64,000 nt of DNA from Flavobacterium crocinum (GTDB lineage: Bacteria > Bacteroidota > Bacteroidia > Flavobacteriales > Flavobacteriaceae): the NCBI RefSeq assembly GCF_003122385.1, contig NZ_CP029255.1:2914001-2978000 (forward strand), given 5' to 3'. The notes beneath the pieces were generated by a model. It worked only from the letters and a program-made list of their open reading frames with translations. It was not told where the DNA came from and did no database searches. Positions 1 to 64,000 of this stretch are shown in pieces. Position 1 is the first letter of the stretch, and each line of letters opens with the position of its first letter. The translations under genes and the position numbers were made by a program.

Positions 1-1315
1 CGGCTCCGTTAAAATCATCCAAATCTTCAGCATTGGTTGAAGATCGGAATCTAAAGTTTTTAAATTTAGCTTCTTTAAAAGCTAAATTCAATTTTGAAAT
101 TAATTCAGGATTAACAGGTTCTTTTTTAATGGCTTCCCTGATTTTTTTTAGTTGATTATTAATCCAAATTGTAGAATCTTTTTTCGGAAAAGCTAAAAGT
201 TCAGCTATTAAAGGGGAAATTGATTTTTTCTGAATGTGTTGTGTATAAAAATAAAACGGAATAGCATGTGCATTTTCGGGAACTTTAAACGGAATCTCTT
301 TTGAAATCGCAATTAAGTATGCCATATTTTGTGCTTTAGAGCCAATATAATTGACTCCTTTTTTTGGAATTTGAGATAAATCAACCAATTCAGTTATAGT
401 GTTGTCAATGATTAGTTTTTTCTTTTTTCCAATCGTTTTTGTTGTGATTTTTTTGGTTGTCTCTTTAATGTAAAAAGTATCGACGGCAATTTTTAGTTCT
501 ACTTTTTTAGAAAGTAATCTCTTGATATTGTTGTCTTTTTCAATATCGGTATAAGCCATAATCGGAATCTTTCTGTTTTTTCCTAAAAGAACCAAATGAC
601 TTAAAGGTGTCTGAAGTTCATTAACAATAATACCCCTTACATTCGGAAGAATATCCGGTGTTCCGTTCAAAATAATGATTTCATCGGGATTCGGTTTTGT
701 AGTTTCTAATTCTTTGAGATTGTATTTTTTAAGGATTCCTATATTAGTTCCCCTAACCACTTCCTGATATTTAATTTCTCCGAATATATAATCTGATTTT
801 ACGCACGGAATTTTAAATTTCTGCTGCTGAAACCATTCCATCATCTCAGGATTGTTCAGGTAGAATTTTAATTTTCCTCCAATAAAAGTAGAATTTTTGA
901 CCAGGTTAAAGAAACGTTCAATCATTATAATGGGCATATGATCGGAAGCTGCGAGTTCGAAGATCCATTTATCCGTTCCTTTAATATGGTTTAGATTTCC
1001 GAGAAGAAAATCTCTGTCTTTTTCATTGTTGCTGTAATTTCGATTATTAAAAATTTCTAAATCCGGAGTGTAGCCTAAATAATTAACAGCAAAATCATAG
1101 TGCAGTAAAATTAAACTACTGTTGAAATAATACATTTTTTGTTTTCGAAGGACATAAATCACTTTTACTGATTCAATATTCGAGAATTTATCAGACAGAG
1201 GTTTACCTTTAAATGCTTTGTAAGCCTCATAATCAGGTAAAGAAGACACAAATCGTTGTGCATTTAATGTTGTCAGGATAAACAAGAAAAATAAGCTGTA
1301 AATGTATTTTTTCAT
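1..1315 (-). CDS. Secreted PEP/pyruvate-binding (PPDK N-terminal-like) domain protein, 3' end cut by window
   Basis: The open frame runs from ATG at 1315 leftward off the window, so about 438 codons are visible and the C-terminus is missing. It starts with a signal peptide (MKKYIYSLFFLFI..., cleavage near NAQ at residue 20). The first 300 residues are not recognised. From about residue 322 the motif GSKAQNMAYL and, near residue 423, RSSTNAEDLDDFNGA match the ATP-binding N-terminal domain of pyruvate phosphate dikinase and PEP synthase. Domain identity is seen in the sequence. The role is not: an exported protein with this normally cytoplasmic domain is unusual. It is divergent from mnmA. The substrate is unknown and the start is well supported by the signal peptide. 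Confidence 0.75.
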   Translation of the reverse strand, partial: MKKYIYSLFFLFILTTLNAQRFVSSLPDYEAYKAFKGKPLSDKFSNIESVKVIYVLRKQKMYYFNSSLILLHYDFAVNYLGYTPDLEIFNNRNYSNNEKDRDFLLGNLNHIKGTDKWIFELAASDHMPIIMIERFFNLVKNSTFIGGKLKFYLNNPEMMEWFQQQKFKIPCVKSDYIFGEIKYQEVVRGTNIGILKKYNLKELETTKPNPDEIIILNGTPDILPNVRGIIVNELQTPLSHLVLLGKNRKIPIMAYTDIEKDNNIKRLLSKKVELKIAVDTFYIKETTKKITTKTIGKKKKLIIDNTITELVDLSQIPKKGVNYIGSKAQNMAYLIAISKEIPFKVPENAHAIPFYFYTQHIQKKSISPLIAELLAFPKKDSTIWINNQLKKIREAIKKEPVNPELISKLNLAFKEAKFKNFRFRSSTNAEDLDDFNGA

Positions 1316-1422
1316 GCTTTTAGAATTGATAATTAAATGTAATCAAAAAAGTGATAAGTTTTATCTACTGCGGGATTGCTTAAAGTAATGCAAACCTTTG
1401 TGAATTTTTCTTTTATTTGGCG

Positions 1423-1430
1423 TACCTTTG
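1423..1430 (+). promoter_or_regulatory. Promoter -7 element (TACCTTTG) of mnmA
   Basis: TACCTTTG fits the Bacteroidetes -7 consensus TAnnTTTG. A TTTG at 1397-1400 lies 22 bp upstream and could be the -33 element. The element sits 27 bp before the mnmA start. Confidence 0.6.
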
Positions 1431-1457
1431 CGACCTTAAAAAATCAAACATTTCAAA

Positions 1458-2645
1458 ATGAAACGAGTAGTTGTTGGACTTTCCGGTGGAGTAGATTCTA
1501 GTGTTGCGGCTTATTTATTGCAGCAACAGGGATACGAAGTAATTGGCCTTTTTATGAAAAACTGGCACGATGATTCGGTTACTATTTCTAATGAATGTCC
1601 TTGGCTGGAAGACAGTAACGATGCTTTGCTTGTTGCTGAAAAACTGGGAATACCGTTTCAAACTGTTGATTTGAGTGAAGAATACAAAGAAAAAATCGTG
1701 GACTATATGTTTAACGAATACGAAAAAGGAAGAACTCCAAATCCTGACGTGCTTTGTAACCGCGAAATCAAATTTGATGTGTTTATGAAAATCGCTTTGA
1801 GTCTTGGTGCGGATTATGTTGCAACGGGACATTACTGTCAAAAAAGCGAAATTGAAGTAGACGGAAAAACGGTTTATCAATTGATTGCCGGAAACGACGT
1901 TAATAAAGATCAGTCTTATTTCTTATGTCAGTTGTCGCAAGAACAATTATCAAAAGCCTTGTTTCCGATCGGAGCTTTAACAAAACCTGAAGTACGTGAA
2001 ATCGCTGCTGAAATGGAATTGGTTACAGCCGAAAAGAAAGATTCACAAGGATTGTGTTTTATAGGTAAAGTTCGTCTTCCCGAGTTCTTACAGCAAAAAT
2101 TGCAGCCTAAAGAAGGTAAAATTGTTCAGGTGGACAAAAACGATCCGATTTATGCTGTTGAAAAAACTACAGATCTTTCTTTGGAAGAAGGATTAAAATT
2201 AGAATCTCAAAAATTAGAATATATTCCAACTATGGGAAAAGTAGTTGGTAAACATCAGGGTGCGCATTATTTTACAGTGGGGCAAAGAAAAGGTCTGAAT
2301 GTAGGAGGAACAACAGATCCTTTATTTGTAATTGCAACAGATGTTGAAACTAATACAATCTACACAGGTTTATCAAGTCAGCACCCGGGATTATTCAAAA
2401 AAGCGCTTTTTGTTGGAGAATCTGAAGTACACTGGATCAGAGAAGATTTGATATTAAAAGCAGGTGAAAAAATGGAAGTAATGGCTAGAATTCGTTACCG
2501 TCAGCCTTTGCAAAAAGCAGTTTTACATCAGTTTGAAGACGGAATGTATGTAGAATTTGAAGAACCGCAATCTGCCATTACAGAAGGACAATTTGTTGCC
2601 TGGTATTTAGGAAATGAATTAGTTGGTTCGGGAGTAATTTCTTAG
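1458..2645 (+). CDS. mnmA: tRNA-specific 2-thiouridylase MnmA
   Basis: Thiolates uridine 34 in the anticodon of Lys, Glu and Gln tRNAs in the cytoplasm, using ATP and relayed sulfur. The PP-loop GLSGGVDSS is at residues 7-15. The two catalytic cysteines are visible: C100 (in [10 protein letters not shown]) and C200 (in QGLCFIGKV). The C-terminal TVGQRKGL and RYRQPL motifs are present. At 395 aa it is longer than the roughly 360-370 aa usual in Proteobacteria. The extra length is an acidic, lysine-rich insertion around residues 218-255, between the catalytic domain and the [18 protein letters not shown] motif. The promoter directly upstream supports the ATG at 1458. It may be read through into the peptidase gene 40 bp downstream. 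Confidence 0.97.
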
Positions 2646-2685
2646 CTTTATACTTTATTTGGAAGAGATTCCATAAAAGTATACT

Positions 2686-4302
2686 ATGAGATATAACTTT
2701 ACTTTACTTTTCATACTTCTTTCATTTACGGTATTTGGACAAGAAGAAGCTTGGGTTTATTTTAATGCTAAACCTAATGCGCAATTGTTCTTTAATAATC
2801 CACTTACGGAACTTTCTCAGAAAGCTTTAGATCGAAGAACTAATCAAAATATAGCTTTGGATGTTACCGATGCACCTTTGGAAATTTCATACGTTGACCA
2901 AATTAAAGCAAGCACGGGAATAACCGTTATGGCACAATCTAAATGGCTGAATGCGCTTCATATTAGAGGTTCGCAGGCGAATATTAATGCTTTAAAAACT
3001 TTATCTTTTGTACAAAAAGTAGAATTTGCAGACAGAACTTTAAACACTGCAAACACTACAGGAAAAAAAGTTTCTGAAACTGCAATTAGTCAGACGAAAA
3101 AACAATCGCAAACTACTATTGATTATGCTTATGGTAATTCTGCCAATCAAATCCAAATGTTGAATGGGCAGGTTTTGCATCAGCAGAATTATACCGGAGA
3201 AGGAAAAATTATTGCTGTTTTAGATGCGGGATTTCCAGGTGTGAATACGGCTCAGCCCTTTGAAAATCTTAGAAATAACAATAAAATTCTGGGAGGTTAC
3301 GATTATACTACCCGAAATGCTAATTTTTATACCGGAGGCGATCATGGAACGAAGGTGCTTTCTACAATGGGAGGATACAAAGATAATGCCTTGATAGGAA
3401 CGGCTCCCAATGCTTCTTATTATCTTTTTATTACAGAAATTGATACTCAGGAGAATCCTCTTGAAGAATCGCTTTGGGTAGAAGCAGCGGAGAAAGCAGA
3501 TGCTTTGGGTGTTGATATTATCACGACTTCGCTGGGGTATTTTCTTTATCGTGATGAAGTTAGGTACAATCATACTTACAGCGATATGAACGGAATTACT
3601 ACTTTTGTTTCGCGTGGTGCTGAAGTAGCTTTTAGTAAAGGAATTTTGGTTTTAGCTTCAGCAGGAAATGAAGGTACCGAAGTCGAGAAACATATTGGTT
3701 CTCCTGCTGATGCTGTTTCTGTTTTAGCAATTGGTTCTGTTACTGCATCTAAGGTCAAAGCGGCATCTAGCTCAATTGGTCCAAGTTACGATCACAGAAT
3801 AAAGCCGGAAGTTATGGCGCAGGGAGCTTCGGCAGTGGTTTCAGATCCGAATGGAACTATTGGTGTTGCGAGCGGAACTTCTTTTTCGTGTCCAATTATG
3901 GCTGGAATGGCAGCATGTTTATGGCAGGCATTTCCAACAAAAACAAACAAAGAAATCAGACAAATGATTTTAGCTTCTGCTGATCGATATTCTAATCCGG
4001 ATAATAATTACGGTTACGGAATCCCAAATTTTGGAGCGACCTTAAGTGTAGACGATTTTATCGCAGAAACTGCTTTTTCGGTTTATCCAAATCCGGTAAA
4101 AAATACAGTTACTTTTTCTTTTTTAAATGAAAGTAATACGGCTTCTGTAATAATTTATTCGGTATTAGGTCAGAAATTAATGGAAGAAAAAATAAATAAT
4201 TCGAATCCCGTTCTTTCTTTACAGACTTTACAAAGCGGTCTTTACTTTTATAGTTTTGATGCCGAAAAACTGCATAAAACAGGAAAGATAATCAAGCAAT
4301 AA
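2686..4302 (+). CDS. S8 family serine peptidase with type IX secretion sorting domain
   Basis: Secreted subtilisin-like protease, 538 aa. A signal peptide occupies about residues 1-18 (cleavage near VFGQ). An inhibitor-like propeptide covers roughly 20-125. The catalytic triad motifs are in order: Asp in VLDAGFPG (about 180), His in GGDHGTKV (about 220) and Ser in GTSFSCPIMAG (about 398). The last 75 residues begin FSVYPNPVKN and end KTGKIIKQ, typical of the type A Por C-terminal sorting domain that directs proteins through the type IX system in Bacteroidetes. The enzyme is therefore expected on the cell surface or outside the cell. The gene is 40 bp downstream of mnmA and 8 bp upstream of the nitronate monooxygenase-like gene. 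Its target substrate is unknown. Confidence 0.93.
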   Translation: MRYNFTLLFILLSFTVFGQEEAWVYFNAKPNAQLFFNNPLTELSQKALDRRTNQNIALDVTDAPLEISYVDQIKASTGITVMAQSKWLNALHIRGSQANINALKTLSFVQKVEFADRTLNTANTTGKKVSETAISQTKKQSQTTIDYAYGNSANQIQMLNGQVLHQQNYTGEGKIIAVLDAGFPGVNTAQPFENLRNNNKILGGYDYTTRNANFYTGGDHGTKVLSTMGGYKDNALIGTAPNASYYLFITEIDTQENPLEESLWVEAAEKADALGVDIITTSLGYFLYRDEVRYNHTYSDMNGITTFVSRGAEVAFSKGILVLASAGNEGTEVEKHIGSPADAVSVLAIGSVTASKVKAASSSIGPSYDHRIKPEVMAQGASAVVSDPNGTIGVASGTSFSCPIMAGMAACLWQAFPTKTNKEIRQMILASADRYSNPDNNYGYGIPNFGATLSVDDFIAETAFSVYPNPVKNTVTFSFLNESNTASVIIYSVLGQKLMEEKINNSNPVLSLQTLQSGLYFYSFDAEKLHKTGKIIKQ

Positions 4303-4310
4303 TTTTCTTA

Positions 4311-5255
4311 ATGAATAAAATCACGCAACTTTTTAATATAAAATATCCAATCATTCAAGGCGGAATGATTTGGAACAGCGGTTATAAATTAGCTTCAGCG
4401 GTAAGTAATGCTGGGGGTTTAGGGCTTATTGGTGCAGGTTCGATGTATCCGGAAGTTTTGAGAGAGCACATTCAAAAATGTAAAAAAGCGACCGACAAAC
4501 CTTTCGGAGTCAATATTCCAATGTTGTATCCTAATATTCAGGAAATCATGGATATCGTGGTTGAAGAAGGCGTAAAAATTGTTTTTACTTCAGCAGGAAA
4601 TCCTAAAACCTGGACTTCATTTTTAAAAGAAAAAGGAATAACAGTTGTACATGTGGTAAGTAGTAGTGTTTTTGCTTTAAAAGCACAAGAAGCGGGTGTA
4701 GATGCCGTTGTAGCGGAAGGTTTTGAAGCCGGAGGTCATAACGGACGTGAAGAAACCACCACGATAACTTTAATTCCAATGGTGAAAGAAAAGATTAAAA
4801 TTCCATTAATAGCCGCAGGAGGAATTGCAACTGGAAGAGGAATGCTGGCTGCAATGGTTTTGGGAGCCGATGGCGTTCAGGTCGGAAGTCGATTTGCAGC
4901 TTCTTTAGAATCTTCGGCACACAATAATTTTAAAGAAACAATAGTTAATACTCAGGAAGGAGGCACTCAATTGACATTGAAAGAATTAGCTCCTGTTCGA
5001 TTGGTGAAAAATAAGTTTTATAATGATGTTCAGGCTTTATATGAAAAATGTCCGTCTAAAGAAGATTTGATTCAGCTTTTGGGAAGAGCGAGAGCCAAAA
5101 AAGGAATGTTCGAGGGAGATTTGGAAGAAGGAGAATTGGAAATTGGACAAATTGCCGGGCTTATTCATGAAATTTTACCAGTAGAAGAAATTGTTCAACA
5201 AATGATGTCAGATTTTAAAGCAGCTTGCGAAGAAAAGGCTACATTTGAGTTTTAA
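4311..5255 (+). CDS. Nitronate monooxygenase / 2-nitropropane dioxygenase family flavoprotein
   Basis: FMN-dependent TIM-barrel protein of 314 aa. N-terminal YPIIQGGM, the central EGFEAGGHNG and the phosphate-binding stretch AAGGIATGRGMLAAMVLGA followed by DGVQVGSRF are the hallmarks of the NPD family. Members oxidise nitronates or act as enoyl-ACP reductases of the FabK type, and sequence alone does not separate these. The His of GGHNG is in the position of the proposed catalytic base. It starts 8 bp after the peptidase stop codon, so co-transcription is likely. The next gene follows after 18 bp. Confidence 0.85.
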   Translation: MNKITQLFNIKYPIIQGGMIWNSGYKLASAVSNAGGLGLIGAGSMYPEVLREHIQKCKKATDKPFGVNIPMLYPNIQEIMDIVVEEGVKIVFTSAGNPKTWTSFLKEKGITVVHVVSSSVFALKAQEAGVDAVVAEGFEAGGHNGREETTTITLIPMVKEKIKIPLIAAGGIATGRGMLAAMVLGADGVQVGSRFAASLESSAHNNFKETIVNTQEGGTQLTLKELAPVRLVKNKFYNDVQALYEKCPSKEDLIQLLGRARAKKGMFEGDLEEGELEIGQIAGLIHEILPVEEIVQQMMSDFKAACEEKATFEF

Positions 5256-5273
5256 TTACTGCAAGAAATATTT

Positions 5274-5684
5274 ATGAATTCTATACGCACTTTTATTTTA
5301 TTACTTTTTATAGGTTTTGGTCTTCAAAAGGTTCAAAGTCAGTCTTACCATTTTAAAACTTCCGGTTTTAGTGTCTTGCAGAAAAATGAAAGAGGGAAAT
5401 GGGGCGAATGGTCTAACCTTGAATTAGTAAATCTTTCAGTTGTTTTAGATACAGACAAACATAGAATTGTAGTGTATTCGCAGGAAATTCAGCTTTTTAA
5501 TATTTTGGATTATATCGAACGTGAAGAAAATGATACCGATATTGTGTATTCCTTTATGTGTAAGGATAATGATGGAAGAGAATGTAAGCTCTCCATTATT
5601 ACACGCAAAAAACAAGACTTTCGGAAACAGCTTTACATAAACTATGACAACCATATCATAGTTTATAATATTATTACGGTTTAG
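5274..5684 (+). CDS. Small exported protein, unknown function
   Basis: 136 aa with an N-terminal signal peptide (MNSIRTFILLLFIGFGL..., cleavage near VQSQS, about residue 23). The mature part is a mix of beta-strand-like hydrophobic and charged residues with two cysteines in a CKDNDGREC stretch, and no domain I recognise. It lies 18 bp after the nitronate monooxygenase-like gene and is probably the last gene of that transcript, since a terminator follows at 5764. Codon use is like its neighbours. Confidence 0.7.
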   Translation: MNSIRTFILLLFIGFGLQKVQSQSYHFKTSGFSVLQKNERGKWGEWSNLELVNLSVVLDTDKHRIVVYSQEIQLFNILDYIEREENDTDIVYSFMCKDNDGRECKLSIITRKKQDFRKQLYINYDNHIIVYNIITV

Positions 5685-5686
5685 AA

Positions 5687-5858
5687 TTAAGTCTCTAAGA
5701 GACTAAGCTTCTGAGATCTTAAGTTTTTTTAGCTAATGGATGTGTTTTAGGCTTAAAAATAATAAACCCGACTGGTTTTAAAAACAGTCGGGTTTACTGT
5801 ATTAGTATAGGTGAAACTTAGAATCTTAGCATCTCAGAATCTTAGTTATCTTAGAATC
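5687..5858. repeat. Two opposed 8-bp-unit arrays (TTAGAATC type) around a terminator
   Basis: On the plus strand, 5816-5858 reads as five degenerate 8-9-bp units: TTAGAATC, TTAGCATC, TCAGAATC, TTAGTTATC, TTAGAATC. The minus strand of 5687-5723 reads the same way (TTAAGATC, TCAGAAGC, TTAGTCTC, TTAGAGAC). The two arms point at each other with the terminator hairpin at 5764-5795 between them. The right arm runs into the stop codon of the DUF4268 gene. Confidence 0.75.
5764..5795. terminator. Bidirectional rho-independent terminator
   Basis: AAACCCGACTG at 5764-5774 pairs with CAGTCGGGTTT at 5785-5795 around a 10-nt loop. A-rich and T-rich flanks allow use from both sides between two converging genes. 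Confidence 0.85.
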
Positions 5859-6298
5859 TATAAAGAGTCTATATCCTTAATAAACTCATCATATTCTAAG
5901 TAAAACATTTCAAGAGCATGCATGTTTTCGTTAAAAAAATCAAAAATAATATCCCAGGTGTTTTTGTTACTGAAACCAACACCTGTTTTTTCGACCCAAA
6001 TTCTACTGATGGTTTTGCCACTTTCTAAAGTGTAATTTTTTTCGAAAACCAGATCTTTAATGAATTCTTCTTCCAGAATACTTTTTAGAGCTTCCAGTTT
6101 TTCAAAATAAGCAGTTCTTTTTTCGTCGCTTCGGTGTTCAATATCGATTAAAACCTGTGCTTTTTTATTGTCCACATAAAATTTAAAAGAAAAGTCTTTT
6201 ATTTTCGTATCATAAAGAACCCATTTTCTTGGATATTTTTCTGCAAAAGCTACCCAAAATTCTCGTTTAATTCTTTGTGATTCTTCTCTGCTGTACAT
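5858..6298 (-). CDS. DUF4268 domain-containing protein
   Basis: 146 aa, cytoplasmic, no signal peptide. The sequence FWVAFAEKYPRKWVLYDTKIKDFSF followed by DNKKAQVLIDIEH and the C-terminal MFYLEYDEF pattern match DUF4268. Related domains occur fused to or near nuclease and restriction proteins, but this stand-alone short form has no assigned role. The ATG at 6298 is preceded by AT-rich DNA shared with the divergently transcribed Nudix gene. No nuclease signature can be seen in this protein. Confidence 0.8.
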   Translation of the reverse strand: MYSREESQRIKREFWVAFAEKYPRKWVLYDTKIKDFSFKFYVDNKKAQVLIDIEHRSDEKRTAYFEKLEALKSILEEEFIKDLVFEKNYTLESGKTISRIWVEKTGVGFSNKNTWDIIFDFFNENMHALEMFYLEYDEFIKDIDSL

Positions 6299-6390
6299 TT
6301 TTTAAGGCTTTAATTTTAGAAAACTTGCGGTACTGCGTTTTCTGGAGTATATTTATGTTTTATTTGAAAGTACAAAAATAAGGTTTGATT

Positions 6391-7041
6391 ATGAATTTTC
6401 AAGATTTTTTGAAATATGTTCCCAATATAATTCCAGTAAAACTGCCAGCAGTAGAATCACACTTGAAAATGGCACCGAAAGAACGTATTGAAGGTTTAAA
6501 AAATCTTGATATAAATGCATTGAATCCCAGAATGGCAGGAGTAATGATGTTGTTTTATCCCAAACAGGAAAAAACACATCTGATTTTGATTGTTCGAAAT
6601 ACATACGAAGGAGTTCATTCAGCACAAATTGCTTTTCCGGGAGGGAAGTTTGAAAAAGACGATTTCAATTTTGAAAATACCGCTCTGAGAGAGACTCATG
6701 AAGAAGTTGGAATTGAAAGGGAAAAAATAGAAGTCATTAAAAGTTTTTCAGCCATGTATATTCCGCCAAGTAATTTTCTGGTGCATCCTTTTTTAGGAAT
6801 TGCGAAAGAAGAACTTTCATTTTATCCTGATATAAGAGAAGTTGCGGGGATTATTGAACTGCCTTTATCTGTTTTTTTGAATGATGAAATTATTATCGAA
6901 GCCAGATTATCAACTTCTTATGGTGCTAATATTTTAGTTCCGGCATTTAATATTCAAAATCATGTGGTCTGGGGAGCAACGGCAATGATTTTGAGCGAAT
7001 TGAGAGATGTCCTGAAAATGACATTTGAAAAAGGCATATGA
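6391..7041 (+). CDS. Nudix hydrolase, CoA pyrophosphatase-like
   Basis: 216 aa. The segment IVRNTYEGVHSAQIAFPGGK matches the NuCoA motif preceding the Nudix box in CoA pyrophosphatases, and GGKFEKDDFNFENTALRETH with following EEVGIE is a Nudix box with the one-helix insertion of that subfamily. The expected reaction is hydrolysis of CoA or its derivatives to 3',5'-ADP and 4'-phosphopantetheine, with Mg2+ or Mn2+. The substrate is inferred from family membership. I chose ATG at 6391; an in-frame TTG two codons upstream has no advantage. A PlsC-like lipid gene follows with its own promoter. Confidence 0.88.
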   Translation: MNFQDFLKYVPNIIPVKLPAVESHLKMAPKERIEGLKNLDINALNPRMAGVMMLFYPKQEKTHLILIVRNTYEGVHSAQIAFPGGKFEKDDFNFENTALRETHEEVGIEREKIEVIKSFSAMYIPPSNFLVHPFLGIAKEELSFYPDIREVAGIIELPLSVFLNDEIIIEARLSTSYGANILVPAFNIQNHVVWGATAMILSELRDVLKMTFEKGI

Positions 7042-7107
7042 AAATGTTTATTTAACAATTTGATATTCATTTGGATAACTTTATTTCCTTGAAAATGTTT
7101 AAAACTA

Positions 7108-7136
7108 TTGCTAAAAGAATAATTTTTGTATGTTTG
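7108..7136 (+). promoter_or_regulatory. Promoter of the PlsC-like gene
   Basis: TTG at 7108-7110, 18 bp, then TATGTTTG at 7129-7136. It lies inside the longest possible upstream extension of the following frame, which decides the start codon in favour of ATG 7168. Confidence 0.7.
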
Positions 7137-7167
7137 CGACCTAACAAAAAATAAGATACAATTAGTT

Positions 7168-7977
7168 ATGGGATTGTTTAAACGAAATCCTTTTGGGCAT
7201 ATATTATTCATCAAGAAATGGTTAATCCGAATCTTGGGCGCTATGACGCATAGAAGATATAGAGGTTTTAATGAATTACAGATTGAAGGATCTGAAATCA
7301 TTAAATCGCTTCCAGATACTAATGTATTATTCATTTCAAATCACCAGACCTATTTTGCAGACGTTGTGGCGATGTTTCATGTCTTTAACGCAAGTTTAAG
7401 CGGACGTCAGGATACCATTAAAAACATTGGCTATTTATGGCAGCCTAAAATGAATATTTATTATGTTGCTGCAAAAGAAACGATGCAGGCTGGTTTATTG
7501 CCTAGAATTCTGGCATACGTTGGAGCCATTACCGTTGAACGAACATGGCGTGCAAAAGGAGTGGATGTTACAGAAAAAAGAGAAGTAAATCCAAACGATA
7601 CTGAAAATATTAAAATCGCTCTTGCAGACGGTTGGGTTATCACTTTTCCGCAGGGAACTACAAAGTCATTTAAACCAGTTCGTAAAGGTACAGCTCATAT
7701 CATCAAACAGCATAAACCAATCGTTATACCAATTGTAATTGATGGTTTTCGCAGATCTTTTGATAAAAAAGGATTGCGTTTAAAAAAGAAAAACATACTT
7801 CAATCCTTTATTATAAAAGAACCTCTTCAAATTGATTATGAAAATGATACAATTGATGAAATTGTAGAAAAAGTTGAATACGCAATCGAACAACATCCGT
7901 CATTTTTAAAAGTAATTCCGGCTGAAGAAATAAAAGCTCAGGAAGAACTGAACAAAATGAGACAATGGGATTACTAG
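7168..7977 (+). CDS. 1-acyl-glycerol-3-phosphate acyltransferase family protein (PlsC-like, variant motifs)
   Basis: 269 aa. Members transfer an acyl chain to lysophosphatidate or a related lipid at the inner membrane. The acyl-binding block SNHQTYFADV has His59 and Asp65 separated by five residues, rather than the four of the classical HX4D motif. The second block reads FPQGTT (160-165), where FPEGT is usual. The third block VIPIVIDGF is present. The family is clear; the two motif departures suggest a lipid substrate or subfamily distinct from textbook PlsC. ATG 7168 is chosen because a strong promoter at 7108-7136 lies within the 14-codon longer frame. Confidence 0.85.
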   Translation: MGLFKRNPFGHILFIKKWLIRILGAMTHRRYRGFNELQIEGSEIIKSLPDTNVLFISNHQTYFADVVAMFHVFNASLSGRQDTIKNIGYLWQPKMNIYYVAAKETMQAGLLPRILAYVGAITVERTWRAKGVDVTEKREVNPNDTENIKIALADGWVITFPQGTTKSFKPVRKGTAHIIKQHKPIVIPIVIDGFRRSFDKKGLRLKKKNILQSFIIKEPLQIDYENDTIDEIVEKVEYAIEQHPSFLKVIPAEEIKAQEELNKMRQWDY

Positions 7978-7980
7978 AAA

Positions 7981-8010
7981 TTTTAGATTTCTGATTTTAG
8001 ATATTAGATT
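7981..8010. repeat. 7-bp-unit array (TTTTAGA type)
   Basis: Directly after the PlsC-like stop codon the sequence reads TTTTAGA, TTTCTGA, TTTTAGA, TATTAGA, then a T-run: four units with exact 7-bp period. It faces the TTAGAATC array at 8078. Confidence 0.6.
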
Positions 8011-8077
8011 TTTTTCAAAATTGTCAGGCTGAGCTAAGCCTCGTTTGCAAGGGGTGTGTATCCGGCTAAAAAAAAAA

Positions 8078-8118
8078 CTTAGAATCTAAGCAACTTAGAA
8101 CCTTAGTATCTTAGAAAT
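8078..8118. repeat. 8-bp-unit array (TTAGAATC type)
   Basis: Units TTAGAATC, TAAGCAAC, TTAGAACC, TTAGTATC and TTAGAAATC follow each other with an 8-bp period, and the last unit contains the TAA stop codon (minus strand) of the gene at 8111. The 8021-8070 stretch before it (TTGTCAGGCTGAGC...) resembles the start of another Flavobacterium palindrome but has no partner arm here. Confidence 0.65.
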
Positions 8119-8743
8119 CTATCTTCTTCAACTCTTTATAATTTGCGTACAATCTTCTCAAAAGTGTTCCGTAAAGTACTCTGTAAAAGCACCAGAACAA
8201 TCCAAAGAAGCCTAAAATTACAAGGAATAAAATACCAATTGTAACAAACATAGCTTTTCCGTTCATGGCTAATTTGTCTCTGAGAAATTCCATATCCGGA
8301 TTGTAAACAAAGGCGACAAAGAAACTTAAAATAGCCGTAATAACAATCATTCCTAAATTATACCAAACATAATACTGAACTGTTTTTCGGGTCTTTAAAA
8401 TAGCACTCATTAAAGATTTTGTAGCAATTGTGGTCGAAATAGTTCTGTAGTTTTTATAGAAGATATAAACGAAAATTAAAACTACAATATAATTAAAGTA
8501 GGTAAGAAACTCTAAAGCCGTAACAATTTCAGGATGATTTATTTTGCGTAAAACATCATCTGTGTTTATAAATATATTAGAAAAAGTCCAAAACGAAATT
8601 TCCAAAATACTGATAATCAAAATCCATTTTACAATAGAAGATGACTTTCTGTGAATCATCTTGTAGATTTCATTTTCAGAAATTTGTTGAAAAGAACCTG
8701 AGTTCTTTTGCCAGTCTTTTTTTAGTAAATCCAGTTCTTTCAT
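8111..8743 (-). CDS. Four-helix membrane protein, probable partner of the adjacent ECF sigma factor
   Basis: 210 aa. A charged cytoplasmic N-terminus (MKELDLLKKDWQKNSG..., residues 1-38) precedes four predicted transmembrane helices at about 39-60, 80-100, 128-152 and 165-190. It starts 8 bp after the sigma-factor stop codon, so the two are translated from one message. Proteins in this position often bind and restrain the sigma factor at the membrane, but no recognised anti-sigma domain (zinc-binding HxxxCxxC or FecR) is visible. The anti-sigma role is inferred from context only. Confidence 0.65.
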   Translation of the reverse strand: MKELDLLKKDWQKNSGSFQQISENEIYKMIHRKSSSIVKWILIISILEISFWTFSNIFINTDDVLRKINHPEIVTALEFLTYFNYIVVLIFVYIFYKNYRTISTTIATKSLMSAILKTRKTVQYYVWYNLGMIVITAILSFFVAFVYNPDMEFLRDKLAMNGKAMFVTIGILFLVILGFFGLFWCFYRVLYGTLLRRLYANYKELKKIDF

Positions 8744-8751
8744 AATAATTT

Positions 8752-9246
8752 TTAAGGATTTAGTATTTTTTTAAGTTTCCCTTTAATTCTGTTCATTTTC
8801 ACGCGCGCATTCACTTCGCTGATTCCTAAGGTTTCAGCTATTTCCTGATAATCTTTGTCTTCTAAATACATAAAAACTAATGCTTTCTCGATGTCGTTGA
8901 GTTGGTAAACTGCTTTATACATCAATTTTATTTGTTCCTCTTCTTCGTAATTGTAATCAACATCTTTTACAAAATGTTGATGGTTTTCATAATCTACGGT
9001 AGAAATAGTTCTTTTGGTTTTGCGGTATAAGGTAATTGCGGTATTTAAAGCCACACGATAAGTCCAGGTAGAAAATTTACTGTCCCCTCTAAATTTTGGA
9101 TAAGCTTTCCAAAGTTGGATCGTAATTTCCTGAAATAAATCTTTATGAGCATCTTCGCCAGCAGTATATAATCTACAAATCTTGTGGATTATATTCTGAT
9201 TTGCCTGCAATTGCGCAACAAATGACTGTTCTAGATTTTCGCTCAT
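8752..9246 (-). CDS. RNA polymerase sigma factor, ECF (sigma-70 family)
   Basis: 164 aa. Region 2 spans about residues 10-80, with DLFQEITIQLWKAYPKF and the region 2.4-like FSTWTYRVALNTAITLYRK. Region 4 spans about 105-160, with IEKALVFMYLEDKDYQEIA and the helix-turn-helix LGISEVNARVKMNRIKGKL. It would direct RNA polymerase to a small regulon in response to a signal sensed by the membrane protein encoded just downstream. It is 42 bp downstream of the DUF3810 gene and possibly co-transcribed with it. No autoregulatory promoter could be picked out. Confidence 0.93.
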   Translation of the reverse strand: MSENLEQSFVAQLQANQNIIHKICRLYTAGEDAHKDLFQEITIQLWKAYPKFRGDSKFSTWTYRVALNTAITLYRKTKRTISTVDYENHQHFVKDVDYNYEEEEQIKLMYKAVYQLNDIEKALVFMYLEDKDYQEIAETLGISEVNARVKMNRIKGKLKKILNP

Positions 9247-9288
9247 ATTTGTATTAGTAGTTATGAAATCATTTTTGTTACAGTTGTA

Positions 9289-10350
9289 TCAAAGTTTTCT
9301 CGTTTTATAATAATTAATCATTAAATCTATAAACTTGCTGTAACTTTCCATCCCGTCTTTCTGATTGTTTGATTTTAAGAAATTATCATAAACGAAATGA
9401 AAACCTTCATCGATAAAAGTGTCGTATTTTTTCCAGAAATCTTGACTTTCCTGATAATTTTTTAAGATTCCGGGATGTATTTGTTTTTTGAATTTGTCAA
9501 AAACTTTTTCGTTTTTAAATTTCCAGATTCCTAAGCAATAACGTAAAGCAAAACTATATCCGGAATATTGATAATATAAATTTTCGTTCTTTACAGAAGC
9601 TAAAACACCAATAAAATTGCATTCATTTTCGCTTGCGTAGCCAATTTGATGTGCCATTTCATGTGAGGTAGTAACAGGGAAATTATACATTGGAAGTAAA
9701 TAGTTTATCTGTGCTTCATTTGTAAACGGATTTAAATAACCTCCAAATCCCATATAAGTTAAAGGCACGCTGAATAGGGACTTTTTTACGCTTAAAGGTT
9801 CATATTTGAAATAGGGATATTCGTTTGCCAAATTATCATAACCATTCAAAATCATATCAAAAGATTCTTTTTGAGTATATGGAAAGACAATTTTTTCATT
9901 TTTGTTTTTTGTAATTGCAAACTGAATTTCATTTGTTTTTGCAATTAATCTTTTTGTAAAAACATATAAATCGGCATCAGAATATTCTCGTTTGATTTCC
10001 ATTTTTTCAAAAAGTGGCTTTCTATAATAATTGAAAGCCCAAAGTAGATGAAAGAAAAAGTAAAAAACTGAAATTTTGCTCAGGATTTTTAGAATATGAT
10101 CTTTCCAGTCTGTTTTCCATGTTTTTCTAATTTTCCAAAACCATCCAATTATACTTAAAATTAGTAAGGCATAAATGCAATCGCCAACTGAAAAAGGGAT
10201 TTTGCCTATAGCTACTCTTGAGAAATGCGAAATTCTTAGAAAAAGATTGTTGCTGTAAAAACCTTCGACATAATCCGGAAAATATCTCAGGATTCGTAAA
10301 AAGATAATCTGAACTAAAAGGAATAGGGGAAGAATATATTTTGATTTCAC
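9289..10350 (-). CDS. DUF3810 membrane-anchored putative zinc metallopeptidase
   Basis: 353 aa, matching DUF3810. Three hydrophobic segments lie near residues 5-20, 50-70 and 95-115. The rest carries TSHEMAHQIGYASENECNF: an HEXXH zinc motif with a downstream glutamate in a gluzincin-like arrangement. The catalytic role is inferred from that motif; no substrate is known. The start codon is GTG at 10350 (GTG AAA TCA), with no in-frame ATG nearby. It lies upstream of the ECF sigma gene on the same strand, so a functional tie is possible but unproven. Confidence 0.85.
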   Translation of the reverse strand: MKSKYILPLFLLVQIIFLRILRYFPDYVEGFYSNNLFLRISHFSRVAIGKIPFSVGDCIYALLILSIIGWFWKIRKTWKTDWKDHILKILSKISVFYFFFHLLWAFNYYRKPLFEKMEIKREYSDADLYVFTKRLIAKTNEIQFAITKNKNEKIVFPYTQKESFDMILNGYDNLANEYPYFKYEPLSVKKSLFSVPLTYMGFGGYLNPFTNEAQINYLLPMYNFPVTTSHEMAHQIGYASENECNFIGVLASVKNENLYYQYSGYSFALRYCLGIWKFKNEKVFDKFKKQIHPGILKNYQESQDFWKKYDTFIDEGFHFVYDNFLKSNNQKDGMESYSKFIDLMINYYKTRKL

Positions 10351-10405
10351 AATTTTGGTTTTGTATAAAAATAATAATTAAAAAATGGGTTGATATTATT
10401 TTTTG

Positions 10406-10413
10406 TAAATTTG
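10406..10413 (+). promoter_or_regulatory. -7 element (TAAATTTG) of the toxin-antitoxin locus
   Basis: TAAATTTG matches TAnnTTTG and lies 21 bp before ATG 10435, inside a longer upstream frame, so translation most likely begins at 10435. Confidence 0.55.
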
Positions 10414-10434
10414 TTATTCAATAATAAGGAAAAA

Positions 10435-10647
10435 ATGACACAAATTACTTTAAATATTCCAGATAATGAATTGTCTTTCTTTATGCAGTTAATTGAGAAA
10501 TTTAATTACGAAACTGTTATTAATGAATTTTCTGTAACTGAAGAAATGAAAAATTTATTAGATGAAAGAAGATCAACTTCAGAAGTGGGCAATTTTCTTC
10601 CTTGGGATGAAGCAAAAAAACAATTACGATTTAAATGTGAAAAATGA
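10435..10647 (+). CDS. Antitoxin-like small protein of a type II toxin-antitoxin locus
   Basis: 70 aa. The N-terminus TQITLNIPDNELSFFMQLIEK is a beta-strand and helix pattern common in RHH- or Phd-like antitoxins of Bacteroidetes. The acidic C-terminal half (NLLDERRSTSEVGNFLPWDE) resembles toxin-binding tails. ATG 10435 follows an AAGGAA stretch and a -7 element, so the longer frame from 10390 is unlikely. The TGA stop overlaps the ATG of the following RelE/ParE toxin frame (ATGA), which signals translational coupling. Its partner is frameshifted, so it may now be an orphan antitoxin. Confidence 0.7.
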   Translation: MTQITLNIPDNELSFFMQLIEKFNYETVINEFSVTEEMKNLLDERRSTSEVGNFLPWDEAKKQLRFKCEK

Positions 10648-10938
10648 TTTTTAATCTTGTAATTGAACCAAGAGCGATTCTTGATATTCAAGATGCAATT
10701 GATTATTATGACTCTAAACGAGTTGGTTTGGGTGAGCACTTTTATGAAATAGTTGATGAATATTTAAACATATTAGCTAGTAACCCTTTTTTTTGAAATT
10801 AGATATAAGGATTATCGTGCTCTTCCAATTAGAAAATTCCCATTTATTATCTTTTATTTTATTGATGAAGAAATTAAAACAGTATATATTATGTCTGTTT
10901 TTAATACGTCATTAAATCCTTCTAAATATCCTCTGTAA
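10644..10938 (+). pseudogene. RelE/ParE family toxin, frameshifted in a T8 run
   Basis: Read from ATG 10644, the frame gives MIFNLVIEPRAILDIQDAI and on to LASNPFF, then meets TGA at 10794-10796. Removing one T from the eight-T run at 10787-10794 restores one frame of 98 codons. It continues as NPFFEIRYKDYRALPIRK, FPFIIFYFIDEE and NPSKYPL, and ends at TAA 10936-10938. This continuation is typical of the RelE/ParE fold (core strands and the C-terminal F/Y segment). Either the gene is inactivated by a +1 slip in the homopolymer, or the run is a phase-variable or sequencing-error site. The overlap with the antitoxin stop shows the start is correct. Confidence 0.8.
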
Positions 10939-11058
10939 AGTTATTTCATTTTATATTGAAATTCCTGATTTAATTAGATTTAGTGTAAAACAACTTTAGA
11001 GCCATTATAATTTGTGCTAATTAGTGAAATTCGTGGCAGAAATAGCATTTAAACTTTG

Positions 11059-11066
11059 TAACTTTG
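11059..11066 (+). promoter_or_regulatory. -7 element (TAACTTTG) of the dipeptidase gene
   Basis: Perfect TAnnTTTG match 34 bp before ATG 11101. No convincing -33 partner was seen. Confidence 0.5.
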
Positions 11067-11100
11067 AAGCTCTTAATTGTTAAACATCAAACAAAATATA

Positions 11101-12564
11101 ATGAGTCAGGAAATAAGAAATCTGGAACCAAAAGCACTTTGGAATAAATTTGCAGATTTAAATGAAGTTCCGCGTCCATCTAAAAAAGAAGAACGTGTGA
11201 TTGAGTTTATGAAAAACTTTGGAAACAGTTTAGGTCTGGAAACTTTCGAAGATGAAATCAGAAACGTAATCATCAGAAAACCGGCAACTCCGGGAATGGA
11301 AAATCGTAAACCGATTGTTATGCAAGGACATTTGGATATGGTGCATCAGAAAAATGCAGATACTGTTTTCGATTTTGATACGCAAGGAATCGATATGTAT
11401 GTTGATGGTGACTGGGTTCGTGCCAGAGGAACTACTCTTGGTGCTGACAACGGACTTGGAGTAGCGACTATTATGGCGATTTTAGAAAGCACAGCTATTC
11501 CGCATCCTGCAATTGAGGCTTTGTTTACAATTGATGAAGAAACTGGAATGACAGGAGCTTTAAATCTTAAAGGAGGAATTCTTCAAGGTCAGATTTTATT
11601 GAATTTAGATACTGAAGAAGACGATGAAATTGATATTGGATGTGCAGGAGGAATAGATGTAACCGCTACAAGAACCTATCATGAGGAAGAAGTTCCGGAA
11701 GGTTCTGTTGGATATACAATCACAGTCAAAGGATTAAACGGAGGACATTCAGGAATGGATATTCATAAAGGTTTAGGAAACGCCAACAAAATTATGAACC
11801 GTTTATTGTTTGACGGATTTGAAAACTTTGGTTTACAGGTTGTTGAAATAAACGGAGGAAGTCTTCGAAATGCAATTCCGAGAGAAAGCGTTGCCAAAGT
11901 AATCATTTCTCAAATGTTTGACGAAGCTTATGTGTATGATATGCAGGAAATTATTTCTGATATCAAAGCAGAGTATAAAACAACTGAACCCAACCTGACT
12001 ATTGAAATCGTAAAAGGAGATTTACCTGAAAAAGTAATGGATCTTGGCGTTCAGGAAGGGATTATCAGAGCAATTTATGCAGCTCAAAATGGAGTGTATA
12101 AAATGAGCGCTGATATGGCTGATTTGGTTGAAACTTCAAATAATATTGCTCGTGTTGTTGTTAAAGACGGAGAAATTTTAGTTGGATGTTTAACACGTTC
12201 TTCTGTTGAATCTTCAAAATTTGATTTGGCTAATTCTTTGCGTTCGGCTTTCGAATTAGTTGGATGTGAAGTAGAACTTTCGGGTTCTTATCCGGGATGG
12301 ACACCAAATGTAAATTCTGAAATTTTAGAAGTTTTAAAAGAGATTTACGAAAAACAAAATGGGGAGCAGCCTAAAGTTGTAGCTTGTCACGCTGGTTTAG
12401 AATGCGGAATTTTAGGAACAAATTATCCGGATATGGATATGATTTCTTTTGGACCAACTATTCACGGAGCGCATTCTCCGGACGAAAGAGCGAGTATTTC
12501 TTCTGCTCAGAAATACTGGAAATTTGTATTGGAGATTTTAGAGAATATTCCAGTTAGGAGTTAA
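11101..12564 (+). CDS. pepD: Aminoacyl-histidine dipeptidase (PepD-like, M20 family)
   Basis: Cytosolic di-zinc dipeptidase of the M20 family, 487 aa, close to the usual PepD length. Zinc-site motifs are visible: MQGHLDMVHQK (His and the following catalytic Asp), LGADNGLG (bridging Asp), IDEETGMTG (catalytic Glu and metal Glu), LDTEEDDEI and, near the C-terminus, IHGAHSPDER with the last ligand His. It should cleave beta-Ala-His and unspecific dipeptides. ATG 11101 (MSQEIRNLEPKALW) is chosen over an upstream in-frame TTG because family members begin here. Transcribed alone, towards a large hairpin at 12604-12745. Confidence 0.93.
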   Translation: MSQEIRNLEPKALWNKFADLNEVPRPSKKEERVIEFMKNFGNSLGLETFEDEIRNVIIRKPATPGMENRKPIVMQGHLDMVHQKNADTVFDFDTQGIDMYVDGDWVRARGTTLGADNGLGVATIMAILESTAIPHPAIEALFTIDEETGMTGALNLKGGILQGQILLNLDTEEDDEIDIGCAGGIDVTATRTYHEEEVPEGSVGYTITVKGLNGGHSGMDIHKGLGNANKIMNRLLFDGFENFGLQVVEINGGSLRNAIPRESVAKVIISQMFDEAYVYDMQEIISDIKAEYKTTEPNLTIEIVKGDLPEKVMDLGVQEGIIRAIYAAQNGVYKMSADMADLVETSNNIARVVVKDGEILVGCLTRSSVESSKFDLANSLRSAFELVGCEVELSGSYPGWTPNVNSEILEVLKEIYEKQNGEQPKVVACHAGLECGILGTNYPDMDMISFGPTIHGAHSPDERASISSAQKYWKFVLEILENIPVRS

Positions 12565-12745
12565 GTGGTCAGTGGTCAGTTTTTTTAGTGATCAGCATTT
12601 GAAAAGTATTCAGTGATCAGTTTTTTTAGTGATCAGTATATTATAAAAAAGAAAAGCTATCAATATTGATAGCTTTTCTTTTTTATAATAAATGGTAAAA
12701 TTTCTAGATAATACTGAATACTAAAAACTGACCACTGAATACTTG
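12565..12745. repeat. GTRNTCA arrays forming large inverted arms around a terminator
   Basis: Two direct copies of a block with paired 7-bp units GTRNTCA (GTGGTCA-GTGGTCA-GT7A-GTGATCA, then GTATTCA-GTGATCA-GT7A-GTGATCA) occupy 12566-12640. The complement of 12709-12744 reads GTATTCA-GTGGTCA-GT5A-GTATTCA, that is, an inverted copy. The arms at about 12604-12640 and 12709-12744 can pair and enclose the perfect terminator hairpin at 12641-12688. It fills the whole gap between two converging genes. Confidence 0.8.
12641..12688. terminator. Bidirectional terminator, perfect 24-bp palindrome
   Basis: The 24 bases at 12641-12664 are exactly complementary to 12665-12688. The outer part is A-rich on the left and T-rich on the right (core GAAAAGCTATCAAT), so it can serve both converging genes. 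Confidence 0.88.
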
Positions 12746-12747
12746 TT

Positions 12748-13521
12748 TTAATTTCGTTTCAAGACCTTGTATTGCTCATAACAAGCGCTAATTGCATCCA
12801 TGATCTGAAGATCGTTTGCTGTTTGGATAAAAGAATCAGAATAATTACAGCGGTGCATAATTTCAGGGATTTCATCTTTGCTGATACCTAATAATACCGC
12901 AACTGTTTCACGATCGTATTTCGATTCTAAAAGCGTTCTTACAGTATCGTCCTTTTTCATTTCCTTCAGCTTCTTGAGTTCTTTACCATTTTTTCCAAAG
13001 AAATTATAAAGCATATCGGCGGGGTTAAAGATGGATCCTAAAACTTTACCAAATGCATTTGGAGCATATTCTCCGGCTTCATAACCTTGAGTAAGGCCTG
13101 AAATACTGTAACGATAATTTTCTTTTGTTGGAATTAATTTAGAATCAATTTCAAGATATCCTGTTAAGGTAAAAGGAGCAATAATAACTTCTTCCAGAGC
13201 AATCGCTTTTTCGGTAAGCTGAATGCGGGTTACTTTGTTTTTGATCCAGTCATTTGTAACTCTGATTCTTAGAGATTGAAAACCAAGAATAGAAAAATGC
13301 AGTGTATCATTGACCTGAACGTCGATTTCAAAATACCCTTTTTCGTCAGATTTTGCACCGCGAACTTTATTGGTGTTGATAACGTTTACGCCTACAAGAG
13401 GCTGTTTGCTGTTGTCGTTGATAATGTAACCTGAAACTCTTTGAGGAACTGTTGGCTGCGTGTCTTGCGCAAAACCAATATTGGCCATAAGAATAAAAAA
13501 GAAAACTGCGAAATATTTCAT
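12748..13521 (-). CDS. Exported carboxypeptidase-regulatory-like domain protein
   Basis: 257 aa. Signal peptide 1-18 (...NIGFAQ). Residues 28-105 form a CarboxypepD_reg-like beta-sandwich: VSGYIINDNSKQPLVGVNV, VRGAKSDEKGYFEI, DTLHFSILGFQS. This is the domain found at the N-terminus of TonB-dependent SusC-like receptors, but no barrel follows here. The remaining 150 residues are helical and charged (KNGKELKKLKEMKKDD...) and carry two cysteines. It is probably periplasmic or outer-membrane associated; function unknown. It lies alone, between the dipeptidase hairpin and the helicase terminator. Confidence 0.8.
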   Translation of the reverse strand: MKYFAVFFFILMANIGFAQDTQPTVPQRVSGYIINDNSKQPLVGVNVINTNKVRGAKSDEKGYFEIDVQVNDTLHFSILGFQSLRIRVTNDWIKNKVTRIQLTEKAIALEEVIIAPFTLTGYLEIDSKLIPTKENYRYSISGLTQGYEAGEYAPNAFGKVLGSIFNPADMLYNFFGKNGKELKKLKEMKKDDTVRTLLESKYDRETVAVLLGISKDEIPEIMHRCNYSDSFIQTANDLQIMDAISACYEQYKVLKRN

Positions 13522-13711
13522 ATCCTGATTTAAAGCACTAAAAGTAGTAAATAGGGATTAAATATCTCGTAGTCTTGGAATTTAATTATAAGAAAATTAA
13601 CAAAGACCACAATATTGCTTTTTTATATTAAATAAAACGGATGTGAAAGATTACTTTATCATGTTTTTGGATTATAAACTCATTTGAGAACTACAAAATT
13701 CCTGGTATAAA

Positions 13712-13751
13712 AAAATCCCAAATTCCAGATAAGTTTGGAATTCGGGATTTT
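13712..13751. terminator. Terminator downstream of the DEAD-box helicase
   Basis: AAAATCCCAAATTCCA at 13712-13727 pairs with TTTGGAATTCGGGATTTT at 13734-13751 with one mismatch; read leftward it ends in a T-run. Confidence 0.75.
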
Positions 13752-13771
13752 GTATTTGAGAAATTGAATGA

Positions 13772-15679
13772 TTAATCTCTTCTTGATCTTCTTGGTCTTG
13801 AGCTGTCGCCAAAGTTTTCTGAACGTCTTGGAGCTCTGTCAGAACCACCATTTTCGTTTCTTGGAGCAGAACTTCTAAAGCCACCTTCTCTTCTTGGAGC
13901 AGATGAATTTCTGTCGCTTCTAAAACCACCTTCGCGTGAACCTCCGTCTCTTGAAGAATTTCTATCACTTCTAAATCCGCCTTCACGTCTTGGAGCAAAG
14001 TTTCCGTCTCTTCTTCCAGAATCACGTCTTCCTCCACGGTTGTTGTGGTCACGTCTTCCTCCGCCGTCATTTTTAGAAATTTCAACATTGATACGACGAC
14101 CTTCTAATTGTACGTTGTTTAAAACGTCCATTACTTTGTCAGTATGCTGTGGATCAGTGTTAAAGAAAGAGAATCCTTCTTTTACATCAACTTTAAAGAT
14201 ATCATCACGACCTAAATCTAATGTTTCTTTTAAGTAATCTTTTAATGACATCCAGTCAAAGTTATCTCTGGAACCGATGTTTACAAAATAACGAACTGCA
14301 CCATTATTATTGAACTCTCTTGGTTCAGAATCACTTCTTTCACGTCTTTCGCCACCAGAAACAGAAATGTCTCTGTTCTTTTTGTAATAAGCGATGAAAC
14401 GGTTAAATTCTACCGAAACCATTTTCTTGATCAATTCTTCTTTAGATAAATCTTCAAGAACATTGTTGATTGCTGGTAAATAGTTGTCAATTTCGTGATC
14501 AACCTCAGTATCTTTAATTTTGTTTGCTAAGTGTAATAACTGAATTTCGCAGATTTCGATTCCGGAAGGAATAGATTTTTCTTCGAATTTTTGTTTGATG
14601 ATTCTTTCGATAGAAGAAATTTTACGTAATTCACTTTTTGTAACGATTACAATAGAAGTACCTAATTTTCCAGCTCTACCAGTACGACCTGAACGGTGGT
14701 TGTAAGTTTCAATCTCATCAGGTAATTGGTAGTTTACAACGTGAGTTACGTTATCAACGTCAATACCACGAGCAGCAACGTCAGTAGCAACAAGCATCTG
14801 AATTTGTCTTCCACGGAACGATTTCATTACACCGTCACGTTGTGCCTGAGATAAATCTCCGTGTAACGCAGCAGCGCTATATCCATCTTCAATTAACTTC
14901 TCAGCAATAGCCTGAGTGTCTCTTTTTGTACGACAGAAAACTACAGAGAAAATATCCGGATTAGCATCAGCTAAACGTTTTAAAGCTTCGTAACGGTCAC
15001 GAGCATTAACTAAATAAAATTCGTGAGAAACTGTAGATGAACCAGAGTTTTTAGCTCCTACAGTAATTTCTAGAGGATCGCTCATGAATTGTTTTGCAAT
15101 TCTTGCAACCTCTTGCGGCATAGTTGCAGAAAACAACCATGTGCTTTTTTCATCTGGAGTATCTGATAAAATAGATACGATATCATCATAGAATCCCATG
15201 TTTAACATTTCGTCAGCCTCATCAAGAATACAGTAATCTATATTTTTAATGTTTACCAGACCTCTGTTAATCATGTCTTGCATTCTTCCTGGAGTTGCCA
15301 CAATAATTTGTGCACCTCTCTTTATTTCTCTTGCTTGTTCTGTTATACTAGCTCCTCCGTAAACTGCTACCACATTAATACCTTTTTCGTATTTAGAGTA
15401 GTTTTTAAGTTCGTTAGTAATCTGTAAACATAACTCGCGTGTTGGCGATAAAACTAATGCTTGTGTATTTCTGTTGTCGGCATCAATTTTTTGAATTAGC
15501 GGAAAACCGAAAGCTGCCGTTTTCCCTGTCCCTGTCTGAGCCAACGCAACCATATCCGTGTCTTTTTCCAATAATAGGGGAATCGCCTTTTCCTGTACCT
15601 CTGACGGATTTTCAAATCCTAGATCTAAAATCGCCTTCAGTAACGATTCATTTAATCCTAATTGTTCAAATTTATTCAT
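13772..15679 (-). CDS. DEAD-box RNA helicase with DbpA-type RNA-binding domain and RG-rich tail
   Basis: 635 aa from ATG 15679. ATP-dependent RNA unwinding, probably in ribosome assembly and mRNA turnover at low temperature (CsdA/DeaD-like). Motifs: Q motif near 20, AQTGTGKTA (I), PTRELCLQ (Ia), DEADEM (II), SATMP (III), ARGIDVDNVTHVVNY (V) and HRSGRTGRAG (VI). A DbpA-type RNA-binding domain spans about residues 460-535 (YFVNIGSRDNFDWMSLKDYL). The last 100 residues are Arg/Gly/Ser rich, with EGGFRSDRNSS repeated twice. A TTG eight codons upstream is rejected because a -7 element at 15701-15708 overlaps it. Gene order is rdgB then the helicase. Confidence 0.93.
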   Translation of the reverse strand: MNKFEQLGLNESLLKAILDLGFENPSEVQEKAIPLLLEKDTDMVALAQTGTGKTAAFGFPLIQKIDADNRNTQALVLSPTRELCLQITNELKNYSKYEKGINVVAVYGGASITEQAREIKRGAQIIVATPGRMQDMINRGLVNIKNIDYCILDEADEMLNMGFYDDIVSILSDTPDEKSTWLFSATMPQEVARIAKQFMSDPLEITVGAKNSGSSTVSHEFYLVNARDRYEALKRLADANPDIFSVVFCRTKRDTQAIAEKLIEDGYSAAALHGDLSQAQRDGVMKSFRGRQIQMLVATDVAARGIDVDNVTHVVNYQLPDEIETYNHRSGRTGRAGKLGTSIVIVTKSELRKISSIERIIKQKFEEKSIPSGIEICEIQLLHLANKIKDTEVDHEIDNYLPAINNVLEDLSKEELIKKMVSVEFNRFIAYYKKNRDISVSGGERRERSDSEPREFNNNGAVRYFVNIGSRDNFDWMSLKDYLKETLDLGRDDIFKVDVKEGFSFFNTDPQHTDKVMDVLNNVQLEGRRINVEISKNDGGGRRDHNNRGGRRDSGRRDGNFAPRREGGFRSDRNSSRDGGSREGGFRSDRNSSAPRREGGFRSSAPRNENGGSDRAPRRSENFGDSSRPRRSRRD

Positions 15680-15700
15680 ATGTGTTTTTAAAATAGGGTG

Positions 15701-15708
15701 CAAAATTA
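15701..15708 (-). promoter_or_regulatory. -7 element (TAATTTTG on the minus strand) of the DEAD-box helicase
   Basis: Plus-strand CAAAATTA, that is TAATTTTG on the coding strand, 21 bp before ATG 15679; it rules out the longer frame start at 15703. Confidence 0.5.
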
Positions 15709-15883
15709 CTGTTAATTATTCAGATAAACTAATGCAATTTCAAGAATTATGTATTTGTTATGATTTGATTATCAAAAAGTTACGATTTATGTAAAATGAT
15801 TTTTTGCAAGAAATCGCGAATTCGCCCCAAAAACACGTCTTAAAATGTAAAATTTAAGTATTAAAATGTTGTATTTTAAACAA

Positions 15884-16462
15884 TTATTTTGTGGCGTTCA
15901 GGAAATCAATTAGTTGCTGAACCGCTTTTCCGCGATGACCTATTGCATTTTTTGTCTCCAATGGCAGTTCTGCAAAGGTTTTGTCGAAATTTTCAGGTTT
16001 GAAAATCGGGTCGTATCCAAAACCGTTTGTTCCTGTTTTGGTTTCTGTAATTTCTCCTTTTGCAATTCCTGTGAATAAATATTGTTTTCCGTCCAGATTT
16101 AAAGTGATAACGGTTTTGAACTGAGCGTTTCTGCTTTCTTCATTTTTTAAAGCTTCCAGAAGTTTATTCATATTATCATCGGCATTTTTTTGTTCGCCGG
16201 CATATCTCGCAGAATAAACTCCGGGTTCACCGTTTAAAGCCTGAACTTCTAAGCCGGTGTCGTCTGCAAAACAGTTGTAACCAAATTTTTGTGTTACATA
16301 ATCGGCTTTTAAAATCGCATTTCCTTCTATGGTATCAGCGGTTTCAGGAATATCTTCAAAACAATTAATGTCTTCTAAACTTAATATTTTAATGCTTTCA
16401 GGAAGCATACTTTGAATTTCGGCTATTTTATTTTTGTTGTTTGAAGCGAAAACGAGTTTCAT
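15884..16462 (-). CDS. rdgB: Non-canonical purine NTP pyrophosphatase (RdgB/HAM1)
   Basis: 192 aa. Hydrolyses dITP, ITP and XTP to the monophosphate and pyrophosphate, cleaning the nucleotide pool. N-terminal [13 protein letters not shown] (the S/T-x-N-x-x-K motif), [25 protein letters not shown], the nucleotide-binding [12 protein letters not shown] and the C-terminal [13 protein letters not shown] are all typical and complete. Transcribed divergently from the ABC exporter; the 76-bp gap holds -7 elements for both. The 180-bp gap to the helicase holds only the helicase promoter. Confidence 0.95.
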
Positions 16463-16491
16463 AGCATTAAGTGTTTAAATGATTTTCAACA

Positions 16492-16514
16492 CAAATTTAG
16501 AATTCTTATATTTG
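16492..16514. promoter_or_regulatory. Divergent -7 elements for rdgB and the ABC exporter
   Basis: CAAATTTA at 16492-16499 is TAAATTTG for the leftward rdgB. TATATTTG at 16507-16514 is the element for the rightward ABC gene. The two are 7 bp apart, so the promoters are back to back. Confidence 0.5.
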
Positions 16515-16538
16515 ATATGTTGCCTAAAAATGAAATAA

Positions 16539-18317
16539 ATGCAATTATCTGTACTCTATAAAAAAATCCTGCCTTTTGTAAAACCTTACAGAAAAATGGT
16601 AATTGCTACTTTACTGCTTACATTTTTAGGATCTTTTGCAGCGCAGGTTAATGCAGTAATCTTAAAATATACTGTCGATACAATTAATAATTTGATGGTT
16701 GCGCATGAGCCTTTATCAAAAGGTTTTCATCTTTTAGGGATTATTAGTATTGTTTTGCTAGTCAAGGAATTGGTGAATTCTGTTGTTCAGTTTGGCCAGA
16801 AATTTTATGGTGAAAAACTCCGTATTTTTATTGCTCGTGATATTTCTCAAACCATAGTAGAAAAAATTCTAAGCTACAGAATGGAATTTTATACTTCTGA
16901 TGAAAATGAAAGCGGGAAACTGCAAACCAGAATTGATGCCGGAATCAGCAGTTTGACACGATTAGTCCAAAACTTTTTTATTGATATTCTTCCCTTATTT
17001 GCTAATGCTTTTGTGGCTTTGGTTATTATGTTTTATGCCAATGTTTATGTCGGCTTGGTAAGCTTATGTATTATTCCGATTTACTTTTATATTAGCCAAT
17101 TGCAAGCAACAAGATTAAGCGGATTCAGAAGAAGAATGCGTAATTATCGGGAAACTAAAAATAACGGAATCATAAGTTTAATCGAATCAATAACGGTGAT
17201 TAAATCTTTTGTACGCGAATCTACAGAAGCGGATCGACATGAAAAGATTCAGTTTGAAATGACCGAGAATCAACTGGAAACCCGTAAAACCAGTTTTATT
17301 TTTGAAAGTATTAAAAGTTTTGTGGAACAGATTGGAGTTGTAATCATCATAATCCTGACCGCTTATTTTGTATTGAATAATCAAATGACCATTGGGGCAA
17401 TTATGTTTCATATTATGTTGTTTAATAATGTTTCGTCGCCAATTCGTCAATTACATCGAATTTATGATGAAGTAAACGATGCCTTAATTTATTCTGAAGG
17501 TTTCTTTGATATTCTGGAAGCAGAAAAAGAAGTGGAGACTAGCGGTAATTATATCCCCGAAAAAATTATCGGATTAATCGAAGTCAAAAATGTTGATTTT
17601 GTTTATCCAAACGGAACTCAGGCATTGTACGATATAAATTTTACGGTTAAACCGAATGAAACTTCTGCTCTGGTCGGATTAAGTGGTGCCGGGAAAAGTA
17701 CTATTATTAATTTACTGGATAAATTTTATCTGCCATCGTCAGGTCAGATTTTGCTGGATGGAGTGGATTTAGCAGATTACAATACCGATTTTCTGCGTAA
17801 AAACATCGGTTTGGTTCTACAGAAAAACCACATTTTTAAAGGAACGGTTGCAGAGAATATTTTATACGGAAAACCTGAAGCTTCTCAGAAAGAAGTTATC
17901 GAAGCAGCAAAACAAGCCTACATTCATGAACAGGTAATACAGTTACCAAAGGGGTACGATTCGGATGCACATTTACTTTCGGGCGGACAGCAACAACGAA
18001 TTGCCATTGCAAGGCTTTTTCTTAAGAATCCACCCATCATTTTTCTGGATGAACCAACAGCAAGTTTAGATGCTATTGCTACCGAGCAGATTAAAAAATC
18101 TTTAGATGCCATAAAAAAAGACAGAACCGTTATTATCATTTCGCATAGTATTTCTCAAATAATCGATGCGTCCAATATCATTGTTTTAGAAAAAGGAAGA
18201 TGTGTCGAAAAAGGAACTCATGATGAATTGTACGATAATAAAGGAACCTATTATCAAATATTTATGGCAATGGCCAATAGTTTAAATATTGATAAAATCA
18301 CACAGACTTTCGATTAA
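16539..18317 (+). CDS. ABC transporter, fused permease and ATP-binding protein (MsbA/MDR-like)
   Basis: 592 aa half-transporter that should dimerise in the inner membrane. Six transmembrane helices lie within residues 1-310. The nucleotide-binding domain at 345-580 has Walker A GLSGAGKST, signature LSGGQQQR, Walker B IIFLDEPTASLD and the switch His in IISHSIS. It belongs to the exporter class that moves lipids or drugs outward; substrate unknown. Its last 20 bases overlap the 3' end of the converging DUF2809 gene, leaving no room for a separate terminator. Confidence 0.9.
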   Translation: MQLSVLYKKILPFVKPYRKMVIATLLLTFLGSFAAQVNAVILKYTVDTINNLMVAHEPLSKGFHLLGIISIVLLVKELVNSVVQFGQKFYGEKLRIFIARDISQTIVEKILSYRMEFYTSDENESGKLQTRIDAGISSLTRLVQNFFIDILPLFANAFVALVIMFYANVYVGLVSLCIIPIYFYISQLQATRLSGFRRRMRNYRETKNNGIISLIESITVIKSFVRESTEADRHEKIQFEMTENQLETRKTSFIFESIKSFVEQIGVVIIIILTAYFVLNNQMTIGAIMFHIMLFNNVSSPIRQLHRIYDEVNDALIYSEGFFDILEAEKEVETSGNYIPEKIIGLIEVKNVDFVYPNGTQALYDINFTVKPNETSALVGLSGAGKSTIINLLDKFYLPSSGQILLDGVDLADYNTDFLRKNIGLVLQKNHIFKGTVAENILYGKPEASQKEVIEAAKQAYIHEQVIQLPKGYDSDAHLLSGGQQQRIAIARLFLKNPPIIFLDEPTASLDAIATEQIKKSLDAIKKDRTVIIISHSISQIIDASNIIVLEKGRCVEKGTHDELYDNKGTYYQIFMAMANSLNIDKITQTFD

Positions 18318-18681
18318 GAAAATTCGAAGTAAATCTTTCTACAATAAAAGCAGTTAGTATTCCAAAAGTATAGGCAATAATATCCGACCATAAAAATCCC
18401 TGACCTAACACGTATCTTCCAAAAAGAGTTTTTCTAAGTTTTATTATCCATTCGCTCTGGTATAATTGCAAAAATTCAATGCCATAACAAATCAACAGAG
18501 AAAGCAATGCAATTAAGAAAGTATTTTTAAACGGAAGAAATATTCGAACTAAAAAATAAATCATTACAGCATATAAAAAATCGCCTATCCATAATGGAAT
18601 GAAAGAGATTTTTCTTGAAAGGATTCCGAGGAAAATGATGAAGAAGAAAATTATGGTGTAGTAGATTCTTAGTTTTTTCAA
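18298..18681 (-). CDS. DUF2809 family membrane protein
   Basis: About 127 aa with four predicted membrane helices and the WIGDFLYA, GIEFLQLYQ and QGFLWSDIIAYT motifs of DUF2809. Role unknown. The frame is open back to TTG 18708, but a -7 element (TAAATTTG, minus strand) covers 18706-18713, so that codon would lie at the promoter itself. I therefore prefer TTG at 18681, giving MKKLRIYYTIIFF, a normal N-in membrane start. No ATG is available before residue 39. The 3' end overlaps the ABC exporter gene by 20 bp in opposite orientation. Confidence 0.7.
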   Translation of the reverse strand: MKKLRIYYTIIFFFIIFLGILSRKISFIPLWIGDFLYAVMIYFLVRIFLPFKNTFLIALLSLLICYGIEFLQLYQSEWIIKLRKTLFGRYVLGQGFLWSDIIAYTFGILTAFIVERFTSNFLNRKSV

Positions 18682-18705
18682 GTTTAGAAGGGATTTGGTT
18701 AAAAG

Positions 18706-18713
18706 CAAATTTA
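18706..18713 (-). promoter_or_regulatory. -7 element of the DUF2809 gene
   Basis: Plus-strand CAAATTTA equals TAAATTTG on the coding strand, 24 bp before the TTG at 18681. It decides against the longer start at 18708. Confidence 0.45.
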
Positions 18714-18742
18714 TATGAAATTTTTAAAACAAATTAAGTCTT

Positions 18743-18875
18743 GTTTGTCATTCCGAGGAACGAGGAATCACACTCGTGATTCGACAAAGATTGGCGATTC
18801 TCCTTGCGGAGTTTCTAGTATGATTGCTTCGCCAGTTCGTTATCACTCGTGTCCTCGTTCCTCGGAATGACAAAC
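18743..18875. repeat. REP/MITE-like palindrome, 24-bp perfect termini
   Basis: The 24 bases at 18743-18766 (GTTTGTCATTCCGAGGAACG and four more) are exactly complementary to 18852-18875. Inside, CACTCGTG recurs at both ends (18771, 18844), so the pairing extends, and the 70-bp middle contains smaller hairpins. No open frame. A second element with related termini lies at 59908-59993. It makes up most of the 313-bp gap between the DUF2809 and GH88 genes; the remainder is AT-rich and shows nothing else. Confidence 0.85.
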
Positions 18876-18994
18876 GAAACCAAAAATCCTAAAACAAGGT
18901 AATCAATAATCCAATTCTAGGCATCTAAAAATACAAAACCCAAATCGATTTACTTTATTTCCTAAATTTATCGATTAAACAAACTATCGACCAC

Positions 18995-20173
18995 ATGTAT
19001 ACAAGATTTTTTACGCTACTTACTGCTTTGTTTCTTTTAGGAAATCAAGGTTATTCTCAAAAAAACAAAACGTTTAATATTACAAAACAGTTGGAATATT
19101 GTGCAGAACAAGCTTCTAAAACATTAAAAGTAATTCCAAACGACGGAACTTCACCAAGAACAGTTCCAAACGGAAGTAAAGAATGGAAATTTGTTGGCTA
19201 CAAAGACTGGACAAGCGGATTCTGGCCTGGCGAATTGTGGTTTTTATATGAAGCAACAAAAGATAAAAAATGGGAAAAAGAAGCCGATAAATTCAGTCGT
19301 TTTTTAACGCCTTTGTCTGTCAGCAAAGCCGGAGATCACGATTTAGGTTTTCAGGTTTTTAATAGTTTCGGAAACGGATACAGATTGACTAAAAATCCGG
19401 AATACAAAGAAATTATCCTAAAAACTGCTGATACTTTGGCAACACTTTTTAATCCTAAAGTAGGAACAATTCAGTCCTGGCCTCATAATAAAATGGGCGG
19501 TCATAATACTATTATTGATAATATGATGAATTTGGAATTATTGTTTTGGGCTTCAAAAAATGGCGGAAATAAAAAGTTATACGATATTGCCGTAAAACAT
19601 GCCGAAACGACAATGGCGAATCATTTTAGACCGGATAATACTTCTTATCACGTGATCATTTATGATTTTGAAACTGGTAAAAAAATAAAAGGAAGAACTG
19701 CTCAGGGGTACAGTGATGACAGTATGTGGGCTAGAGGACAAGCTTGGGCAATTTATGGATTTACAATGACGTACAGAGAAACTAAAGATTTTAAGTTTTT
19801 AGATTTTGCTCATAAATTAGCAAGAGTGTATTTGGATAGATTGACCACAGAAGATTTAATTCCGTATTGGGATTTCAATGCGCCAAATATTCCAAACGAA
19901 CCAAGAGATGCTTCGGCCGCAGCCATTGTTTCTTCGGCACTTTTAGAGTTAAGTGCTTATACAAAAGACAAGAATTTGAAAAATGAGTATCTGACAAAAG
20001 CGAAAAAAATGATTGCTTCACTTTCAGATCATTATCAGAGTCATGACGTTAATTCGGCATTCTTATTACATTCAACTGGACATAAACCCGCGAACAGTGA
20101 GATCGATTGTTCTATAAATTACGCAGATTATTACTATCTTGAGGCATTATTAAGACTTCAGAAATTAAAATAA
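18995..20173 (+). CDS. Glycoside hydrolase family 88 (unsaturated glucuronyl hydrolase)
   Basis: 392 aa, signal peptide 1-21 (cleavage near YSQK), so periplasmic. Removes the unsaturated uronic acid left on oligosaccharides by polysaccharide lyases. The alpha/alpha-barrel motifs are clear: DWTSGFWPGELW, GDHDLGFQVFNSFGNGY, IIDNMMNLELLFWA and GYSDDSMWARGQAW, with candidate catalytic Asp residues in HDLGF and IDNMM. No SusCD pair or lyase lies nearby, so it is not part of a visible polysaccharide utilisation locus here. It is followed after 7 bp by a small lipoprotein gene. Confidence 0.9.
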   Translation: MYTRFFTLLTALFLLGNQGYSQKNKTFNITKQLEYCAEQASKTLKVIPNDGTSPRTVPNGSKEWKFVGYKDWTSGFWPGELWFLYEATKDKKWEKEADKFSRFLTPLSVSKAGDHDLGFQVFNSFGNGYRLTKNPEYKEIILKTADTLATLFNPKVGTIQSWPHNKMGGHNTIIDNMMNLELLFWASKNGGNKKLYDIAVKHAETTMANHFRPDNTSYHVIIYDFETGKKIKGRTAQGYSDDSMWARGQAWAIYGFTMTYRETKDFKFLDFAHKLARVYLDRLTTEDLIPYWDFNAPNIPNEPRDASAAAIVSSALLELSAYTKDKNLKNEYLTKAKKMIASLSDHYQSHDVNSAFLLHSTGHKPANSEIDCSINYADYYYLEALLRLQKLK

Positions 20174-20180
20174 AAAAATT

Positions 20181-20588
20181 ATGATCAAGAAAATAAGCCA
20201 AATTGCCTTTGCATTAACGATGGTATTAATGCTTGTAAGCTGTAAAAATACCAAGCAAAAGCTTCAGGAATATGTTGTAACTTATAATAAAACAATTGCT
20301 CCAGGTTTTAGGGCAGATGATGTAACGCTTACAACTGCCAGAGGTTATATAAATGATGATAAAATCGAACTGCGATTTGAAACCAATTTAGAGCAAAATG
20401 AAGCCAATAAGTCAGCGGCTGTAATTTCTTTTCCAAAATTGATAAAACAAATGCTTGACAAGGATCAGATTCCAAGACAATTAATTGAAGAAGGAGTTCA
20501 GTTTGATGTTTATTTTCTTGCTGATGATAATACCGTTTTAGATAAAGAGATTCTAAAAGGAGAATCACTGAAAGATTTTTTAAAATAA
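20181..20588 (+). CDS. Small lipoprotein, paralogue A
   Basis: 135 aa with a lipoprotein signal (lipobox LVSC, Cys21). The start KKISQIAFA and the stretch SCKNTKQKLQEYV are nearly identical to the product of the gene at 20844, and both continue with a similar alpha/beta pattern (INDDKIELRFETNLE, then IPRQLIEEGVQFDVYFLA). The family is unknown to me. It starts 7 bp after the GH88 stop codon, so it is probably co-transcribed with that gene, and it has its own terminator after it. Confidence 0.75.
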   Translation: MIKKISQIAFALTMVLMLVSCKNTKQKLQEYVVTYNKTIAPGFRADDVTLTTARGYINDDKIELRFETNLEQNEANKSAAVISFPKLIKQMLDKDQIPRQLIEEGVQFDVYFLADDNTVLDKEILKGESLKDFLK

Positions 20589-20625
20589 AATAATCGTTTT
20601 TACTCGCTTTAATTCTTACATAATG

Positions 20626-20663
20626 AAAGTCTCTTTAAATCAAGTTTAAGGAGACTTTTTTGT
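20626..20663 (+). terminator. Terminator after lipoprotein A
   Basis: AAAGTCTCTTTAAA at 20626-20639 pairs with TTTAAGGAGACTTT at 20645-20658 with one G-T position, followed by a T-run. Confidence 0.75.
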
Positions 20664-20781
20664 ATTTGCCGTTTAGTGTTAACTGTGAAATAAACCTTTT
20701 TATTCTTACAAATTCCCTGTTTTTATTCTTGTAAATGATTTGTATTCAAACGATTAAGAGTTAGTTTTTGTCGATTAAATG

Positions 20782-20812
20782 TTGTTTTTATATTATAAAT
20801 TAGTTATGTTTG
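20782..20812 (+). promoter_or_regulatory. Promoter of lipoprotein B
   Basis: TTG at 20782-20784, 20 bp, then TATGTTTG at 20805-20812, 31 bp before ATG 20844. It shows that the second paralogue is transcribed separately. Confidence 0.6.
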
Positions 20813-20843
20813 AGTTAAAAAATAACTATAAAACCAATAATTT

Positions 20844-21275
20844 ATGAAAAAAATTACCCAAATCGCATTTGCGTTCGCTTTTGCATTATTTTTAATTAGT
20901 TGTAAAAATACCAAACAGAAAATTCAGGAACATGTGAGTACTTACAATAATTCTTCTTCTATAAAAGGTCATGGAATTACAAGTACAGCCGCAAAAGCTT
21001 TCCTGAATGACAACAAAATTGAAATTAGAATCGAAACAAACTTAGAAGAAACAGACGAAAACATGAGAGCCTACAAAGAGTCGTTTCCTGACTTGTTGAG
21101 AGAAATGATCAAGAATAATCAAATCTCTACTGAATTAATCAATGAAGGAGTTTCTTTTGATGTTTATTTCTTAGCTTATAATAATGCTATTTTAGCACAA
21201 CAATTAGTAAATAAAGAAGAATTGGCAGTTTTAGAAGGAACTGCTGAACCAAATAAAGAAACAGCAAAATTGTAA
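20844..21275 (+). CDS. Small lipoprotein, paralogue B
   Basis: 143 aa, lipobox LISC (Cys20). It is a tandem duplicate of the gene at 20181: the shared blocks are KITQIAFAFAFALFLISCK, NTKQKIQEHVSTYN, FLNDNKIEIRIETNLEE and STELINEGVSFDVYFLA. The C-terminus is about 10 residues longer. Divergence is high enough that the duplication is old, and promoters and terminators separate the two copies. Expected location is the periplasmic face of a membrane; function unknown. Confidence 0.75.
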   Translation: MKKITQIAFAFAFALFLISCKNTKQKIQEHVSTYNNSSSIKGHGITSTAAKAFLNDNKIEIRIETNLEETDENMRAYKESFPDLLREMIKNNQISTELINEGVSFDVYFLAYNNAILAQQLVNKEELAVLEGTAEPNKETAKL

Positions 21276-21290
21276 TTAAAATTGACTTTA

Positions 21291-21324
21291 AAAAAGCCTC
21301 TTCAGAATTTTGAAGAGGCTTTTT
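21291..21324. terminator. Bidirectional terminator
   Basis: AAAAAGCCTCTTCA at 21291-21304 is complementary to TGAAGAGGCTTTTT at 21311-21324; converging genes on both sides end here. Confidence 0.88.
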
Positions 21325-21328
21325 TTAT

Positions 21329-22843
21329 TTAAGAGAACTGAGTAACATTTTTCAAATTATCAGGGAAATACATGTCTGATAAATTGGCAAATTCGTCACC
21401 TCGCATAAAAATATTAATATCCACATCGGCAAAACTGTTTTTGCCGGCTGCAGCTAAAAGTTCATTGGCAGAATGAAGTGTGTTTTTATGAAAATGATAA
21501 ACTCTTTCAGATTTATCGGTTACAACCAAACCTTTCATCAGCATTTTGTTTTGAGTCGCAACTCCTGTTGGACATTCGTTATTATGGCAACGAAGTGCCT
21601 GGATACAGCCTAAAGAAAACATAAATCCTCTTGCGCTGTTGCACATGTCTGCACCAAGAGCTACGGCATGTAAAATAGAATAACCAGAAATAATTTTTCC
21701 ACTTCCGATAATGCGCATTTTATCACGAATTCCTAAACGAACCAATGTTTGATTAACAAAAATCAATGCCGGTTCAAAAGGCATTCCAACACCATCGGCA
21801 AATTCTAAAGGAGCGGCACCTGTTCCACCTTCAGCACCGTCAACTGTAATGAAATCCGGGTAAATATCTTCATTAATCATTTCCTGACAGATGTTTTCAA
21901 ATTCTGCGGTATTTCCAATACAAAGTTTAAAACCAATTGGTTTTCCGTTTGATAAATCACGAAGCTGTTTTATAAAATGAATTAATCCTTTCGCATCAGA
22001 AAAAGCATGATGTCCGGGAGGAGAAAGAATCATAGTGTGAGGAACAACTCCTCTAATTTTAGCAATCTGCTCCGTATTTTTAGCAGCTGGTAATACTCCG
22101 CCGTGACCAGGTTTTGCACCTTGAGAAAGTTTGATTTCAATCATTTTTACATTGGGAAGATTTGCCTTTTCTGCAAAATTTTCCGGACTAAAATTTCCTT
22201 CTGCATCACGGCATCCAAAATAGCCTGTACCAATTTGCCAGGTAATATCTCCACCTCCGGCAAGATGAAATTCCGTTAGTCCGCCTTCTCCTGTATTTTG
22301 GTAGAAATTCCCTTTTTTAGCACCAATATTAATGGCACGAACTGCATGTTCACTCAATGAACCAAAACTCATTGCAGAAACATTAAATAAAGAAGCAGAA
22401 TAAGGTTGTTTGCAATCTTTTCCGCCAACCAATACGCGAGGCAATTCCTCGTTTACTTTTGCCGGAAAAATAGAATGTTTTATTCCTTCGTAGTTTTCGG
22501 TATTTAAATTTAATTGAGTTCCAAAAGGAGTGCTAGAATCAATGTTTTTAGCTCTTTGGTAAACCAGGGAACGCTGATTTCTGGAGAAAGGTTTTCCGTC
22601 TGTAGATCTTTCTATAAAATATTGCTGAATTTCCGGGGCAATCATTTCGAATAAATATCGGAAATAACCCAAGACTGGGAAGTTTCTTAAAATAGCATGT
22701 TTTTCCTGAGAGGCATTGTAAGCGCCTACAATTAGCAAAAGCGGAATAATAAAAACGAGTAAATAACCTCGCCCAGTGTAATAATAAATTGCAAGAACAA
22801 TTAGAAACAATAAGAATCCGTAAATAAAGAATTTCTTTCTCAT
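21329..22843 (-). CDS. FMN-binding glutamate synthase family protein, membrane-anchored
   Basis: 504 aa. Two hydrophobic helices at about 6-22 and 27-41 precede a GltB central/FMN-type TIM barrel: YSASLFNVSAMSFGSLSEHA, QGAKPGHGGVLP, DGAEGGTGAAPLEF and SLGCIQALRCHNNECPTGVA. The cysteines GCIQALRCHNNEC are in the place of the 3Fe-4S ligands of glutamate synthase. The glutaminase domain is absent, so it is not a complete glutamate synthase. Stand-alone members are widespread and their reaction is unsettled. It follows the NYN gene on the same strand after 36 bp. Confidence 0.85.
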   Translation of the reverse strand: MRKKFFIYGFLLFLIVLAIYYYTGRGYLLVFIIPLLLIVGAYNASQEKHAILRNFPVLGYFRYLFEMIAPEIQQYFIERSTDGKPFSRNQRSLVYQRAKNIDSSTPFGTQLNLNTENYEGIKHSIFPAKVNEELPRVLVGGKDCKQPYSASLFNVSAMSFGSLSEHAVRAINIGAKKGNFYQNTGEGGLTEFHLAGGGDITWQIGTGYFGCRDAEGNFSPENFAEKANLPNVKMIEIKLSQGAKPGHGGVLPAAKNTEQIAKIRGVVPHTMILSPPGHHAFSDAKGLIHFIKQLRDLSNGKPIGFKLCIGNTAEFENICQEMINEDIYPDFITVDGAEGGTGAAPLEFADGVGMPFEPALIFVNQTLVRLGIRDKMRIIGSGKIISGYSILHAVALGADMCNSARGFMFSLGCIQALRCHNNECPTGVATQNKMLMKGLVVTDKSERVYHFHKNTLHSANELLAAAGKNSFADVDINIFMRGDEFANLSDMYFPDNLKNVTQFS

Positions 22844-22879
22844 GTTTTTAAAGAATTAAAAGGTAATAAATGCTATAAT

Positions 22880-23659
22880 TTAGTTGAATCTTAAACGTAC
22901 ATAAACGTGTTTGATTCCTTTTTTGTCCGATTCTCTTTCATCAATTTCCAGAATATCAGTCAAAGATTTCAACATTGGTGTGAGCTTAGAAAAACCATAA
23001 TTTCGGGGGTCAAATTCAGGTTTTTTCTTTACGATTAAGTTTCCAACGTCTCCAAGAAAAGCCCAGCCGTCATCATCTTCGATATCTTCGATTGTGGCTT
23101 CGATAAGTTCAATGGTTTGTTTGTCAATTTTGTGTAATGCTTTTTCAGCAGGTTTTTCGACAGGTTTTTTGGTATCCGCAGCCGCGACTTTTGGTTTTTT
23201 CTTTTGAGTGGCTCCATCCAAAACTTCAATGTAAATAAATCGGTCGCAGGCTACAATAAAAGAACTTGGAGTTTTCTTTTCTCCAATTCCGATTACTTTC
23301 ATCCCTGATTCGCGGAGTCTAATAGCAAGACGAGTAAAATCACTATCGCTCGAAACAATGCAGAATCCATCTAGTTTTCCCGAATAAAGCAAATCCATTG
23401 CATCAATAATCAAAGCAGAATCTGAAGAGTTTTTTCCAACTGTGTAACTGTACTGTTGAATAGGAGTAATAGCATGCTCCAATAAAACACCTTTCCAGCC
23501 GTTTGCATTTGGTTTGGTCCAATCGGCATAAATTCTTTTGGTGGTTGGAGTTCCAAGCTTTGCAATTTCTTCCATCATGCCTTTTACATTACTATACGGA
23601 ACATTATCGGCATCGATAAGAACAGCTAGTTTTAAATCTTTCGAGTTGCTTAAAGCCAT
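22880..23659 (-). CDS. NYN (PIN-like) RNase domain protein with C-terminal OST-HTH/LOTUS domain
   Basis: 259 aa. NYN domain at 8-150: VLIDADNVPYSNVKG with the first acidic residues, SSDSALIIDAMDLLY, and FCIVSSDSDFTRLAIRLRE with the conserved Asp pair. A linker of Lys, Pro and Ala follows (about 155-190), then an OST-HTH/LOTUS-like winged helix, LGDVGNLIVKKKPEFDPRNY, ending with DEREsdKKG-type charge. Members are thought to be RNases with an RNA-binding module. The target is unknown. ATG 23659 fits the family N-terminus. Confidence 0.85.
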   Translation of the reverse strand: MALSNSKDLKLAVLIDADNVPYSNVKGMMEEIAKLGTPTTKRIYADWTKPNANGWKGVLLEHAITPIQQYSYTVGKNSSDSALIIDAMDLLYSGKLDGFCIVSSDSDFTRLAIRLRESGMKVIGIGEKKTPSSFIVACDRFIYIEVLDGATQKKKPKVAAADTKKPVEKPAEKALHKIDKQTIELIEATIEDIEDDDGWAFLGDVGNLIVKKKPEFDPRNYGFSKLTPMLKSLTDILEIDERESDKKGIKHVYVRLRFN

Positions 23660-23794
23660 TATTTTTAAATTAGGTAATTATTACTCTCAAAGTTAGAATT
23701 AAAATTGGTTTTTATAAAAGTAAAGGGAGGAATAAGTCATTTTTTAATCACTAATTAGTTTCATTATAAATAAGATTTGTAAGCTTTAAAATTA

Positions 23795-23818
23795 ATTAAA
23801 GATAAATTTGTCTTTTAT
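23795..23818. promoter_or_regulatory. Rrf2/NsrR-type operator copy 1, in front of the regulator gene
   Basis: 11-2-11 inverted repeat ATTAAAGATAA-AT-TTGTCTTTTAT. It differs by one base per half from the copy at 24909. It covers the TTTG (23807-23810) of the regulator's own promoter, so binding would block transcription. Confidence 0.75.
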
Positions 23819-23838
23819 GTAAAACCTCTATATCTTTG
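23807..23838 (+). promoter_or_regulatory. Promoter of the Rrf2 regulator gene
   Basis: TTTG at 23807-23810, 20 bp, then TATCTTTG at 23831-23838, 22 bp before ATG 23861. The -33 box lies within the inverted repeat. Confidence 0.65.
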
Positions 23839-23860
23839 TAAAGAATTAATTGATGAATGT

Positions 23861-24310
23861 ATGTTTTCAAAAGCGTGTGAGTACGGAATTAGAGCTTCTA
23901 TTTTTATTGCAACCAAATCTTCTAAAGGAATTAGGGTTGGAATAAAAGATGTTGCGAAAGAAATTGATTCTCCAGAACCCTTTACGGCCAAGATCATGCA
24001 GATTTTGACCAAAAACGGAATCATTCATTCGGCAAAAGGAGTAGGAGGTGGTTTCGAGGTTTCAAGCGAAGCTGTAAAATCAATAAAATTAATCCAGATT
24101 GTGGATGCAATTGACGGAAATAAAATTTACAGTGGTTGTGGGATTGGACTAAAAGAATGTTCTGAAGAGCATCCTTGTCCCATACATCATGAATTTAAAA
24201 AAATAAGAGGCCTGCTTTTAGAAATGCTGACTAAAACAACTTTAGAACAGCTGGCATCAGATGTAAAATCAGGCGATTTCTTCCTAAAAACATTAAATAC
24301 AAACGATTAA
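23861..24310 (+). CDS. Rrf2 family transcriptional regulator, NsrR-like
   Basis: 149 aa. A winged helix fills residues 1-70 (FSKACEYGIRASIFIA, GIKDVAKEIDSPEPFTAKI). Three cysteines, C93, C100 and C106 (CGIGLKECSEEHPC), are placed like the Fe-S ligands of NsrR and IscR, so it probably binds a cluster that NO destroys. Its neighbours (azurin, NO reductase, Ric/YtfE, nitrite reductase) and three copies of one inverted repeat in their promoters support a role as NO-sensing repressor that also represses itself. The NsrR assignment is inferred from cysteines and context; an IscR-like role is less likely because no isc or suf genes are near. Confidence 0.88.
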   Translation: MFSKACEYGIRASIFIATKSSKGIRVGIKDVAKEIDSPEPFTAKIMQILTKNGIIHSAKGVGGGFEVSSEAVKSIKLIQIVDAIDGNKIYSGCGIGLKECSEEHPCPIHHEFKKIRGLLLEMLTKTTLEQLASDVKSGDFFLKTLNTND

Positions 24311-24332
24311 CATTTAATAAATTATCTTAAAA

Positions 24333-24857
24333 ATGAATACAAAAACCAAAATTTCAGTACTAATCTTAATGGGATTTTTAGCAGTTACTTCTTGCGGTAA
24401 AAAAGAAACAGCTCCGGCTGATCAGACAGAAACAACTGAACCGTCTACAGAAGGAGAAGCGGCTCCGGTAACATCAACTGAAGAAAATGTATTAGTTATT
24501 GAAGGAAATGACCAAATGCAGTTTAATACCAATGAATTGAAAGCCGTTGCCGGAAAACCAATCAAATTGACTTTAAAGCATGTCGGAAAAATTCCAAAAG
24601 AAGCGATGGGGCATAATTTAGTGATTCTTCAGGAAGGAACAGACCAAGCTGCCTTTGCCTTAAAAGCAAATGACGCAAAAGCAACTGATTATATTCCTGA
24701 ATCTGAAAAAGCTTCTGTAATCGCTCACACTAAATTGTTAGGTGGAGGCGAAGAAGATACAATCGAATTTACAATTGATAAAAAAGGTTCTTATCCATTT
24801 ATCTGCTCTTTCCCTGGTCACGTAGCCATGATGAAAGGTGTACTAATTGTTGAGTAA
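24333..24857 (+). CDS. Azurin-like cupredoxin lipoprotein
   Basis: 174 aa. Lipobox VTSC (Cys21), a Thr/Glu/Pro-rich linker at 25-52, then an azurin fold. Type 1 copper ligands are visible: His94 (MGHNLVI), Cys158 (FICSFPGH), His163 and Met167, with the azurin spacing Cys-x4-His-x3-Met. It should carry electrons in the periplasm, likely to the NirK-type reductase encoded in the same island or to NO reductase. The gene is 22 bp after the regulator gene and probably in its transcript, so it is under the same operator. A terminator follows. Confidence 0.93.
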   Translation: MNTKTKISVLILMGFLAVTSCGKKETAPADQTETTEPSTEGEAAPVTSTEENVLVIEGNDQMQFNTNELKAVAGKPIKLTLKHVGKIPKEAMGHNLVILQEGTDQAAFALKANDAKATDYIPESEKASVIAHTKLLGGGEEDTIEFTIDKKGSYPFICSFPGHVAMMKGVLIVE

Positions 24858-24862
24858 ATAAC

Positions 24863-24900
24863 AAAGACTCCAAATACTGGAATAGGTTTGGAGTTTTTTT
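24863..24900 (+). terminator. Terminator after the azurin gene
   Basis: ACTCCAAA at 24867-24874 pairs with TTTGGAGT at 24887-24894, followed by seven T. It separates the regulator-azurin transcript from norB. Confidence 0.8.
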
Positions 24901-24908
24901 AAACACTA

Positions 24909-24932
24909 ATAAAAGATAAAATTATCTTTTAT
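24909..24932. promoter_or_regulatory. Rrf2/NsrR-type operator copy 2, in front of norB
   Basis: Perfect inverted repeat ATAAAAGATAA-AA-TTATCTTTTAT, 14 bp before the norB ATG. It is the best of the three copies and probably overlaps the core promoter, although no exact TAnnTTTG is present (TATCTTTT is closest). Confidence 0.8.
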
Positions 24933-24946
24933 TGAATAGAAAAAAG

Positions 24947-27181
24947 ATGAAAAGAGAAAAAAAATTATGGATTGTTTTTGCATTGGTAATGAGTATCTCA
25001 TTTGCAGTGCTGGGCTATTATGGATATGAAATTTATCAGCAGGCACCTCCGGTTCCTAAAGAGATTGTTTCAGATTCCGGAAAAGTTATTTTTAGCGAAA
25101 GCGAAATTAAAGACGGACAAAATATCTGGCAGAGTATAGGAGGCCAGGAAGTGGGATCGATCTGGGGACATGGTGCTTATGTGGCCCCGGACTGGACCGC
25201 TGATTGGCTGCACAGAGAAGCTGTTTTTATACTGGATATTTATGCACAAAAAGATTTTAATAAAAAGTATGCCGAATTAGATGCTGAAAAACAGTCGGCT
25301 TTGAAAGTTAGATTGCAGCAAGATTTAAGAACAAATCGATACAATTCTGAAACTGGAGTGCTCACAATTTCTGAAAATCGAGTTGCTGCAATAGAAAATT
25401 TAAGCCAATACTATAAAGGTCTTTTTACAAATGATCCTCAATTTGATAAACTGAGAAGCGACTATGCGATTCCGAAAAATTCTATCACAGATGTTGAAAG
25501 AATGCATAAAATGAATGCGTTTTTCTTTTGGGCAACCTGGGCTACAGTTACGAATCGTCCAGATAATAACATTTCGTATACACACAACTGGCCATCAGAC
25601 GAATTGGTTGGAAATACGGCAACAACTGAACTTTTGGCCTGGTCTGGAGTAAGTATTATTTTGTTGATTTTAAGTGTCGGCATCTTAGTTTTTTATCATG
25701 CAAAATCAGGTGAAGAAGAAGAATTTCCGCTTCCAAAAGAAGATCCGATTATCAAGCATGGCAAAACAAAATCAATGGGTTTGGTTGTCAAATACTTTTG
25801 GATTGTGAGTTTATTGATGGTTCTGCAAATGGTTTTCGGAATCATAACGGCGCATTACGGTGTCGAAGGAAATGGTTTGTACGGAATTCCAATTGATCAG
25901 ATTTTACCTTATGCTGTTACGCGTACTTGGCACACACAATTGGCCATTTTCTGGATTGCAACGGCTTGGCTGGCAACGGGATTATATATTGCTCCGGCAG
26001 TTTCGGGCAAAGACCCTAAATTTCAATGTTTTGGAATTAACTTTTTGTTTGTCGCTTTACTAATTATTGTTTTAGGTTCAATGGCTGGACAATGGTTTGG
26101 TGTAATGCAGAAACTGAATTTAGTTCAAAATTTCTGGTTTGGACATCAAGGTTACGAATATGTTGATTTGGGTCGTTTCTGGCAGATTTTTCTTTTAGTG
26201 GGATTGTTTTTATGGCTGGCATTAATGATCCGTCCATTACTTCCGGTTTTGAAGAAAAAAACAGAAGAGAAAAACTTAATCATTTTGTTCCTGGTTTCTT
26301 GTACTGCCATTGCCATGTTCTACGGAGCGGGATTAATGTGGGGAAGACAAACCAATTTAGCCATCGCAGAATATTGGAGATGGTGGGTTGTGCATCTTTG
26401 GGTGGAAGGTTTCTTTGAAGTATTTGCAACGGTTGTAATTGCGTTTTTGTTTGTTCGTTTGGGATTATTAAAAACGAAAACTGCAACTTTAAATGTTCTT
26501 TTTGCGACGATTATTTTCATGTCTGGAGGAATTTTAGGGACATTCCATCATTTGTATTTCTCGGGAACACCAACGGCGATTATGGCACTTGGAGCTACTT
26601 TCAGTGCTTTAGAAGTTGTGCCTTTAACTTTAATCGGATTTGAAGCCTATCAAAACTATAAACTCTCAAAATCAACACAATGGATTGCCGATTACAAATG
26701 GCCAATCTACTTTATGATTTCTGTAGCTTTTTGGAATTTCCTCGGAGCGGGAATCTTTGGATTCATCATTAATCCGCCAATTGCATTGTACTATGTTCAG
26801 GGATTAAATACAACACCTTTACACGGGCATACCGCTTTATTTGGAGTGTACGGAATGCTTGGAATTGGTTTGGTATTATTTGTATTGAGAAGCTTATATC
26901 GAAACGTAAGCTGGAATAATAAACTGCTTAAAATTACTTTCTGGTCTTTAAATATTGGTTTATTCCTGATGGCAATTCTGAGTTTGCTTCCTATCGGAGT
27001 TTGGCAGGCAATTGAAAGCATCAATCACGGAATGTGGTACGCTCGTTCATCAGAATTAATGCAACAACCAGCAATGATTACGCTGAAATGGCTTCGTGCC
27101 ATTGGAGACTCAATCTTCGGAATCGGATTTATTACAATGGCCTGGTTTGTATTTGAACTGACATTAAAAAACAAAAAATAA
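24947..27181 (+). CDS. norB: Nitric oxide reductase, quinol-dependent large subunit (qNOR/NorZ type)
   Basis: 744 aa, about the length of single-subunit qNOR. Reduces two NO to N2O with electrons from quinol. The N-terminal helix is followed by a large periplasmic domain (residues about 35-220, with QNIWQSIGGQEVGSIWGHGA). About a dozen helices follow that bind the hemes and FeB. Ligand-type histidines are in RTWHTQLAIFW, VHLWVEGFFE, FHHLYFSGTP and PLHGHTALFGVYG, and the Glu of WVEGFFE is the FeB-site glutamate of NORs. ATG 24947 is chosen; a TTG at 24932 would lie inside the operator. ric/ytfE follows after 23 bp. Confidence 0.93.
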   Translation: MKREKKLWIVFALVMSISFAVLGYYGYEIYQQAPPVPKEIVSDSGKVIFSESEIKDGQNIWQSIGGQEVGSIWGHGAYVAPDWTADWLHREAVFILDIYAQKDFNKKYAELDAEKQSALKVRLQQDLRTNRYNSETGVLTISENRVAAIENLSQYYKGLFTNDPQFDKLRSDYAIPKNSITDVERMHKMNAFFFWATWATVTNRPDNNISYTHNWPSDELVGNTATTELLAWSGVSIILLILSVGILVFYHAKSGEEEEFPLPKEDPIIKHGKTKSMGLVVKYFWIVSLLMVLQMVFGIITAHYGVEGNGLYGIPIDQILPYAVTRTWHTQLAIFWIATAWLATGLYIAPAVSGKDPKFQCFGINFLFVALLIIVLGSMAGQWFGVMQKLNLVQNFWFGHQGYEYVDLGRFWQIFLLVGLFLWLALMIRPLLPVLKKKTEEKNLIILFLVSCTAIAMFYGAGLMWGRQTNLAIAEYWRWWVVHLWVEGFFEVFATVVIAFLFVRLGLLKTKTATLNVLFATIIFMSGGILGTFHHLYFSGTPTAIMALGATFSALEVVPLTLIGFEAYQNYKLSKSTQWIADYKWPIYFMISVAFWNFLGAGIFGFIINPPIALYYVQGLNTTPLHGHTALFGVYGMLGIGLVLFVLRSLYRNVSWNNKLLKITFWSLNIGLFLMAILSLLPIGVWQAIESINHGMWYARSSELMQQPAMITLKWLRAIGDSIFGIGFITMAWFVFELTLKNKK

Positions 27182-27204
27182 AAACATATTTAAATATAAG
27201 AATC

Positions 27205-27936
27205 ATGGAAAATTTAAAAAACAAAACAATAGGATCGTTTGTGGCTGAGGATTTTAGAACTGCTGCCGTTTTCTCCAAATACAGAATAGATTTTTGTTGT
27301 AAAGGAAACCGAACTGTAACAGAAGTCTGTGAAAAACAAAATATCGATGCCGATACTTTATTGGAGAATGTTCTGCAAATTACACAATCAGAAAACAACG
27401 GAAGCATCGATTTTAATTCCTGGCCTTTAGATTTACTGGCAGATTATATTGAGAAAACGCATCATCGTTATGTAGAAGAAAAAACGAATGTTTTATTGCC
27501 GTTTTTAGATAAATTGTGCAAAGTTCATGGAGCCAATCATCCTGAATTATTCAAGATTAATGAATTATTTATTGGCTGTGCGGGTGAATTGTCACAGCAC
27601 ATGAAAAAAGAAGAATTGATATTGTTTCCTTTTGTAAAAAGAATGATAAAAACGAAAGAATCAGACGGGATTTTACACCAGCCTTCTTTCGGAACCGTTT
27701 CAAATCCGATTGCGATGATGATGCACGAACACGATAATGAAGGCGAACGTTTTAGAGCAATTGCCGAATTGACCAATAATTACACGCCACCAGCAGACGC
27801 TTGTACGACTTACAGAGTGACTTTTGCGATGTTGAAAGAGTTTGAGGCAGATTTACACAAACACATTCATTTGGAAAATAACATCTTATTTCCAAAAGCA
27901 GTCGTTTTAGAAAAAGACTTTGTTGAAGCAGAATAA
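27205..27936 (+). CDS. ric: Iron-sulfur cluster repair di-iron protein (Ric/YtfE/ScdA)
   Basis: 243 aa. The N-terminal ScdA domain carries YRIDFCCKGNRT with Cys31 and Cys32. The C-terminal hemerythrin-like four-helix bundle has iron-ligand histidines and acids in EKTHHRYVEE, HMKKEELILFPF, MMHEHDNEGERF and LHKHIHLENNILFP. It helps restore Fe-S clusters damaged by NO or oxidants. It is 23 bp downstream of norB and in the same direction, so the two would be induced together, which fits the NO-response reading of the locus. Confidence 0.95.
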   Translation: MENLKNKTIGSFVAEDFRTAAVFSKYRIDFCCKGNRTVTEVCEKQNIDADTLLENVLQITQSENNGSIDFNSWPLDLLADYIEKTHHRYVEEKTNVLLPFLDKLCKVHGANHPELFKINELFIGCAGELSQHMKKEELILFPFVKRMIKTKESDGILHQPSFGTVSNPIAMMMHEHDNEGERFRAIAELTNNYTPPADACTTYRVTFAMLKEFEADLHKHIHLENNILFPKAVVLEKDFVEAE

Positions 27937-27956
27937 AGGTTAATTTTATTAATTCG

Positions 27957-28004
27957 AAAAGCACCGATAGCCTATCTGATAAATGATAATTATCGGTGTT
28001 TTTT
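27957..28004 (+). terminator. Terminator after ric
   Basis: CACCGATA at 27962-27969 pairs with TATCGGTG at 27991-27998 and is followed by TTTTTTATTT; the 21-nt loop contains a smaller AT-rich hairpin. Confidence 0.65.
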
Positions 28005-28049
28005 ATTTCAAGAAATGTTATTTTTTAACGAATTGAGTTTTACTAAAAA

Positions 28050-28184
28050 AAACACATAGAAATATAGATTTTAACAAACTTAAAAGACGATTTTAGAAAA
28101 TCTAGATTTTTACACATAGCTATGTGTATTCATGCAAGTGAAACGCCTTTTAAATGCTTGCAAAATCTATGTCCCTATGTGTTT
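28050..28184. repeat. ACATAGAA-type arrays with nested palindromes, left copy
   Basis: The left arm at 28050-28072 (CACATAGA-AATATAGA-TTTT) is complementary to the right arm at 28162-28184 (AAAATCTATGTCCCTATGTG). Between them lie the perfect palindromes AAAATCTAGATTTT (28097-28110) and TACACATAGCTATGTGTA (28111-28128) and a TGCAAG/CTTGCA pair (28133/28157). The same unit recurs at 29707-29797, on the other side of the next gene. Confidence 0.75.
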
Positions 28185-28203
28185 AAATAAAATTTATTCA
28201 TTT

Positions 28204-29427
28204 ATGAATTCTCAAAAAACCTGGATACTCTGCTGTTTTTTTAATTTTCTGATTGCGTGCGTTTTCGGATTATTAATGCGGTTTATATATTTGTTTCCAT
28301 TAGATTTTTTAAACTATAGTTTTTTGCTTCATGCGCATTCTCATGTTGCTATGTTAGGCTGGGTTTATATGATTGTTTATGTTTTGGTCGTTCATTTTTT
28401 TATTCCGAAAGAAAAAAGACAGAAACCGATTTACAATCGTTTATTCTGGCTGACAGAATTTTCAGTTATAGGAATGATGATTGCTTTTCCAATTCAGGGA
28501 TATGCTTTGTTTTCGATCATATTTTCAACGATACATATTTTGCTGAGTTATGTTTTTTGCCGTTTGGTTTGGAAAGATTGTTCTAAAGATAAATCTCCAT
28601 CGAAAAGACTTTTATTGGTTTCCATTTTATTTATGATTTTATCGACATGTAGTGTCTGGTGTCTTGGTCCGGCCGTAAGTATGTTAGGAAAACAAAGTAC
28701 TTTTTATCAGATTGCGATTCAGTTTTTCCTTCATTTTCAATTTAATGGCTGGTTTGTATTGGCGATTTTAGCTTTATTTTTAAAACAATTTCAAAATAAA
28801 ATCGATGAAGTGAAATTTAAGAAGTTTTATTTGCTAATAATTATTTCTACATTATTAACGGTTACTTTCCCAATACGGTGGTTTGTCGAAAATAATGTTT
28901 TGAATTATATCAATGGTTTAGGAGTTTTGATTCAATTAGTAGCTTTTCTCTATTTTTATAAAATGCTAAAACCTCAAATTAGTCATTTTAAAAGTAATTT
29001 AGATAAAACCACAAAAATGGTTTATAGTCTGGCATTGTGCTCTTTGATTTTGAAAATCGGAATTCAATTGCTTACTATTTTTCCAAATTTGGCCGAGGTT
29101 TCACATCAAATTAGAAACTTTGTAATTGGTTTTATTCATTTAACCACTTTAGGAATCATAACGGGGTTTTTGTTTGGAATTTTACTGCAAAATAAAATAC
29201 TTTCTGTTAATTCTTCAATATTAAAAATAGGAGTGAAGTGCTTTATTTTTGGATATATTTTTACAGAGATTTTATTGTTTTTGCAAGGTTGGTTTTTGTT
29301 TTTTGAAGAAGGAACAATCCCTGGATATTTTCAAAGTATTTTGATATTGAGTATTCTTTTGGTTTTGGGATTGGTTTTAATGATGGTATCTGTAATAAAT
29401 TTTCGTTCCAATAATTCCCGTAAATAA
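28204..29427 (+). CDS. Polytopic membrane protein with conserved histidines, NO/nitrite island, unknown function
   Basis: 407 aa with about 11-12 hydrophobic helices. Helix 2 has LLHAHSHVAMLGW (His43, His45, His47), helix 6 has FLHFQFNGWFVLA, and a late helix has GFIHLTTLGIITG. Paired histidines in membrane helices resemble heme- or metal-binding proteins of the heme-copper oxidase/NnrS type, and its place between ric and the nirK operon agrees, but I cannot name the family. ATG 28204 is preferred to ATG 28132, which lies inside the palindromic repeat. A related repeat lies on the other side of the gene, so it may have arrived as a unit. Confidence 0.6.
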   Translation: MNSQKTWILCCFFNFLIACVFGLLMRFIYLFPLDFLNYSFLLHAHSHVAMLGWVYMIVYVLVVHFFIPKEKRQKPIYNRLFWLTEFSVIGMMIAFPIQGYALFSIIFSTIHILLSYVFCRLVWKDCSKDKSPSKRLLLVSILFMILSTCSVWCLGPAVSMLGKQSTFYQIAIQFFLHFQFNGWFVLAILALFLKQFQNKIDEVKFKKFYLLIIISTLLTVTFPIRWFVENNVLNYINGLGVLIQLVAFLYFYKMLKPQISHFKSNLDKTTKMVYSLALCSLILKIGIQLLTIFPNLAEVSHQIRNFVIGFIHLTTLGIITGFLFGILLQNKILSVNSSILKIGVKCFIFGYIFTEILLFLQGWFLFFEEGTIPGYFQSILILSILLVLGLVLMMVSVINFRSNNSRK

Positions 29428-29498
29428 ATTCCCGAGGAACGATATATTTATAGAATATTATTAATTAAGTAAAAATGAAAAATTTCATTTAGAAGTTT

Positions 29499-29580
29499 TT
29501 CCTGCAAGGTTTCAAAAACCTTACAGGTATCTGGATATGTAAAAATAAATACCTATGAGGTTTTTGAAACCTTGCAGGAA
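29499..29580. repeat. Long palindrome, CCTGCAAGGTTTCAAAAACC type
   Basis: 29499-29529 pairs with 29550-29580 (31 bp each, three mismatches) around a 20-bp AT-rich loop. Each arm itself contains GGTTTCAAAAACC, so nested hairpins are possible. No coding potential. Confidence 0.8.
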
Positions 29581-29632
29581 TTAAAACTGTTTAGAAATTA
29601 TCAATTCAATCATTGAGTAAGTATATAAATAA

Positions 29633-29672
29633 AAAACAAGAGCTGATTTTTTCCAAAATCAAACTCTTGTTT
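29633..29672. terminator. Bidirectional terminator-like hairpin
   Basis: AAACAAGAGCTGATTTT pairs with AAAATCAAACTCTTGTTT with one bulged position, flanked by A and T runs, between the converging membrane-protein gene and SCO gene. Confidence 0.65.
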
Positions 29673-29706
29673 CTTACTAATTAACCTATTTAATTTACTT
29701 TCTTTT

Positions 29707-29797
29707 AAAATACATAGAGAGCTATGAGTTAAAATCTAGATTTTTTTAAATTATCTGTGTAGTTTTTCTGAAATCTATGTTTCTATGTGTTTTAAAA
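29707..29797. repeat. ACATAGAA-type array, right copy
   Basis: TACATAGAGAGCTATG at 29711 and, on the complement of 29770-29797, CACATAGA-AACATAGA-TTTC, with AAAATCTAGATTTT shared with the left copy at 28097. The two copies flank the gene at 28204. Confidence 0.7.
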
Positions 29798-29805
29798 TAA
29801 ATCCG

Positions 29806-30408
29806 CTAAATTTTCCCTGCTTCCTGATTTATTACTTCGATAGTTTTTTCATTATTTACACCCAAACCTTCCTGCTGAAAAATCAATTCTCCTTCGGGAT
29901 TAAACACACTGATAATATTCGAATGCGAAAAATCAATAGGAGATATTTTTTTATAATTAACAGCCAAAACTGCTGCAAACTCACGTGTGTTTTCTTCTGT
30001 TGAACGAAGGAAAATCCACGGAGCCTGATTCATTTGATTTTCAATCGCAAAAGATTTTAATCTTTCAGGCGTATCTGTTTTTGGGTCTATACTTACCAGG
30101 ATTAATTTTACATTTTGTTTGTACTTTTTATTCAATTTGGATTCAATGTCACGCATATCGGCAACTAATCTTGGACATGCAGCTTTACAGCTTGTGTAAA
30201 TCATTACCATTACGAGAACATTTCCTCTGAGTGATTTTAACTCAATATTATTTCCATCTTGAGTTGTCCATTTTGAAGGCAGATTGTAAATAGATAAATC
30301 ACTGATTTCTTTTGTTGTTTCTGCTTTGTTTTCTGCTTTTATGTCGGCCTTTTTACAACTGTAAAAAGATAAGGCAAGAGCAAGAAATACAATTGTTATT
30401 TTTTTCAT
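29806..30408 (-). CDS. SCO1/SenC family copper chaperone, lipoprotein
   Basis: 200 aa. Lipobox FYSC (Cys18), then a thioredoxin fold. Copper ligands are visible: Cys74 and Cys78 in TSCKAACP and His162 in DFSHSN. SCO proteins deliver copper to or reduce thiols in CuA sites. Here the likely client is the copper nitrite reductase made from the first gene of the same operon (inference). Gap to the upstream FGE-like gene is 16 bp. It is the last gene of the operon. Confidence 0.9.
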   Translation of the reverse strand: MKKITIVFLALALSFYSCKKADIKAENKAETTKEISDLSIYNLPSKWTTQDGNNIELKSLRGNVLVMVMIYTSCKAACPRLVADMRDIESKLNKKYKQNVKLILVSIDPKTDTPERLKSFAIENQMNQAPWIFLRSTEENTREFAAVLAVNYKKISPIDFSHSNIISVFNPEGELIFQQEGLGVNNEKTIEVINQEAGKI

Positions 30409-30424
30409 TTCAAACTAATTTAAA

Positions 30425-31201
30425 TTAGATTTTTGGTTTTGTTGTGCTTGCGCATCTAAAGCCAAGATTTCTTGTAGAATATTGTGCTTTCAAACTTCCT
30501 CTGAAGGCGTATCGCATAAAAGCGGCATAATCCATTAAATCGGATGCATTAACTGAGGCGCCTCCACAGAAAAGGTTTTTATCGCTGCTTTTATCTTTTC
30601 TGGATTCGCCAGATAAAAAAATACTGTTGAAATCAGATGTCCATTCCCAGACTAAACCGTGCATATCATAAACGCCCCAATAATTCTTGAATGTTTTACC
30701 AATTTCATTTTCGTAAGTTCTCGATTTCTCGTACCAGGATAAAATATATTCGTTGAATTCTTTTTTGGTTCGGGCATCTATTTTTTTGGTGTCGGCCATT
30801 GCTACATATTCCCATTCGTCCATTGTGGCTAATCGTTTGCCTTCACATTCACAGTATTTTTTAGCAGCAAACCAAGAAACACTTGTAACTGGCGAATTTG
30901 GTTTTGCGTTTCCAAAATCAAAATCGTTTATCCAATAAGAGAGATAACTTTTGTCAGCAAAAATTCCTTTTATTTTTGATTTTCGATAGGAAGGATTTTT
31001 TTTGACAAACTCTAAAAACTGACTGTTAGTTACAGGATAAACATCTATATAAAATGACTTCACAACTACAGGATTTTTGGAAACAGCTCCATAAAGAGGG
31101 ACAAAAGATCCCTCTTTAATGAAAGCCATTCCTTTTTCCTGCGCTTTCATGACACTAAACACAGAGAAAAAGAGAGTTAGTATGAAAATGTATTTTTTCA
31201 T
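30425..31201 (-). CDS. Formylglycine-generating-enzyme-like (SUMF1 fold) exported protein
   Basis: 258 aa, signal peptide 1-20 (...FSVMKAQ). The FGE-sulfatase fold is shown by PVTNSQFLEFVKKNP, VTSVSWFAAKKYCECEGKRL, the following ATMDEWEYVA and the terminal NLGFRCA. The paired catalytic cysteines of true sulfatase-activating FGE are not seen in the expected segment before the C-terminus (one Cys in LFCGGASVNAS), and no sulfatase is near. So it is an FGE-like protein, perhaps a maturation or structural factor for the nitrite reductase. It lies between nirK (16 bp) and the SCO gene (16 bp). Confidence 0.85.
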   Translation of the reverse strand: MKKYIFILTLFFSVFSVMKAQEKGMAFIKEGSFVPLYGAVSKNPVVVKSFYIDVYPVTNSQFLEFVKKNPSYRKSKIKGIFADKSYLSYWINDFDFGNAKPNSPVTSVSWFAAKKYCECEGKRLATMDEWEYVAMADTKKIDARTKKEFNEYILSWYEKSRTYENEIGKTFKNYWGVYDMHGLVWEWTSDFNSIFLSGESRKDKSSDKNLFCGGASVNASDLMDYAAFMRYAFRGSLKAQYSTRNLGFRCASTTKPKI

Positions 31202-31217
31202 GCTGTTTGTTTGCTGT

Positions 31218-32663
31218 TTATCTTAATGCTTTTACCATTTCTGGTGTAACTTCTGTTTTATTATTTCCCCAGCTGTTATAAATGTAGGTCAGTACATTTG
31301 CGATTTCATCATCAGATAAATTCTGGGAAGGCATAACGTTGTTGTATTTTTTGCCATTAACGGTTACTTCTCCGGTTAAACCATGCAGAATTGTTTTAAT
31401 AGCACGTTTAGAATCGGCATTTAGATAATCTGATTTTGCCAAAGGAGGAAAAGTACTCGGAATTCCTTGCCCTTCAGATTGATGACAGGCGAAACAAGTA
31501 GTTCCAAAAATTTCTTTACCAATATTAATTTTCTCGGTAACTGTTCGTTTTGGAATTGTAGTTTTTGCAGTTGGTCCACCGGGCATTTTCTGAATCGTTC
31601 CGCCTTCAGGCAGATAAATACCTTCCTGAATGGTTCCGGAATAAATGTTTTTGTTCTCTTTTCCTTCTACTTTCAACATTCCCAATGCCCCTTTATTAAA
31701 TGCTCTGAAAATAGAATGATCTACCAAAATAAAAGTTCCGGGAGTTTCTACTTTAAAATCGACAATTGCAGCACCGCCGGCAGGAATAAGAGTCGTTTGT
31801 ACATTTTTGTTAACCATGCTTCCGCCTTCAACGTGTACATTGTCAAATATTTCACCAATTACATGGAAAGAAGAAACTAAATTTGGACCGCCGTTTCCAA
31901 CAAATAAACGAACCGTTTCACCAACTTTTGCAGTTAATTCATTTCCGTTTGTTAACGAACCTACTTTTCCGTTAAATACAACATAATCAGGTGTTTCTTT
32001 TACTGCTTTGTTCATGTCAAACGGCTGAAGACCTTTGGCTCCATATTCACCCTGAGTGTAAAAATCGCCCTGCATTACATAGTATTCTTTATCGACAGTA
32101 GGAAGTCCGCCTTCTGGTTCAACCAAAATCAAGCCGTACATACCATTTGCAATGTGCATCCCAACAGGAGCTGTAGCGCAGTGATATACATACAATCCGG
32201 GATTGATTACTTTAAAGCTAAAAACTTTTTCATGTCCCGGCGCTACGAGAGAAGAAGTCGCTCCACCACCTGGACCAGTTACAGCATGTAAATCGATGTT
32301 GTGAGGCAGTTTATTGTCAGGATGGTTTTTTAAGTGAAATTCAACTTCGTCGCCAACACGCGTTCTGATAAAACTTCCGGGAACAGAACCTCCAAATGTC
32401 CAATATGTATATTTTACACCATCGGTCATAGTGCCTTCCTGTTCCTTGATTTCCATGTTTAATTTCAATTTCATGGCGGTTCTGTTTCCAACTGGTTTTG
32501 GAACATGAGGAGGCGATGTAAGCTCAGCTTCCATTTCGCCTTCAGTCATAATATCGGCGTAATTATGTGCTTCCTCTTTTTTGCAGCTTCCTAATAAAAG
32601 AAGCATAAAAAACGAACAAAATAGTATGCTCATTTTGATTAAAAATTTAGTATTTCTTTTCAT
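31218..32663 (-). CDS. nirK: Copper nitrite reductase NirK with fused C-terminal cytochrome c
   Basis: 481 aa lipoprotein (lipobox LGSC, Cys27). Reduces nitrite to NO. Two cupredoxin domains cover about 55-340. Type 1 copper ligands: His121, Cys162, His170, Met175. Type 2: His126, His161 and His316 of the partner subunit. Catalytic residues: Asp124 (HNIDLH) and His267 (SFHVIG). From 380 a cytochrome c domain follows, with heme site CFACH (390-394) and probable axial Met444 (VMPSQNLSD). It is the first gene of the nirK, FGE-like, SCO operon, with an operator at 32704. Confidence 0.95.
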
Positions 32664-32698
32664 ATTATCTGGGTTTTGTTTTCGTTTTAAATACTAGT

Positions 32699-32706
32699 CA
32701 AAAATA
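32699..32706 (-). promoter_or_regulatory. -7 element of the nirK operon
   Basis: Plus-strand CAAAAATA, TATTTTTG on the coding strand, 35 bp before the nirK ATG. It overlaps the inverted repeat by three bases. Confidence 0.6.
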
Positions 32707-32727
32707 AAAGACAATTTTATCTTTTAT
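32704..32727. promoter_or_regulatory. Rrf2/NsrR-type operator copy 3, in front of nirK
   Basis: ATAAAAGACAA-TT-TTATCTTTTAT: identical to the norB operator except one base in one half and the 2-bp spacer. It covers the region between -7 and -33 of the nirK promoter, which fits repression. Confidence 0.8.
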
Positions 32728-32865
32728 TATGATAAAAATCATGTTTACAGATAATTTTAGCGCTTTTTCAGGGAATTATTTAAAGGGTAAATCTTGTTAA
32801 AAAAAACGTATTGATATTTTTTTAATAAAAATAAATGACACTCTGAATTTTAGAATAATAATGAT

Positions 32866-32873
32866 TATTTTTG
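32866..32873 (+). promoter_or_regulatory. -7 element (TATTTTTG) of the alpha-oxoamine synthase gene
   Basis: TAnnTTTG match 37 bp before ATG 32911; no clear -33 partner. Confidence 0.45.
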
Positions 32874-32910
32874 CTCGCTGATTAAGTTAAAAAAATTACT
32901 ACACTATATT

Positions 32911-34170
32911 ATGGTAAAAGATTTATTCGAAAGAATTCAGGACAATAAAGGACCTTTAGGAAAATGGGCTTCTCAGGCAGAAGGTTATTATGTTTTCCCA
33001 AAGTTAGAAGGAGAGTTGGGTCCAAGAATGCAATTTCACGGAAAAAATATTTTAAACTGGAGTTTAAATGATTATTTAGGTTTAGCAAATCATCCTGAAG
33101 TTCGTCAGGCAGATACAGATGCGGCAATTCAGTTTGGTGCAGCTTATCCAATGGGAGCTCGTATGATGTCTGGACACACTACGTATCACGAACAATTAGA
33201 AAATGAATTGGCTGAGTTCGTAATGAAAGAATCTGCTTATTTATTGAATTTTGGTTACCAGGGAATGGTGTCTATCATTGATGCTTTGGTTACTAAAAAT
33301 GATATTATTGTTTATGATGTTGATTCACATGCCTGTATCATTGATGGTGTTCGTTTGCACATGGGTAAACGTTTCACATACAAACACAATGATTTGGAAA
33401 GTATGGAGAAAAACTTGCAGCGTGCTACTAAAATGGCTGAAGAAACCGGAGGAGGAATTTTATTCATCACTGAAGGGGTTTTCGGAATGCGTGGTCAGCA
33501 AGGAAAATTAAAAGAAATTGTTGCTTTAAAACAAAAATACAATTTCAGATTATTAGTTGATGATGCACACGGTTTTGGAACACTTGGTAAAACAGGAGCC
33601 GGAGCAGGTGAGGAGCAGGGAGTTCAGGATCAAATTGATGTTTACTTTTCTACTTTTGCAAAATCTATGGCTAATATTGGTGCTTTCGTAGCAGCTAATA
33701 AAACAGTTATTGATTACTTAAAATACAATTTACGTTCTCAAATGTTTGCAAAAGCATTACCAATGATTCAGACAATCGGTTCATTGAAACGTTTAGAATT
33801 ATTGCGTCAGTCTTCTGCAATTAAAGATAAACTTTGGGAAAATGTAAATGCATTACAAAGCGGTCTTAAAGAAAAAGGATTCAATATTGGAGATACTAAT
33901 ACTTGTATTACACCGGTTTACCTGGAAGGAAGTATTCCTGAAGCTATGGTAATGGTAAACGATTTAAGAGAAAACTATGGTATTTTCCTTTCTATTGTTG
34001 TATATCCTGTTATTCCAAAAGGAATTATTTTATTACGAATGATTCCAACAGCTTCTCATACATTATCAGATATCGAAGAGACATTAACAGCTTTTGAAGC
34101 AATTCGTGAGAAATTAACAAACGGAACTTACAAAGAAATTGCAGAACGTACAACAGTAGACGTTTCGTAA
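32911..34170 (+). CDS. Alpha-oxoamine synthase family PLP enzyme (serine palmitoyltransferase-like)
   Basis: 419 aa. Fold type I PLP enzyme that condenses an amino acid with an acyl-CoA or acyl-ACP and releases CO2. NWSLNDYLGLANHPEV, DSHACIIDG with the PLP-stacking His140, DDAHGFGTLGKTGAG (Asp217, His220) and STFAKSMANIGAF with the PLP lysine Lys251 are present. Candidate roles are serine palmitoyltransferase (sphingolipid), cysteate acyltransferase (sulfonolipid, known in this phylum) or 2-amino-3-ketobutyrate ligase. Sequence alone does not decide, but no biotin or threonine-degradation genes are near, so a lipid role is preferred. It is monocistronic, followed by a terminator. Confidence 0.85.
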   Translation: MVKDLFERIQDNKGPLGKWASQAEGYYVFPKLEGELGPRMQFHGKNILNWSLNDYLGLANHPEVRQADTDAAIQFGAAYPMGARMMSGHTTYHEQLENELAEFVMKESAYLLNFGYQGMVSIIDALVTKNDIIVYDVDSHACIIDGVRLHMGKRFTYKHNDLESMEKNLQRATKMAEETGGGILFITEGVFGMRGQQGKLKEIVALKQKYNFRLLVDDAHGFGTLGKTGAGAGEEQGVQDQIDVYFSTFAKSMANIGAFVAANKTVIDYLKYNLRSQMFAKALPMIQTIGSLKRLELLRQSSAIKDKLWENVNALQSGLKEKGFNIGDTNTCITPVYLEGSIPEAMVMVNDLRENYGIFLSIVVYPVIPKGIILLRMIPTASHTLSDIEETLTAFEAIREKLTNGTYKEIAERTTVDVS

Positions 34171-34208
34171 TTATTTTTAGAATAAATTTTCCCACATGGG
34201 AATTATGT

Positions 34209-34242
34209 AAAAAATCCATTCTATCTAAGAATGGATTTTTTT
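34209..34242 (+). terminator. Terminator after the PLP enzyme gene
   Basis: AAAAAATCCATTCT at 34209-34222 pairs with AGAATGGATTTTTT from 34228, ending in a long T-run. Confidence 0.88.
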
Positions 34243-34293
34243 TTATTTGAGGTAATTTTATTTCATAATCAACAAAATAAAAAAAAGACAAGT

Positions 34294-34779
34294 ATGAAAA
34301 AAGTTATCACTATAACGACCCTGATTTTAATAGTTCTTTCTTCCTGTAAAAAAGAAACTACTACAACAGAGCCGGTACAAATTACTCCAAGCCCGCCAAA
34401 AGAAGCCGAAATTGTAGAACCTGCCGGAGATCAATGTTATGCCTGGAGATCGAACGGAAGTGTAATAGAAATGAGTTTTAATGTAAACTCCCATCAGGAA
34501 GTAAACGGAAAATTAAGCTATAATATAGTAGGAAAAGATAAAAATGAAGGAAGCTTAATTGGAAACATGAAAGGAGATACTTTAATTGCCGATTATACGT
34601 TTATGTCTGAAGGAGTTTCTTCTATTAGAGAAGTAGCTTTTCTGCAAAAAGACGGTGCTTTTATTGAAGGATATGGTGATGTCGTGGAAGCAAACGGGAA
34701 ATTCTCCTTTAAAGATAAAAGCAAATTAAAATTTGATGCAAAAAATACTTTATCAAAAGTAGATTGCAAAGTGGAATAA
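34294..34779 (+). CDS. Lipoprotein, unknown function
   Basis: 161 aa from ATG 34294 (MKKVITITTLILIVLSSCKK; lipobox LSSC, Cys18). The longer frame from 34231 is rejected because it would begin in the terminator of the previous gene and hide the signal peptide. A Thr/Pro/Glu-rich linker (about 20-42) leads to a beta-rich domain with CYAWRSNGSVIEMSFN and a repeated pattern of turns (VGKDKNEGSLIGNMKGD); residues 48 and 159 are cysteines that could pair. Likely on the outer membrane. No family recognised. Confidence 0.75.
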   Translation: MKKVITITTLILIVLSSCKKETTTTEPVQITPSPPKEAEIVEPAGDQCYAWRSNGSVIEMSFNVNSHQEVNGKLSYNIVGKDKNEGSLIGNMKGDTLIADYTFMSEGVSSIREVAFLQKDGAFIEGYGDVVEANGKFSFKDKSKLKFDAKNTLSKVDCKVE

Positions 34780-34806
34780 AAAATAAATGAAAGTGACTAT
34801 GAAGTT

Positions 34807-34840
34807 AAAAACCATTCGTTTGGGGGCGAATGGTTTTTTT
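34807..34840. terminator. Bidirectional terminator
   Basis: AAAAACCATTCG ending at 34818 pairs with CGAATGGTTTTT from 34827, loop TTTGGGGG; T-run follows. A CTGAACACTA word at 34864 recalls the GTRNTCA arrays but is isolated. Confidence 0.85.
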
Positions 34841-34902
34841 ATTTTTATAATTGTAAGAAGCTACTGAACACTAAAGAAATACTGTTCACAGAACATTAAA
34901 AA

Positions 34903-36021
34903 TTAAAGATTCTTCAAATAAGTTTTTCTCTGACAATGAATAATTGGGTCAAAGTTTTTCCAAAGTAAATGAATCGCGTTGTTCTCTAATAGCTCCGGTG
35001 TTCTAATGCAGTTTTGAATTCCTTTTTCAGAAAACGTTTTATAATATTCATCAAAAATAATTGCTGTAACCCCTTTGTTTTGATATTCGGGATGAACTCC
35101 GATGAGGTAAAAAACAACGTCTTTACTGTGTTTTCTGGCTTTCAATAATTGTAAAAAGCCAAACGGAAATAATTTTCCTTTTATTTTTTGTAAAGCTTCT
35201 GTGAAACTGGGCATTACAATGCTGAAAGCAACTAATTTATCATCCTTATCTACGATAAATTTGATGTATTCAGGGTTAATAAAGCTAATGTACTTCTTTT
35301 TAAAATATTCTTTCTGAACATCCGAAATAGCGACAAACGAAGCCAGGTTTGCGTACGTTTCATTAAATAAATCAAACATTTTGTCTACATGAGGCATAAT
35401 ATCTTTTGTTTTAGTAAAAGTAAGAGCCTTAAGTTCATAACGTTTCTTTATTAAAATTGTCGCTTTTTGGAAAAACTCAGGTTTTACATTCGAAAATGGA
35501 AATATACTTTCGATATATTGTTTTTCTACCTGAAATCCTAACTGTTCTAAATGTGTTACATAATAAGGATGATTGTACCAGGTAATCATGGTTCCAACCT
35601 GATCGTAACCTTCTGTTAAAAGACCCACTTTATCCAGATTAGAGAATCCCATTGGACCTTCGGCGTGTTCTAAATTATGTTTTCTTCCTAATTCATACAC
35701 TTTTTCTAATAGAGCTTTGGTAACTTCAATATCATCAATTACATCAAACCATCCAAAACGGACTTTTCTCTTATGCTGATTGTTAACTTCAGACCAGTTG
35801 ATAATTGCAGTAATACGTCCAACAATTTTATTGTCTTTGTATGCCAGATAAAAGTATGCTTCAGCATTGTCAAAAGCAGGATTTTTTGTTTTGTCAAAAG
35901 ATTCCAATTCATCTGAAATGATTGGCGGTACCCAATACGGATTGTCCTTATATACAGAGAAAGGGAATTTAATGTATTCGGTTAATTCTTTTTTGCTTTT
36001 GGCTTCTTTAATTGTAATCAT
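34903..36021 (-). CDS. GNAT-fold acetyltransferase-like protein, large
   Basis: 372 aa, cytoplasmic. N-terminal ITIKEAKSKKELTEYIKFPF and DNPYWVPPIISDE, the middle EGPMGFSNLDKVGLLTEGYD, and C-terminal YLIGVHPEYQNKGVTAII, the last close to a GNAT acetyl-CoA-binding segment (V.PEYQ.KG). Two half-GNAT domains are likely. The family is conserved in Bacteroidetes but its substrate is unknown. It is 31 bp... upstream of nothing co-directional; the next leftward feature is a terminator, and the outer-membrane protein gene at 36068 is 46 bp upstream, so the two may share a message. Confidence 0.75.
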   Translation of the reverse strand: MITIKEAKSKKELTEYIKFPFSVYKDNPYWVPPIISDELESFDKTKNPAFDNAEAYFYLAYKDNKIVGRITAIINWSEVNNQHKRKVRFGWFDVIDDIEVTKALLEKVYELGRKHNLEHAEGPMGFSNLDKVGLLTEGYDQVGTMITWYNHPYYVTHLEQLGFQVEKQYIESIFPFSNVKPEFFQKATILIKKRYELKALTFTKTKDIMPHVDKMFDLFNETYANLASFVAISDVQKEYFKKKYISFINPEYIKFIVDKDDKLVAFSIVMPSFTEALQKIKGKLFPFGFLQLLKARKHSKDVVFYLIGVHPEYQNKGVTAIIFDEYYKTFSEKGIQNCIRTPELLENNAIHLLWKNFDPIIHCQRKTYLKNL

Positions 36022-36067
36022 TAATGTGATATTGATGTCCCTTTTAGGAGGGTTTGTTTATTAAATT

Positions 36068-37036
36068 TTATTCATATTTGGCTTTTCGCCTTCTTTCTTT
36101 TTCTTGGTAATCAACACTTTTTTCGTTGTCAGGGTTCTTTTTAGCTCTGGCATCGTTTTTAGCTTCTATTACTTTTTCTTTATACCATCCGTCGTAACGC
36201 CATGATATTCCAACTCCTCCATACAAAACAGAAGGTGTGTTTTTAAAGTTAGTACTTATAGAAGCATCAACCTGCATATTTGAGGACAGAAGAAAAGCTG
36301 CGCCTCCGCGAATAATCGAATCGCTGTAGAAGTCGCTTTTATAGCCTTGATTTTCAACAAAACCGGACCATTTATCATTAAATCCGTGCGTCAAAGTTAA
36401 TACATATCCGTAACTTGGGTAATCTGTACCGATATAATCGGCAATAATATTAGTAACAAAAACCCAAGATCCTCCACCTAAGATGTTTTGAGTAATCAGG
36501 GAAACTTTAGGAGAAATAGCACCATCCGGAGAAAAATAATAGGGATTATTGGCTCCGACAAAATTAGCTCCTGCAAAAACAGAAACCGCCGGAATCAATT
36601 CGCGCCACTGGAAATTACGATTGGCTTTGTAGCTGTAAATATTAACCTCTCTTTTATAATTTTTATAAGGATCATAAATTAGATATTTTGCTCCTAAAAC
36701 AGTTTGCTTAAAGTTGTTTTTCTTATAACTGGTATAAGGAGTGTCGTAATTTGCCATTTGATATTGTACATCAAATATAAATTCTAATTGTTCTAAAAAA
36801 GCACCGTAACGAAGTGTAAAGTCGGTACCTAAGCCGCTGGCATCGTAATCTAATAAATCGTGTTTTTCTTTAATGCCGTAAAAGCCAAGTTCACCTTGAA
36901 TTACAGATTTTCCAACGCTGTAAGCTGACATGGTTTCGCCTGGGCGATTAGAATTAATGACATCAGTATATTGCGCAAAAAACAGTTGTGGAATAAAAAA
37001 AAGTACCGGGGCGAGTAAGTTTTTAATTTTAAACAT
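36068..37036 (-). CDS. Outer-membrane transporter-like protein (MetA-pathway/phenol-degradation fold)
   Basis: 322 aa. Signal peptide 1-21 (...QLFFAQ), then an all-beta sequence of alternating residues consistent with a small outer-membrane barrel (for example QGELGFYGIKEKH, DFTLRYGAFLEQLEFIFDV, WVFVTNIIADY). The opening INSNRPGETMSAYSVGKS is typical of the transporter family related to the MetA-pathway of phenol degradation. The last 35 residues are highly charged (KNDARAKKNPDNEKS). The transported compound is unknown. It begins divergently from the DUF4834 gene. Confidence 0.75.
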   Translation of the reverse strand: MFKIKNLLAPVLFFIPQLFFAQYTDVINSNRPGETMSAYSVGKSVIQGELGFYGIKEKHDLLDYDASGLGTDFTLRYGAFLEQLEFIFDVQYQMANYDTPYTSYKKNNFKQTVLGAKYLIYDPYKNYKREVNIYSYKANRNFQWRELIPAVSVFAGANFVGANNPYYFSPDGAISPKVSLITQNILGGGSWVFVTNIIADYIGTDYPSYGYVLTLTHGFNDKWSGFVENQGYKSDFYSDSIIRGGAAFLLSSNMQVDASISTNFKNTPSVLYGGVGISWRYDGWYKEKVIEAKNDARAKKNPDNEKSVDYQEKERRRKAKYE

Positions 37037-37134
37037 ATAATTTTTTTTGGGTTAAAATATAATAACGCATATCAAATGTACATATTTTATTATTTATTTA
37101 AGATTCATATTTTATTTTTAAACAATGGATTTAT

Positions 37135-37142
37135 TAATTTTG
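37135..37142 (+). promoter_or_regulatory. -7 element (TAATTTTG) of the DUF4834-YfhO transcript
   Basis: TAnnTTTG match 16 bp before ATG 37159. Confidence 0.4.
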
Positions 37143-37158
37143 AAAAAAAATTATAGTT

Positions 37159-37455
37159 ATGCAAGAAGCATCATTTTCAGGTTTAAGATTTATTATTGGG
37201 ATTATTGCCTTTTATTATATTTTTAAATTTTTGGCTAGAATCTTTTTGCCGGTATTGGTAAAAAAAGCTGTTGAAAACGCGAGCGAAAATTTTCAGAGAC
37301 AACAACAATATAATCAGCAATATAATCAAAGTAACTCCTGGCAAAATACAAGCAGAAATAATAATGATGAAATAATCATTAATACTGCCAATGCTAAACA
37401 CCCGCGCGAAACCAAAAAAGTGGGAGAGTATGTGGATTACGAAGAAATAGATTAG
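37159..37455 (+). CDS. DUF4834 family small membrane protein
   Basis: 98 aa. One hydrophobic helix at 10-32 (FIIGIIAFYYIFKFLARIF), then a Gln/Asn-rich tail (QRQQQYNQQYNQSNS) and an acidic end VGEYVDYEEID. This matches DUF4834 of Bacteroidetes, of unknown function. The Gln/Asn-rich stretch is low-complexity and may be flexible. Lies 49 bp before the yfhO-like gene, in the same direction, and is probably co-transcribed. Confidence 0.8.
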   Translation: MQEASFSGLRFIIGIIAFYYIFKFLARIFLPVLVKKAVENASENFQRQQQYNQQYNQSNSWQNTSRNNNDEIIINTANAKHPRETKKVGEYVDYEEID

Positions 37456-37504
37456 ATTTGTGTCCTGAAAAATTAGGATTCATTTTAACCCAAACCACCC
37501 AAAA

Positions 37505-39928
37505 TTGAAAATAGTAAATAAGTTCTATCCGCACGCCCTTGTTATATTGGGCTTTATTCTTGTTTCATTAATTTATTTTTATCCAGTTCTACAGGGAAAA
37601 CAAATTTTCCAGTCAGATATTGCTCAATATACCGGAATGGCAAAAGAGCAAAATGACTTTAGAGCAATGGAAAATGCAGAACCATATTGGACAAATTCTG
37701 CTTTTGGTGGTATGCCGACTTATCAGCTTGGTGCAAATTATCCATACGATTTTGTTGGTAAAATAGATGATGTACTGCGTTTTCTGCCTCGTCCTGCAGA
37801 TTACTTATTTTTATATTTTCTTGGTTTTTATGGTCTGTTACTGGTTTTAAAGACAGATCCGTTAAAGGCTTTTATTGGCGCCATTGCATTTGGTTTTTCA
37901 ACTTATATGATCATTATTTTAGGAGTTGGTCATAATGCCAAAGCGCATGCCATTGCCTATATGCCATTGGTAATTGCCGGATTTATACTGGTTTTTCAGA
38001 AAAAATATATTTGGGGAGGTCTGCTCACCATGTTTGCCGTGGCGTTAGAGGTTAATGCCAATCACTTCCAAATGACCTATTATTTATTGATTTTCTTATT
38101 GATACTTTCAGGTTATTACGCTTTTGAATTTATTAAAAATAAAGAATATAAGCCTCTTTTGGTTTCTATTGGAACTCTTGCGGTTGCCGGAATTTTTGCG
38201 ATTGGGGCAAATGCAGGAAATTTATTGGCTACAAGTGAGTATGCAAAATATAGTATCAGAGATAAAAGCGAATTAACTTTTAACCCTGACGGATCTAAGA
38301 ATGAAACCACTGCCTCTATGACAACCGACTATATTACCGAATATAGTTATGGTATTGCAGAAAGTCTCAATCTTATAGCTCCAAGAATTTTTGGAGGTTC
38401 AAGCCACGAAAATGTGGGAACGGATAGCCGTATGTATGAATTCATGCTGGAAAAAGGAGTTCCGGAAAGTCAGGCGAAAGATTTTGTATCCGGAATGCCA
38501 ACTTACTGGGGAGATCAGCCAATTGTTTCTGCGCCGGCTTATATTGGTGCAGTAGTCTTCTTTTTGGCAGTTTTAGCTTTGTTTATTGACGAAAGAAAAA
38601 TCAAATATGTATTCTTAACGGGAGCACTTTTTACACTGGTACTTTCGTGGGGTAAAAACTTCTCATTATTGACCAACTTTTTCATAGAGTATGTGCCAAT
38701 GTATGATAAGTTTAGAGCTGTTTCTTCTATTCAGGTGATTTTAGAATTGTGCTTTCCGGTTTTAGCTGTTATGGGATTACAATCCTTTTTTAAAGCTAAG
38801 GATGAACCAAAATTACAACAGAAAGCATTAGTTCAAACAGGAGTTTTTGGTTTAGGGATTCTTGTCATTTTATTAATAGCTAAAGGCTTTTTTCATTTTA
38901 CAGGAACAAGCGACCAGTATTTTTTACAAAGCTACGGCCCAGATTTCGTCGATGCTTTGAAAGAAGACAGAATGACAATGTACTATGCTGATTTATTAAG
39001 ATCAGGATTTTTAATCGTAGTAACTTTTGCCATTCTTTGGATGTTCGTTAAAAATAAACTTTCACAAACTACAACATTAATTATTGTTGGGATTGTAATG
39101 ATTTTTGATTTGTTTTTTGTGGACAAGAAATATGTTTCGGCAAAAGATTTTGTTAGCCCGGTTCAGATTGCAGCTCCTTTTCAGGAAACACCAGCTGATT
39201 CTCAGATATTAAAAGATACTTCTGTTTATCGTGTTTTTGATCTTCAGGGACAATTGCAGGGAAGATCTTCTTATTTCCATAAAACAATTGGAGGTTACAG
39301 TGCTGTAAGACCAAGAAGAATGCAGCAATTATATGATTATCAAATTGCTAAAAACAATTTTGAAGTGCTTAATATGTTAAATGTTAAGTATGTGATTCAG
39401 ACAGATAGTACAGGAGCTCCTATGCCAATTGTTAATCCGGATGCAAACGGAAATGCATGGTTTGTAAGTTCAGTAAAACTGGTAAACAAACCGGATGATG
39501 TAATGAAAGCGTTAAATACTTTAGATACAAAAAAAGTAGCTGTCTTTAATGTTCATGAACATGAAGCTAAATTCCCGAACGCTCGTTTAAAGAAACCTTG
39601 GGATGCATCAGGAACAATTAAAGTGGTAGAGTATAAGCCTAATTACATTAAATACAAATCGGATAATGAAAAAGACGGTTTAGCTGTTTTTTCTGAAATG
39701 TACTATAAAAATGGCTGGAATGCTTATATCGATGGTAAACTGACAGATCATTTCCCAGTTGATTATGTTTTAAGAGCAATGGAAATTCCAGGAGGAAAAC
39801 ACACAATTGAGTTTAAATTTGAGCCACAGGTTATTAAAACCGGAGGAACTATTACTTTGATTAGCTCAATTGGAATGTTGATTCTATTGATTGGTGGGCT
39901 TTATTTTGAGAATAGAAAAAGAGGTTAA
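37505..39928 (+). CDS. YfhO family membrane protein
   Basis: 807 aa, about 12 membrane helices in residues 10-560 and a soluble C-terminal domain (about 570-780), with a final helix at about 783-800. YfhO proteins are GT-C-like and in Firmicutes are linked to lipoteichoic acid glycosylation; in this phylum the acceptor is unknown. GGMPTYQLGANYPYDF and GVGHNAKAHAIAYMPL are the conserved blocks. Translation starts at TTG 37505 (TTG AAA ATA), as no in-frame ATG lies between the upstream gene and the first membrane helix. It heads a run of envelope genes (glycosyltransferase, flippase) interrupted by a two-gene module. Confidence 0.88.
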   Translation: MKIVNKFYPHALVILGFILVSLIYFYPVLQGKQIFQSDIAQYTGMAKEQNDFRAMENAEPYWTNSAFGGMPTYQLGANYPYDFVGKIDDVLRFLPRPADYLFLYFLGFYGLLLVLKTDPLKAFIGAIAFGFSTYMIIILGVGHNAKAHAIAYMPLVIAGFILVFQKKYIWGGLLTMFAVALEVNANHFQMTYYLLIFLLILSGYYAFEFIKNKEYKPLLVSIGTLAVAGIFAIGANAGNLLATSEYAKYSIRDKSELTFNPDGSKNETTASMTTDYITEYSYGIAESLNLIAPRIFGGSSHENVGTDSRMYEFMLEKGVPESQAKDFVSGMPTYWGDQPIVSAPAYIGAVVFFLAVLALFIDERKIKYVFLTGALFTLVLSWGKNFSLLTNFFIEYVPMYDKFRAVSSIQVILELCFPVLAVMGLQSFFKAKDEPKLQQKALVQTGVFGLGILVILLIAKGFFHFTGTSDQYFLQSYGPDFVDALKEDRMTMYYADLLRSGFLIVVTFAILWMFVKNKLSQTTTLIIVGIVMIFDLFFVDKKYVSAKDFVSPVQIAAPFQETPADSQILKDTSVYRVFDLQGQLQGRSSYFHKTIGGYSAVRPRRMQQLYDYQIAKNNFEVLNMLNVKYVIQTDSTGAPMPIVNPDANGNAWFVSSVKLVNKPDDVMKALNTLDTKKVAVFNVHEHEAKFPNARLKKPWDASGTIKVVEYKPNYIKYKSDNEKDGLAVFSEMYYKNGWNAYIDGKLTDHFPVDYVLRAMEIPGGKHTIEFKFEPQVIKTGGTITLISSIGMLILLIGGLYFENRKRG

Positions 39929-39939
39929 AATAGTAAAAG

Positions 39940-39955
39940 TAATTTTGTAAATTTG
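39940..39955 (+). promoter_or_regulatory. Overlapping -7 elements of the small-protein/nucleotidyltransferase module
   Basis: TAATTTTG at 39940-39947 is directly followed by TAAATTTG at 39948-39955, both fitting TAnnTTTG, 20 bp before ATG 39976. They give the module its own promoter. Confidence 0.5.
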
Positions 39956-39975
39956 ACTTAATATTTTTTTGAAAA

Positions 39976-40134
39976 ATGAAAACAACGACATTAAATAATG
40001 CTCATCCTTCTGTTATGGAAGCAAGATATATCGAAGAGATAAAAAAGATGACACCACAAAAGCGTTTTGAAAAATTGATGGCTATTATTGAAATTTCGTA
40101 TCTTTTGAAAACTGCAAAAAAAATATCAAAATAA
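39976..40134 (+). CDS. 52-aa protein paired with a nucleotidyltransferase
   Basis: Starts ATG AAA ACA after a promoter; 52 codons. Sequence MKTTTLNNAHPSVMEARYIE followed by EIKKMTPQKRFEKLMAIIEI and SYLLKTAKKISK: basic (about 11 Lys/Arg), helical, with M-T-P-x-x-R-F-E-K-L in the middle. Its stop is 4 bp before the nucleotidyltransferase start, so the two are translationally coupled. Short helical partners upstream of MNT/AbiEii-type nucleotidyltransferases are common, and this may be such a partner. No independent function can be assigned. Confidence 0.65.
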   Translation: MKTTTLNNAHPSVMEARYIEEIKKMTPQKRFEKLMAIIEISYLLKTAKKISK

Positions 40135-40138
40135 TTCA

Positions 40139-40600
40139 ATGGATAGTCAAATAGTAGAAATTTGGAAATACTTCTCTTTGAATAAAGTTAAATATTTGAC
40201 TATAGGCGGATTTGCTGTGAATATATATGGCTATGGACGAAATACTGGAGACATAGATATTTTTATAGAAGATTCAATCGACAACAGGAAAAATTTAAGA
40301 CAAGCCTTAAAAGATTCAGGAATTGGGGATTTTGAGAATATAAATACAATGCAATTTATTCCTGGCTGGACGGATATTACATTGAATTTTAATTTGCGAT
40401 TGGATATTATGACTTCAGTAAAAGGATTAGAAAATAATACTTTTGAACAACTTTTAGAAAAAGCATACATTGTAGAAATTAATGAAATTCCAGTTTATTT
40501 TTTAGATTATGAAAGCTTAATTACTGCAAAAAAAGCTGCTAACAGACCCAAGGATCAATTGGATATTGAAGAGCTTGAAAAATTAAATAGAGATTTATAA
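40139..40600 (+). CDS. MNT/AbiEii-like nucleotidyltransferase
   Basis: 153 aa. Polymerase-beta-fold nucleotidyltransferase: IGGFAVNIYGYGRNTGDIDI gives the GG...T-x-D-x-D metal site (GG at about 23-24, Asp37 and Asp39), and NLRLDIM supplies the third Asp near 84. The C-terminal half has the LDYESLITAKKAANRPKDQLD motif seen in AbiEii/MNT-like and DUF6036 proteins. Such enzymes are often toxins or antitoxins that add nucleotides to RNA or protein. Here it is coupled to the 52-aa gene, which suggests a two-gene module with its own promoter inserted among envelope genes. Toxicity is inferred, not shown. Confidence 0.8.
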   Translation: MDSQIVEIWKYFSLNKVKYLTIGGFAVNIYGYGRNTGDIDIFIEDSIDNRKNLRQALKDSGIGDFENINTMQFIPGWTDITLNFNLRLDIMTSVKGLENNTFEQLLEKAYIVEINEIPVYFLDYESLITAKKAANRPKDQLDIEELEKLNRDL

Positions 40601-40623
40601 TTCAATATTGCAAAATTCTAAAA

Positions 40624-41910
40624 TTGAAATCAGAAAAACTTCTTATTATAACTTATTATTGGCCTCCAGCTGGCGGACCAGGTGTACAGCGTTGGTTGAA
40701 ATTTGTTAAATATCTTCCTGAATTTGATATACAGCCAATTGTCTATGTTCCAGAAAACCCGACTTACCCAATTGTCGATGAAGGTTTAGTTAGCGAGATA
40801 TCAGATAAAGTAACTGTTCTAAAAAATAAAATATGGGAGCCTTATCAATTGGCTTCTATTTTTTCAAAAAATAAAACTAAAAAAATCAGTTCCGGAATTT
40901 TTCCTCAAAAGAAAAAGCAGGCTTTTTTGGATAAAATTTTTCTTTGGGTTCGAGGAAATCTTTTTATTCCGGATGCTCGTGTTTTTTGGGTAAAACCTTC
41001 TGTTGCCCATTTGGAAAAATACATTCAGGAAAATAATATTGATACAATTGTAACTTCAGGACCGCCGCATAGTCTGCATTTAATTGGTTTAGAATTACAA
41101 AAGAAATTAAACGTAAAATGGTTTGCCGATTTCCGTGATCCATGGACTACGATTGGTTATCATAAAGCACTTCGTTTGTCTTCTTATGCCGAGAAAAAAC
41201 ATAAAAGCTTAGAACATAAAGTTTTAAATTCTGCTGACGAAATTATTGTAACCAGTAAAACCACAAAAACAGAATTTGAAGCTATTACCAATAAACCGAT
41301 TACGGTTATTACAAATGGCTATGATGTTGAAACTGTCGAAAAACAAACTTTAGACAGTAAATTTACTCTGGCGCATATTGGTTCATTTCTTTCAGACAGA
41401 AATCCACCTTTTTTATGGGAAGTTTTGGTGGAGTTGCTTCAGGAAGTGCCGGAATTTAAATTACACTTAGAAATTAAATTGATTGGAGCTGTAAGTCAGG
41501 AAGTTTTAGATGCTATTCAGGAACATCAGTTAAAGGAGTATTTAAATTTAGTTGGATACGTTTCTCATAAAGAAGCTGTTGCGCACCAAAGAAAGTCTCA
41601 GGTTTTGCTTTTAATTGAGATTAATTCTGAAGATACTAAAAGTATTATTCCCGGAAAATTATTCGAATATATGGTCTCGAACCGTCCGATAATCGCAATT
41701 GGGCCGCAGGGTTCTGACTTTGCAGATATCGTAACACAAACCAATACAGGAGTATTTTTTGATTATTCTGAAAAAGCGAAGTTAAAAAGTGTAATTTTGG
41801 ACTTTTTTAATCAGTTTTTGGATGGGAAATTACAGTCGCACGGAATTGGACTGCAGCAATATTCCAGAAAAAATCTAACCAAACAGTTGGCACAGCTGAT
41901 TAAAGGATAA
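40624..41910 (+). CDS. Glycosyltransferase, GT4-like
   Basis: 428 aa, GT-B fold. N-terminal LLIITYYWPPAGGPGVQRWL is the glycine-rich nucleotide-sugar entry of WbuB-type GT4 enzymes. The C-terminal domain has VITNGYDVE, HIGSFLSDRNP and the Glu-containing SIIPGKLFEYMVSNRPI near 345-362. It should transfer a sugar in surface polysaccharide or O-unit synthesis. Starts at TTG 40624 (TTG AAA TCA), the codon before which is fixed by the preceding gene end; no ATG is near. The flippase gene follows after 39 bp. Confidence 0.88.
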   Translation: MKSEKLLIITYYWPPAGGPGVQRWLKFVKYLPEFDIQPIVYVPENPTYPIVDEGLVSEISDKVTVLKNKIWEPYQLASIFSKNKTKKISSGIFPQKKKQAFLDKIFLWVRGNLFIPDARVFWVKPSVAHLEKYIQENNIDTIVTSGPPHSLHLIGLELQKKLNVKWFADFRDPWTTIGYHKALRLSSYAEKKHKSLEHKVLNSADEIIVTSKTTKTEFEAITNKPITVITNGYDVETVEKQTLDSKFTLAHIGSFLSDRNPPFLWEVLVELLQEVPEFKLHLEIKLIGAVSQEVLDAIQEHQLKEYLNLVGYVSHKEAVAHQRKSQVLLLIEINSEDTKSIIPGKLFEYMVSNRPIIAIGPQGSDFADIVTQTNTGVFFDYSEKAKLKSVILDFFNQFLDGKLQSHGIGLQQYSRKNLTKQLAQLIKG

Positions 41911-41949
41911 TTATTTAAAAATCAAAATTCTACAATTTAAACTCAAGAA

Positions 41950-43419
41950 ATGGGTATTGTCTTAAATCAGTCTTTTAAAAACACTATAATTACATACATT
42001 GGTTTTGGTATCGGAGCCATAAATACATTATATCTTTACCCGGTTTTTCTTGGTGCAACGTATTACGCTTTAACAAATTATATTACTTCTGCTGCAAACG
42101 TAATTATGCCTTTGTTTGCAATTGGAATGCAGAATACATTAGTCAAATTTTATTCACAATATAAAACCGAAGAAGAAAGAGAGCAGTTCCTTTCTTTTAC
42201 GGCCTTATTTCCAATTCTGATGTGTATTCCGTTAGGGCTGATCGGAATTTTTTTCTATGATGATATAACAGATTTTGTTTCCAAAGAAAATCCTGTCGTA
42301 CGTGAATTTATGCTGTTAATTCCTTTTATCGGAATCTGTATGGCGTATTTTGAAATTTTTTATGCGTGGGCGAGAGTACACATGCATTCGGTTTTCGGAA
42401 ATTTTATAAAAGAAGTGGGATTAAGATTGCTTTCGACTTTAGCTTTAATCGGTTTATATTTTAAATGGATTAGTTTAGTCGAGTTTGTGTATGTTACGGC
42501 AGCGATTTATTTTTTAGCTTTCTTAGTGACAATGTTTTATGCATTTTACATTAAGAAGCCAAATTTCCAGATTACAATACCGGAAAATGTAAAAAGCGTA
42601 ATGGAGTATACTTTTTATATAATTCTTTCGGGAAGTGTTGCCAATTTGCTTTTAGATGGAGATAAATTGATGCTGAATCAATACATGAAGATTGAAAATA
42701 TCGCTTATTATTCTGTAGCGACTTATATTGCTCTTGTAATTTCGGTGCCAAGCCGTGCTATGCATCAGATTGTGTATCCTATTACTGCTAAATTAATGCA
42801 TGAAAACAAACATGACGAATTAAATCAGTTGTATAAAAAAACGTCTATTAATCTTCAAATTGTGGGCGGATTTGTGATGCTTTGCATTTTTGTAAACATT
42901 AATCAATTATACGAATTGGTTCCAAAAGAATACAGTGGTGGTATTTCTGTTGTATTTATGATCGGCCTTTCTAAATATTTTGATTTAATTTTAGGAAATA
43001 ACAATGCCATTATCTTTAATACGAAATATTACAGAATGGTATTGTATTTAGGGTTAATGCTGGTTGTTTTAACTGTGATTTTAAATATGATTTTTATTCC
43101 GATTTTTGGAATATTTGGTTCTGCATTTGCAACGCTTTTATCAATTACTTTATACAGTTTGGCAAAACTGCTTTTTGTAGTAAAGAAACTTCATTTATAT
43201 CCTTTTACAAAACAAACGATTTATTCAATGCTTTTGACTTTTGCATTGTTTTTAGTCTTTTATTTCTGGGAATTTCCATTTTTCCAATTGATAAGTATTG
43301 CTTTAAAATCGGTTTTGGTGACTATTTTGTATTTGTATCTGAATTATAAGTTTAAAATTTCACCGGATATTAATGGTGTTATTAATTCTATTTTTAAGAA
43401 AATAGGTATAAAAATTTAA
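41950..43419 (+). CDS. Polysaccharide flippase, Wzx/MATE-like
   Basis: 489 aa with 14 predicted membrane helices (MVF/PST fold), starting NQSFKNTIITYIGFGIGAIN. Should move lipid-linked oligosaccharides across the inner membrane. It follows the glycosyltransferase in the same direction, which supports a role in polysaccharide export. Homologues in Bacteroidetes are often annotated as lipopolysaccharide biosynthesis proteins. Confidence 0.85.
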   Translation: MGIVLNQSFKNTIITYIGFGIGAINTLYLYPVFLGATYYALTNYITSAANVIMPLFAIGMQNTLVKFYSQYKTEEEREQFLSFTALFPILMCIPLGLIGIFFYDDITDFVSKENPVVREFMLLIPFIGICMAYFEIFYAWARVHMHSVFGNFIKEVGLRLLSTLALIGLYFKWISLVEFVYVTAAIYFLAFLVTMFYAFYIKKPNFQITIPENVKSVMEYTFYIILSGSVANLLLDGDKLMLNQYMKIENIAYYSVATYIALVISVPSRAMHQIVYPITAKLMHENKHDELNQLYKKTSINLQIVGGFVMLCIFVNINQLYELVPKEYSGGISVVFMIGLSKYFDLILGNNNAIIFNTKYYRMVLYLGLMLVVLTVILNMIFIPIFGIFGSAFATLLSITLYSLAKLLFVVKKLHLYPFTKQTIYSMLLTFALFLVFYFWEFPFFQLISIALKSVLVTILYLYLNYKFKISPDINGVINSIFKKIGIKI

Positions 43420-43472
43420 ATTATTGCCGTAGGAAAAATAAAAGAAATATAAAAACGTAACTTTTTTGTTTT

Positions 43473-43480
43473 TATATTTG
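43473..43480 (+). promoter_or_regulatory. -7 element (TATATTTG) of the MscS gene
   Basis: TAnnTTTG match 34 bp before ATG 43515; no clear -33 box. Confidence 0.45.
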
Positions 43481-43514
43481 TTAGAAAGGATAACTAATTT
43501 ATTTCTAGCTGAAT

Positions 43515-45167
43515 ATGAAAATAAAAGTACTTAGGTTATTAGTTTTTTTTCCTGTTTTATTCTCAATTTCTTTATTGGGTCAAACCAATAAGTTGAAAAC
43601 GGCAGATAGTACCACTGTAAAAATACCTCTCAAAGGTTATCCGGTAAGTCCTTTTAAAGACACATTATTTTATGTATATAACAATGTAGGGTCGTTTTCT
43701 GCAAAAGAACGTGCTGAATATATTTCCCATAAAATAAAAAGACTTTACAATGAATCTTTTTTTGAGAAAGATTCCATCAAAATTATTCCCTCTGAAGTTT
43801 CGGAAGATATTGTATATAAGAGTGATTTGATAATTATGTCGGTTTTGGATTCAGATGGAAATGCAGAACATCAAACAAAATCTTTTATTGCACAACGTAA
43901 TTTAAAAATGATTAGAAGTGCCGTAATTTATCAAAATGAAAACTACTCTCAGCTTCCTAAACGTTTTGGCTACACAGCATTGTTAATTCTTATTATTGGA
44001 CTAATATTATTTCTGGTAGGTAAAGTTTTCAATTTCATTAAGAAGTACATTGTAAAAAATAAAGCAAGATATTTTAAGGGAGTTAATTATAATAATATTA
44101 AGATATTATCTCCGGAAAGACAGCAAATTTTATTTTTAAGGTTTTTTGGTTTTGTCAAAATTGCGACACTTATCCTTATTGTTTATTTATCACTTCCGGT
44201 TTTATTCAGCATCTTTCCGGCTACAAAAGAATATACTACAACATTGCTCAGATGGATTTTGACTCCGGCAAAATCAGCTTTTATGGGATTTGTTGGTTTT
44301 CTGCCCAGTTTGTTTACGATAATTGTAATTGTAATAATTTTTAAATATTCTTTAAAAATCATAAAATTTTTCTTTGATGAAATAAAATCGGAAAATATAA
44401 AAATAGATGGATTTTACAGCGATTGGGCACTTCCGACATTTAATATTATAAGATTGTTAATGTACGCTTTTATGCTGGTAATTATTTTTCCGTATCTGCC
44501 AGGTTCAGATTCTCCCATATTTAAAGGAGTTTCTGTATTTGTGGGAGTATTATTTTCGCTGGGTTCTTCCAATGCAATTGCTAATATGGTGGCGGGATTG
44601 GTAATAACTTATATGCGTCCTTTTAAGATTGGTGATTATATTAAAATTGGAGAGGTAAGCGGAGAGGTTATAGAAAAAACGGCTTTGGTTACCCGAATAA
44701 GAACTCCTAAATTTGAAGATATCACTATTCCAAATTCGACGGTTTTATCCAGTACATCGACAAATTATTCAGCAAATACAAAACATTCTACAGATGGTTT
44801 GCTGATTCACACTACAGTAACAATTGGTTATGATGTTCCGTGGAAAGATATTTACTCCGCCTTAATAGAAGCTGCTTTAAATACCGAAATGATAGAAAAA
44901 GAACCTAAACCATTTGTTTTACAAACCAGTTTAGATGATTTTTATGTTTCTTATCAGATTAACGTTTATACTAAAGAACCAACTAAACAACCCAGAATTT
45001 ATTCTTCTCTTCATCAAAACATTCAAGATTCATTTAATGCAGCAGGAATCGAAATTATGTCGCCACATTATAATGCTTTAAGAGATGGAAATACAACAAC
45101 AATTCCGCCGGATTACTTAAAGGAAGATTATGAAGCTCCCACTTTTAATTTGAAGAACAAAAGTTAA
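43515..45167 (+). CDS. Mechanosensitive ion channel, MscS family, with periplasmic N-domain
   Basis: 550 aa. Signal peptide 1-21 (...LLGQ), a periplasmic domain (25-150), then membrane helices at about 154-172, 215-235, 258-280, 310-330 and the pore helix near 340-375 with VFVGVLFSLGSSNAIANMV and GLVITYMRPFKIGDYI. The cytoplasmic beta domain follows (FEDITIPNSTVLSS). It should open on membrane tension and release solutes during osmotic downshock. Longer than E. coli MscS (286 aa), like YbdG or larger homologues. Confidence 0.88.
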   Translation: MKIKVLRLLVFFPVLFSISLLGQTNKLKTADSTTVKIPLKGYPVSPFKDTLFYVYNNVGSFSAKERAEYISHKIKRLYNESFFEKDSIKIIPSEVSEDIVYKSDLIIMSVLDSDGNAEHQTKSFIAQRNLKMIRSAVIYQNENYSQLPKRFGYTALLILIIGLILFLVGKVFNFIKKYIVKNKARYFKGVNYNNIKILSPERQQILFLRFFGFVKIATLILIVYLSLPVLFSIFPATKEYTTTLLRWILTPAKSAFMGFVGFLPSLFTIIVIVIIFKYSLKIIKFFFDEIKSENIKIDGFYSDWALPTFNIIRLLMYAFMLVIIFPYLPGSDSPIFKGVSVFVGVLFSLGSSNAIANMVAGLVITYMRPFKIGDYIKIGEVSGEVIEKTALVTRIRTPKFEDITIPNSTVLSSTSTNYSANTKHSTDGLLIHTTVTIGYDVPWKDIYSALIEAALNTEMIEKEPKPFVLQTSLDDFYVSYQINVYTKEPTKQPRIYSSLHQNIQDSFNAAGIEIMSPHYNALRDGNTTTIPPDYLKEDYEAPTFNLKNKS

Positions 45168-45337
45168 GAAATTAAAAAATTGCTATTAAATAATAAATTT
45201 TAACAGTTAAATATTTTGTAATTAATTAGATAAAAATTAACTTTAGACTGAAAATTTGATACTACTTACAAGAATTTGCAGAATTATTTCTAACAAAATC
45301 ACTAAATGTAGGTATTTTTTTATTTTTTAAGTTTGAT

Positions 45338-45345
45338 TACTTTTG
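45338..45345 (+). promoter_or_regulatory. -7 element (TACTTTTG) of the 99-aa gene
   Basis: TAnnTTTG match 51 bp before ATG 45397. The 229-bp gap after the MscS gene is otherwise AT-rich and featureless. Confidence 0.45.
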
Positions 45346-45396
45346 CAATAAATTGTGCAAGAAAAAGTTTATGGATTAATGTAGTATAGAATAATT

Positions 45397-45696
45397 ATGA
45401 AAGACAATCATCTCAGCCAGGAACAAAGCATGCAAGTATTTTCAAATATGATATCAAACAAAGTTCATAATGGATTTACTTTAGAAGAAAGAAACGATGA
45501 ATTCCTTTTCGCTGTCTTATCTAAAGGAGGGAAAGTAGTTAATCACAGTTTAAATTTCATGATTTTTTGTTTAACTCTGGGTTTATGGTCATTTGCTTGG
45601 CTGTATTTAACTTTTGAGGCATCAAAACAAAAAAAGATTTTAGTAGCTATCGATGAAGATGGTCTTCCTTTTGAGGAAAGATGCTTGGTAGCGTAA
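45397..45696 (+). CDS. Small membrane protein, unknown
   Basis: 99 aa. A soluble N-terminus (1-50; LSQEQSMQVFSNMISNKVHN) precedes a hydrophobic stretch at 52-75 (NFMIFCLTLGLWSFAWLYLT), probably one transmembrane helix, and an acidic tail ending EERCLVA. No family recognised. It stands alone between MscS and the uvrA terminator; its own -7 element lies 51 bp before the ATG. Confidence 0.65.
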   Translation: MKDNHLSQEQSMQVFSNMISNKVHNGFTLEERNDEFLFAVLSKGGKVVNHSLNFMIFCLTLGLWSFAWLYLTFEASKQKKILVAIDEDGLPFEERCLVA

Positions 45697-45720
45697 AGAA
45701 AAAAACAGAAATAAAATAAG

Positions 45721-45764
45721 AAAAGCCATAAATACAAACTAATCAATTGTATTTATGGCTTTAA
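45721..45764. terminator. Bidirectional terminator
   Basis: AAAGCCATAAATACAA at 45722-45737 is complementary to TTGTATTTATGGCTTT at 45747-45762, followed by TTTTTT; converging genes end on both sides. Confidence 0.88.
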
Positions 45765-45782
45765 TTTTTTAATGTTTTTGTT

Positions 45783-48578
45783 TTATAATTTATCTTTTAA
45801 ATAAACTCCGGTTACAGATTCTTTAACTTTGACAATATCTTCCGGAGTTCCGGAGGCAAGTAAATGCCCGCCGTTTTCTCCTCCTTCTGGGCCGAGATCT
45901 AAAATCCAGTCAGCACATTTTATTAAATCGAGATTATGTTCAATTACAATGATCGAATGTCCCTTTTCTATCAAAGCATCAAAAGAAGCTAAAAGTTTTT
46001 TAATGTCATGAAAATGAAGTCCGGTTGTTGGTTCATCAAATACAAATAATGCTTTATCTTTTGTTGCTCCTTTAACAAGGAATGATGCCAATTTAATACG
46101 CTGTGCTTCACCACCCGAAAGAGTAGAAGAGGACTGTCCTAATTGAACATATCCTAAACCAACATCCTGAAGAGGTTGTAATTTTTGTGTGATCTTAGAT
46201 TGTTTGTTTTTTTCGAAGAAAGCAATTGCATCATCAATCGTCATCGTAAGGACATCGTTAATGTTTTGATTGTCAAAAGTAACTTCTAAAATCTCTTTTT
46301 TGAAACGTTTTCCGCCACAAGTTTCGCATGGAAGAGAAACATCGGCCATAAACACCATTTCGACGTTTATAGAGCCTTCTCCTTTACAAGTTTCGCATCT
46401 TCCTCCGTCAACATTAAAAGAGAAATGTTTGGCCTGATAACCTCTTATTTTGGATAATTTTTCTTTTGCATACAAATCTCTAATGTCGTCATACGCTTTG
46501 ATGTAAGTTACAGGATTCGATCTTGAACTTCTTCCAATCGGATTCTGATCCACATATTCGATATGTTTGATTTGAGAAAAAGAACCTTTCAGCTCACTGA
46601 ATTGTCCTGCTTTTTCGGCAGCACTTTCCAGTTTTTTTTGCATTGCCGGAAACAGTATTTTCTTAATCAAAGTACTTTTTCCACTTCCGGAAACTCCGGT
46701 AACAACCGTTAAGACATCTAAAGGAAAAGTAACATCAATATTTTTTAAATTGTTTTCGCGTGCGCCAACGATATCAATATGATTTTTAAATTTTCTTCTT
46801 TTTTTCGGAACAGAAATTTCCAGATTTCCATTAAGATATTGGGAAGTCAAGGAATCTGATTTTAGAATTTCATTATAAGTTCCTTGCGCGACCAGTTTTC
46901 CTCCAAAAGTTCCGGCTTCAGGACCAATATCAATAATCATGTCAGCCGCTTTCATAATATCCTCGTCGTGTTCTACAACAATTACAGTATTTCCTAAATC
47001 ACGAAGAGAAAGCAATACTTTAATTAGTCTTTCTGAATCTTTCGGATGCAGACCAATACTCGGTTCATCCAAAATATACATGGATCCAACCAAACTGCTT
47101 CCAAGTGAAGTCGCTAGATTAATACGTTGTGATTCACCTCCGGAAAGCGTAGCAGAGTTTCTGTTTAAAGTAAGATAATCTAATCCGACTTCACTCAAAA
47201 ATGATAAACGGTTATTGATTTCGATCATTAAACGTTTTGCAATCTGCTGTTCGTAAACGTTTAACTCGATGTTTTTAAAGAAAGTAACCAAATGTTTTAT
47301 TGGAAGGTCAACCAGATCTGAAACTGTTTTTCCGTTGATTTTTACGTAAGATGCTTCTTCGCGTAAACGTTTGCCTTTACAGACATGACATTTAGTTTTA
47401 CCACGGTAACGTGATAACATGACACGGTTCTGAATTTTATAATTTTTCTCTTCTAATTCTTTAAAGAAATCATTTAAACCTTGAAAATACTGATTTCCGG
47501 TCCAGATTAAATCTTTCTGTTCTTCCGTTAACTGAAAATAAGGTTTGTGAATTGGGAAATCGAATTTATAAGCATGTTTTACAAATTCGTCTTTATACCA
47601 GCTCATACTTTCGCCACGCCAAGGATAAATAGCACTTTCAAAAACTGATAAAGAAGTATTTGGAACAACCAGATCTGCATCAATCCCAATAATATTTCCA
47701 TAACCTTCACAAGCTGGACAAGCTCCGTATGGATTATTAAAACTAAATAAATGAACATTTGGCTCTAAGAAAGTGATTCCGTCCAATTCAAAATTATTCG
47801 AATAAGAAAATCTTTTTTCAGCATTTAATTCCTGTAAATAACAAATACCTTTTCCCTCGAAAAAAGCAGTCTGTACAGCATCGGCAAGTCGATTGTAGAA
47901 TTCTTCTTCCTCTTTAACAACAATACGGTCAATAATCAGTAAAATATCCTTATTGTCAAACTGGTGTAAATCTGAAGCCGAAAATTCATCCAGACGAACC
48001 ATTTCATTATCAACCAAAATACGGGCAAAACCTTGCTGTAAAAGAATTTTCAGTTTGTCTTCCAGTTGTCTTCCTTCTTCAAGATGAATAGGAGCAAGCA
48101 AAAGCCATCTGCTGTCGATTGGCAGGGTTTTAACATCAGCAATAACATCTGTTACGGTATTCTTTTTAACCTCTTGCCCGGAAACAGGAGAGTAAGTTCG
48201 TCCGATTCGGGCAAAAAGAAGTTTGATGTAATCATAAATCTCTGTTGATGTGCCAACAGTAGAGCGAGCATTGGTTGTATTTACTTTTTGCTCAATAGCA
48301 ATTGCAGGAGCAATTCCTTTAATATATTCCACTTTTGGTTTATCTAAACGGCCTAAAAACTGACGTGCATAAGAAGATAAACTTTCCACGTAACGTCTTT
48401 GTCCTTCGGCATATAAAGTATCAAATGCTAAACTCGATTTTCCAGATCCGGAAAGCCCTGTAATGACAACCAGTTTATTTCTCGGAATGACCACATCTAC
48501 ATTTTTTAAGTTATGTACTTGTGCTCCTTTTATTATAATATTTGATTTTGGGTCTATTTTAGAAAGATCAATTTGCAT
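45783..48578 (-). CDS. uvrA: Excinuclease ABC subunit A
   Basis: 931 aa. DNA-damage recognition ATPase of nucleotide excision repair. Two ABC modules: Walker A GLSGSGKSSLAFDTLYAE near 40 and GVSGSGKSTLIKK near 640; signatures LSGGESQR and LSGGEAQR; the zinc modules CPACEGYG...CHVCKGKR and CETCKGEG...CETCGGKR are present. ATG 48578 (MQIDLSKIDPK) is chosen because a -7 element at 48596-48603 lies between it and the longer frame start at 48608. Not part of an operon here. Confidence 0.96.
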   Translation of the reverse strand: MQIDLSKIDPKSNIIIKGAQVHNLKNVDVVIPRNKLVVITGLSGSGKSSLAFDTLYAEGQRRYVESLSSYARQFLGRLDKPKVEYIKGIAPAIAIEQKVNTTNARSTVGTSTEIYDYIKLLFARIGRTYSPVSGQEVKKNTVTDVIADVKTLPIDSRWLLLAPIHLEEGRQLEDKLKILLQQGFARILVDNEMVRLDEFSASDLHQFDNKDILLIIDRIVVKEEEEFYNRLADAVQTAFFEGKGICYLQELNAEKRFSYSNNFELDGITFLEPNVHLFSFNNPYGACPACEGYGNIIGIDADLVVPNTSLSVFESAIYPWRGESMSWYKDEFVKHAYKFDFPIHKPYFQLTEEQKDLIWTGNQYFQGLNDFFKELEEKNYKIQNRVMLSRYRGKTKCHVCKGKRLREEASYVKINGKTVSDLVDLPIKHLVTFFKNIELNVYEQQIAKRLMIEINNRLSFLSEVGLDYLTLNRNSATLSGGESQRINLATSLGSSLVGSMYILDEPSIGLHPKDSERLIKVLLSLRDLGNTVIVVEHDEDIMKAADMIIDIGPEAGTFGGKLVAQGTYNEILKSDSLTSQYLNGNLEISVPKKRRKFKNHIDIVGARENNLKNIDVTFPLDVLTVVTGVSGSGKSTLIKKILFPAMQKKLESAAEKAGQFSELKGSFSQIKHIEYVDQNPIGRSSRSNPVTYIKAYDDIRDLYAKEKLSKIRGYQAKHFSFNVDGGRCETCKGEGSINVEMVFMADVSLPCETCGGKRFKKEILEVTFDNQNINDVLTMTIDDAIAFFEKNKQSKITQKLQPLQDVGLGYVQLGQSSSTLSGGEAQRIKLASFLVKGATKDKALFVFDEPTTGLHFHDIKKLLASFDALIEKGHSIIVIEHNLDLIKCADWILDLGPEGGENGGHLLASGTPEDIVKVKESVTGVYLKDKL

Positions 48579-48595
48579 AAAAAAGTCAATTTTTA

Positions 48596-48603
48596 CAAAA
48601 GTA
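48596..48603 (-). promoter_or_regulatory. -7 element of uvrA
   Basis: Plus-strand CAAAAGTA, TACTTTTG on the coding strand, 17 bp before ATG 48578. It sits inside the longer frame, deciding the start. Confidence 0.5.
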
Positions 48604-48972
48604 ATCAATTTTGAATTGGATTTTGTTAAGGAGATAGTTCCAAATTTTAACTATTTTATCTTAATTTCAATACAGTATGTGTAAGTTTTTGTTTTCTAAA
48701 AATGCTTTCTTTTTTGAGGAATTGAACATTGTTTTTAATTAAATGAAAAAAAAAGTACTGTTTTAAAATTGATTAAATGAAGAAAAAGTTGTAATTTAAA
48801 TTTATAATTTAAGGATTTAATGAACCGTTCATCGATTAATTTTAACGTTTGAGGGCCTATTTTTAAAGGGATTTAGCTAGTTTTCATTTTGTAGATTTTT
48901 AGCTTTTTCTGTGTAAAATTTAAGTTTATTTTACTTTAATAAATGTTTTTCTTAGAATTATTAGCGATTTTA

Positions 48973-49005
48973 TTTGCTTTTTAAAACATTTATTTGTTAA
49001 ATTTG
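48973..49005 (+). promoter_or_regulatory. Promoter of the second ECF sigma factor gene
   Basis: TTTG at 48973-48976, 21 bp, then TAAATTTG at 48998-49005. The leader to ATG 49109 is about 97 nt, longer than usual in this window. Confidence 0.6.
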
Positions 49006-49108
49006 GTCGCAATATTAACACAACTCAAAAAAAGATTCGCCTATATAAAAAAACTACTTTTTAGAAAATTACTCCAAATTTTAAAATTAAAACTAAAAAG
49101 GTAGAATT

Positions 49109-49693
49109 ATGGCTGATCTGCATACTCCAGATGCTCTATTAGTGAAAAATTATGTTGAAGGTAGTGAAGCTGCTCTTGCAACATTAATAAAGAGGCACGA
49201 ATCTAAGATATATGGTTTCATATATTCAAAGATTGCTGATAGAGACATTTCAAATGATATTTTTCAGGATACATTTATTAAAGTAATTAAAACTTTAAAA
49301 AGCAACTCTTACAACGAAGAAGGTAAATTCCTGCCTTGGGTAATGCGAATTTCTCATAACCTGATTGTGGATCACTTCCGTAAAACTAAAAAAATGCCAA
49401 TGTACAGAGAAACCGAAGAATTTTCGATTTTCTCTATCATGTCAGACGATACTTTGACAATAGAAGGCAAAATGATCGTAGATCAGGTAGAGCTCGATTT
49501 AAAAAAGCTGATTGAAGAACTTCCGGATGATCAAAAAGAAGTTTTGGTAATGCGTATGTATCAGGATATGAGTTTCAAAGAAATCTCAGAAATTACTGGT
49601 GTAAGCATTAACACAGCGTTAGGAAGAATGCGTTATGCGTTAATGAATTTGAGAAAAATAATTGATAAACATCAAATTATTTTAACCAACTAA
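49109..49693 (+). CDS. RNA polymerase sigma factor, ECF
   Basis: 194 aa. Region 2 at about 20-95 (DRDISNDIFQDTFIKVIKTL, FLPWVMRISHNLIVDHFRK) and region 4 at about 130-188 (LPDDQKEVLVMRMYQDMSF, then KEISEITGVSINTALGRMRY). An acidic insert lies between (ETEEFSIFSIMSDDTLTIEG). The downstream gene makes a 47-aa protein, not an anti-sigma factor, so control is probably transcriptional or by another partner. This sigma factor with its small neighbour looks like a conserved pair. A terminator at 49947 ends the unit. Confidence 0.93.
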   Translation: MADLHTPDALLVKNYVEGSEAALATLIKRHESKIYGFIYSKIADRDISNDIFQDTFIKVIKTLKSNSYNEEGKFLPWVMRISHNLIVDHFRKTKKMPMYRETEEFSIFSIMSDDTLTIEGKMIVDQVELDLKKLIEELPDDQKEVLVMRMYQDMSFKEISEITGVSINTALGRMRYALMNLRKIIDKHQIILTN

Positions 49694-49742
49694 TAATATT
49701 ATGGTAATAAGCTCGTTATACTATTATAAAACATTTGATAGT

Positions 49743-49886
49743 ATGGCAAAAATTTACTCAAAAAAAGCATTAGCTTCTAAAAATCTTAAACCAAATAAAG
49801 AAGTAGTTTCTTTTATTTTAAACTATTCTCAAGCTTTGACTGTTGTCAAAATTGAAGAGAAAAGTTTCGAGATTATAGCTAATTAA
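49743..49886 (+). CDS. 47-aa protein downstream of the sigma factor
   Basis: MAKIYSKKALASKNLKPNKE, then VVSFILNYSQALTVVKIEEK and SFEIIAN: basic N-terminal half, hydrophobic C-terminal half. It resembles small conserved Flavobacterium proteins with the same start. An upstream in-frame ATG at 49701 would add 14 residues; I prefer 49743, whose first residues look like a natural start. The 49-bp gap to the sigma gene suggests one transcript. Confidence 0.65.
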   Translation: MAKIYSKKALASKNLKPNKEVVSFILNYSQALTVVKIEEKSFEIIAN

Positions 49887-49946
49887 ACAGCCCCACTACT
49901 TAATGTCGGATGTTTAGTAAAGTAAACCAAATGGTCGTTTTGGTTG

Positions 49947-49988
49947 AAAAGCTCACTGTTTGTCTGTGTACGAACAGTGAGCTTTTTT
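49947..49988 (+). terminator. Terminator of the sigma-factor operon
   Basis: AAAAGCTCACTGTT at 49947-49960 pairs with AACAGTGAGCTTTT at 49973-49986, ending in a T-run. Confidence 0.9.
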
Positions 49989-50314
49989 TATGTAAAAATA
50001 TTCTTTAATTTATCTCGTTTTCTGCTAAATCGGATAATCTTTGTCTGATATAATTTTTTATAAGTTTTTTATATCACTTTTTTTGAGTTTTGTTAAAATT
50101 TAATATTTTGACTCGATTTTGCGTGTTTATTTAGTTTTTAATTCTATTTTAGTTAAAAACTAATTTTTTATTCATTAAAAATAGCTTTATCGCGTATTTT
50201 TTGTATTGTTGTATTTGAACGTAATTCCAATTAAAATTAGTAATAAATTAAAAATTAAATACTTAACCCAAAACCAGATTATTTATGAAGAAAAACTACC
50301 CTGCTTTATTTTGT

Positions 50315-50322
50315 TAAGTTTG
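50315..50322 (+). promoter_or_regulatory. -7 element (TAAGTTTG) upstream of the TPR gene
   Basis: TAnnTTTG match 160 bp before ATG 50482; no -33 box evident. The long leader is untypical, so it is tentative. Confidence 0.3.
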
Positions 50323-50481
50323 AAATCTATTTGATTTTATGCAAAAGTTATTTGTACCAGAAGATATTTTTTGCAGATCATATAGTTACTGAAGGTAATT
50401 TTTATACCAGTTTTAATTATCTCTTGTGACTGAAAAGAAATAAATGAAAATCAATTAACCAATCCAAAACTTAACCGCAAA

Positions 50482-51546
50482 ATGAAAGAGAACATTAAAA
50501 TGCTATGCTGTTTGTTAGTGATAAGCGTAAGCGTGTTTGCCCAAAAAGACAAAATTAAAGAAGCACAATCTTTGTTTGACAAAGGAAAAAGCGAAGAATC
50601 TTTAGCAATTTTGACCAAAACAGAATATCTAATCCTTAATGCCCCAGATGAAGACAAATCCGATTACTATTTCTTAAAAGGAAATGTTTTAAAAGACCTA
50701 GCCTTAAAAAATATTGATGCTGCAAATAACTTTACTTTGGCAGCTCAGTCTTATCAGGATGTATTTTTGTATGAAAATGAATCCGGTAAATTTAAATCTA
50801 CTGTTAAGGCGAATATTGCTTTAAAAGACATGAAAGCCGGACTTGTAAATGGTGCCATGGCAGATTTTAAAGCCGGTAAATTCAAAGAAAGCTCAGAGAA
50901 AAGCTATAAGGTATATTTGTTTGATAAAAAAGATACCTTGAATCTGTACAATGCCGCATCTTCGGCATTAAACGGAAAAGATTATAATACTGCGATTACT
51001 TATTATGAATTGCTTAAAAAGATCAATTACTCTGGAAAAGGGGTTTTGTATCTAGCAACAAATAAGAAAACAAAAGAAGAGGATGCTTTTCTTTCTCCAA
51101 AAGCTCGAGAATATGCTATTCAACAGGGAACTTATGAAAAACCGAGAACAGAATCGGTTCCTTCCAAGAAAATAGAAGTCAACAGTAATTTAGCGTATTC
51201 TTATCTTGAAAATAAAAATTATCCAAAAGCAGAGGCAGTATATAATTATGTTTTAGAATTAAATCCTAATAATATCGATGCCTATATTAATCTGGCTTAT
51301 TTGAAATTGCAAATCAAAAAAGATTTAGCCGATGAAATAGCAGAATTAGGAACTTCTAAAGCAGAAATGCAGAAATACGATAAGTTAAGTGCTAAAAAAG
51401 ACGATGTTACCAGAAGTGCAATTCCATATTTAAAGAAAGTATTGGCTATTGAACCCAAAAATCAGGATGCAACAAAAGTACTATTAGGAGTTTACAGATC
51501 TCTTGATATGACTGCTGAATATAATGCTTTGAAAGCAGGAATGTAG
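50482..51546 (+). CDS. Exported TPR-repeat protein
   Basis: 354 aa. Signal peptide 1-20 (...VSVFAQ), then about six to seven TPR-like helix pairs, including KIKEAQSLFDKGKSEESLAI, ADFKAGKFKESSEKSYKVYL and YSYLENKNYPKAEAVYNYVL. A protein-interaction scaffold in the periplasm or on the outer membrane; partner unknown. No enzymatic motif. Confidence 0.8.
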   Translation: MKENIKMLCCLLVISVSVFAQKDKIKEAQSLFDKGKSEESLAILTKTEYLILNAPDEDKSDYYFLKGNVLKDLALKNIDAANNFTLAAQSYQDVFLYENESGKFKSTVKANIALKDMKAGLVNGAMADFKAGKFKESSEKSYKVYLFDKKDTLNLYNAASSALNGKDYNTAITYYELLKKINYSGKGVLYLATNKKTKEEDAFLSPKAREYAIQQGTYEKPRTESVPSKKIEVNSNLAYSYLENKNYPKAEAVYNYVLELNPNNIDAYINLAYLKLQIKKDLADEIAELGTSKAEMQKYDKLSAKKDDVTRSAIPYLKKVLAIEPKNQDATKVLLGVYRSLDMTAEYNALKAGM

Positions 51547-51557
51547 TTTTTTTTAAG

Positions 51558-51605
51558 TTACAAAGTTGCAAAGAGGCAGAGGCACAAAGTTTTTCTTTGT
51601 GCCTT
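51558..51605. repeat. GCAAAG-type array running into a terminator hairpin
   Basis: Units TACAAAGT, TGCAAAGA, GGCAGAG, GCACAAAGT repeat at 7-8 bp. The last unit forms the stem AGGCACAAAG (51580-51589) with CTTTGTGCCT (51595-51604), which serves as terminator for both converging genes and includes the stop codon of nth. Confidence 0.7.
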
Positions 51606-52263
51606 ATTTTTTTGAAGTTTTTTCTAGTTCCTCAATCAGAGATTTTTTTCCGACTGTTTTAGTAATAATATCTTTTTCCAGATTCCATCCGCGTGCAGGT
51701 GAATATTCACGTCCGTACCAAATAATCTGTAGATGTAAATCGTTCCATAAATCTCTTGGAAATAATCTTTTGGCATCTTTTTCGGTTTGCGCTACATTTT
51801 TTCCATTCGATAAATTCCATCTGTACATTAATCTGTGAATATGCGTATCAACCGGAAAAGCAGGAACTCCAAAAGCCTGTGACATTACTACACTTGCCGT
51901 TTTATGACCAACAGCAGGCAAAGCTTCAAGAGCTTCAAAACTTTGAGGAACTTCTCCGTTATGTTTTTCAATCAAAATTTCAGACAAACCATGAATCCCT
52001 TTAGATTTCATTGGCGATAAACCGCAAGGACGAATAATTTCCTTGATTTCCTCAACAGACATTTTAACCATATCATATGGATTATCTGCTTTTGCAAATA
52101 ATAATGGCGTAATTTGATTGACACGAACATCTGTACATTGTGCAGATAATAAAACCGCAATCAAAAGTGTATAAGGATCTTTATGGTCAAGAGGAACAGG
52201 TATAGTAGGGTAGAGTTCTTTTAATTTGTCAATAACAAATTGCACACGAGATTCTTTATTCAT
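51604..52263 (-). CDS. nth: Endonuclease III (Nth) lacking the Fe-S cluster loop
   Basis: 219 aa. DNA glycosylase/AP lyase for oxidised pyrimidines. The HhH motif LPAVGHKTASVV carries catalytic Lys121 and VDTHIHRL carries Asp139. The C-terminal loop that holds four cysteines for the 4Fe-4S cluster in E. coli Nth reads WYGREYSPARGWNLEKDI and has none; the only cysteines are at 43 and 80. So the fold is intact but the cluster is absent, like some Bacteroidetes homologues. ATG 52263 (MNKESRVQF) is chosen over an upstream frame start because the family begins here. Confidence 0.9.
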   Translation of the reverse strand: MNKESRVQFVIDKLKELYPTIPVPLDHKDPYTLLIAVLLSAQCTDVRVNQITPLLFAKADNPYDMVKMSVEEIKEIIRPCGLSPMKSKGIHGLSEILIEKHNGEVPQSFEALEALPAVGHKTASVVMSQAFGVPAFPVDTHIHRLMYRWNLSNGKNVAQTEKDAKRLFPRDLWNDLHLQIIWYGREYSPARGWNLEKDIITKTVGKKSLIEELEKTSKK

Positions 52264-52338
52264 TTTAGTCTTTTTAATCCCGTAAAAATAGTATAATTTT
52301 GATGATGTGCCTAATCCAGCTTTCCGTTTCAACTCCTC

Positions 52339-52420
52339 ATTGTGCTAGTAACATTTTTAAGTATTTAAAAGAGCTTCCGTTGGTCGCTTTTTAAATACAA
52401 AAAATGTAAACTACCACAAT
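52339..52420. repeat. Long imperfect palindrome
   Basis: ATTGTGCTAGTAACATTTTT and the following 16 bases (52339-52374) pair with 52386-52420 with a few mismatches and one bulge; loop TTCCGTTGGTC. The GAGCTTCCGTTGGTCGC core looks like a Flavobacterium repeat, but a second copy is not in the window. Confidence 0.75.
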
Positions 52421-52462
52421 TCCGGGGTTTTCACTTCAATCTGGGGCATGAAAAAGTAAAGG

Positions 52463-52581
52463 GTTATAAGTTATAAGTTAAGGGAGATAAGTTAAGAGTG
52501 AAAAAAAAATCTAAAATCTATTCTCTGTATTCTATATTCTTTAAAAAAAATCTAAAATACACAATCTAAAATCTAAAATAA
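52463..52581. repeat. 7-bp-unit arrays (GTTATAA and TTTTAGA/GAATATA types) before bcp
   Basis: 52463-52498 reads GTTATAA-GTTATAA-GTTAAGG, then ATAA-GTTAAGA. The complement of 52510-52581 reads TTTTAGA-TTTTAGA-TTGTGTA-TTTTAGA-T7, then GAATATA-GAATACA-GAGAATA-GATTTTA: strict 7-bp period on two words. Here the arrays precede a plus-strand gene rather than lie between converging genes. Confidence 0.65.
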
Positions 52582-52585
52582 AAAT

Positions 52586-53038
52586 ATGACAACATTAAAA
52601 GCAGGAGATAAAGCGCCCAATTTTTCAGGAACAGATCAAGACGGAAAAACACATAAATTGGCAGATTATGCAGGGAAAAAACTAGTAGTTTTCTTTTATC
52701 CAAAGGCAAGCACACCAGGCTGTACGGCTGAAGCTTGTGATTTAAGAGATAATTTTCACCGTTTTCAGGCTAATAATTATGAACTTTTAGGAGTAAGTGC
52801 AGACAGTGCAAAAGCACAAATTAAGTTTAAAGATAAGTATGAATTGCCTTTTCCGTTAATCGCAGACGAAGATAAATCGGTTATAAACGCTTTTGGAGTT
52901 TGGGGACCAAAGAAATTCATGGGAAAAGAATACGATGGAATTCACAGAACCACTTTTGTAATCGATGAAAAAGGAATTATCGAAGAAGTAATTGAAAACG
53001 TAAAAACAAAAGAACACGCTTCGCAGATTTTGAAATAG
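52586..53038 (+). CDS. bcp: Thioredoxin-dependent thiol peroxidase (Bcp/PrxQ)
   Basis: 150 aa. Reduces peroxides with a cysteine pair: peroxidatic and resolving Cys are in TPGCTAEACDLRD (PGCT...AC, spacing four residues as in the alpha-type PrxQ). FWGPKKFMGKEYDGIHRTTF is the typical C-terminal part. Soluble, cytoplasmic, complete. ATG 52586 is directly preceded by the 7-bp array. Confidence 0.95.
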   Translation: MTTLKAGDKAPNFSGTDQDGKTHKLADYAGKKLVVFFYPKASTPGCTAEACDLRDNFHRFQANNYELLGVSADSAKAQIKFKDKYELPFPLIADEDKSVINAFGVWGPKKFMGKEYDGIHRTTFVIDEKGIIEEVIENVKTKEHASQILK

Positions 53039-53043
53039 TTGCT

Positions 53044-53262
53044 TGTTGTTTCAGGTTTCAAGTTGAAAGACTTTGTGAGTAAGTTTTACCGCAAAGCTCG
53101 CTAAGATATACGCAAGGTCCGCAAAGCTTTATATTGATTAAGCTTTGCGGACTTTACTTTTTTGAAATCTTTCTTGTCAAAAAAAAAACTTAGCGTGCTT
53201 TGTGTTAAAAATTCGTTCAGTTTAGAACTTGAAACCTCAAACAAAGAAAACTTGAAACAATA
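53044..53262. repeat. Nested hairpin from GTTTCAR and CGCAAAG arrays
   Basis: GTTTCAG-GTTTCAA-GTTGAAAG at the left (53047-53069) faces its complement at the right (53225-53262; GTTTCAA-GTT...GTTTGAG-GTTTCAA-GTTC). Inside, CCGCAAAG-CTCGCTAAG at 53088-53106 faces CTTAGCGTGCTTTGTG at 53188-53203. In the centre GTCCGCAAAGCTT pairs with AAGCTTTGCGGAC (53117-53129 and 53139-53151). The centre hairpin can act as a terminator for bcp. Confidence 0.75.
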
Positions 53263-53264
53263 AA

Positions 53265-53290
53265 AAAAAGCCTCAATAAAGAGGCTTTTT
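53265..53290. terminator. Terminator before the 486-aa gene
   Basis: AAAAAGCCTC pairs with GAGGCTTTTT around AATAAA; used by the leftward gene at 53294 and possibly by bcp. Confidence 0.85.
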
Positions 53291-53293
53291 GTA

Positions 53294-54754
53294 TTATATA
53301 TTTTGTTCTAATTCTTTCTGCGGATGATATCCAAAAAGATGATGTTCTTTGATGATTTCAGGAATTCCAGGAGGAAGCATTGGTTCCCAGCCTTTTTTTC
53401 CTTGGTTGATCATTTTTAGAACTTCTCTAGAGAATACATCAAGAATAGTTGGATCATAATCTTCGATATCAACTACTTTTCCGTTGAATTTAAAGAATTT
53501 GTACAATTCTTTCATTCTAGGATGAACTTTTAAGTTGTTTGAATTCATTAATTCGCCATTTTCATCCAACATTGGATACAAGAAAACTTTCATATCGCGA
53601 TAGAATAATTTTCCGAAAGCTTCCAGAATCCCACCACTTAAATGACGGTAATATTTCTCGTCAAAAATATCAACAAGGTTATTTACGCCCATTGCTAGTC
53701 CCATACGAGCTTTAGTATAGTTGGCGAAGTATTCAACCACTTTGTAATATTCCTGGAAATTTGAAATCATTACGGTTTGTCCTAACGAACAAAGTAATTC
53801 AGCTCTATCCATAAAGTCACGTTCGTCAATTTCACCATCAGAGCGTAAGTTTGAAAGTGTAATTTCAAAAACAACTAGTGTATTGTTTTTCTCAACCTTA
53901 TTTTCTTTAAGAAACATCTCTAATGACTTCTCATACATGTCCATGTTTACTTTTGTAACCGGACGGAAACTTCCTCTTAAAGCCAAAAGGTTCTTTTTGT
54001 ATAAGATTGCTGCAGGTAAAATGTTTTTTCCTTCCGGATTAAACATTACGGCATCTGTCATTCCGTTTTTAACCAATTGTAAACTCATCAAACGGTTGTC
54101 AACGTCAGCAAAACGTGGGCCTGAAAAGTTAATGGTGTCGATTTCTAATTGATCTTTGTCTAAGTGATCGTATAAGTAACGAAGTAATCGTTTGGGATCG
54201 TTGTATTTGTAAAAAGCACCGTAAATTAAGTTAACCCCTAAAATTCCAAGTGTTTCTTGTTGTAATCTGGCGTCGGTCTCTTTAAAACGAATGTGAAGAA
54301 TAATTTCGTTATAAGCTTCGTCCGGCTCAATTTGGTATCGAATTCCAACCCAGCCGTGACCTTTAAATTGTTTGGCAAAATCGATTGTGGCTACTGTATT
54401 GGCGTAACTGAAAAACAATTTTGTTGGGTGTTTTTCTCTGCTCAAACGCTCTTCGATAATCTGACCTTCGTGTGTTAGCATTTTTTTCAAACGCTCTTCG
54501 GTAACATATCTTCCGTCGTTTTCTGCACCATAAACGGCATCACTAAAATCTTTATCATAGGCAGACATCGCTTTTGCTATCGTTCCTGATGAACCTCCGG
54601 ATCTGAAAAAATGTCTAACTGTCTCTTGTCCAGCGCCAATTTCAGCAAATGTTCCGTAAATATTCTCGTTTAAATTAATGCGTAAAGCTTTGTCTTTTAT
54701 AGAAGGAATCTGTTCGATGACCTTGTCACCTTTGAGTTTTATTTCTGTACCCAT
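53294..54754 (-). CDS. Conserved 486-aa cytoplasmic protein, unknown function
   Basis: No signal peptide or membrane helix. Blocks that look conserved: LRINLNENIYGTFAEIGAGQ, RHFFRSGGSSGTIAKAMSAY, KDFSDAVYGAEN, GILGVNLIYGAFY, FSGPRFADVDNRLMSLQLVK and the C-terminal GWEPMLPPGIPEIIKEHHLF. I do not recognise an enzyme family from it, and automatic labels for such proteins should be treated with care. It is transcribed alone, divergent from the MBL hydrolase, from a clear -7 element. Confidence 0.7.
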   Translation of the reverse strand: MGTEIKLKGDKVIEQIPSIKDKALRINLNENIYGTFAEIGAGQETVRHFFRSGGSSGTIAKAMSAYDKDFSDAVYGAENDGRYVTEERLKKMLTHEGQIIEERLSREKHPTKLFFSYANTVATIDFAKQFKGHGWVGIRYQIEPDEAYNEIILHIRFKETDARLQQETLGILGVNLIYGAFYKYNDPKRLLRYLYDHLDKDQLEIDTINFSGPRFADVDNRLMSLQLVKNGMTDAVMFNPEGKNILPAAILYKKNLLALRGSFRPVTKVNMDMYEKSLEMFLKENKVEKNNTLVVFEITLSNLRSDGEIDERDFMDRAELLCSLGQTVMISNFQEYYKVVEYFANYTKARMGLAMGVNNLVDIFDEKYYRHLSGGILEAFGKLFYRDMKVFLYPMLDENGELMNSNNLKVHPRMKELYKFFKFNGKVVDIEDYDPTILDVFSREVLKMINQGKKGWEPMLPPGIPEIIKEHHLFGYHPQKELEQNI

Positions 54755-54776
54755 TTTGTTTTAAATAGATTTGTTA

Positions 54777-54825
54777 CAAAGTTAGTAAATTAGGAGTCTA
54801 ATGAAAGAGAAATAAGCTATTTTTG
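54777..54825. promoter_or_regulatory. Divergent -7 elements for the 486-aa gene and the MBL gene
   Basis: CAAAGTTA at 54777-54784 is TAACTTTG for the leftward gene. TATTTTTG at 54818-54825 serves the rightward gene, 18 bp before its TTG start, which supports that start. Confidence 0.55.
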
Positions 54826-54843
54826 TAAAAAAATTAAGTTCAA

Positions 54844-55608
54844 TTGAAGGTTTATTTTTTAGGTACAGGTACTTCTCAGGGCATTCCGATTATCGGGATC
54901 GATCATCCAGTTTGTAAAAGCACTGATGCTAAGGATAAAAGGCTTCGTGTATCCATCTGGATTACATGGGACGATCATTCTTATGTAATAGATTGCGGCC
55001 CTGATTTCAGACAGCAGATGCTTTCCTGCGGATGCCGAAAACTGGATGCAATTCTATTCACACATGAGCATGCAGATCATACGGCTGGGTTAGACGATAT
55101 TCGTCCTTTTAATTTCAGGCAAGGTGAAATTCCGATTTACGGACATCAGCGTGTTTTGGATAATTTAAGACGTCGTTTCGATTATGTTTTCGAAACCGTT
55201 AATAAATATCCGGGAGCACCAAGCGTAAAAACGATCGAGGTTGAAAACAATGTTCCGTTTGCAGTTGGAGATAAAATGGCTATTCCGGTAAATGTAATGC
55301 ATGGCGAATTACAGGTTTTTGGCTATAGAATAGATGATTTTGCCTATTTGACAGATGTAAAAACAATCGATTCAACTGAAACAGAAAAGCTTAAAGGTTT
55401 AAAAGTTTTGGTTGTAAATGCTTTACGTGTAGAACCTCATGACACACATTTTAACCTTCAGGAAGCACTTGATTTTATAAACCTTATTAAGCCTGAAAAA
55501 GCTTATTTAACACACATCAGCCACGTTTTAGGTTTTCACGAAGAAGTACAGAAACAACTTCCGGAAAATGTTTTTCTGGCTTACGATAATTTAGAAATTA
55601 CCATTTAA
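54844..55608 (+). CDS. MBL-fold metallo-hydrolase
   Basis: 254 aa, metallo-beta-lactamase fold close to PhnP. Metal-binding THEHADHTAGLDDIR is at about 76-90, with earlier LGTGTSQGIPIIG and later LTHISH. PhnP hydrolyses cyclic phosphate esters, but this protein lacks a phn operon around it; its substrate is unknown. Starts with TTG 54844 (TTG AAG GTT TAT), as LGTGTSQG must be only a few residues from the start, and a -7 element lies 18 bp upstream. The next gene follows after 12 bp. Confidence 0.88.
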   Translation: MKVYFLGTGTSQGIPIIGIDHPVCKSTDAKDKRLRVSIWITWDDHSYVIDCGPDFRQQMLSCGCRKLDAILFTHEHADHTAGLDDIRPFNFRQGEIPIYGHQRVLDNLRRRFDYVFETVNKYPGAPSVKTIEVENNVPFAVGDKMAIPVNVMHGELQVFGYRIDDFAYLTDVKTIDSTETEKLKGLKVLVVNALRVEPHDTHFNLQEALDFINLIKPEKAYLTHISHVLGFHEEVQKQLPENVFLAYDNLEITI

Positions 55609-55620
55609 TTATACCACACA

Positions 55621-56124
55621 ATGAAAAAATCCTTAATGCTTTATCTTTTTATTTTAGCAGTTTTAATGAATGTTTTTACCTATGCGTTCTACAGCGGAGA
55701 GGTGAAATTTGCGCAAGATAGATATGATAAAACGACTAAGAAGCTTAGAGATAGCATTAATCTGGTGAAAACACAATTAGCTGAAGCTGATTATTTTTCT
55801 TTAGAGCATAACGAGAATGCTCAAAATTACTTTGATAACAGCGCTTCTGGCGGAAAAGTAATTCTATACGAAAAACTAATTCCGGTTGTAACTGAAAAGC
55901 TATTAGATTTCAATTCAAATCCAAAAGGAAATCCGTACACGGGACAAGATCAGATTGGACCGACTAAATTTATCATCAATAAAGTAAAAATTTTAAATCA
56001 CAGATGGATTATTGCTGATTATAGTAATGGTGAACTTTGGGGAGAAGTCTTATTAAAATACTTTGTTGATAACGACGATAACATTACCTTTGAAGTAAAT
56101 CAAACTTGGTTATATCAAAAATAG
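55621..56124 (+). CDS. Membrane-anchored protein of unknown function
   Basis: 167 aa. One N-terminal helix (residues 4-24; LMLYLFILAVLMNVFTYAF), then a coiled-coil-like stretch (RYDKTTKKLRDSINLVKTQL) and a compact domain ending FEVNQTWLYQK. The extracytoplasmic part is expected outside the inner membrane. It is 12 bp downstream of the MBL hydrolase gene and so in its operon; function unknown. The stop codon overlaps a terminator hairpin. Confidence 0.7.
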   Translation: MKKSLMLYLFILAVLMNVFTYAFYSGEVKFAQDRYDKTTKKLRDSINLVKTQLAEADYFSLEHNENAQNYFDNSASGGKVILYEKLIPVVTEKLLDFNSNPKGNPYTGQDQIGPTKFIINKVKILNHRWIIADYSNGELWGEVLLKYFVDNDDNITFEVNQTWLYQK

Positions 56125-56147
56125 GATTTTATAATCCTATTTTTTTT
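56117..56147 (+). terminator. Terminator overlapping the stop of the 167-aa gene
   Basis: AAAAATAGGATT at 56117-56128 pairs with AATCCTATTTTT from 56133, then a T-run. Confidence 0.8.
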
Positions 56148-56170
56148 GCTCAATTTAAAATTACAGAATT

Positions 56171-56605
56171 ATGAAAAAGATGTTTTTGTTTTTGATTGTT
56201 GCAGGTGTATTTTCTTGTGGAAAAAAAGTTTCTCAGGAAAATAAAGAAAATAATAGCATTCCAAAAGAGTCTCAAAAAGAAACTGTTGTGGGTGCAGATT
56301 CGGATGAGCATGGCTGTAAAGCTTCTGCAGGTTATACTTGGTCAGAGTTGAAAAAAGAATGTATCCGGGTTTTTGAAAATAGCACAAGATTGAATCATGC
56401 CGATGACGGAAAAACGTATTCTACGGTCTCTTATGTGATTTTTGATGGAAATAAAGCAGAACTTTTCTTGGATACTCAAAAAGAATCCATCATTTTAGAA
56501 AGAAAATCAGAAGGAGATTCGTGGGTTAACGGAGATTGGCAGTTAATTTCTTGGAAAGGCTATGTTTTGAAGAAAGCTGGTAAGATTCTTTATACAGGAG
56601 AATAA
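56171..56605 (+). CDS. Lipoprotein with paired-cysteine motif, unknown
   Basis: 144 aa, lipobox VFSC (Cys16). A Lys/Glu-rich linker runs to about 40; then HGCKASAGYTWSELKKECIR with two Cys likely forming a disulfide, and a beta-rich end (ESIILERKSEGDSWVNGDW). The GC.ASAGYTWS...C.R motif occurs in other Bacteroidetes lipoproteins, but I know no function. Followed by a GTRNTCA hairpin and the converging toxin-antitoxin locus. Confidence 0.7.
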   Translation: MKKMFLFLIVAGVFSCGKKVSQENKENNSIPKESQKETVVGADSDEHGCKASAGYTWSELKKECIRVFENSTRLNHADDGKTYSTVSYVIFDGNKAELFLDTQKESIILERKSEGDSWVNGDWQLISWKGYVLKKAGKILYTGE

Positions 56606-56610
56606 TTTTT

Positions 56611-56697
56611 TAGTATTCAGTGTTCAGAATTTTAGTGTTCAGCACAGTTTAGATTTTAAAACTGAATAGCAAAATTCTGAACACTGAATACTTACAT
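56611..56697. repeat. GTRNTCA inverted array, second locus
   Basis: TAGTATTCAGTGTTCAGAA at 56611 and GTGTTCAG at 56634 face the complement (CTGAATAGCAAAATTCTGAA, ending CACTGAATACTTA) at 56661-56694. The first 22 bases, from 56607, are identical to 58162-58183. It fills the gap between converging genes. Confidence 0.75.
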
Positions 56698-56700
56698 AAA

Positions 56701-57003
56701 TCAATATTTTAGATCTGACAATTCTATTTGAAATTTAACTTTAGCTTTCAAAGCAGTAAAAACTTTAATTAAAGTTTCCAAAGTCACATTTCCGGCATTA
56801 CTTTCTAGTTTTGATATTTGTGCTTTTTGAACGCCAATAAGTTTTCCAAGTTCTTCCTGAGTCAAATTGCGTTGTTTTCGGGTTTGTTTGATTGCGTTAC
56901 CAATTAAGTCCATTTGTAAATCGTACTCAAACTGATCTCTGTTTGGAGTTCCAATTTTGCCTACGATTTCGTCTGTTACTTGATCTAAAGTATATGTCTT
57001 CAT
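56701..57003 (-). CDS. HTH antitoxin (HigA/XRE-like) of a HigBA-type locus
   Basis: 100 aa. The helix-turn-helix NLTQEELGKLIGVQKAQISK lies at 43-62, followed by a conserved LESNAGNVTLETLIKVFTAL. The first 35 residues and the C-terminal KFQIELSDLKY are probably for toxin binding. It is 10 bp downstream of a RelE-type toxin on the same strand, in the toxin-first order of HigBA. It probably represses its own promoter at an inverted repeat upstream of the toxin gene. Confidence 0.88.
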   Translation of the reverse strand: MKTYTLDQVTDEIVGKIGTPNRDQFEYDLQMDLIGNAIKQTRKQRNLTQEELGKLIGVQKAQISKLESNAGNVTLETLIKVFTALKAKVKFQIELSDLKY

Positions 57004-57013
57004 TTGTTTAAGC

Positions 57014-57358
57014 TTAATTTTTATCTTTTTCTTTAAAATAATTGAATCTGATATTTTTTGCCCGTTCGATTTCGTTATCAGGAACTTTAATTTGTTTTTT
57101 TATAAAACCGTGAGTTGAAATAACAAGAGTATTTTGTGAATTTGTTTTATCCCAAAATGATAATAATCGATATTGGTTTCCCTGATATAAAGTTCTAAAT
57201 TCCCAAATCTCATCATTTAACTTTTTAAAAAGTTCGGGATCATTTTTTGTTTGTGATTTTCTAATATTATAAATTATTTTTTCTGAATGTTGTGGTTTTA
57301 ATTTTTTTAGAAAATTAAAAGCTTCTTCCAGAAAGATAATATCAAAATTTTTATCCAT
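57014..57358 (-). CDS. RelE/HigB-type toxin (Gp49-like)
   Basis: 114 aa. MDKNFDIIFLEEAFNFLKKL, then KNDPELFKKLNDEIWEFRTL, YQGNQYRLLSFWDK and ISTHGFIKKQ match Gp49/HigB toxins (phage-derived host-killing family), which cut mRNA on the ribosome. Intact, unlike the toxin at 10644. ATG 57358 is chosen; an ATG eight codons upstream would lie in the -7 box and hairpin. It is the first gene of the two-gene operon. Confidence 0.85.
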   Translation of the reverse strand: MDKNFDIIFLEEAFNFLKKLKPQHSEKIIYNIRKSQTKNDPELFKKLNDEIWEFRTLYQGNQYRLLSFWDKTNSQNTLVISTHGFIKKQIKVPDNEIERAKNIRFNYFKEKDKN

Positions 57359-57369
57359 TCTTTCGTATA

Positions 57370-57414
57370 CAAAAATACCCAAAAGTTTCCTTTTAAAGAT
57401 ACTTTTGGGTATTT
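57370..57414 (-). promoter_or_regulatory. Promoter and inverted repeat of the HigBA-type locus
   Basis: CAAAAATA at 57370-57377 (TATTTTTG, minus strand) is the -7 element, 11 bp before ATG 57358. It overlaps the inverted repeat AAATACCCAAAAGT (57373-57386) with ACTTTTGGGTATTT (57401-57414). The repeat may be the autoregulatory operator, a terminator of the upstream esterase gene, or both. Confidence 0.55.
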
Positions 57415-57515
57415 AATTATTTTAATCATTTTCTGTAAATCAAAAAACTTATTTGCAGGACTAAAATACAATATTATATTTAAAAGAAAGAAAAATCTTC
57501 TTTTTAAAAAAAAAA

Positions 57516-58160
57516 TTACAAAGCTAGCCAATTCTTAAAATCAAAGAAATTCTGTGGAGCAACTCCATGTCCAACTGGATATTCTTTATAAGTAACCGGA
57601 ATATTTAATTTTTCTAAAACCGCAGGAGTTTTTCTCGCCCATTCAATTGGAATAACCTGATCTACAGTTCCGTGTGAAGCGAAAAATTTTAAGGTTTTGA
57701 AATCGTTATTTTCAAAACCTTCTTTGATGATTTCTTCATTAAAATAACCGCTCATTGCAACCACTCTCTGAATTTTTTCAGGATAAGAAAGAGCTGTTGC
57801 ATAACTTAAAATAGATCCTTGGCTGAATCCGATTAAAGTCACATTTTTGGCATCAATTGGATAATTTGCTACTAATTCGTCAATAAAATTAGCGATGATG
57901 TCTCTTGAAGTTTTGGCTTGTTCGTTATCAGAAAACTTGTTTTGATCGGCATCGAAATTAATAGCGTACCAAGCGTAAGCTCCATATTGTAAATCGTAAG
58001 GTGCTCTTGCAGAAATGATATAATAATTATCAGGAAGTTCAGAGGCAAAAGAGAATAAATCGGCTTCATTGCTTCCGTATCCGTGCAACAACAATAAAAG
58101 CGGATTTTGATCTAAAATTACTTTTGGTTCTCTTATTTTATATTCTAATGATAGATTCAT
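57516..58160 (-). CDS. Alpha/beta-hydrolase, phospholipase/carboxylesterase family
   Basis: 214 aa cytosolic serine hydrolase. Oxyanion segment LLHGYGSNEADLF, nucleophile Ser in LIGFSQGSIL (about 112), Asp in FASHGTVDQVIP (about 165) and His in YPVGHGVAP (about 199). Members hydrolyse acyl esters or thioesters. Substrate unknown. It is preceded by a GTRNTCA repeat and followed at 57414 by the HigBA inverted repeat, which can serve as its terminator. Confidence 0.88.
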   Translation of the reverse strand: MNLSLEYKIREPKVILDQNPLLLLLHGYGSNEADLFSFASELPDNYYIISARAPYDLQYGAYAWYAINFDADQNKFSDNEQAKTSRDIIANFIDELVANYPIDAKNVTLIGFSQGSILSYATALSYPEKIQRVVAMSGYFNEEIIKEGFENNDFKTLKFFASHGTVDQVIPIEWARKTPAVLEKLNIPVTYKEYPVGHGVAPQNFFDFKNWLAL

Positions 58161-58161
58161 T

Positions 58162-58246
58162 TTTTTAGTATTCAGTGTTCAGATTTATTGGTGTTCAGTT
58201 TGAGCTTTGTCAAAGTTTCAAACTTTGACAAAGTTTTATAGTGTCC
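58162..58246. repeat. GTRNTCA array with an internal hairpin, third locus
   Basis: From 58162 the sequence equals 56607-56628 for 22 bases; GTGTTCAGT and GTGTCCAGT recur at 58191 and 58239. In the middle CTTTGTCAAAGTTT (58204-58217) faces AAACTTTGACAAAG (58219-58232), a nearly perfect hairpin. Here it lies between two co-directional genes, so it is not restricted to converging ends. Confidence 0.7.
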
Positions 58247-58287
58247 AGTTTTGGAATTTGGAATTTTAAAACTTGAAATTTTAAAAA

Positions 58288-58614
58288 TTACCCAATTTTT
58301 TTAAACCATTTTTGAAATAACTCTCCCACTAACGGAATCGGTCTCATTTGTCCTTGTATGGCATTAAAAATTCCGAAAGTCCAAAGGATTGAAATACAGA
58401 TCCACATTGGGAAAGTGATATAAAAGCTATCGAAATTACTAACGATTGCTCCAAAAGAAATAAAGGTTAAAGACAATCCTAAAGCCTGGCGGATATGAAA
58501 AGAAGCAAAACTGTTTTTGTTTTCAGAATTCATGCTCATGGCAATCAAAACACCAACAATCAGAATATAACTGGTAATGGCGATTGGTTTTCCTTCTTCG
58601 ACTGAATTATTCAT
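58288..58614 (-). CDS. DUF4870/Tic20-like small membrane protein
   Basis: 108 aa with three helices (about 9-25, 40-58, 64-84). ITSYILIVGVLIAMSMNSEN and ASFHIRQALGLSLTF match this group of small membrane proteins of unknown function. ATG 58614 is 4 bp after the stop of the dihydroorotase-like gene, so the two are coupled; an in-frame TTG further upstream would overlap that gene and is not needed. Confidence 0.78.
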   Translation of the reverse strand: MNNSVEEGKPIAITSYILIVGVLIAMSMNSENKNSFASFHIRQALGLSLTFISFGAIVSNFDSFYITFPMWICISILWTFGIFNAIQGQMRPIPLVGELFQKWFKKIG

Positions 58615-58618
58615 TGTA

Positions 58619-59869
58619 TTATTTTGTAACAAGTTGATTTTGATTAAAAATTCCGTACACAGAACCTTTTATTTCCGTTCCTAAGAAAGCAGAATTTTTA
58701 GATTTTGAAAGAATGTTTTCTTTTGTAAAAGTTGATTTGTGTTCAAGTGTAAAAAGTGTCAAATTGGCTTTTGCACCTTCTTCGATTGTATTGTTTTCAA
58801 GACCGAAAATAGCTCTTGCTGAAGTTAGTTTTGCAATTACAGTTTCTAATGGTAAAACGGTTAATAATGCTCCAAAAGCACTTTCTAATCCAATCGTTCC
58901 GTTTTTGGCTGTATCAAATTCCATTTTTTTGAATTCAATGTCAATCGGATTATGATCTGAAGTAATCGTGTCAATTGTTCCGTCAGCAACTCCGTTTAAA
59001 AGAGCTTGTCTGTCTACTTCTGTGCGTAGTGGCGGAGTAACTTTAAAACGCGTATCAAATCCGTCCAGTTTTTCATCTGTTAAAACTAAGTGATGAACAG
59101 AAGCACTGCAGGTTACATTTAGCCCTTTAGCTTTAGCTTCTCTAATCAATTCAACCGATTTTGCTGTAGAAATCGTTGGAATATGAAGTTTACCGCCTGT
59201 ATATTCTAATAAAAATAAGTTTCTTGAGATTTGCAATTCTTCAGCAAGATTTGGAATTCCTTTTAGACCTAATCTGGTAGAAACAATTCCTTCGTTTGCG
59301 ACACCATTTCCTTTTATGTTTGGATCCTGTGAATAAGCAATTACCAAACCATCAAAATCCTGTACATATTGTAAAGCGATTTTCAGGATATTGGCGTTGT
59401 CAATACTTTTGTTGTAATCTCCAAAAGCGATTGCACCAGCATTTTTCATGTCAAAAAGCTCTGCCATATCTTTTCCTTCACTTGCTTTTGTTAAAGCGCC
59501 GATTGGAAAAATTTCTGTTGCAAAACCATTTGCTTTATTTTTTACAAAACTTACCTGAGATTGATTGTCAATAATTGGTAAAGAATTAGGCTGTAAACCA
59601 ATTGCTGTAAATCCGCTTTTTGCCGCAACATTTAATCCGTTTGCAATGGTTTCTCTGTCTTCGTAACCTGGTTCTCCAAGCGAAACACTACTGTCAAACC
59701 AGCCCTGAGAAACGTGAAGATCATCAAATCGTACCACTTCAGCATCGTCGTTTGGAAGCGAAACGCCTATTTTTTCTATTAAACCATCTGCAATTAAAAG
59801 ATCAACGGTCTGATTGTGAAACGGACTTTTAGAGTCGATAATTTTGGCGCTTTTGATGATTATTTTCAT
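58619..59869 (-). CDS. Dihydroorotase homologue lacking the metal-binding His-x-His
   Basis: 416 aa, amidohydrolase fold of the long dihydroorotase class. In active enzymes a D-x-H-x-H-x-R-E-P-G motif binds zinc. Here residues 58-68 read FDSSVSLGEPG, with Ser61 and Ser63 in the His positions. AYSQD replaces the usual H-x-E-D, and LHIPTIST keeps one of two His. ITSDHNPI keeps the Asp. So catalysis is unlikely; such paralogues can stabilise aspartate transcarbamoylase or have been reassigned, and a true PyrC is expected elsewhere. It is followed after 4 bp by a DUF4870-like gene. Confidence 0.9.
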   Translation of the reverse strand: MKIIIKSAKIIDSKSPFHNQTVDLLIADGLIEKIGVSLPNDDAEVVRFDDLHVSQGWFDSSVSLGEPGYEDRETIANGLNVAAKSGFTAIGLQPNSLPIIDNQSQVSFVKNKANGFATEIFPIGALTKASEGKDMAELFDMKNAGAIAFGDYNKSIDNANILKIALQYVQDFDGLVIAYSQDPNIKGNGVANEGIVSTRLGLKGIPNLAEELQISRNLFLLEYTGGKLHIPTISTAKSVELIREAKAKGLNVTCSASVHHLVLTDEKLDGFDTRFKVTPPLRTEVDRQALLNGVADGTIDTITSDHNPIDIEFKKMEFDTAKNGTIGLESAFGALLTVLPLETVIAKLTSARAIFGLENNTIEEGAKANLTLFTLEHKSTFTKENILSKSKNSAFLGTEIKGSVYGIFNQNQLVTK

Positions 59870-59907
59870 ATGTAGAGAAATTTATTTTTTATTAAAAGAT
59901 TCCGCTT

Positions 59908-59993
59908 TGTCATTTCGACGAAGGAGAAATCTCACTAGATATTCCATTCCAAATGTTCTCAGCATGTGTGATTTCTCCTTCGTCGAAATGACA
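59908..59993. repeat. REP/MITE-like palindrome, 23-bp perfect termini
   Basis: TGTCATTTCGACGAAGGAGA and three more bases (59908-59930) are exactly complementary to 59971-59993; loop 40 bp with weak CTCAC/GTGTG pairing. The terminal half-site closely resembles that of 18743-18875 (consensus TGTCATTYCGASGAASGAGR). Lies between two co-directional genes. Confidence 0.85.
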
Positions 59994-60015
59994 TACTAAA
60001 CGAATAATTTGAAAA

Positions 60016-61944
60016 TTATTTCACAAATTTTATAATTGCCATTTCTAATGCTAAAAATAACAGTGCAAAGATAACAAACCATTTCCAAATTTGGCTGTCA
60101 GTTCGCTCAGTTTGTAAGGTGTTAAAAATGGTTGATATAGTATCGGCAGTTTTGAAATCTGAAACTAAATTGGTGTTTACCTGACTCAAATCGCTTTCGG
60201 TTCTGTTGTAATTAAAACTAATATTTTCGACCCATTCTTTTTTATCGAAAATTCCGTAATTGCCAGCCGTTTCAGGAAAATCATTAAAAGTTAATTTTAC
60301 TTTGTTGTTTAAAATCTGCTGAACCGGAATAAAAGAATCTTCATTTCCTTTTACTTCCAAAATAGCATCTTTAGTCAGTAAAACATCCACGAAATAAGGC
60401 TGATTATTTCCAATGGTTAAAGCATTTAAACCTGTTTTCTGATTGTTCTGTGCTATTTTATAAAAAAGAGGAACAATCAGCGGAGATTGCTGAAAATTCG
60501 AATTAGTGCTGTTTATTGGCGCTGTAAAAACCGTTATTCCTGCAACCTGATTCTGAACAGCAGTAACAAATGGTATCTGATCTTCAAACGAAAGAACAGC
60601 AGGATAAGAGCTTGAAACCGCAAATGAACTGTTTGCTTTTGGATATTGGAAATTCGAAATTTTGTTTTCAAAAACGCCTGAAAACAGAGGGTGATCGAAG
60701 TTGATTTTAGTAATTAATTTGCTGTTGGTTTCCAAATTTCCGAATTGAACTTTTCCGAAATTCGCCAAGAAAGTATTCAAATTAGAAAGCGAACTTTTTT
60801 CATTAGGAATTACAACCAAATTTCCACCTTTAGAAACAAATGCTTTTAAAGTGGTCTGTAATGCTTGCGGAATTTCAGTTAATTCATTTAAAATAATAGT
60901 ATTCTGTTTCTCTAAACTATTGTAATCCAAAGAACTGATAGGATAATTATGATAATTGAATTCAGCAGGAGTATAAATTCTGGATAAAAAATTAGCTTTT
61001 TCAGGTTCACCAATACTAATTACGTTTGTTTTTTTGTTTTTAGAAATGCTGAAAAACAATTTATTGTCATAAGTCAAACCATTATCTTCAATTGTTACAT
61101 AGCCGTGAAATGCTTCTTTCGGAATCGTGAAATTGATTTTCTTTTTCTTTGTGTCAAAATTGACAATCGTTTTGGCAATCAGTTTGTTTTGATTGTATAA
61201 AGCGGTTGAAACAGGTTTGAAATCTTCTCCATAAGCGGATAAGTTTATGCCAATTTCATAGAAATTTTCTAAAGTCTGATTGATGTAAACGCTGTCAATT
61301 GAAACGTTGTTTTTCTGTTCTGCTTTTGGAACTATGAAGTATGGTTTTTCTTCAAAATCTAAATTTTGAATATCCTTTTCTTTCAGACCAACTGCATCAG
61401 TGATAATGACAATATCTTTTTTATGTGCCGATTTATGCGCTTTGATTTTAGCGGTAATGGCTGAAAGATCAAATGGAGAAGCGCTGTATTTTAAATTTTG
61501 TAAAGCACTTTTTGAAGATTTAATATCGGTATTCCAAAAAATTTCGGTGTTGGTTAAAAGTGAAAATTGTGTGTTTTCCGGAGTGTTTTCCAATAATTCC
61601 TGAACCGCTCTTTTTAGTAATTCGCCTTTTTTTCCTTTTGCCTGCATACTGAATGAATTATCCAGAACAATATACATTTCGTTTGAAGCATTTTTACTGT
61701 CAATAGCTTCAAAAAACGGTTGTGCAAAGGCTAAGATGATGCAGGTTAGCAATAATAAACGAGTGGCTAATAAAAGTCTTTTTTTGATTTTAGAACTTTT
61801 ACGAGTCTGAACGGCAAGTTCTTTTAAGAATCGAACATTAGTAAAATAGGAAGTTTTAAAACGTCTTAATTGAAATAAGTGAACCAAAATTGGAACGATC
61901 AATAAAAACAGAAAGTATAGAATTTCGGGATGTTTAAAATGCAT
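60016..61944 (-). CDS. BatA-like protein with von Willebrand A domain
   Basis: 642 aa. The BatA N-terminal domain (residues 1-75: HFKHPEILYFLFLLIVPILV with two helices) precedes a vWA domain with MIDAS-type DNSFSMQ (Asp95, Ser97, Ser99), then extended beta-rich domains and a C-terminal helix (about 620-638). Proteins of this type are linked to stress or aerotolerance; exact role unknown. Placed upstream of the dihydroorotase homologue on the same strand, but with a 146-bp gap occupied by a REP-like palindrome. Confidence 0.85.
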   Translation of the reverse strand: MHFKHPEILYFLFLLIVPILVHLFQLRRFKTSYFTNVRFLKELAVQTRKSSKIKKRLLLATRLLLLTCIILAFAQPFFEAIDSKNASNEMYIVLDNSFSMQAKGKKGELLKRAVQELLENTPENTQFSLLTNTEIFWNTDIKSSKSALQNLKYSASPFDLSAITAKIKAHKSAHKKDIVIITDAVGLKEKDIQNLDFEEKPYFIVPKAEQKNNVSIDSVYINQTLENFYEIGINLSAYGEDFKPVSTALYNQNKLIAKTIVNFDTKKKKINFTIPKEAFHGYVTIEDNGLTYDNKLFFSISKNKKTNVISIGEPEKANFLSRIYTPAEFNYHNYPISSLDYNSLEKQNTIILNELTEIPQALQTTLKAFVSKGGNLVVIPNEKSSLSNLNTFLANFGKVQFGNLETNSKLITKINFDHPLFSGVFENKISNFQYPKANSSFAVSSSYPAVLSFEDQIPFVTAVQNQVAGITVFTAPINSTNSNFQQSPLIVPLFYKIAQNNQKTGLNALTIGNNQPYFVDVLLTKDAILEVKGNEDSFIPVQQILNNKVKLTFNDFPETAGNYGIFDKKEWVENISFNYNRTESDLSQVNTNLVSDFKTADTISTIFNTLQTERTDSQIWKWFVIFALLFLALEMAIIKFVK

Positions 61945-62311
61945 TCTGGCTTCGATTTACTTCACTACGTTTTGTTTTTCGCGAAGATGCTGGTCAAAAA
62001 TACGAATTAAAAATTATTTTAAACCATATAAGTTCATGTAAGAAATTATAAATACATTGCATACCCCAGGAAAAAAATATAAATGAAACCATATAAGTTT
62101 ATATGAGGGATTATAAGTATTATGCAGAGGAGTCAAAAGGAAAGTAATAAGCTCATATGATTAATTACAAGTTGAATTCTAAAAACTAAAATGAACTTAT
62201 ATAACTTATATGGTTAGTAAAAAAATGTAACTTTTGTAATTTCTTTTGTAACAAAGATGCTGTATCAAAACCATATTATTGCTTATTTTAGCTGATTCAA
62301 AAAAACAAACT
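61945..62311. other. 367-bp divergent gap with ATATAAGTT repeats
   Basis: Between the BatA gene and the lactonase gene. Apart from the repeats at 62021-62215 only AT-rich DNA, with no convincing TAnnTTTG for the rightward gene. Confidence 0.6.
62021..62215. repeat. ATATAAGTT repeat family, two direct copies and one inverted
   Basis: AAACCATATAAGTTCATGTA at 62021 and AAACCATATAAGTTTATATG at 62086 are direct copies of about 31 bp (five to six differences), 65 bp apart. The complement of 62191-62215 reads AACCATATAAGTTATATAAG, an inverted copy. The arrangement can fold into a large stem. Confidence 0.75.
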
Positions 62312-63424
62312 ATGAAAAAAATATATCTAGTCTTATTTTCGGCCTTATCACTGACCATGGTAAATGCCCAAAATAAATTCAATTTATTAGTTGGAACTTA
62401 TACTAATAAATGCCAAAGCAACGGAATTTACGTTTACGAATTTAATGCTTCTACCGGCGATTTCAAACTGAAAAATTCTTCAGAAAATGTAATTAGCCCA
62501 AGTTATTTATCGGTTTCTGCAGACAATAAATTTATATATGCGGTAAACGAAAACGGGAATCAAAGTGCTGTAAGTGCCTTTGGTTATGATTCGGCTTCCG
62601 GGAAAGTTAAATTTTTAAATTCAAATGCTTCTCTTGGAGCAGATCCTTGCCATTTAATTAATGATGATAAAAATGTGATTGTTGCCAATTATTCTGGCGG
62701 AAATATTGTTGTTTTTAAGAAAAATGCAGACGGAAGCATTACAGAAGTACAGCAATTAATTCAGCACGAAGGTAAAGGACCCAACGCAGCGCGTCAGGAA
62801 AAAGCACACGTACATATGGTGATGTTTTCTCCGGATAAAAAGTTTGTTCTGTCAAATGATTTAGGATTAGATAAAGTATTTATTTATAAATACAATCCAA
62901 CTTCTAAGAACGAAATGCTGACTTTAAAAGGAAGTGTTGATGTAAAACCAGGAAGTGGTCCAAGACATTTGACTTTCAGTAAGGATGGAAAATTTGTATA
63001 TCTGGTTCAGGAATTAAACGGAACACTAACAACGTTAAGCTACGATAAAACAGGAAATCTAAAAGTGGTTGCAGAAACAAGTATTCTTCCAAAAGGTTTT
63101 ACAGGCGGAACAGGAGCAGCTGCAATCAAAACTTCTCCTGATGGAAACTTCTTATATGTTTCAGACCGTGTAGATGCAAACTCTATTTCTGTTTATAAAA
63201 TCCAGAAAGATGGCTCTTTAGAATTGGTAGAGCAACAAAGCACTTTAGGAAAAGGTCCAAGAGATTTCGCGATTGATCCAACAGGAAATTATCTTTTAGT
63301 TGGTCATCAGTACACAAACGACATAATTATTTTTAAAAGAGATAAAACAACAGGAAAACTTACTGATACTGGAAAAAGAATTGAGTTGTGTTCTCCGGTT
63401 GGACTTTTATTTACGAAGATTTAG
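62312..63424 (+). CDS. Exported lactonase family protein (6-phosphogluconolactonase-like beta-propeller)
   Basis: 370 aa, signal peptide 1-19 (...TMVNAQ), then a seven-bladed beta-propeller of the Pgl/YbhE kind: LLVGTYTNKCQSNGIYVYEF, PSYLSVSADNKFIYAVNEN, GGNIVVFKKNADGS, HVHMVMFSPDKKFVLSNDLG, GPRHLTFSKDGKFVYLVQEL and GPRDFAIDPTGNYLLVGHQY repeat. Cytosolic enzymes hydrolyse 6-phosphogluconolactone; a secreted one more probably acts on another lactone. ATG 62312 gives the signal peptide; a TTG 11 codons upstream is rejected. Confidence 0.88.
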   Translation: MKKIYLVLFSALSLTMVNAQNKFNLLVGTYTNKCQSNGIYVYEFNASTGDFKLKNSSENVISPSYLSVSADNKFIYAVNENGNQSAVSAFGYDSASGKVKFLNSNASLGADPCHLINDDKNVIVANYSGGNIVVFKKNADGSITEVQQLIQHEGKGPNAARQEKAHVHMVMFSPDKKFVLSNDLGLDKVFIYKYNPTSKNEMLTLKGSVDVKPGSGPRHLTFSKDGKFVYLVQELNGTLTTLSYDKTGNLKVVAETSILPKGFTGGTGAAAIKTSPDGNFLYVSDRVDANSISVYKIQKDGSLELVEQQSTLGKGPRDFAIDPTGNYLLVGHQYTNDIIIFKRDKTTGKLTDTGKRIELCSPVGLLFTKI

Positions 63425-63430
63425 TAAAAA

Positions 63431-63558
63431 AGATGCTAAAATGCTAAGCGACTAAGTAAAAAAAAGCTCAAAGTTTAATGTTGAACTTTTGAGCTTTTTT
63501 TATTTTTTAACATTAAGAAAAAAACTTAGTGTCTCAGTATCTTAGAATCTCAGCATCT
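63431..63558. repeat. Opposed 8-bp-unit arrays (TTAGAATC type) around a terminator, third locus
   Basis: 63525-63558 reads CTTAGTGTC-TCAGTATC-TTAGAATC-TCAGCATC. The complement of 63431-63457 reads TTAGTCGC-TTAGCATT-TTAGCATC. The two arms face each other around the terminator at 63459-63502, exactly as at 5687-5858. Confidence 0.75.
63459..63502. terminator. Bidirectional terminator
   Basis: AAAAAGCTCAAAGTT pairs with AACTTTTGAGCTTTTT with one bulge; T-run follows. It separates the converging lactonase and helicase genes. Confidence 0.85.
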
Positions 63559-63567
63559 AAAAAAAAA

Positions 63568-64000
<433 letters not shown>

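Follow-up and report, generated by a model that had tools for sequence, protein, structure and literature searches.

Among the repressors of the Rrf2 family, the closest described counterpart of the system considered here is NsrR of Streptomyces and Proteobacteria. Its targets include norB, nirK, hmp and dnrN/ytfE (PMC1274295, PMC5411485, PMC9338935), its recognition motif is gATGyAT-N5-ATrCATc (PMC1274295), and the protein of S. coelicolor carries cysteines C93, C99 and C105 (PMC5411485). In Chromobacterium, Ralstonia and Neisseria an FNR-type site accompanies that of an Rrf2 repressor at nirK or norB (PMC1274295). The accessible part of a coastal-sediment metagenome study calls the control of denitrification genes poorly known beyond Proteobacteria and Firmicutes, and reports rrf2 genes near clade II nosZ, found with flavobacterial proteins as queries (PMC6264515). 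That system shares with ours the location of Rrf2-family regulator genes beside denitrification genes and differs in that, in the same part of the report, only the neighbourhood is described, the role of the regulator is left open and no operator is given. A literature search, with most subscription papers outside its reach, yielded no description of the regulon presented below.

The DNA examined was a 64-kb window (the whole stretch analysed) of contig NZ_CP029255.1 of Flavobacterium crocinum, whose genome comprises 5.88 Mb. All three palindromic sites claimed in the first-pass annotation are present there, at exactly the positions it gave (Table 1). Its description of them as having the same 11-bp arms and a 2-bp spacer is nearly and not strictly true, because operators 3 and 1 contain 1 and 2 unpaired positions, respectively; operator 2 has none.

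Table 1. Coordinates of operators, promoter elements and genes in the 64-kb window
Feature	Position	Strand	Sequence or evidence
Operator 1 (rrf2)	23795..23818	+	ATTAAAGATAA-AT-TTGTCTTTTAT; includes TTTG 23807-23810
rrf2 promoter -7 box	23831..23838	+	TATCTTTG; 20 bases downstream of TTTG
Rrf2-family regulator, 149 aa	23861..24310	+	PF02082 83.6 vs 30 bits; TIGR00738 81.7 vs 73.3 bits
Azurin-like cupredoxin, lipoprotein-type start (by eye)	24333..24857	+	TIGR02695 109.2 vs 105.1 bits
Terminator-like repeat	24868..24900	+	CTCCAAA..TTTGGAG and T tract, by eye; 8 bases upstream of operator 2
Operator 2 (norB-ric)	24909..24932	+	perfect ATAAAAGATAA-AA-TTATCTTTTAT; norB ATG 14 bases further on
norB, fused-type nitric oxide reductase	24947..27181	+	PF22085 253 bits; PF00115 211.5 bits
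ric, ScdA/YtfE-type di-iron iron-sulphur repair protein	27205..27936	+	TIGR03652 243 vs 204.7 bits
P5, 12-helix membrane protein, heme-copper oxidase subunit I fold	28204..29427	+	fold comparison
SCO1/SenC protein, third gene of nirK run	29806..30408	-	PF02630 67.6 bits
FGE/sulfatase-modifying-factor-like protein, second gene of nirK run	30425..31201	-	PF03781 116.7 bits
nirK, copper nitrite reductase with C-terminal cytochrome c domain	31218..32663	-	TIGR02376 352.2 vs 296.3 bits; PF00034 49.2 bits
nirK promoter -7 box	32699..32706	-	TATTTTTG; shares 3 bases with operator 3
Operator 3 (nirK)	32704..32727	-	+ strand reads ATAAAAGACAA-TT-TTATCTTTTAT
FNR/DNR-like pair	32729..32742	-	ATGAT-N4-ATCAT; centre 20 bp upstream of operator 3 centre

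With up to 3 mismatches allowed, the 24-bp consensus had three matches in the window, against an average of 0.01 in shuffled sequences, none of 100 of which reached three. The genome-wide scan suggested by the first-pass annotation returned, at the same stringency, just these three sites and none elsewhere in the 5.88 Mb; the pattern written backwards gave 2 matches. The core AAAGAYAANNTTRTCTTT without mismatches is likewise confined genome-wide to the three operators. At 1 mismatch it has 6 further matches in the genome and the free-spacer pattern adds 2, all 8 of which lie within open reading frames and were rejected as operators. Six of these frames are Pfam-assigned (SusD, rRNA dimethylase, photolyase, RNA methyltransferase, glycosyl hydrolase, RDD), with no evident link of these families to NO, and the other two have no Pfam family. 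A 1-mismatch match that begins about 180 bp upstream of a different Rrf2 gene (L084/L088) was taken as chance, because it sits within the RDD-family gene. At up to 2 mismatches real matches in the genome were rarer than those of the backwards control (87 versus 132 for the core, 51 versus 91 for the free-spacer pattern), and weaker sites are therefore not callable by sequence alone.

Conservation of the three sites extends over some 50 close loci, with a mean column identity of 0.90–0.97 inside them and 0.64–0.72 outside; the record of Flavobacterium johnsoniae (L023) carries the full set. The rrf2 site was found in 49 of 49 loci, the window counted, at up to 3 mismatches (column identity 0.97 inside versus 0.68 outside); locus L020, with too little flank, was omitted from this count, and its site was seen in a separate locus comparison. 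Upstream of norB or ric the site is present in all 28 loci with norB and in 21 of 22 without it, where it precedes ric; the 22nd, L043, has it with 3 mismatches in the separate comparison, which brings the total to 50/50. The nirK site accompanies every local nirK (39/39 loci, the window counted, up to 4 mismatches).

The regulator encoded next to operator 1 scores above the curated cut-off of the Rrf2 superfamily model PF02082 and has the Rrf2 fold. Its cysteines form the pattern C93-X6-C100-X5-C106; all three, like H109 and E7, are unchanged across the 21 homologues compared. It shares with NsrR the fold, the three conserved cysteines of the cluster loop and, judging by site positions, a regulon centred on NO and denitrification genes. 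Compared with S. coelicolor NsrR, the cysteine spacing has one extra residue, and Glu7 stands, by eye, roughly where that protein has Asp8. The name NsrR, proposed in the first-pass annotation, found no support: the protein scores 27.6 bits with the NCBIfam equivalog model (NF008240), whose cut-off is 182, the cysteines read CX6CX5C, and the consensus here, ATAAAAGAY-N6-RTCTTTTAT, differs from the NsrR motif by its core GAY-N6-RTC. The model scores suggest that the regulator is not orthologous to NsrR; it would work like NsrR, and identity with it is not supported. Equivalog cut-offs were also missed for IscR (42.8 versus 207.55 bits), RirA (38.6 versus 193) and CymR (33.3 versus 195), as was that of the SUF regulator model (52.7 versus 110.65). 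IscR, RirA, CymR and RsrR, the last without a model in the set searched, have superfamily and fold in common with our protein, and their signals and targets are other than those proposed for this regulator.

Operator 1 covers, as the first-pass annotation had it, the TTTG of the regulator promoter, which we take to be the -33 element, and extends from -48 to -25 of the predicted promoter. The arrangement TTTG-N20-TAnnTTTG is present in 44 of 49 close loci; the TAnnTTTG element has been placed at -12 to -5 (PMC9723704). In distant loci the palindrome RGAYN6RTCY occurs 25–75 bp upstream of rrf2 in 27 of 31 cases, compared with 0.79% of 50-bp windows, and since the core site precedes rrf2 there so regularly, the putative autoregulation is old. 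The azurin gene, starting 22 bp downstream of rrf2, is an unproven candidate target.

At nirK the overlap of the operator with the -7 box was borne out by the 3 shared bases, and operator 3 spans positions -33 to -10 of the predicted promoter. The -7 box conforms to TAnnTTT[GA] in all 39 close loci with nirK and to the stricter TAnnTTTG in 29. A general sigma-70 scan was uninformative (35 found, 36.0 in shuffles). Separated from the operator by one base is an FNR/DNR-like pair, a detail beyond the first-pass annotation. It is centred at -41.5 from the predicted start, in line with the -41.5 rule for FNR/DNR-type activator sites, it is the single occurrence of ATGAYN4RTCAT in the window, and it keeps an identical offset from the operator in 39/39 nirK loci. 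The one-base separation, the fixed offset and the TAnnTTTG promoter distinguish this arrangement from the double control by NsrR and DNR/FNR. Here we infer both the promoter starts and the identity of the activator; five CRP-type HTH genes of the genome score above cut-off. An FNR-like pair without the operator was found at the genome's own nosZ operon.

At norB, whose product we take from its size to be of the quinol type, no -7 box was visible by inspection upstream of the start. Sequence similar to the terminator-like repeat that precedes operator 2 is also carried by relatives upstream of their norB/ric sites. A terminator scan with a loop limit of 8 flagged neither of the repeats seen by eye. 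P5 starts 268 bp past ric, beyond the other such repeat, and its membership in the regulon is uncertain. At 1e-3 it matches nothing in Pfam or NCBIfam, and no match was found among PDB sequences; a Pfam search at E 10 gave weak hits only, to DUF2298 in 1 of 16 (0.00029) and to DUF2871 in 4 of 16 (0.0035 at best). Counted by spacing, the genes number seven (rrf2-azurin, norB-ric and nirK-FGE-SCO) in place of the nine previously counted, with P5 standing apart and the AKB gene doubtful.

Across the genus, 49 exact sites occur in 34 of 150 genomes, and 2 are given by the backwards control. Of the 61 genomes that encode a relative of the regulator at E<=1e-15, 34 have such sites, compared with none of the 89 others (Fisher p 2.8e-17, an optimistic value because the species share ancestry); 27 genomes have the relative and no exact site. 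By our own grouping, 12 sites belong to nirK, 10 to norB, 13 to a norC-like gene divergent from ric and 7 to ric, 3 lie between rrf2 and a divergent norC-like gene, and one each stands at rrf2, at hmp, at a cytochrome-nosZ operon and after rrf2-azurin at a locus lacking norB and ric. The norC-like gene has a partner whose match to a solved NorB scores 300 bits. All 49 sites thus fall at NO/denitrification loci or rrf2, a statement about sites by our grouping and not about measured regulation.

In distant Flavobacteriaceae the core is kept and the outer arms are often different; such altered arms in other genera are also new relative to the first-pass annotation. By frequency the other-arm pattern AATTNRGAYN6RTCYNAATT was rejected, with 33 sites in 199 family genomes and 38 in the backwards control. 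Positions are its sole support: 21 of the 33 are at rrf2, nirK or a nos-type cytochrome, positions having been classed for real-pattern sites alone. The other 12 comprise 9 within open reading frames and 3 intergenic ones (L150, L167, L186). The cytochrome of L154 was classed as nos-type by eye, and nosZ was not seen there.

Taken together, these data point, with a probability of about 0.8, to the three palindromes being operators of the adjacent Rrf2-family protein, likely an iron-sulphur, NO-responsive repressor. Of the single autoregulated NO-responsive regulon proposed at first pass, the tie of the operators to the local Rrf2 protein, the autoregulation and the NO/denitrification theme stand on comparative genomics, and an NO regulon is well supported; sensing of NO we infer. 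The bound regulator would cover the TTTG of its own promoter, positions -10 to -33 of that of nirK and the stretch directly before norB-ric, keeping expression of rrf2, nirK and norB-ric low. A rise of NO, produced by the cell's own NirK or coming from outside, would damage the presumed cluster and take the regulator off the DNA, so that expression of NO reductase, RIC, NirK and the regulator itself could proceed. Expression of nirK probably depends on a further condition, for example low oxygen, imposed by an FNR/DNR-type activator at -41.5.

The same regulator and operators might instead answer to iron or Fe-S status, as in the case of IscR, RirA or the SUF regulator, with an indirect response to NO; this appears improbable, since in our grouping iron-uptake and cluster-assembly genes account for none of the 49 exact sites. 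Somewhat less probable still is occupation of the sites by a different Rrf2 protein or another factor, the neighbouring rrf2 gene being merely a target. The genome does encode three other Rrf2 proteins, and in three Aquimarina-type loci (L061, L062, L064) the outer arms at rrf2 and nirK differ; yet all 34 genomes with the motif have a relative of the regulator, and the core site upstream of rrf2 in most of the distant loci also speaks for the local protein.

As to the sign of regulation, the lack of a visible -7 box at norB means that activation, or a block of read-through, is possible there. Activation at any of the three operators is nevertheless unlikely, as the rrf2 and nirK operators overlap predicted core promoters. 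Least plausible of all is that the palindromes act as RNA hairpins, terminators or attenuators: operator 2, lying just past the terminator-like repeat, may be transcribed, but operators 1 and 3 are upstream of the predicted starts, and with full-length arms an RNA loop would need more than the 2-base spacer.

If the repressor reading is extended to the family, Flavobacteriaceae would possess a clade of Rrf2 repressors peculiar to them, NO-sensing and non-orthologous to classical NsrR, which gate most NO steps (NirK, RIC, NO reductases of the quinol and cytochrome types and, in certain species, also Hmp and N2O reductase) through a conserved GAY-N6-RTC core whose outer arms follow either of two codes, ATAAAA or AATTN, beside an FNR-type activator and with the undescribed heme-copper-fold P5 in the neighbourhood; for this composite proposition we consider the odds even. 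A defined operator makes flavobacterial denitrification control testable with respect to the genes answering to NO, the balance between NO producers and consumers and the way in which a single promoter accommodates sites for both the repressor and an FNR-type factor, and such regulons become readable directly in genomes.

The AKB gene is divergent from nirK and was considered in 10 loci without local nirK, that is, within 10-kb flanks. The best sites upstream of it had 2, 4, 4, 5, 6, 7, 7, 8, 8 and 9 mismatches, and the observed value was matched by 0 to 20 of 500 letter shuffles in four loci and by 127 to 500 of 500 in six. With the site at chance level in 6 of 10 loci, AKB as a target is unsupported and probably lies outside the regulon. 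A deletion removing the promoter would give the same picture, and the losses are not independent. One relative without local nirK, L014, retains a 2-mismatch site upstream of AKB.

All three 11-2-11 palindromes that the first-pass annotation had placed before rrf2, norB-ric and nirK are present at exactly the coordinates it gave. When the single 5.88 Mb contig of the genome was scanned for their consensus with up to three mismatches, three matches were obtained, all in this locus, against two for the same pattern read backwards. The core without mismatch was found nowhere in the genome but at these three sites. One mismatch to either of two core patterns added eight places, all within open reading frames; six of the frames belong to known families that show no evident connection with NO, and two could be assigned to no family; at up to two mismatches genomic matches were rarer than in the control. 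Because the gaps between genes are short, rrf2 and the azurin-like gene (22 bp), norB and ric (23 bp), and nirK with the FGE-like and SCO genes (16 and 16 bp) may each be taken as an operon, while ric is separated from P5 by 268 bp containing a terminator-like repeat (read by eye).

Features of the locus
Feature	Coordinates	Orientation	Remark
Operator 1	23795-23818		before rrf2
Predicted rrf2 start	23843		operator 1 would then cover -48 to -25
rrf2 (regulator)	23861-24310	one strand	
Azurin-like protein		same strand as rrf2	
Terminator-like repeat	24868-24900		ends 8 bases ahead of operator 2
Operator 2	24909-24932		before norB-ric
norB		same strand as rrf2	
ric		same strand as rrf2	
P5	28204-29427	same strand as rrf2	12-helix membrane protein
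SCO protein		opposite strand	
FGE-like protein		opposite strand	
nirK		opposite strand	fused to cytochrome c domain
Predicted nirK start	32694		operator 3 would then cover -33 to -10
Operator 3	32704-32727		before nirK
FNR/DNR-like pair	32729-32742		ATGAT-N4-ATCAT, beside the nirK operator
AKB		divergent from nirK	

Conservation was followed in loci gathered from the regulator (best 80 of at least 547 confirmed candidates), its closest protein matches among those listed being from named Flavobacterium species (97%). In the close set, comprising the window and L004-L052 (50 loci), the site precedes rrf2 in 49 of 49 usable loci, norB or ric in 50 of 50 and nirK in all 39 having a local nirK; norB is absent in 22 loci, and there the operator still sits before ric. 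Mean column identity inside vs outside the site was 0.97 vs 0.68 for rrf2, 0.93 vs 0.72 for norB, 0.91 vs 0.64 for ric without norB and 0.90 vs 0.64 for nirK. The rrf2 site is conserved over its full length; those of norB, ric and nirK vary more in the middle than in the nine outermost bases of either half. In solved complexes of NsrR, IscR and RsrR the central 7 bp are described as free of base-specific contacts (PMC9338935).

Across 150 evenly drawn genomes of the genus the exact pattern ATAAAAGAY-N6-RTCTTTTAT gave 49 sites in 34 genomes (control, 2). Relatives of the regulator, paralogues included since identities down to 38% were accepted at E<=1e-15, were detected in 61 genomes; all 34 genomes with the motif belong to these, and none of the remaining 89 has it. 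Grouped by us according to the nearest downstream genes, the sites precede nirK (12), norB (10), a norC-like gene divergent from ric (13), ric (7), divergent rrf2 and norC-like genes (3), and, once each, rrf2, hmp and a cytochrome c gene followed by nosZ and nosD; in one locus (L124) the site lies between the azurin gene and AKB, with norB and ric absent between them. Distances to the gene are mostly below 100 bp, the larger ones being up to 370 bp for ric opposite norC-like genes and 241 bp for the nos cytochrome. NosZ (949 bits), NosD (409) and Hmp (496) exceed their NCBIfam cut-offs, the norC-like gene is a cytochrome c by Pfam, and the gene after it, tested in L105, gives 300 bits to solved NorB. 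In L104, from a genome of the genus other than that of the window, this operator has a flavohemoglobin gene on one side and on the other a diverged Rrf2 gene (47% identical).

In the distant set (31 loci, L053-L083, rrf2 57-62% identical) RGAYN6RTCY occurs 25-75 bp before rrf2 in 27 loci, vs 0.79% of 50-bp windows, with dyads at -49 to -55 in 25 of the 27. Their outer arms start with AATT in 15 cases and ATAAA in three, the remainder being varied. The pattern AATTNRGAYN6RTCYNAATT gave 33 sites in 30 of 199 family genomes and 38 in the control (our sum), so that its frequency gives no evidence; 18 sites lie before rrf2, two before nirK, one before a nos-operon-like cytochrome (by eye), nine within open reading frames and three between other genes. 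Both arm types stand side by side in the Aquimarina-type loci L061, L062 (a metagenome-assembled genome) and L064, AATTC at rrf2 and ATAAAA at nirK.

The regulator is an Rrf2 protein, and all 21 hand-picked homologues share C6, E7, C93, C100, C106 and H109. S. coelicolor NsrR uses C93, C99 and C105 together with the partner subunit's Asp8 (PMC5411485), and E7 falls, by eye, near the position of Asp8. The protein stays below the cut-off of all six equivalog models listed, and among the seven models in the list it is NsrR that gives the lowest score; the protein is therefore not filed as NsrR, and of the proposed NsrR identity we retain, by inference, an NsrR-like mode of working. PMC1274295 treats the NsrR regulons of Proteobacteria and Gram-positive bacteria as well as HcpR of Bacteroides, and a word search of its main text gave neither Flavobacteri nor Cytophaga; PMC6264515 notes Rrf2-family genes close to clade II nosZ, and the part dealing with them leaves their role open. 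Our literature search found no description of this operator.

The -7 box TAnnTTTG is positioned at -12 to -5 (PMC9723704). TTTG lies within operator 1, and TTTG-N20-TAnnTTTG is conserved in 44 of 49 close rrf2 loci, as is TAnnTTT[GA] in 39 of 39 nirK loci. One base upstream of operator 3, a position kept in all 39 loci with a local nirK, there is a pair ATGAY-N4-RTCAT, a 14-mer occurring once within the 64-kb window and centered at -41.5 from the predicted nirK start. This is the usual position of class II FNR/CRP activators. The simplest reading of these sequences is that the Rrf2 repressor would leave DNA in response to NO and an FNR-type activator would act together with it. Before norB no -7 box is visible, and operator 2 follows a terminator-like repeat at 8 bases; norB may be controlled by read-through. 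The nosZ operon of this genome, 1.3 Mb away (L184, G000:C1:4240000-4256000), has an FNR-like pair upstream and a CRP/FNR-type gene nearby, and the Rrf2 operator looked for there is absent. Operator and FNR-like pair occur together before norC-norB in L070 (NorB identified by 57 bits to solved NorB) and L075 (NorB by eye) and upstream of a cytochrome in L154, in an order that varies among the three.
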